The notes below the pieces were generated by a model. That model did no database searches, had not been told where the DNA came from, and saw nothing but the letters and a program-made list of their open reading frames with translations. Of a stretch of 21,434 nucleotides of DNA, positions 1 to 21,434 are shown one piece after another. Position numbers and translations under genes: made by a program. The stretch spans positions 1 through 21,434 of the forward strand of contig QOPK01000017.1 of NCBI GenBank assembly GCA_003331685.1, written 5' to 3'. This DNA is from Halieaceae bacterium (lineage in GTDB: Bacteria; Pseudomonadota; Gammaproteobacteria; Pseudomonadales; Halieaceae). The number at the start of each line of letters is the position of its first letter. Position 1 is the stretch's first letter.

Positions 1-133
1 GGGATGTGAAGTCGACAAATCGGAAGTCCGGCTGCCCGAGGGCGTGATCCGTGAGCTTGGCGAGTTCGAGATCATGATTCAGGTCCATGCAGAGGTATCG
101 ACCTCTGTTGCGATTCATATCGTCGCTGAATAA
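1..133 (+). CDS. rplI: 50S ribosomal protein L9, C-terminal part (gene truncated by window edge)
   Basis: Reading in frame from base 2 to the TAA at 131-133 gives 43 residues that match the C-terminal lobe of L9: [18 protein letters not shown], then an IQVHAEV strand, ending IHIVAE. In E. coli the same region reads KSEVRLPNGVLRTTGEHE and ends NVVAE. L9 binds 23S rRNA at the base of the L1 stalk and helps keep the reading frame. Only the 3' end is present, so start and length cannot be judged. The next gene is dnaB, and rplI-dnaB adjacency is the common gammaproteobacterial order. Confidence 0.95.
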
Positions 134-138
134 TGTCC

Positions 139-158
139 CGCGGGGTTCCCGCCCCGCG
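139..158 (+). other. Stem-loop in the rplI-dnaB gap
   Basis: CGCGGGG at 139-145 pairs perfectly with CCCCGCG at 152-158 around a 6-nt loop, starting 5 bases after the rplI stop. A run of seven T lies at 179-185, about 20 bases after the stem, too far for a classical intrinsic terminator. It could attenuate read-through or stabilise the ribosomal-protein mRNA 3' end. The rest of the 187-base gap shows no convincing promoter. Confidence 0.4.
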
Positions 159-309
159 CAATACTCTGGGCGCTAGAGTTTTTTTGGCGGCGCCAACCCC
201 ATGCGCAGATCTTTTCTGGCAGTTCTTCCCGGTCGCGGGTAATCTAATCGGCCCGGCGGCGTTTATGCATCGACAATTCGGTGCCACCCCGGCTGATCTG
301 GCACAGAAG

Positions 310-313
310 AAGG
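310..313 (+). promoter_or_regulatory. Ribosome binding site supporting the TTG start of dnaB
   Basis: AAGG lies 7 bases upstream of TTG at 321. The alternative ATG at 366 has no comparable Shine-Dalgarno and would leave almost nothing before the conserved PQSVEAERSVIGG segment, so the TTG is preferred. Confidence 0.5.
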
Positions 314-320
314 CGACACT

Positions 321-1697
321 TTGGAGTCGGTAAAACCTCAGGATTCGGATATCTCTCGGATCCGCATGCAACCCCAGTCGGTTGAGGCAGAACGCTCGGT
401 CATCGGGGGTATTTTGTTGGTGCCCGAGAGCTGGGACGTGATTGCCGAGCTGGTTGATGCCGGCGACTTTTATCGGCCTGAGCACCGGGCGATTTTCCGT
501 CAGATCGCCACTCTGGTTGATCGTAACGAACCGATTGACGTCATCACCGTTGCAGATCGGCTGCTGGCAACGGGCGAACTGGATGCGGCTGGTGGCCATA
601 CCTACCTCGCAGATCTCGTCGAGCAGACGCCCACTGCCGCCAACGTCAGTGCTTACGCTAAGGCTGTGCGGGAGCGTGCGCTGCTTAGAAAGCTGATTGG
701 CGCGGCGCAGGATATTGCAACCGCGGGCTTCAACCCGGAGGGTCGCAGTGCGGAAGAGCTGGTTGATGAAGCCGAGCGGCTCATCATGACGGTCTCGGAG
801 AGCGGCCCGAAACTGGGTGGCCCTCAAGGCATGGCCCCACTTTTAACGGGTGCGCTGGAACGCATCGAAGAGCTCTACAACTCGGGTGGTGATATCACCG
901 GTCTCACCACCGGCTTCATTGATCTCGATAAGAAAACCTCGGGCCTGCAATCTTCGGACCTGGTGATTGTGGCGGGCCGGCCCTCTATGGGTAAGACGGC
1001 TTTTGCCATGAACCTGGTCGAGAACGCGTCTGCCCACACCGAAAAGCCGATTCTGGTTTTCTCGATGGAGATGCCGGCAGAGCAACTGGTGGTCAGGATG
1101 ATGTCCTCACTGGGCAAGATCGATCAGTCGCGGTTGCGTACGGGTAAGTTGCAGCAGGATGACTGGCCCAAGTTGTCGGCAGCGATGGCGAAGCTGAAAG
1201 AAACCACCATCTTCATTGATGACACACCGGCGTTGACGCCAACGGAAGTGAGAGCCAGGGCGCGCAGGCTCTCAAGGGAGCATGGCGATTTGGCCATGAT
1301 CATGGTGGATTACCTGCAGTTGATGCGGGTTGCGGGTGCGGCCGACGGCCGAACCGCAGAGATTTCGGAAATTTCCCGAAACCTGAAAGCGATCGCCAAG
1401 GAATTCCGCTGTCCGGTGGTGGCACTGTCACAGCTGAATCGAGCGTTGGAGCAGCGGCCTAACAAGCGTCCTGTGAATTCGGATCTCAGGGAATCGGGTG
1501 CGATCGAGCAGGACGCCGATGTGGTGATGTTCATTTATCGGGACGAGGTGTATCACGAGGACTCGCCGGACAAAGGTGTAGCCGAGATTATTATCGGCAA
1601 GCAGCGAAATGGCCCAATCGGGACCTGTCGTCTCGCGTTTCAGGGCGAATTCACGCGGTTTGAAAATCTCGCCCGGGATGACTACGCCGGCTACTGA
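321..1697 (+). CDS. dnaB: Replicative DNA helicase DnaB
   Basis: A 458-residue hexameric 5'-3' helicase that unwinds the fork and recruits DnaG primase (E. coli DnaB has 471 residues). The N-terminal helical domain begins around PQSVEAERSVIGG (residues 18-30). The RecA-like domain carries Walker A GRPSMGKT (219-226), Walker B MIMVDY (326-331) and the DLRESGAIEQDAD segment (388-400). No intein or insertion interrupts these motifs. The chosen start is TTG at 321, with AAGG 7 bases before it. It follows rplI directly. Downstream, where alr often sits in relatives, come an Hpt protein and, on the opposite strand, a DnaT-like/lambda-P-like pair that could act on this helicase. Confidence 0.97.
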   Translation: MESVKPQDSDISRIRMQPQSVEAERSVIGGILLVPESWDVIAELVDAGDFYRPEHRAIFRQIATLVDRNEPIDVITVADRLLATGELDAAGGHTYLADLVEQTPTAANVSAYAKAVRERALLRKLIGAAQDIATAGFNPEGRSAEELVDEAERLIMTVSESGPKLGGPQGMAPLLTGALERIEELYNSGGDITGLTTGFIDLDKKTSGLQSSDLVIVAGRPSMGKTAFAMNLVENASAHTEKPILVFSMEMPAEQLVVRMMSSLGKIDQSRLRTGKLQQDDWPKLSAAMAKLKETTIFIDDTPALTPTEVRARARRLSREHGDLAMIMVDYLQLMRVAGAADGRTAEISEISRNLKAIAKEFRCPVVALSQLNRALEQRPNKRPVNSDLRESGAIEQDADVVMFIYRDEVYHEDSPDKGVAEIIIGKQRNGPIGTCRLAFQGEFTRFENLARDDYAGY

Positions 1698-1743
1698 TGC
1701 AGCGCTCTCGCTTTATGCCCTGTGGGCCTGAGACTCCCCGAAA

Positions 1744-2097
1744 ATGAACCAGCTTCCCTCGCCCATCGATTTTTCTGCCCTGCTCGAAATGCTCGGCGGA
1801 GATAAGCAGATAGTGGCCTCACTACTCTCTAAATTTGTTGATGAATTGACCACGGACCTCGCAGCCAGTGAGCTTTCGATTACGCATCAAGATGCTGAGG
1901 CACTGAGGCAGATTGCACATCGCATCAAGGGCACAAGTGCCAATTTGCATGCACTCATGCTGTCGGCGGCGGCGCATGAATTGGAGCAGGCGTGCACCGA
2001 GGCCGACGCCTCGCTGATGAAGATCAAGCAGCGGGTGATGTCAGATCAGGCGCGGACAGTGCGAGAGGCAATCGAAAGCTGGGGCGCCGAAAACTGA
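1744..2097 (+). CDS. Stand-alone Hpt (histidine phosphotransfer) domain protein
   Basis: 117 residues forming one four-helix Hpt domain. The phospho-acceptor motif AHRIKGTSAN places the receiver histidine at residue 59, with the KG(T/S)(S/A)xN pattern typical of phosphorelay intermediates. The N-terminal DFSALLEMLGGDKQIVASLLSKFVDEL pattern (starting at residue 9) also fits Hpt proteins. No kinase or receiver domain is attached or encoded nearby, so its partners are unknown; it would relay phosphate between a hybrid sensor kinase and a response regulator. It lies 46 bases after dnaB on the same strand and ends 25 bases from the convergent lambda-P-like gene. The ATG at 1744 has only a weak upstream Shine-Dalgarno. 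Confidence 0.85.
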   Translation: MNQLPSPIDFSALLEMLGGDKQIVASLLSKFVDELTTDLAASELSITHQDAEALRQIAHRIKGTSANLHALMLSAAAHELEQACTEADASLMKIKQRVMSDQARTVREAIESWGAEN

Positions 2098-2122
2098 GCG
2101 CCAAGCGTCGAGACGGGATTGA

Positions 2123-2800
2123 TCACAGACCGACTTCTCTTCTTAGCCGCGCGAGATGCGTGACCTGCTCCTCTGCGCTGGGTGACTCCTCTGTGGGTGC
2201 TGATAGTGTCACCCGCTCCGGACCCTGCAGCACTTCGCCACGAGCGGCGCGACTGACCCATCGATCGTAGTGTTCTCGATACACCGGCCAGGTTTTGGAT
2301 TCCGGCTCATTAGCCAGAAAAAACCAGTCGCTGTCGCGCCCGGCAAGGTACACCGCCGGGTGTTGCCATGCCGCGTTGGTTTTGGGCGAGGGCGCCAGAC
2401 AGGCCTGTCGATAGGCGTCGTAGGGCGACGGCAATCCCAGATCACTGAGGCAGTGTCGGCACGCCTCGATCATGCGATTTAGCGTGGGGAGATAGTCGCT
2501 GTGTTCAATGGCGTGTTGCGCTGCGCGCAGAATAACCGCTGTGGGGTAGGCCTCGAGCGCCTCCAGCCATAGGCGTTTGACCTGTTTCACCTGCTCGGCG
2601 TCTGACCAGGCCGCGTAATATTGGTTGTGGTAGTTCAACCGAAACAGCGCGAACACCTGATTGATCGCCTCAATCAGCTGCGAGTCGGACGGCTCCCTAG
2701 GGTCAGTTGGCCCAGCTGGTGTCGGTGAGGTCGTCGCTGAGACTTCGGTCTTTTGAGCGATGGCTGCCGCCAGCGCCGCTGCGTCCTGTTTCTCCGCCAT
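2123..2800 (-). CDS. dopE: Lambda P-like replicative helicase loader, DopE-like
   Basis: 225 residues resembling the phage lambda replication protein P family, which binds DnaB and delivers it to the origin. A low-complexity Ala/Thr/Pro N-terminus is followed by an IEAINQVFALFRLNY segment, then YLPTLNRMIEACRHCLSDLGLPSPYDAY, which parallels the lambda P stretch FLPSPGQFVAWCREEA...GLP. WQHPAVYLAG and WVSRAARGEVLQGP near the C-terminus parallel lambda P's YWLV...ARINRGEAIPEP. The start at 2800 is chosen because GGAG lies 6 bases upstream; an in-frame ATG at 2812 is possible. It overlaps the upstream DnaT-like gene by 98 bases in another frame, implying translational coupling. From established knowledge, a lambda-P-derived gene named dopE is a proposed helicase matchmaker in bacteria lacking DnaC and DciA. 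Assignment is by recall of sequence pattern and needs a profile search. Confidence 0.72.
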   Translation of the reverse strand: MAEKQDAAALAAAIAQKTEVSATTSPTPAGPTDPREPSDSQLIEAINQVFALFRLNYHNQYYAAWSDAEQVKQVKRLWLEALEAYPTAVILRAAQHAIEHSDYLPTLNRMIEACRHCLSDLGLPSPYDAYRQACLAPSPKTNAAWQHPAVYLAGRDSDWFFLANEPESKTWPVYREHYDRWVSRAARGEVLQGPERVTLSAPTEESPSAEEQVTHLARLRREVGL

Positions 2801-3782
2801 GCTGTTCTCCATACCCTGCGCTACGACACTGGCGTTTTACGTGCTGCAGAAATTTACTGTTCCAGGAGGTATGCACCTCATTACTATCCACCCAGTACAT
2901 CACAAATTCGGGGAGCAAGGCTTGTGCATCGGCTTGTTCGATCCCCGCCAACCGCAACGTCTCATAGACAGAGGTATCGGGTTCCCAGTTGCGAGGTATT
3001 CGTGTGGGCTCCGTGCTGTGATGCATCTGGCTGGTGTGCTTCAGCCAGCGCCGGCGAACATGTTCGACGAAGCGACTATTAACCTCTTTTGGTGGGCCGC
3101 CCCGCTCACTCCAGTACAGGATGAATTCTGCTCGCACCGATTCTGCAAAGCCGACGTCGATGTCCGCTTGAGCCAGTATCTCGATCGCGTCTTGGCTGGG
3201 TGTCCAGTCGCGGTCAAACGGCGCAGGGGTCCTGATCTCGAAGGCGTGTGCCTTGGGTTGCTTCGCTTGCTGCCTTTGTGAGTCTCGCCAACGGGTAAGA
3301 ATGTGCTGCCTAAACTGGGTCTCAGCCTCGCTATGGTTGGAGAGTATGAAGCTGGCCTGGGCATTGTCGATAAACGTTCTAGGAATACCGTGATTGAGCA
3401 CTAGCAACTCAATTAACGCATCGCTTGCCTGCCAGTCGGTGCGTCCATAGGAAGGGGTAGCCGCACTGGAGTGAGTTAACCCATGAGCATTCCCCGCGAT
3501 GTCGGCTGCTGCACTGAGCAGGACAACATTCGGGTCCAGGCTTGGTTGCTGATGAATAATGCCCAGTGCCACCAGCTTCGCGATGAGCGTCGCAATATGA
3601 TCCAGAGACCAAAACGACAGCGTTTTTTGCACCGTTGTGAGGGACAGAGGAGCCCAATCATCAGCGCCATTTAGGTGACTGCCCAAAGCCTGCAATAAAA
3701 CGGCTTCTTCAAGTCCGATTGTCTCGGCCAGTTCGGGCGAGAAGGTCAGTTGTCGATCGGGAATGAGTGAAGCAGGCGGCAT
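2703..3782 (-). CDS. dopC: Protein with winged-helix-like N-terminus and three tandem DnaT-like domains, DopC-like replication factor
   Basis: 359 residues from the ATG at 3782 (MPPASLIPDRQ). Longer in-frame starts reach 3893 but would run into radA. Residues 5-90 look like a small helical or winged-helix module. Three repeats follow, each W-x-(P/A)-S/D...EL(L)...G(I)...F...Y/S...(N)S(R/K)F..H(I/V)..(R/Q): about 117-168, 193-248 and 266-320. The third, with WNSKFLQHVKRQ, is closest to the single-stranded-DNA-binding domain of primosomal protein DnaT. The C-terminal 40 residues are Gly/Ser rich and are encoded in the region that also encodes the start of dopE. It is divergent from radA by 89 bases. 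In published work dopC is the partner of dopE and was derived from phage lambda O; whether this DnaT-repeat protein is that dopC is inference from its pairing with the lambda-P-like gene. Confidence 0.68.
   Translation of the reverse strand: MPPASLIPDRQLTFSPELAETIGLEEAVLLQALGSHLNGADDWAPLSLTTVQKTLSFWSLDHIATLIAKLVALGIIHQQPSLDPNVVLLSAAADIAGNAHGLTHSSAATPSYGRTDWQASDALIELLVLNHGIPRTFIDNAQASFILSNHSEAETQFRQHILTRWRDSQRQQAKQPKAHAFEIRTPAPFDRDWTPSQDAIEILAQADIDVGFAESVRAEFILYWSERGGPPKEVNSRFVEHVRRRWLKHTSQMHHSTEPTRIPRNWEPDTSVYETLRLAGIEQADAQALLPEFVMYWVDSNEVHTSWNSKFLQHVKRQCRSAGYGEQHGGETGRSGAGGSHRSKDRSLSDDLTDTSWAN
2807..2810 (-). promoter_or_regulatory. Ribosome binding site of dopE-like gene
   Basis: GGAG on the minus strand, 6 bases before the ATG at 2800 and inside the coding region of the upstream DnaT-like gene. 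It favours the 2800 start over the ATG at 2812, which lies too close to its upstream AGGG. Confidence 0.5.
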
Positions 3783-3871
3783 TATGATGCGGAGTGGGTC
3801 AAGCGGTCTGATAGGATACCGACTTACCTGCACCAATACAGCAATTACGATCAGTTTCCGGAGAGTTTCGC
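3783..3871. promoter_or_regulatory. Divergent intergenic region between dopC-like gene and radA
   Basis: These 89 bases must hold the 5' control of both genes. GGAGAG at 3860-3865 is the radA Shine-Dalgarno. On the minus strand no clear Shine-Dalgarno precedes the ATG at 3782, so the dopC-like mRNA may be weakly translated or leaderless. I see no confident -35/-10 pair on either strand. Confidence 0.4.
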
Positions 3872-5248
3872 GTGGCGAAGGCAAAAACCGCATTTGTCTG
3901 CAATGACTGTGGAGCCGATTTCCCTAAGTGGCAGGGCCAGTGCGGTGAGTGCCAGGCTTGGAACACCCTCTCGGAAATTAGGCTCAGCGCGCCTGCGGCG
4001 AAGGTGGCTAATGCGCGGGCAGCGGGGCGGTCCGGTTACGCCGGTACGGTGGCTGCAGTGCAGCGTCTTGCAGATGTGGCGGTGGTCGATTTGCCTCGAC
4101 TGGCTTCCGGGTTTGACGAATTGGATCGCGTCCTCGGCGGCGGATTTGTGCCGGGCTCAAGCATCTTGATTGGCGGGCACCCTGGGGCAGGCAAGAGTAC
4201 GCTGCTGCTGCAAGCCCTGTGTCAGCTGGCGGCATTGCATCCCGCGCTATATGTCACAGGTGAAGAGTCTCCCGAGCAAATCGCACTGCGCGCCAATCGT
4301 CTTGGTCTGCCGACGGATAAGCTGCAGCTGATGGCAGAAACCGATGTCGATGCGATCCTGGCTTCGGCTGAGTCCATAAAACCCAAAATTCTCGTTGTCG
4401 ACTCTATTCAGGTGGTGCACAGCGAGACGCTGACGTCAGCTCCTGGGAGCGTGTCGCAGGTTCGGGATTGTGCTGCCCAACTGACCCGGTATGCCAAGCA
4501 GACGGGCACGATATTGATACTGGTGGGTCACGTGACGAAAGACGGCAGCCTCGCCGGGCCGAAGGTGCTCGAGCACATGATCGACTGCTCGATACTTCTC
4601 GAGGGTGACCACGATTCCCGTTACCGCACTTTGCGAGGGCAGAAGAATCGTTTCGGCGCTGTGAACGAGCTGGGCATTTTCGCGATGACCGATGCCGGCA
4701 TGCGCGAGGTCACCAATCCTTCGGCGATTTTTCTGGATCGCTCGGAGCACACTGCGCCGGGTACAACGGTTGTTGTCGTATGGGAGGGTACCCGCCCGTT
4801 ACTGGTGGAAATTCAGGCTCTTGTCGATGACAGCTCACTGGGCAATCCCCGGCGCGTGACAGTGGGTTTTGAGCAGAACAGGCTGGCGATGTTGCTTGCG
4901 GTGCTGCATCGACACGGTGACATTCAGGTGAGCGATCAGGACGTGTTTGCCAACGTGGTGGGCGGTGTGCGGGTTATGGAGACCTCGGCTGATCTGGCGC
5001 TGTTGCTGGCAGTGGTGTCGAGCCTGCGGAACCGGCCCCTGCCGAGGGACTGGGTGGTCTTTGGCGAGGTGGGTTTGTCTGGGGAAATTCGACCCGTGGC
5101 CAGTGGCCAGGAAAGGCTCGCCGAGGCTGCAAAACACGGCTTCAAGCTCGCGATTGTGCCCAAAGGGAACGCGCCGAAAAAGGCAATTAAGGGCCTTAAA
5201 GTGATCCCCGTTGTGCGTCTCTCCGAGGCGTTGGAAGCCAGCCAATGA
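3872..5248 (+). CDS. radA: DNA repair protein RadA (Sms), branch-migration helicase
   Basis: 458 residues, the usual RadA length. The N-terminal zinc finger is C10-x2-C13...C24-x2-C27. Walker A is GGHPGAGKST (101-110; most RadA proteins have GGNPGAGKST), the RadA-specific KNRFG motif is at 258-262, and the C-terminal third is a Lon-protease-like domain (FGEVGLSGEIRPV). RadA promotes branch migration of RecA recombination intermediates in the cytoplasm. The start is GTG at 3872 with GGAGAG 6 bases upstream. It is divergent from the DnaT-like gene and convergent with ettA. Confidence 0.97.
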   Translation: MAKAKTAFVCNDCGADFPKWQGQCGECQAWNTLSEIRLSAPAAKVANARAAGRSGYAGTVAAVQRLADVAVVDLPRLASGFDELDRVLGGGFVPGSSILIGGHPGAGKSTLLLQALCQLAALHPALYVTGEESPEQIALRANRLGLPTDKLQLMAETDVDAILASAESIKPKILVVDSIQVVHSETLTSAPGSVSQVRDCAAQLTRYAKQTGTILILVGHVTKDGSLAGPKVLEHMIDCSILLEGDHDSRYRTLRGQKNRFGAVNELGIFAMTDAGMREVTNPSAIFLDRSEHTAPGTTVVVVWEGTRPLLVEIQALVDDSSLGNPRRVTVGFEQNRLAMLLAVLHRHGDIQVSDQDVFANVVGGVRVMETSADLALLLAVVSSLRNRPLPRDWVVFGEVGLSGEIRPVASGQERLAEAAKHGFKLAIVPKGNAPKKAIKGLKVIPVVRLSEALEASQ

Positions 5249-5338
5249 GTGATCCCTCAAAGAAATCACCCAGATCGCTTCCCCGGTGACTGAGGTCTAC
5301 GCCCACAATCTAATGCCCTGTTCGCTCGGTCTGGTGTG

Positions 5339-5355
5339 ACACTGTCGGTGTTTTT
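5339..5355 (+). terminator. Possible weak intrinsic terminator after radA
   Basis: ACACT (5339-5343) can pair with GGTGT (5347-5351, one T-G wobble) around a 3-nt loop, running into a T tract at 5351-5355. The stem is short, so efficiency is doubtful. It lies 90 bases after the radA stop and before the convergent ettA stop. Confidence 0.3.
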
Positions 5356-5375
5356 GTGGCCGTGCCTGCTGATCA

Positions 5376-7040
5376 TTACTTCAGCTTACGGTGCTTCACT
5401 CGGCTGGGTACCGCGGCTTCCGCGCCAACCCGCTGTCGCCGATCATCCTCATACTCCGAGTAGTTGCCCTCGTGGAAAACCACGTTGCCATCGTCCTCAT
5501 AAGCGAGGATGTGGGTGGCGATTCGGTCGAGGAACCAACGGTCGTGCGAAATCACCAATGCGGAGCCAGGGAACGCCAGCAGAGCTTCCTCCAGTGCCCG
5601 CAGCGTTTCGACGTCGAGGTCGTTGGTGGGCTCATCCAGCAAAAGCACATTGGCTCCTTGCTTAAGCAATTTGGCGAGGTGAAGTCGGTTGCGCTCTCCC
5701 CCAGAGAGATCTTTAACAAATTTTTGCTGGTCAGAGCCTTTGAAGTTGAAGCGACCCACATACGATCGCGAAGGCACTTCATAATTGCCGATGCGGATGA
5801 TGTCTAAGCCGTCGGATACCTCTTCCCAAACGGTTTTACTGCCGTCGAGATCATCCCGGGATTGATCTACATAACCAAGCTCCACTGTCTCACCCACCGT
5901 GACCTCACCGCCATCGGGGGTCTCTAGACCCATCAAGATGCGGAATAGCGTCGATTTACCCATCCCGTTGGCACCAATAATGCCCACGATGCTACCTTTG
6001 GGCACCGTGAAGCTGACTTCTTCGAACAACAACCGATCCCCAAAGGCTTTTCGCAGGCCGTTGACCTCGATCACCTTGTCTCCGAGTCTCGCACCTGGCG
6101 GAATGTAGATTTCGTTGGTCTCGTTACGGGTTTGAAACTCTTGCGAATTGAGTTCCTCAAAGCGCTGCAGTCGCGCCTTATTCTTGGCCTGACGACCTTT
6201 TGGGTTGGAGCGCACCCATTCAAGTTCGGCCTTAATCGCTTTTTGGTGTGAAGCTTCTTGACGTTGCTCCTGCTCTATACGTGCCTCTTTAGCTTCTAGC
6301 CAAGTGGAGTAATTGCCCTCGTAGGGAATGCCCCGACCACGGTCCAACTCGAGAATCCATCCGGCGGCGTTATCGAGGAAGTAACGATCGTGAGTGATTG
6401 CCACGACAGTCCCAGAGAAATCTTCCAAAAAGTGCTCCAGCCATGCCACAGACTCGGCATCAAGGTGGTTAGTCGGCTCATCGAGTAGCAGCATGTCCGG
6501 CTCTGAGAGCAGTAACCTTGCTAGCGCGACACGGCGGAGCTCACCTCCGGACAGTGTGTCGACGTTGGCGTCCCAGGGCGGCAAACGTAAAGCGTTAGCA
6601 GCAATCTCGAGTCGCGTGTCGAGGTTGTGTGCATCCTTGGCCTGAATAATATCTTCGAATCTGGCCTGCTCCTTGGCCAGCGCATCAAAGTCTGCGTCGG
6701 GCTCGGCATAGTCTGCATACACTTTCTCTAGCCCAGCCAGCGCATCGATGGCTTCCTGAACACCTTCCTCTACGTTGCCACGGACATCTTTTTCTGAATT
6801 GAGCTGGGGCTCTTGAGGTAAATAGCCGATCTTGATATCAGGTTGGGGCCGCGCTTCACCCAGTATCTCAGTATCGATGCCCGCCATGATCTTTAGCAGG
6901 GTGGATTTACCCGAGCCATTCAGACCAAGCACGCCAATCTTGGCGCCTGGAAAAAACGACAGTGAGATATCTTTGAGAATTTCCTTTTTGGGTGGGACGA
7001 TCTTTCCCACCCGATTCATGGTGTAAACGTATTGCGCCAC
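5376..7040 (-). CDS. ettA: Energy-dependent translational throttle protein EttA (ABC-F ATPase)
   Basis: 554 residues, nearly the same as E. coli EttA (555). Two ABC domains: Walker A GLNGSGKS (39-46), signature LSGGE (163-167) and Walker B LLLDEP (184-189) in the first; GANGMGKS (356-363), LSGGERNR and LLLDEPTNDLD in the second. The charged linker around 240-320 (EAKEARIEQEQRQ, KGRQAKNKARL) is the P-site tRNA interaction motif. There are no membrane segments. EttA binds the ribosomal E site and gates the first elongation step according to ATP/ADP ratio. The start is GTG at 7040; on the minus strand TTGGAG lies about 7 bases upstream. It is convergent with radA. Confidence 0.96.
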   Translation of the reverse strand: MAQYVYTMNRVGKIVPPKKEILKDISLSFFPGAKIGVLGLNGSGKSTLLKIMAGIDTEILGEARPQPDIKIGYLPQEPQLNSEKDVRGNVEEGVQEAIDALAGLEKVYADYAEPDADFDALAKEQARFEDIIQAKDAHNLDTRLEIAANALRLPPWDANVDTLSGGELRRVALARLLLSEPDMLLLDEPTNHLDAESVAWLEHFLEDFSGTVVAITHDRYFLDNAAGWILELDRGRGIPYEGNYSTWLEAKEARIEQEQRQEASHQKAIKAELEWVRSNPKGRQAKNKARLQRFEELNSQEFQTRNETNEIYIPPGARLGDKVIEVNGLRKAFGDRLLFEEVSFTVPKGSIVGIIGANGMGKSTLFRILMGLETPDGGEVTVGETVELGYVDQSRDDLDGSKTVWEEVSDGLDIIRIGNYEVPSRSYVGRFNFKGSDQQKFVKDLSGGERNRLHLAKLLKQGANVLLLDEPTNDLDVETLRALEEALLAFPGSALVISHDRWFLDRIATHILAYEDDGNVVFHEGNYSEYEDDRRQRVGAEAAVPSRVKHRKLK

Positions 7041-7175
7041 GGTATGACTCCAACGATCTTGCTGAAACGGGATGCCCTTGTGGGATTGCCCGCAGATGTA
7101 CGGATTATCGACATCGAGCCGGCCCGAGTCGAGATGCTATTGTTGGAGATCAATGGTTCGCCTTGTGGAGAGGAC

Positions 7176-7340
7176 TTATTCCTCGCGTATCTCGACGATA
7201 GCGGACTTGATGACGTCCTCGAGTTTCTGCTCGGTCTCTTTCCACACGACTAGGCGCTCGCTACCTCGATTTGCGGATACATCCGCGTCGCGGAACTCAA
7301 TCGTTTTGATTTCGCCGGTCTTCCAATGTTTGAAAGTCAT
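7176..7340 (-). CDS. Hypothetical 54-residue protein upstream of ettA
   Basis: A short ORF from ATG (7340-7338) to TAA (7178-7176). The product begins MTFKHWKTGEIKTIEFRDAD, continues VSANRGSERLVVW and ends in an acidic amphipathic helix (EQKLEDVIKSAIVEIREE), which looks like a folded domain. I do not recognise the family. Roughly two thirds of third codon positions are G or C, like the neighbours. It lies in the same direction as rimK and ettA, in a 480-base gap that otherwise lacks a gene. No good Shine-Dalgarno precedes the ATG, but a 5-codon ORF (7354-7337) ends in an ATGA overlap with it. The opposite strand is also open at 7044-7253, codon-in-register with this ORF, so strand choice is not certain. 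Confidence 0.5.
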   Translation of the reverse strand: MTFKHWKTGEIKTIEFRDADVSANRGSERLVVWKETEQKLEDVIKSAIVEIREE

Positions 7341-7354
7341 GAATTTTTTGTCAT
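7337..7354 (-). other. Five-codon leader ORF overlapping the 54-residue gene
   Basis: The sequence ATG ACA AAA AAT TCA TGA has its TGA overlapping the ATG of the 54-codon gene (ATGA). A GAGAGG lies 11 bases upstream at 7366-7371. If translated, it would supply ribosomes to the downstream ATG by termination-reinitiation. This is suggestive only. Confidence 0.25.
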
Positions 7355-7522
7355 GCGTTCAAGTGCCTCTCAAATGAAATTCTCGTTCAGCGCAGTTCCT
7401 TGAGATCTGCGCATCACTTTGACATATCAGAGGGTGAAAATCTGACTCACGATGTTAGCGTGTTGGAGAAATAGTGAGGCACTGATCCTGCTATGGATTG
7501 GGTGATCTCAACCGGCACTTTG
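7341..7522. other. Intergenic region between rimK and the 54-residue gene
   Basis: These 182 bases contain no convincing gene. An imperfectly placed inverted repeat, GCGCAG (7390-7395) and CTGCGC (7407-7412) with an 11-nt loop, could form a hairpin on either strand, without an adjoining T tract. A TTGACA at about 7420 on + has no matching -10 box at normal spacing. Confidence 0.4.
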
Positions 7523-8428
7523 TTATCCCTTCACACGGCGCTGCGATTTGCCGGTGTGAACGTGAGACTCGATGAACTCAATTATTTTGCCGGCGACATT
7601 TACTCCAGTGGCTTCCTCAATGCCCCTTAAACCGGGTGAGGAATTGACCTCCATGACCAAAGGTCCCCGGTCGGAACGCAATAAATCAACACCCGCAACG
7701 CTCAGGCCCATAGTCTGCGCGGCTTTGATAGCGGTGCGTCTTTCCAATTTGGTGAGTTTGGTGAGTTTGGCGCTACCACCACGATGCAGGTTGGAGCGAA
7801 ACTCACCGGCTGCTGATGTGCGCTCCATCGCCGCCACCACCTTGGTGCCAATGACGAAACATCTCACGTCAGAGCCGCCTGCTTCCTTAATAAATTCCTG
7901 AACGAGGAAATCAGCGCTAAGCTCCTTAAAGGCGTCGATAACAGACTCAGCGGCCTTCGCGGTTTCTGCAAGCACCACGCCGCGTCCCTGAGTGCCCTCG
8001 AGCAGCTTTACTACCACTGGTGCGCCGCCCACTAATTGAATGAGCTGTCGCGTATTTGATATGTCGTGGGCGAATCCCGTCGCGGGCATCCCGAGCCCTT
8101 TTTTGGACAGCAGTTGCAGCGCCCTTAGCTTGGATCTGGAGCGGCCAAGCGGGATAGAGCCCACTAAGGAGTAGGTGTCCATCATTTCAAACTGTCGAAT
8201 CACTGCCGTACCGTAGTTAGTGATGGAGGCGCCGATGCGGGGGATGATAGCGTCCAGATGCTCTAATTCTATTCCGCGATACCACACAGAAGGTTTCGCG
8301 GAGCTTATGTCCATATAGCATTTCAGGGTATCGATTACTCTGCAGTCGTGACCGGCCGTGAGGGCCTCCTCCAATAATCTGGAGGTGCTGTAGAGCTTGG
8401 GGTTACGCGAGAGTATGCCTATTTTCAT
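7523..8428 (-). CDS. rimK: Ribosomal protein S6 glutamate ligase RimK
   Basis: 301 residues (E. coli RimK has 300). An ATP-grasp ligase that adds glutamates to the C-terminus of ribosomal protein S6. Visible conserved stretches are [52 protein letters not shown] (the ATP-binding lysine and glycine-rich loop), [11 protein letters not shown] and the metal-binding end [17 protein letters not shown]. The ATG overlaps the stop of the upstream rimB by four bases (8425-8428), so the two are translationally coupled and co-transcribed with ugd. It lacks an internal duplication despite a 9-base tandem repeat at 7751-7768. Confidence 0.96.
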
Positions 8429-8880
8429 CGGGTTTCCGGCGGAACGTGTCGGCTGCCACCGAGCAGAAATGAATGTCTCGGCAACACCATCGCATCCCTT
8501 GGCAGTGCAGTGCGGCCCAGAAGCATTGGGAATCGCATTGCACTGCGGTCTGTCAGCGTAATGTCGATAAGAAATTGGTGTTCGCCGATCACGGTTGTGC
8601 TGCGAATGACCGGCCTGCGTTCGGTGTTTCCGCCAGAATCGGTGACCTCGCGATACTCGATCACCATTGCTTCACAGCGGTCGCCGATTTCATCCGAGCC
8701 GGCAACACTCCGCAAGTAAAACCTCACCCACTCGGCGCCATCCTTTTCGAAATAATCGATATCGCCGGCATGAAGGGCACTCGTTCTGGCGCCTGTATCC
8801 ACCTTGACCTTAATCCAAGTCAGACCAAGATCTGGCAGGGCCGCCCACTCGCGCCAGCCGACTTGCAGCGTCGGGCTCAA
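8425..8880 (-). CDS. rimB: RimB-type retropepsin-like protease (annotated in many genomes as ATP-dependent zinc protease)
   Basis: 151 residues of the family often labelled ATP-dependent zinc protease or DUF785. The N-terminal [13 protein letters not shown] carries a D28-T29-G30 active-site triad like that of aspartic retropepsins, and [13 protein letters not shown] near the end is the family's second conserved motif. In Pseudomonas the homologue RimB is encoded with rimK and counteracts S6 glutamylation; a role on RimK-modified S6 is inferred here from the four-base overlaps with rimK downstream and ugd upstream. No signal peptide is seen, so it is likely cytoplasmic. No rimA-like gene is present. 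Confidence 0.8.
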
Positions 8881-10220
8881 GTTTGCGCTACCACCGAGCG
8901 GCCGCGTCCAATACCGAAGTACTCGATGTCGAGTGTTTCCATGTCCTCTGGGTTGTAAAGGTTGCGGCCATCGATGATCACCGGTGTGATGAGCCTCTTT
9001 TTGATGTCCTCAAAATCCGGCGCTCGGAATAGCTTCCACTCCGTGCAGATGACCAGACAGTCTGCATTGTCGAGTGCTTCTTCTTTGGTCGCGCAGTAGT
9101 GCATGTCATCCCGCGGCCCGTAGATGGCTTCGCAGGCTTCCATGGCCTGTGGATCAAATGCTTTGACCTTGCCGCCCGCTCTCCAGACAGCCTCAATCAG
9201 GACGCGGCTGGGTGCCTCTCGCATGTCGTCAGTGTTCGGCTTGAAAGACAGTCCCCACACCGCGACGATGCGGTTCGTCAGGTCTGCTCCAAATCGCGCT
9301 ATGACCTGCTCGGCCAACTTCTGTTTCTGCCGCTCGTTGGTGTTGTGTACTGCAGGCAAGATTTGAGCACGGGTGCCGCTCTGCTTGGCGAGGTAATCGA
9401 GCGCTTGGACATCCTTGGGAAAGCAAGAGCCGCCATAACCCGCGCCCGGGTAGATAAATTGATAGCCAATTCGGGGGTCAGAGCCGATGCCTTGGCGCAC
9501 CAGCTCGACGTCAGCGCCCACCGCCTCTGCGATATTGGCGATTTCATTAATGAAACTGATTTTCGTGGCCAGCATGGCGTTCGCAGCGTACTTGGTGAGT
9601 TCGGCACTGCGCGGATCCATGAACATCATTTTGTCGTGGTTGCGGTTGAACGACTCGTACATGCGACGGAACTCGGCCACAGTGGCTTCTGAGCGGGCCC
9701 CGATAATGATTCGGTCGGGTTTTAGCGCATCGGCGACCGCAGAGCCCTCTTTAAGAAACTCTGGGTTGGAACACACCTCAAAAGGTATATCTGCCCCGCG
9801 GGCCGCTAATCCTGACGCAATATAGCCGGCCACCTTGTCTGCCGTGCCTACGGGCACAGTGGATTTGTTTACCACGACTTTGCGGGTGCTCATGTGCGCT
9901 GAGATGCCCTCTGCAACCGACATTACATACTGTAAATCCGCGCTGCCGTCGGCTGCTGAGGGCGTGCCAACGCAAATAAACAGATAATCACTGGCCTCAA
10001 CGGCTTCTGCAGTGTCATCGGTAAAACGAAGTGTGTTTTGCGCGATGCCTGCTTGGACGAGGTCGTTCAGGCCGGGTTCGTAAAAGGGTAGGTCACCGTC
10101 TTGGATGCGCGCGATGCGAGTGGGGTCAATATCCATGCAGGTGACCTGGTGCCCGACCTCGGAGAACACTGCCGCCTGCACCAGTCCCACGTAGCCGCTG
10201 CCGAAGATACTGATTCGCAT
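8877..10220 (-). CDS. ugd: UDP-glucose 6-dehydrogenase
   Basis: 447 residues. It oxidises UDP-glucose to UDP-glucuronate with two NAD+, supplying precursors for exopolysaccharide or modified LPS. The N-terminal Rossmann motif is GSGYVG (7-12), followed by ICVGTP (82-87), STVPVGT (120-126), NPEFLKEG (152-159) and the catalytic cysteine C266 in GYGGSCFPKD. The C-terminal NAD-domain half contains VWGLSFKPNTDDMREAPS. A GDP-mannose dehydrogenase is less likely from the overall motif set, but substrate cannot be proven. A strong AAGGAG precedes the ATG. It is first in an operon with rimB and rimK and divergent from glyA. Confidence 0.92.
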   Translation of the reverse strand: MRISIFGSGYVGLVQAAVFSEVGHQVTCMDIDPTRIARIQDGDLPFYEPGLNDLVQAGIAQNTLRFTDDTAEAVEASDYLFICVGTPSAADGSADLQYVMSVAEGISAHMSTRKVVVNKSTVPVGTADKVAGYIASGLAARGADIPFEVCSNPEFLKEGSAVADALKPDRIIIGARSEATVAEFRRMYESFNRNHDKMMFMDPRSAELTKYAANAMLATKISFINEIANIAEAVGADVELVRQGIGSDPRIGYQFIYPGAGYGGSCFPKDVQALDYLAKQSGTRAQILPAVHNTNERQKQKLAEQVIARFGADLTNRIVAVWGLSFKPNTDDMREAPSRVLIEAVWRAGGKVKAFDPQAMEACEAIYGPRDDMHYCATKEEALDNADCLVICTEWKLFRAPDFEDIKKRLITPVIIDGRNLYNPEDMETLDIEYFGIGRGRSVVAQT

Positions 10221-10227
10221 AGTTTTT

Positions 10228-10233
10228 CTCCTT
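10228..10233 (-). promoter_or_regulatory. Strong ribosome binding site of ugd
   Basis: A perfect AAGGAG on the minus strand, 7 bases before the ATG at 10220. It is the strongest Shine-Dalgarno seen in the window. Confidence 0.8.
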
Positions 10234-10383
10234 AATCCGGTCTGAACATCGTAAACGTAAACTCATGTCACTTTGTAGTGTCTGAATGATAAAACCCTGA
10301 CGCCGCGGCCGGGTTCCGCTACCATTCGCCCTTCATTGAAAGCCACGGGGCGGTTGTCCCGTTCCAAGCCGCAGGAAGCCCTT

Positions 10384-11682
10384 ATGAATCAAGCTGCCAC
10401 CCATTTGTCGCAGTACCTCGACCGCGATACCCAGACCATCGAAGCCTTTGATGCCGAGCTGTGGTCAGCCATGAGCGCTGAAACCGTTCGCCAGGAGGAG
10501 CACATTGAACTCATTGCCTCGGAGAACTACTGCAGTCCCAGGGTGCTGGAGGCTCAGGGCTCGGTGCTGACAAACAAATACGCCGAGGGTTACCCCGGGA
10601 AGCGCTATTACGGCGGCTGTGAATTCGTTGATCGGGCGGAAACCCTGGCGATTGAGCGTGCCAAGGCTTTGTTTGGTGCCGACTTTGCTAACGTGCAGCC
10701 GCATTCTGGCTCAAGTGCGAACATTGCTGTCTTTCAGGCGCTCCTCAAGCCCGGCGACACCGTGCTGGGGATGAGCCTCGCCGATGGGGGGCATCTGACC
10801 CACGGTGCATCGGTCAATTTTTCGGGCAAGATTTATCAGGCGGTGCAGTACGGGATTGATCATGACACCGGTTTGATCGACTACGAAGCGGTGCGCGAGC
10901 TGGCTATCGTGCACAAACCCAAGCTGATCATTGGTGGTTTTTCGGCCTACAGCCGGATTCTCGACTGGTCCAAATTCCGCGAGATTGCCGACGAGGTTGG
11001 TGCCTTTTTGCTGGTTGATATGGCCCACGTGGCGGGCTTGGTGGCGGCGGGCGTGTATCCCAACCCGATTGCCCACGCCGATGTGGTGACGACGACGACC
11101 CACAAAACACTTAGGGGTCCAAGATCAGGGCTCATCCTCGCCCGGGCCAACGAGGCGCTTGAGAAGCAATTTAACTCGGCGATTTTCCCCGGCGCTCAAG
11201 GCGGGCCACTCATGCATGTGATTGCTGCCAAGGCGGTCGCCTTCAAAGAGGCAATGTCACCAGATTTTGTCAACTATCAGAAGCAGGTGATCCGCAACGC
11301 GCAGGCCATGGCCGCGACCTTTGTCGCGCGGGGGCACAAGATTGTATCGGGCGGTACTGATAACCACCTGATGCTGTTGGACTTGATTGGCAAGGAGTAC
11401 ACCGGAAAGGACGCGGATGCGGCACTGGGTAAAGCGTATATCACGGTGAATAAAAATGCCGTGCCGAATGACCCGCGTTCGCCGTTCGTCACTTCTGGTC
11501 TGAGATTGGGCACGCCCGCTATCACGACCCGCGGGTTTGGCGTGGAAGAAACTGAACTATTGACTGGTTGGATCTGCGACGTATTGGCCTCCTTGGAAGC
11601 GGGGACCTCAGACCAAGTGATACCTGCAGTGCGCGAGCAGGTGAAGGCGCTGTGCGCCAAGATGCCGGTTTACGCGCACTGA
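10384..11682 (+). CDS. glyA: Serine hydroxymethyltransferase
   Basis: 432 residues from the ATG at 10384, where AGGA lies about 8 bases upstream; an in-frame start at 10336 would add 16 unconserved residues. It interconverts serine and glycine, loading tetrahydrofolate with a one-carbon unit. Seen: [12 protein letters not shown] (38-49), [15 protein letters not shown] (64-78), the PLP-binding [16 protein letters not shown] with Schiff-base Lys241, and a [14 protein letters not shown] segment. It is about 15 residues longer than E. coli GlyA, with most of the extra length at the N-terminus. It heads the long + strand cluster. In the 163 bases between it and ugd I see a short CACT-N4-AGTG inverted repeat but no recognised riboswitch or operator. 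Confidence 0.97.
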
Positions 11683-11688
11683 GAGGGT

Positions 11689-11707
11689 GGGCGTCTTTGT
11701 GACGCCC
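11689..11707 (+). promoter_or_regulatory. Perfect stem-loop between glyA and nrdR
   Basis: GGGCGTC (11689-11695) pairs perfectly with GACGCCC (11701-11707) around a 5-nt loop. It starts 7 bases after the glyA stop and ends 8 bases before the nrdR ATG. There is no T tract, so it is not a standard terminator. It occupies the position where the nrdR Shine-Dalgarno should be. Confidence 0.5.
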
Positions 11708-11715
11708 CTGATGCC

Positions 11716-12189
11716 ATGCACTGCCCTTTCTGCAGCACCGACGAAACCAAGGTCATTGACTCACGTCTAGTTGCCGACGGCGCTCAGGTGCGCAGACGGC
11801 GGGAATGCCTGAGTTGCACCGAGCGTTTCACGACCTACGAAGCGGCGGAATTGGTACTGCCGCGAATCATCAAGCAGGACGGTAGCCGCGAGCCCTTTGA
11901 TGAGGAGAAGTTGCGGTCAGGCTTGCTGCGTGCGCTGGAAAAACGCCCCGTTTCAGTCGAGAGCATTGAAGCCGAGCTCCAACAGATCAAGCATCGCCTG
12001 CGTGCCACCGGGGAGCGGGAGATCAAGTCGCTGCAAGTGGGCGAGCGTGTGATGGACTCGCTGAAGGCACTGGATCATGTTGCCTACGTGCGCTTCGCGT
12101 CAGTTTATCGGAGCTTTCAGGATCTCGCTGAATTCAGAGATGCGATTGAATCTCTGGAGGCCGAGCCGACCGAAGGCGATTCACCGTGA
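11716..12189 (+). CDS. nrdR: Transcriptional repressor NrdR
   Basis: 157 residues, standard for NrdR. The N-terminal zinc ribbon is C3-x2-C6...C31-x2-C34, with DSR and RRRREC between, followed by an ATP-cone ([31 protein letters not shown]). It represses ribonucleotide reductase operons when dATP is bound. No Shine-Dalgarno is visible before the ATG; a perfect hairpin takes that position, so translation may depend on coupling from glyA. Its stop overlaps the GTG of ribD (GTGA), giving a coupled pair, as in many gammaproteobacteria. Confidence 0.97.
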
Positions 12190-13286
12190 GCGACGCTCGG
12201 GATCGCCGCTGGATGCAGCGCGCGATCGAACTGGGCCGTCGCGCACGTTACTGGTCAGCACCCAACCCCCCTGTCGGCTGCGTCTTGGTGCGTGATGATC
12301 AGGAGGTCGGCGCCGGTTTTACGCAACCCGCTGGGCAAGCGCATGCCGAAGTCATGGCACTCAGCGACGCCGGTGACGCAAACGGTGTGACCGCTTACGT
12401 TACTTTAGAACCCTGCAGTCATCATGGTCAGACAGGCCCCTGCGCCAGTGCATTGATCGATGCCGGTGTCAGTCGGGTGGTGGTGGCGTTGGAGGATCCG
12501 AACCCTGAGGTTGCTGGCCGTGGGATCGCTGCGCTGCGCTGCGCAGGTATCGAGGTCGATCTTGGAGAGGGCGCAGATCAGGTCGAGGCAGATCTTGCCG
12601 GCTTTCTTCTGCGCATGCGTCGTGGGTATGGGCGCATCACGTTGAAGATCGCAGCATCGTTAGATGGGCGGACCGCAATGTCTTCGGGGGAAAGCCAGTG
12701 GATTACAGGTGAGGAAGCGCGAGCGGATGTGCAGCGGCTTCGCGCAGAAGCTGACCTGATGGTGACCGGTGTGGGTACCGTGCTGGAGGATGATTGCCGA
12801 CTGACCTTGCGAGCAGATGAGTTGCCACTCGATGGCGAGGATAAAGAGCGAGCCTTGGCGCACCCCCCGTCTCGTATGGTGCTCGACTCGAAAGGCCGGA
12901 CGCCGGCCGGCGCGCGGATTTTGGCAGGCGGCGAAACTACCGTGATTACCACTGAGAACATTACGCTCGGTGAGCCAAGTCAGGTCGTCGTGCTTGCTAT
13001 GGATGCCGAGGGCCGCGTCGATATCGGTGCCTGGGTGCAGCACCTCGAAAAGCATGCCTTCAATGAGATCATGGTTGAGGCAGGTCCCACGCTATCGGGT
13101 GCGCTGCTGAGAGGCGGTTGGGTGGACCGACTCATTATCTACCAGGCCCCCAAGTTGCTAGGTGATGACGCTCGCGCCATGGCGGCGATGAACTTTTCAG
13201 CGCTGATTGAGGCGCCGGAATTTGAGATCAACGAGGTGACCCGCATCGGCGCAGATCTGCGTATCATGGCCGCCCCGAAAGGGTAG
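12186..13286 (+). CDS. ribD: Bifunctional pyrimidine deaminase/reductase RibD
   Basis: 366 residues. It performs deamination and side-chain reduction of the GTP cyclohydrolase II product in riboflavin synthesis. The N-terminal cytidine-deaminase-like domain has the zinc site HAE (H53, E55) and [11 protein letters not shown] (C77, C86). The C-terminal NADPH reductase domain begins at about [14 protein letters not shown] and includes [11 protein letters not shown], a GVGTVLEDD segment and the C-terminal [12 protein letters not shown]. The start is GTG at 12186, overlapping nrdR by four bases. All motifs look intact. A 47-base gap with an AGGAG precedes ribE; I see no FMN riboswitch. Confidence 0.97.
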
Positions 13287-13333
13287 CTCAGCGCGCAAGA
13301 GCTTCTCGCTAAACAACTGATTCAGGAGCCACT

Positions 13334-13945
13334 GTGTTTACAGGGATTATTCAAGCTATCGGGTGTATCGCCGCGATTGAACCCGGCGAGAAAGACATCC
13401 GGCTGCGTATCGAGACGGGCAAGTTGCCGCTGACGGGCGTATCGCTGGGGGACAGCATTGCCACCAGCGGTGTTTGCCTCACCGTCACAGAGCTGCCGGG
13501 TGATGGCTTTTGGGCTGATGTGTCGCCCGAGACTCTCTCGCTGACGACACTAGGAGGCAAAGGCATTGGCGACGCGGTCAATCTGGAAACGTCGCTAACG
13601 CTCCAAACGGCACTCGGTGGACATCTGGTCAGCGGGCACGTCGATGGGGTGGGGCGTGTTGAGCGCGTTGTCGAGGATGCGCGTTTTTGGCGGGTGACGA
13701 TCGCGGCGCCAGAAAATCTGGCTCGCTATATCGCCATGAAGGGCAGCATTTGCGTCGATGGCACGAGCCTTACGGTGAATCAGGTCGACGGCGCCAGCTT
13801 CGAACTCACGATCATTCCCCAAACCTGGGAGGAGACGGTGTTCAGTAAATATCAAGCGGGTAGTCCCGTTAACCTAGAGGTTGATGTTATTGCACGCTAT
13901 CTCGAGAGATTGATGCAATACGATCAGTCTCCGTCGGAGTCATAA
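13334..13945 (+). CDS. ribE: Riboflavin synthase alpha subunit
   Basis: 203 residues with two lumazine-binding domain repeats. The first starts MFTGIIQAIG with SLGDSIATSGVCLTV; the second has GHLVSGHVDGVGRV followed by KGSICVDGTSLTVN. It dismutates two 6,7-dimethyl-8-ribityllumazine molecules to riboflavin, last in the pathway and usually associated with RibH. The start is GTG at 13334, with AGGAG 6 bases upstream. It is called ribE in this naming, ribC in E. coli. The next gene begins 4 bases after its stop. Confidence 0.96.
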   Translation: MFTGIIQAIGCIAAIEPGEKDIRLRIETGKLPLTGVSLGDSIATSGVCLTVTELPGDGFWADVSPETLSLTTLGGKGIGDAVNLETSLTLQTALGGHLVSGHVDGVGRVERVVEDARFWRVTIAAPENLARYIAMKGSICVDGTSLTVNQVDGASFELTIIPQTWEETVFSKYQAGSPVNLEVDVIARYLERLMQYDQSPSES

Positions 13946-13949
13946 CGCT

Positions 13950-15074
13950 GTGACCGAGTATGCCGACATCGATAAGTTGCTCAGTGCGCTGCGACATGGC
14001 CACAGCTGTCTGCTGCTGAATGAGAACAGTGCGGGAGGTATGACGGGCTTTGTCGTGGTGGCTGCAGAGCACTGCGAGGCTCAGCACATTGCCTTCATGG
14101 CGCGCCAGGCGCGCGGGTTGGTCTGTCTAGCGATGACCCCTCAGCGATGCGAGGAGCTACAGCTCCCGCTGATGGTAGAAGGAGACGATTCGCTCTCGCC
14201 TTTCACGTTGTCGATTGAAGCTGCCACCGGTATCGACACGGGCATCTCGGCAGCGGATCGAGCGCACACTGTTCGGGTGGCTGTCGATACGGCGAGCCAA
14301 GCCTCTGATCTGGTGCAACCAGGTCATATTTTCCCTATCGCTGCGGCCGCGGGGGGCGTCCTCACTCGCACCGCACCAGCCGAGGCGGCGATGGATCTGG
14401 CGACCCTTGCCGGGCTTCTACCATCGGCAGTGTTCACAGAAGTATTGGATAACGATGGTGCTGTGGCGGATGCCGACTATTTGCTGGGCTTTGCTGATCA
14501 GCATCAGCTGGTAATGGGGCTGGTATCTGATCTGGTGACTTATAGACTCGCTAACCAGAAAACCATTCGCGCTGTGCGTGAGGGCACACTGCAAACACGG
14601 CATGGCGTTTTCAGCGCTACCGCTTATCAGGACACTACCCAGGGCCGACTGCATGTGGCGCTGACAAAGGGCGTGATCGATGCGGCCAAACCTACCCTTG
14701 TGAGGGTGCACGTCACGTCAATGTTCAGGGATCTGGTGGGCACGACTCTCGATGGCCATGCTTCTTGGTCCTTCGATGCTAGCCTTAAAGCGATTGGAGA
14801 ATCAGAGGGCGGCGTATTGGTATTGCTCAGCAAGCCCGAGGCCACTGATGATCTGCTTCATGACATTGATCGTCTGCTCGGTGAGCCCGAAAGTGACAAA
14901 GCCGGCAGTCCGGATGCCTACAATCAGATAGGGATGGGGGCACAAATTCTGCGTGACTTAGGTGTAGGGCAGATTCGCTTATTGGGAGCGCCACTCAAGT
15001 ACAATGCGTTGGCGGGTTTCGGTCTTGAAGTCGTCGATTTTGTGGCGCCGCCAGAAGCCGCTGATTCGCACTGA
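13950..15074 (+). CDS. RibBX-like fusion: DHBP synthase-like domain plus GTP cyclohydrolase II-like domain, both with lost active-site residues
   Basis: 374 residues from a GTG with GGAG 10 bases upstream. Residues 1-200 align along their length with RibB ([36 protein letters not shown]), and 205-366 with the GTP cyclohydrolase II fold. RibBX proteins are a known proteobacterial variant in which the C-terminal half lacks cyclohydrolase activity; accordingly the zinc cysteines are gone (SECLTGD replaced by TSMFRDL at 256-262, RCDCG by HASWS at 270-274). Unusually, the RibB metal and substrate loop DDEDRENEGD is replaced by [10 protein letters not shown] (24-33) without a gap, RHGSG becomes RQARG, and GHTEA becomes APAEA; H126 and E164 remain. 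Riboflavin synthesis would then need separate ribB and ribA genes elsewhere. It is kept intact between ribE and ribH, arguing for a selected, perhaps structural or regulatory, role. Confidence 0.85.
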
Positions 15075-15087
15075 GGAACTCGGACCG

Positions 15088-15570
15088 ATGTCGGGCAAAG
15101 GTATTGATAATTCAGCGTCGCAGGTACCGGGCAACGATGGCCGGTACGTCATTGTGATCACGCGCTGGAATGAGGAGATCGTGACCGGGCTGCTCAAGGG
15201 CGCCACGCAGGCACTCGCTGAGGTGGGTATTGAAGGTGAGCAGGTCGAGGTGGTGGGTGTGCCGGGCGCCTTCGAGATCCCTCTGGCCTGTCAGGCCGCC
15301 GCCCAAAGATCCGATTGCGACGCCGTGGTGGCGCTGGGAGCTGTTATACGTGGTGGCACACCTCACTTTGAATATGTTGCTGGCGAATGCACCCGGGGCA
15401 TCGGTGAGGTAGCGCTGCGCACCGGCAAGCCGGTGGCCTTTGGCGTACTGACGGTCGATACGCTGGAGCAGGCGCTCGAGCGCTCTGGAGACGACGAAGA
15501 AAATAAAGGCGCCGAAGCAGCCATGAGCGCAGTCGAGATGGTGAATCTCCTGCGAACGTTGCGCGACTGA
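15088..15570 (+). CDS. ribH: 6,7-dimethyl-8-ribityllumazine synthase
   Basis: 160 residues (E. coli RibH has 156). It condenses DHBP with the RibD-derived pyrimidine to lumazine, as a pentamer or icosahedral shell. Seen: [39 protein letters not shown] (with the catalytic histidine of the HFEYVA motif), PVAFGVLT and [13 protein letters not shown]. The ATG at 15088 has GAGGAA about 9 bases upstream. In-frame starts back to 15004 would overlap ribBX and add unconserved residues. The stop overlaps the nusB ATG by one base (TGATG). Confidence 0.97.
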
Positions 15571-16016
15571 TGGGCCAGCCAAATGCTCTGGCTGCGCAGC
15601 GTCGCAAAGCGCGCCACTTTGGCCTTCAGGCTCTGTACCAGTGGACCTTATCGGGAGCCAGTGCGACAGATATCGAAGCTGAGTTCCGGGTCGATAACGA
15701 CTTTCAGCACACCGATGGCGACTACTTCAGCGCCGTGTTGAAAGGTGTTGTCGGGGATGTCGAAGCTCTTGAGGCGCTATTTACGCCTGCCCTCGATCGC
15801 AAGCTCGACGAGCTCGATCCGATCGAGAGAAATCTATTGCGCCTGGGCACCTTTGAACTGAGAGACCGCATCGATGTGCCATACAAAGTTGTCATCAATG
15901 AAGCGGTCGCCCTGGCAAAAAAGTTTGGCGCCACAGATTCCCACCGATACATCAATGGCGTGCTAGACAAGATTGCCAGAGATCTGCGAGCCGTGGAGCA
16001 CGCGCAAAACAGCTGA
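15570..16016 (+). CDS. nusB: Transcription antitermination protein NusB
   Basis: 148 residues, all-helical. NusB with NusE (S10) binds boxA RNA for rRNA antitermination. Seen: RRKARHFGLQALYQWTLSG at the N-terminus, ELDPIERNLLRLGTFEL, and VPYKVVINEAVALAKKFGATDSHRYINGVLDKIA, all typical. It overlaps ribH and thiL by one base at each end, so translation is coupled across all three. Confidence 0.97.
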   Translation: MGQPNALAAQRRKARHFGLQALYQWTLSGASATDIEAEFRVDNDFQHTDGDYFSAVLKGVVGDVEALEALFTPALDRKLDELDPIERNLLRLGTFELRDRIDVPYKVVINEAVALAKKFGATDSHRYINGVLDKIARDLRAVEHAQNS

Positions 16017-16939
16017 TGTCAGATAGTGAATTCGACTTGATTCAGGATTTTTTTGCCGGATTGGATCAAGGCTCATCAGTTCGCTTGGGTATCGGTGACG
16101 ACGCCGCCGCGCTCTCGTTACCTGACGGTCAACTCCTTCACGTCTCTACCGATACGGCTGTAGAGGGTGTTCATTTTTTGGCCACGCTCTCGCCCACCGA
16201 CGTCGCTTACCGAAGTGTGATGGCTGCAGCCAGCGATTTGGCGGCCATGGGTGCGTCCCCTGAGGCTTTGTTGCTATCTCTCACGCTTCCGGAGGGAGAT
16301 CGGGTTTGGCTAGAGGGCTTTTCTCGGGGGCTCGCTGATGCCTGCAGCGTGATAGGGGCGCCGCTGGTGGGCGGCGATACGACGCGAGGACCGCTGAGCC
16401 TGACGATCACGGTGCTCGGCTCGACGCCGGCAAACAGCTATTTGACGCGCTCGGGCGCGCGACCCGGTGATCGACTCTGCGTCAGTGGCACCCTAGGCGA
16501 TGCGGCGGCGGGCCTTGCAGTGATCAGCGGACGGATTGCAGTCGATGAGTCAGGAGCGGAATTTTTGATGACGCGGTATACAAAACCCTCGGTGCGTCTG
16601 GCGCTGGGGGAAACTCTCCGGGGCTGCGCGACCTCCTGCATCGATGTCTCCGACGGACTCTTGGCAGATGCCTCTCATGTGGCCACGGCGAGTGATGTCC
16701 GGCTCGAAATTGACAGCGCGCTGCTGCCACTGTCGGAGGCATTGAGATCATCTGTGGATCCCGTCCAGAGTCTGGATTGGGCGCTGGCGGGCGGCGATGA
16801 CTACGAGTTGCTGTTCACGCTGCCAAGCAATATGCCCTTGCCGGATGGCTGCACGGAAATGGGTCGAGTTGTCGCGGGAAGCGGGATAAGCTGTGATCGA
16901 ACTCCGGAGCGCACCGGCTATGACCACTTCAACCGCTGA
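16016..16939 (+). CDS. thiL: Thiamine-monophosphate kinase
   Basis: 307 residues. It phosphorylates thiamine monophosphate to the active cofactor thiamine pyrophosphate with ATP. Seen: EFDLIQDFF at the N-terminus, GIGDDAAAL, the metal-binding STDTAVEGVHF, SDLAAMGASP, GGDTTRGPLSLT, CIDVSDGLLADASH and GGDDYELLFT, which are the PurM-type ATP-binding landmarks. The length is close to that of E. coli ThiL. The pyrophosphate product is also the cofactor of the dxs enzyme in the last operon of this window. The 3' end overlaps pgpA. Confidence 0.96.
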   Translation: MSDSEFDLIQDFFAGLDQGSSVRLGIGDDAAALSLPDGQLLHVSTDTAVEGVHFLATLSPTDVAYRSVMAAASDLAAMGASPEALLLSLTLPEGDRVWLEGFSRGLADACSVIGAPLVGGDTTRGPLSLTITVLGSTPANSYLTRSGARPGDRLCVSGTLGDAAAGLAVISGRIAVDESGAEFLMTRYTKPSVRLALGETLRGCATSCIDVSDGLLADASHVATASDVRLEIDSALLPLSEALRSSVDPVQSLDWALAGGDDYELLFTLPSNMPLPDGCTEMGRVVAGSGISCDRTPERTGYDHFNR

Positions 16940-17444
16940 TCACGAAGACACCACCAAGGCAACGATTTCTGATGCGGCGACCCTGATCGCGAGTGGTGCC
17001 GGTGCCGGACTGTCACCGGTGGCACCCGGGACGGCGGGCAGCATAGTCGCTGCCGGAATACTGGCTTTGTTATTGGATATGCCGGTGATCTGGCACTGGT
17101 GTGGGTGGTTTGGGCTTATCGCTGTGGCGGTGTGGTCATCCAAGCGCGCAGGCGCCGCCTGGGGTGTGATCGACCACCCTGCGATCGTGATCGATGAATT
17201 CGCAGGATTGTGGTTGGCGGCGCTTATCCCCATGAGTGTTTTGACTTTCGACTTGCCTAGCGCCCTGTTGCTGGTCGGGTCGCTGGTGTTGTTCCGGCTC
17301 TTTGACGTTGTTAAACCGTGGCCGGTCAGCGCGCTGGAGCGCGGCGTTCCCGGCGCATGGGGCGTGGTCTTGGACGATGTAGCGGCGGGGGTAATGGCCG
17401 GTGGGTGCATGACCCTAGCACTGATGGCGATTGCGGTCATCTAG
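16920..17444 (+). CDS. pgpA: Phosphatidylglycerophosphatase A
   Basis: 174 residues from the ATG at 16920, which has GGAG 11 bases upstream. A GTG at 16893 would give 183 residues, so the start is not settled. An inner-membrane lipid phosphatase that makes phosphatidylglycerol. Signature motifs are GAGLSPVAPGTAGS, the acidic VIDEFAGLW and FRLFDVVKPWP. Several hydrophobic segments (SIVAAGILALLLDMPVIW, WFGLIAVAVW, ALLLVGSLVLF, and the C-terminal MTLALMAIAVI) fit a multi-pass protein. It overlaps thiL by 20 bases and is the last gene of the + strand cluster. Confidence 0.93.
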   Translation: MTTSTADHEDTTKATISDAATLIASGAGAGLSPVAPGTAGSIVAAGILALLLDMPVIWHWCGWFGLIAVAVWSSKRAGAAWGVIDHPAIVIDEFAGLWLAALIPMSVLTFDLPSALLLVGSLVLFRLFDVVKPWPVSALERGVPGAWGVVLDDVAAGVMAGGCMTLALMAIAVI

Positions 17445-17560
17445 CGAGGGCCCACCGGAATTGGTTCAGCGCGCGCGCCGTGCCGCATTCAGTTAATTCT
17501 GCTGCCGCGAGAGCAATGAGTTGGCTGGCTGCTTTTTTGGAAGCGGCCCGAACTGCGCGA

Positions 17561-18391
17561 TTAAGTGTCCCGGTGAACCATTTTGCGGGCCAGCTTTCGC
17601 AGCGGCTCAGCGGTGTCTCCAAACTCAGCCAACGCGTCTAGTGCTCCATTGAGCAGCGCATCGGCCTCCTGTTTTGCACCTTCCAAGCCCAGCGTGCTGA
17701 CATAAGTGGATTTTTCTGCGCGCTCGTCCTTGCCGGCTGTTTTACCGAGTGAGGCGCTATCCCCGGTGACGTCCAGGACATCGTCGGTGACTTGAAAGGC
17801 AAGCCCGATCGCTTTGGCAAATCGCGTTAGCGCCTCGCGCTGCGAGCGGGTAGCGCCGCCGCAAATGGCGCCGACCTCTGCCGCTGCTGAGATAAGCGCA
17901 CCGGTTTTGAGGTGGTGTATGTCCCTGAGCGCGGTGACAGGGACAGATCGATGTTCGGCGGCCAGGTCGAGTGCCTGACCACCCACCATGCCATGAAAGC
18001 CGACGGCTTTGGTGACAACCCCGATAATGTCGAGGCGCTGCTCGGCGCTTAACGTCTCTATTTCGGTGAGCCGCTGAAAGGCGGCGGCCTGCAGGCCATC
18101 TCCGGCAAGAATGGCGGTCGCCTCGTCGAAGGCGCAGTGTAAGGTGGGTTGCCCCCGGCGCAGGTTATCATCGTCCATCGCGGGAAGATCATCGTGCACA
18201 AGAGAGTAGGTGTGGAGCAGTTCGATCGCCTCGCCCGCCATGACGGCGGCGGGGACGCTTCTCCCCGCGATCAGCTCGGCGCTGGAGATGGTTAGTCGGC
18301 TCCGTAGTTGTTTGCCGGGGTGCTGTGCGAGATAGTCGAGCGCTTCGGCAAGTTTTGGATCAGGGCAGCTCAGCCAGGCGAACGGTTCCAT
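17561..18391 (-). CDS. ispA: Farnesyl diphosphate (polyprenyl) synthase
   Basis: 276 residues from the ATG at 18391, 7 bases after the xseB stop; an ATG at 18421 would add 10 residues. It condenses IPP with allylic diphosphates to geranyl and farnesyl diphosphate. The first aspartate-rich motif is DDLPAMD (67-73), followed by DDNLRRG; the second is DDVLDV near residue 206, and HLKTGAL lies between. The IPP-binding GGKRLRP is replaced by PGKQLRS (25-31), retaining K27 and R30. The N-terminus before this motif is about 18 residues shorter than in E. coli. Chain length cannot be proven, but genome context with dxs and xseB supports ispA. Confidence 0.92.
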   Translation of the reverse strand: MEPFAWLSCPDPKLAEALDYLAQHPGKQLRSRLTISSAELIAGRSVPAAVMAGEAIELLHTYSLVHDDLPAMDDDNLRRGQPTLHCAFDEATAILAGDGLQAAAFQRLTEIETLSAEQRLDIIGVVTKAVGFHGMVGGQALDLAAEHRSVPVTALRDIHHLKTGALISAAAEVGAICGGATRSQREALTRFAKAIGLAFQVTDDVLDVTGDSASLGKTAGKDERAEKSTYVSTLGLEGAKQEADALLNGALDALAEFGDTAEPLRKLARKMVHRDT

Positions 18392-18398
18392 ATCACAC

Positions 18399-18644
18399 TC
18401 AGGCTTCGTCTGACGCCTCATCCTCTTCCAGCAGCGATCCGTCTGCGGCCACCTGCGCTACACGTTGTTCCGCGGACTCAAGAACTTTTTGAATGCTGCC
18501 AGTCAATTTGACGCCTTTTTCATAAAGCACTAGCGCCGCTTCCAGCTCGATTTCCGGGTTTTCAAGCTGCTCAACCAGCTCACTCAGCTCTGTCATTTGC
18601 TGGGTGATACTGGGTGATGATGCCGCTTTACTCGATTTGGCCAC
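18399..18644 (-). CDS. xseB: Exodeoxyribonuclease VII small subunit
   Basis: 81 residues, the normal size. It forms the multimeric ExoVII with XseA, which degrades single-stranded DNA. Seen: the helical hairpin MTELSELVEQLENPEIELEAALVLYEKGVKL (the ExLExxxxxLExGxxL pattern). The start is GTG at 18644 with GGAAGG 8 bases upstream. It is adjacent to ispA, 7 bases apart, as in E. coli, but here dxs precedes it. Confidence 0.95.
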   Translation of the reverse strand: MAKSSKAASSPSITQQMTELSELVEQLENPEIELEAALVLYEKGVKLTGSIQKVLESAEQRVAQVAADGSLLEEDEASDEA

Positions 18645-18671
18645 GTGTCAGTGCCTTCCAGAAGTAAAAGG

Positions 18672-20591
18672 TTAAAGTGCTTGTTGGCTGGTCGTGATCG
18701 GCGCCGTGCTCTGTGCCACCGCGATGATATTGTCGGCGGTCAATCCTGCCAGCCGCCGACATTCACCTTGCCCGGCATGCGCGATAAAGGCGTCGGGGAT
18801 GCCCACGTGGCGCAATTGGCAAATGACGCCCGCGTTGGCGAGGAATTCGGCGACGCCGCTCCCCGCGCCACCGGCTACGGCGTTTTCCTCCAGCGTAATC
18901 AGCAGACCATGTTGTTCCACCAGCGAGAGAATCATCGCCTCGTCCAGAGGTTTCACCCAGCGCATGTCGACCACCGTTGCGCCCAATGCTTCGGCGGCAG
19001 TCAGCGCTTGATCCAGCAGTACACCAAAGTTAAGGATGGCGATGCCGCTTCCTTTTCTCACCAGCTCGGCTTTGCCGATCTCCATCTTGGAGAGTCCAGC
19101 CTCGATCGCAATGCCAGTGCCTTCCCCTCGCGGGTAGCGAACCGCTGAGGGCCCCTCATGGAGCCACGCACTCTGCAACATTTGCCGGCACTGATTTTCA
19201 TCGCTGGGTGCACCAACGACCATATTGGGGATGCAGCGCAAATAAGACAGGTCGAAGGTGCCGTGATGCGTGGGCCCATCCTGACCCACGAGGCCCGCCC
19301 GATCAATGGCCAAAGTGACGTCCAGACCCTGCAATGCCACATCGTGTATCAGCTGATCGTAGCCACGCTGCAAAAAGGTGGAGTAAATGGCGAGCACCGG
19401 TTTGAGGCCATCGCAGGCCATGCCCGCAGCGAGCGTCACCGAGTGCTGTTCGGCAATCGCCACGTCATAGAAGCGCTCGGGAAACGCCTTGGCATAGTGC
19501 ACCATGCCTGACCCCTCACACATGGCGGGGGTGATGCCCACCACCCGGTCATCTTGAGCCGCGAGGTCAGACAGCCACTGCCCGAACACGTCCTGATATT
19601 TGGGGGCCTTGGGTTTGGCTGGCACCGCCGACTGGGCGGGTTTGGCCGGTTCCAGTTTGTTGATGGCGTGGTAGCCAATGGGGTCGCGCTCCGCTGGGGC
19701 AAAACCCTTTCCTTTGATGGTACGAATGTGCAGGAATTGAGGGCCTTTGAGGTCAGCCATGACCTTGAGTGTGTTCACCAGCTGCGGCAGGTCATGACCA
19801 TCAAGTGGCCCAATGTAGTGCCAGCCCAGCTCTTCGAACATGGTGCCCGGTGCTACCATGCCCTTCATGTGTTCTTCGGTCTTTTTAGCCAGATCCCAGG
19901 CGCCACGAACGTGCTCAAGGATCTTTTTGGAGCCCTCCCGCAGCGCGGTGTAGGTCTTGCTGGCCCAGATCTTGGCGAAATAGGTCGCCAGTCCACCGGT
20001 GTTGTGGCCAATCGACATTTGGTTGTCATTCAGGATGACCAGCATATTCGGGCGTTCATGGCCCGCGTGGGCCAGCGCCTCAAAAGCCATGCCGCCAGTG
20101 ATCGCGCCGTCTCCAATGACGGCAACGACCTTGCGGTCGATACCCTGTTTCTGTGCCGCCAGGGCCATGCCCATGGCCGCGGAGATGCTGGTCGAGGAAT
20201 GACCCACGCCAAAGGTGTCGAAGGGGCTCTCGGCGCGCTTAGGAAACCCGGACAAGCCCTCGAGCTGTCGCATGCTGTTCATGCGATCTCGCCGTCCGGT
20301 CAGAATTTTGTGGGGATAGGTTTGGTGGCCGACATCCCACACGATGCGATCGTGGGGGGTATTGAAAACATGGTGCAGCGCCACCGTCAGTTCGACTACA
20401 CCCAGCCCGGCACCGAAATGCCCCCCGGTGCCCGCTACAGAGTAGAGCAGGTCGTGTCGAAGCTCCTCGGCCAGCTGCACCAGTTCGTGACTTTGCAGCT
20501 GTGAGAGTGCGTTGAGATCAGTCGATACGCCATCGAGTAGCGGCGTATGGGGTCTGGTTGTCGGCAACTCTTCAATCATGCCAACGATCAT
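18672..20591 (-). CDS. dxs: 1-deoxy-D-xylulose-5-phosphate synthase
   Basis: 639 residues (E. coli Dxs has 620). A thiamine-pyrophosphate enzyme making DXP from pyruvate and glyceraldehyde phosphate, the entry point of the MEP isoprenoid pathway and also feeding thiamine and pyridoxal synthesis. Seen: WDVGHQTYPHKILTGRR, VGHSSTSISAAMG, the TPP and metal motif GDGAITGGMAFEA with LNDNQMSI, AIAEQHSVTLAAG, YSTFLQRGYDQ and VVDMRWVKPLDE. An ATG at 20579 is an alternative start, and neither ATG has a standard Shine-Dalgarno. It is first in dxs-xseB-ispA and lies 32 bases after hslR. Confidence 0.97.
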   Translation of the reverse strand: MIVGMIEELPTTRPHTPLLDGVSTDLNALSQLQSHELVQLAEELRHDLLYSVAGTGGHFGAGLGVVELTVALHHVFNTPHDRIVWDVGHQTYPHKILTGRRDRMNSMRQLEGLSGFPKRAESPFDTFGVGHSSTSISAAMGMALAAQKQGIDRKVVAVIGDGAITGGMAFEALAHAGHERPNMLVILNDNQMSIGHNTGGLATYFAKIWASKTYTALREGSKKILEHVRGAWDLAKKTEEHMKGMVAPGTMFEELGWHYIGPLDGHDLPQLVNTLKVMADLKGPQFLHIRTIKGKGFAPAERDPIGYHAINKLEPAKPAQSAVPAKPKAPKYQDVFGQWLSDLAAQDDRVVGITPAMCEGSGMVHYAKAFPERFYDVAIAEQHSVTLAAGMACDGLKPVLAIYSTFLQRGYDQLIHDVALQGLDVTLAIDRAGLVGQDGPTHHGTFDLSYLRCIPNMVVGAPSDENQCRQMLQSAWLHEGPSAVRYPRGEGTGIAIEAGLSKMEIGKAELVRKGSGIAILNFGVLLDQALTAAEALGATVVDMRWVKPLDEAMILSLVEQHGLLITLEENAVAGGAGSGVAEFLANAGVICQLRHVGIPDAFIAHAGQGECRRLAGLTADNIIAVAQSTAPITTSQQAL

Positions 20592-20623
20592 ACCCCAAGT
20601 TTTGTTTTCAGCGCCGACTTAAA

Positions 20624-21031
20624 TCAGGTGGGATCGAACTGCTTTCTCAAGCGTTCCAATGCTTTGCGTTCATGTTTACCCGGGCGCTGTGAGGGCCTTG
20701 CCAGCGTGCCTGCGGCTTTGCGCGCCTGTGCAGCGCGGGTGCGTCTCTCTACGCTCGCCTCGGTTTCTGTATAAAGGGTTTGGGCGATCGGCGCTGCCCT
20801 TCGTTGCTCGCTAGTCGCGATGACTGTGACTTCGCGCTCATCCCAACCCTGACGGATTCGCAATATGTCTCCCGGGGCCACTTCTCGCGACACTTTCACC
20901 TTTTGTCCGGCGAGCTGGACCTTGCCGCCTTCTATGGCCGACTTGGCCAGTGACCGGGTCTTAAAAAAACGCGCGGCCCACAACCACTTATCGATCCGGA
21001 CTTTGCTGTTGCCCTGTTTGCTATCAGTCAA
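20624..21031 (-). CDS. hslR: Heat shock protein 15 (S4-domain ribosome rescue protein)
   Basis: 135 residues. An S4 RNA-binding domain fills the N-terminal half (VRIDKWLWAARFFKTRSLAKSAIEGGKVQLAGQ..., the W-A-FKTRSLA pattern). A basic C-terminal tail (RPSQRPGKHERKALERLRKQF) matches Hsp15, which binds stalled 50S subunits carrying nascent peptidyl-tRNA. The start is TTG at 21031, overlapping the end of the upstream yrfG-like gene by 8 bases; no in-frame ATG exists before the S4 domain. The yrfG-hslR pair is as in E. coli. Confidence 0.93.
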   Translation of the reverse strand: MTDSKQGNSKVRIDKWLWAARFFKTRSLAKSAIEGGKVQLAGQKVKVSREVAPGDILRIRQGWDEREVTVIATSEQRRAAPIAQTLYTETEASVERRTRAAQARKAAGTLARPSQRPGKHERKALERLRKQFDPT

Positions 21032-21434
21032 TGGTCGGCAATCCGCTCAGGATTTCCTCAAAGTGGTGAATGGCGGGGAATCGCGTATCGACCCGCGGAG
21101 GCAGTGTCGAGTCGGGTTGCCGCAAGGTGACCAGATGCGCCACGCCAAATTCCTGTGCCGAATCGAGCACATATTCGGAGTCGTCCACAAACAGCGTTCG
21201 CTCGGGGTCAAAGGGGTGATCTTGAATAAGGCTGCGCCAGAAAGTGGGCGTTTCTTTTGGTGCGCCGTAATCATGTGAGCTGATCATCACATCGAACCAC
21301 TGAGCCAAAGGCAGGCGCTCTGCTTTCATCTTCAGGGTCAAAGGGTGCGCGTTGGTGATCAATACGACGTCGAGATGGCTCGCTTGAAGATGTCGCAGGA
21401 AGGTCTCTGCCTGGGGCCGCCAGCGGATGCCTTC
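21024..21434 (-). CDS. yrfG: HAD-family GMP/IMP nucleotidase YrfG, C-terminal part (truncated by window edge)
   Basis: The frame is open to the window end, giving 136 residues with no start. GIRWRPQAETFLRHL, VVLITNAHPLTLKMK, MISSHDYGAPKE and RTLFVDDSEYVLDSAQEFG parallel E. coli YrfG (LLTNAHPHNL, LLSTHTFGYPKE, RTLFIDDSE). The motif II asparagine, motif III lysine (PKE) and the acidic motif IV (DDSE) of HAD phosphatases are present; the nucleophile motif I lies off the window. It probably heads or sits within the operon with hslR and dxs. Confidence 0.9.
   Translation of the reverse strand, partial: EGIRWRPQAETFLRHLQASHLDVVLITNAHPLTLKMKAERLPLAQWFDVMISSHDYGAPKETPTFWRSLIQDHPFDPERTLFVDDSEYVLDSAQEFGVAHLVTLRQPDSTLPPRVDTRFPAIHHFEEILSGLPTID

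Follow-up and report, generated by a model that had tools for sequence, protein, structure and literature searches.

The dopC-dopE locus and its two proteins

The stretch of DNA analysed here (the window; 21,434 nucleotides of a Halieaceae bacterium, contig QOPK01000017.1) carries a two-gene unit on the minus strand, with dnaB on one side and a gene that we take to be radA on the other. The two genes are referred to below as dopE and dopC, and the features of the locus are as follows:

321..1697, plus strand: dnaB, replicative helicase and presumed client of the pair (PF03796, E=4.9e-109)
1744..2097, plus strand: Hpt-domain gene between dnaB and dopE (PF01627, E=7.7e-13)
2123..2812, minus strand: dopE-like gene, lambda P-family helicase loader, 229 aa (225 aa from the second ATG)
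2703..2812, minus strand: out-of-frame overlap of the dopC 3' end and the dopE 5' end, 110 nt (98 nt from the second ATG)
2703..3782, minus strand: dopC-like gene, 359 aa, with a predicted winged helix, three DnaT domains and a conserved C-terminal tail
2706..2744, minus strand: DopC C-terminal tail, ending ...SLSDDLTDTSWAN
2808..3017, minus strand: DnaT repeat 3, residues about 256-325, aromatic trio retained
3021..3236, minus strand: DnaT repeat 2, residues about 183-254, aromatic trio retained
3243..3461, minus strand: DnaT repeat 1, residues about 108-180, degenerate, with Ser-Asn replacing the Tyr-Trp pair
3498..3740, minus strand: predicted N-terminal winged helix of DopC, residues about 15-95 (AlphaFold model; the structures listed for it are mostly winged-helix proteins)
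3872..5248, plus strand: radA, conserved flank on the dopC side, syntenic in relatives (PF06745, E=3.2e-18)

Both reading frames of the unit were found at 2123-3782, where an earlier note on this DNA had placed them. The DopC start was set at 3782, from which the relatives align; a longer ATG frame opens at 3893. The note had also put the pair about 0.4 kb from the dnaB stop, and while the distance holds (426 bp, from 1697 to the dopE stop at 2123), the Hpt-domain gene lies in between. This gene is not thought to be part of the helicase-loading module; many relatives, not all, have such a stand-alone Hpt protein gene. The name radA is our presumption for a gene to which Pfam gives a RecA/KaiC-type ATPase domain. 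From radA onward, ten genes (3872-15074) encode proteins whose Pfam domains are cellular (RimK, SHMT, NrdR and riboflavin synthesis, among others), and none of the ten has a phage-type Pfam domain, in agreement with the remark in the note that no other phage genes lie nearby. The named loci nearest to the window belong to Luminiphilus and other Halieaceae, a family that we take to belong to the order Cellvibrionales. The closest genome compared (G001) has 22% of sampled words in common with the window.

DopE was recognised by the Pfam lambda P model PF06992 (E=1.5e-8, 35.1 bits at a cut-off of 26) and, over residues 25-227, by PHROG 109 ('P-like helicase loader', E=1.3e-20), and its alignment matched the P protein of phage PAJU2 in hhalign with a probability of 99 (E=3.9e-18). 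The lambda P-like partner proposed in the note is therefore well founded. The predicted structure of DopE agrees in fold with the DnaB-bound lambda P loader, the match including the C-terminal half of DopE. Profile, profile-profile and fold comparisons together make the membership of DopE in the phage lambda P family solid. Pfam found no AAA+ match in DopE and no match to DciA (PF05258) in DopE or DopC, and searches of PDB sequences with both proteins and their alignments returned nothing useful.

DopC matched the Pfam DnaT domain (PF17948) over the cut-off in three stretches, with a whole-protein E value of 5.8e-44 that is far past chance; the reading of three DnaT-like domains in one protein thus stands. 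When searched one by one, the repeats gave E values of 3.6e-6, 3.4e-18 and 1.8e-21. Relative to the residues of E. coli DnaT that contact ssDNA, F124, Y127 and W128 are retained in repeats 2 and 3, while the Tyr and Trp are gone in repeat 1; the equivalent of K143 is Arg in repeat 2 and Lys in repeat 3, and K133 and R146 are not kept. Among 86 aligned DopC proteins (86 of 91, without L106, L107 and three proteins no longer than 300 aa), repeat 2 has Phe-Tyr-Trp in all 86, and repeat 3 has Phe-Tyr-Trp in 75 and Phe-Phe-Trp in 11. The status of repeat 1 was read from motif counts, the tally by alignment column being unreliable owing to a gap shift. Intact F..[YF]W motifs number two in 45/81 loci (window included), three in 35/81 and one in 1/81. 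In the window and in 44 of the 80 named loci, the Tyr-Trp pair that stacks on ssDNA seems to have been lost from repeat 1. The E. coli DnaT double mutant of this Tyr-Trp pair showed almost no binding (PMC4132743).

The direct alignment of DopC with E. coli DnaT by hhalign reached a probability of only 49 and covered only part of the C-terminal domain, so the DnaT assignment rests on Pfam and structure. The N-terminus of DopC, for which Pfam gave no match, was modelled as a winged helix at the place occupied by the N-terminal domain in DnaT of the E. coli type. Because the winged helix is too common a fold, it cannot name the relative of DopC. Foldseek with DopC gave no match at E<=0.001, and tblastn of DopC against phages gave none. 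The number of DnaT domains varies by clade, being one or three. Databases label the relatives 'DnaT-like ssDNA-binding domain-containing protein' and 'replication protein P'.

A lambda O origin of DopC was considered and rejected. The Phage_rep_O model PF04492 had no match in DopC at E<=10, and this model does score lambda O, PAJU2 O and the prophage O of one relative (G031); the hhalign probabilities were 1.5, 0.6 and 0.1 against one O protein, a pair of proteins and lambda O, respectively. The proposal of a lambda-derived pair is therefore borne out for DopE, which is of the lambda P type, but not for DopC, which has no lambda O domain by Pfam or hhalign and resembles lambda O in the tail only. 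The prophage genes of G031 form a separate lambda O/P-like pair at 8347-10022 (L109, G031:C14), in addition to its resident pair.

The overlap of the two genes and the DopC tail

The overlap stretch codes the tail of DopC in one frame and the N-terminus of DopE in another. An ATG or GTG lies at -115 to -80 from the dopC end in all 80 named loci, and in 33 of 34 loci of another set. In two genomes of family f24 (L221, L222), where pair and tail are the same, the genes overlap by just 32 nt, and an overlap of about 100 nt is thus not general. These two genomes were examined because their dopE match held a stop codon, which proved to precede the start; in G007, the stop in the dopE match is the natural end of the gene. 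As these stops fall outside the reading or at its natural end, none of the three dopE genes is broken. The overlaps in relatives with a single DnaT domain are 104, 137 and 80 nt, measured on the longest frame, and a prophage O/P pair overlaps by 19 nt.

Fourfold-degenerate sites of dopC differed at 28/297 positions inside the overlap and at 987/2274 outside it, and those of dopE at 31/335 inside and 704/1430 outside, in 20 pairs that have sequences in common and hence are not independent, with few codons counted for L151/L153, which aligned poorly in dopE. Synonymous change is therefore strongly constrained in both frames inside the overlap, which is the mark of dual coding.

The tail of DopC ends in a conserved peptide. 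The strict motif D.SWA occurs within the last 14 residues of 85/91 DopC proteins; the six failures are four variants (L134, L136, L184, L192), one protein with the motif further in (L106) and one without it (L107). We estimate from residue frequencies that a strict match in the last 25 residues would arise by chance with a frequency on the order of 1 in 10,000. D.SWA is also found near the end of the O protein of Pseudomonas phage PAJU2/PAE2 and of the adaptor of phage SC_8, and, in five of six viral loci (L112 and L205-L208; not L209), near the end of a protein with DnaT domains. Looser forms end lambda O (LTNTDW), the P22-type O proteins of BTP1 and HK97 (NDTGW) and the protein of phage VW-6S (DDRGWG). 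A DxSWA-type peptide is common to DopC, phage proteins with DnaT domains and Pseudomonas phage O, and loosely to lambda O and P22-type O. The motif is absent from E. coli DnaT, and also from the proteins of phages psageB2 and Shamal encoded upstream of DnaC-like ATPases, in which Pfam finds no DnaT domain.

Exclusion with DciA and conservation at the radA-dnaB site

DopC and DopE are each present in 34/38 relatives. The pair is missing from G002 (assembly 72% complete), G020 (75%), G027 and G029, and among the relatives DciA (PF05258) occurs in the last two only. The search for dciA that the earlier note had advised, run on the relatives, thus found none in the 25 genomes of the nearest genus and none in the 34 relatives with DopE. 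We extended the count to 244 genomes of the order, of which 152 matched the DopE profile, 76 DciA and 153 the DnaT domain. DopE and DciA occur together in 1/244 genomes (G078, with a weak P match of 4.7e-18), and this near-complete exclusion gave a Fisher p of 7e-45, uncorrected for relatedness. DnaT domains were found in 151 of the 152 DopE genomes; G078 has DopE alone, G224 and G227 have DnaT alone, and all three have DciA. By family, in lists compiled by eye, 26 have DopE and 15 have DciA, the two sets overlapping only via G078. Seventeen of the 244 genomes have neither DopE nor DciA by these models (for example G057 of family f33 and G065 of f40); a diverged DciA or another loader are candidate explanations for them.

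The DnaC-type AAA+ model PF01695 scored over 100 bits in 4/38 relatives and at most 37 bits in the rest, and no relative fell in the interval from 37 to 133 bits, where E. coli DnaC lies with 58 bits. Read by score, the four high matches are IstB-like or partial. On this reading of the scores, the PF05258 and PF01695 models recognised no other helicase loader beside DopE. The Cellvibrionales lack both dciA and dnaC according to a 2016 paper, which also calls DciA an initiation factor (PMC5109545). Since DopE excludes DciA, an initiation factor, DopE appears to fill the place of DciA, and the pair very probably loads DnaB in place of the usual bacterial loader.

The pair could instead serve replication restart only, along a path like that of DnaT and DnaC, with something else loading the helicase at oriC. 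This reading draws on the DnaT domains of which DopC consists, DnaT of E. coli being a restart protein (PMC13377028); moreover, the PriB model was over the cut-off in 0/38 relatives (four were sub-threshold), so that DopC could replace both PriB and DnaT at restart. On the other hand, the exclusion with an initiation factor and the failure of the DciA and DnaC-type models to recognise another loader leave us to regard a restriction to restart as unlikely. A PriB-free restart role is possible as well as loading at initiation. It is very unlikely that DopE mainly restrains or parks DnaB, like the loader/inhibitor G39P of phage SPP1, since the C-terminal half of DopE fits DnaB-bound lambda P as well, and the very title of the G39P entry reads loader/inhibitor.

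The order radA, dopC, dopE, (Hpt), dnaB is kept in 75 of the 80 named loci, which are the best 80 of 177 and are therefore weighted to Halieaceae; within the DNA examined, two loci are without dnaB and three without radA. Both flanks are kept in four more families (L098, L100, L101, L103), while in L099 and L104 the contig runs out, L105 retains radA only and L102 has neither flank. The pair is elsewhere in one genome each of three families, all with one DnaT domain: it adjoins an mrp-like gene in f2 and f8, with metG on the other side in f2, and lies near pnp in f6. None of the seven neighbour proteins tested at these three pairs has a phage domain. The linkage of the loader to dnaB noted earlier is thus real across many families but does not extend to all of them. 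Since the site varies by clade, moves or separate domestications are possible. In three loci of relatives the matches to the flanking proteins are broken: the DnaB match of L086 (G011, 13681-15882) is split into residues 8-392 and 392-458 with a gap of about 0.85 kb, as from an intein or insertion, and the DnaB and RadA matches of L087 (G003, 7313-8688) and L078 (G012, 6996-8370) come in overlapping pieces, perhaps through assembly errors.

Outside the overlap, dN/dS was 0.08-0.21 for dopC (computable in 9/15 pairs) and 0.03-0.09 for dopE (13/15), with dS saturated in several of the pairs and L122 dropped for N bases outside the overlap. The pair is under purifying selection. Pairwise distances of DopC and DopE track those of DnaB and RadA (r 0.84-0.94) at about twice their pace in 66 of the 81 loci, the rest being truncated or incomplete. 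A prophage remnant that adjoins dnaB by chance and is unused by the cell is extremely unlikely, even though DopE and DnaT-domain proteins have phage homologues and G031 has a second, separate P-like copy next to a lambda O-like gene, because the pair is present in most relatives, is held between radA and dnaB rather than confined to prophages (the outcome that the earlier note had named as a refutation), evolves under purifying selection in step with housekeeping genes and is surrounded by cellular genes in the window. We therefore consider it highly likely that the pair is a phage replication module turned resident helicase-loading system of the dopC/dopE type.

Known systems, phage relatives and a model for loading

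The dopC/dopE system is already known, and the window adds a member. Brezellec et al., in Genome Biol Evol in 2017 (evx111), reportedly described dopC and dopE as domesticated lambda genes and DopC as derived from lambda O; we take the DopC of the window to be the DopC of that paper. The system reported in 2017 has in common with the window a lambda P homologue fixed where dciA or dnaC is lacking, a two-gene unit and the Cellvibrionales, but DopC there is said to come from lambda O, whereas here it has three DnaT domains and no lambda O domain. A lambda P homologue outside a prophage, by which dopC/dopE is recognised, was found in 34/38 relatives, and in 75/80 loci between radA and dnaB. To our knowledge there is no report of the dopC/dopE overlap or the shared tail, and our literature search, the 2017 paper aside, returned none of the DnaT architecture, the dual-coded overlap or the shared tail, nor any experimental paper on the system. 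DopE is named as a loader family in a further article (PMC13326638).

In phage lambda the adaptor gene likewise precedes the P-type loader, and the end of lambda O, ...LTNTDWIYGVDL, loosely resembles that of DopC, ...LTDTSWAN. However, lambda O has the PF04492 domain that DopC lacks, and O and P overlap by 4 nt as against about 100 nt for dopC and dopE. In the Pseudomonas and Halomonas phages SC_8_H2H8_2017, QHHSV-1 and VW-6S, a DnaT-domain protein is encoded directly before P, and in two of the three (SC_8_H2H8_2017 and QHHSV-1) it also has an HTH/winged-helix domain and the D.SWA motif; unlike the resident genes, these are phage genes, with one DnaT domain instead of three. The HTH/DnaT frame of QHHSV-1 also overlaps P out of frame, with the motif 80 nt inside P, but stays open well beyond D.SWA, so that the motif is not C-terminal. 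This frame (L215, 687-2078) is unannotated in the phage record, which annotates minus-strand ORFs instead. The origin of the pair seems to lie nearer to the winged-helix/DnaT plus P modules that Pseudomonas and Halomonas phages carry. Other phage proteins have two DnaT domains (L112, L205, L208), so that growth after domestication is only a possible origin of the three.

The pair also recalls E. coli dnaT-dnaC, in which the gene for a DnaT-domain adaptor adjoins that for the helicase loader, but DnaC is an AAA+ protein and DopE has no AAA+ match, and E. coli DnaT has one DnaT domain and a tail without the motif. DciA shares with the pair the presumed role of bringing DnaB to DNA; it differs in its PF05258 domain, unmatched by DopE and DopC, and in co-occurring with DopE in a single genome. 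For DnaC, lambda P and DciA, the LH-DH module has been named as the contact site (PMC9912922).

E. coli DnaT assembles through its C-terminal domains into a filament to which lagging-strand ssDNA passes, and recruitment of DnaB/DnaC has been proposed as the task of its N-terminal domain (PMC13377028). By analogy, we infer that DopE would bind the DnaB ring as lambda P does, keep it open and carry the helicase to DNA, while the DnaT domains of DopC would hold ssDNA like the DnaT filament. For the winged helix, binding to duplex DNA or to a partner is conceivable, and the conserved tail would dock on the helicase-loader complex. DopC would thereby mark the ssDNA and hand it to the ring kept open by DopE, at oriC, at restarted forks or at both.

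Helicase loading is an essential step for which bacteria have repeatedly exchanged their own loader for phage genes. In the present case the exchange can be followed across an order, in which DopE and DciA hardly ever coincide, and similar modules can be pointed out in individual phages. With its composition, its tail and its overlap, the pair offers handles on the way in which a loader of phage type is linked to the protein that binds DNA. As a tentative extension, which we hold to be possible but doubtful, DopC might be a DnaT filament pre-assembled in one chain that recruits the helicase via the DxSWA peptide, a docking motif of general use directed at DnaB or the DnaB-loader complex, giving a PriB-free path for initiation and restart. 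With the DopC tail encoded inside the dopE 5' end, the link between adaptor and loader would then be physical as well as genetic. Two viral contigs, L205 and L208, each encoding a two-domain DnaT protein, have the tail with no P gene noticed among their ORFs, which argues against P as the sole partner of the tail. L205 also encodes an integrase-core protein and an AAA+ ATPase and is Mu-like. Since phage Mu relies on the restart path of its host, Mu-like phages may supply a DnaT of their own to hosts without one.
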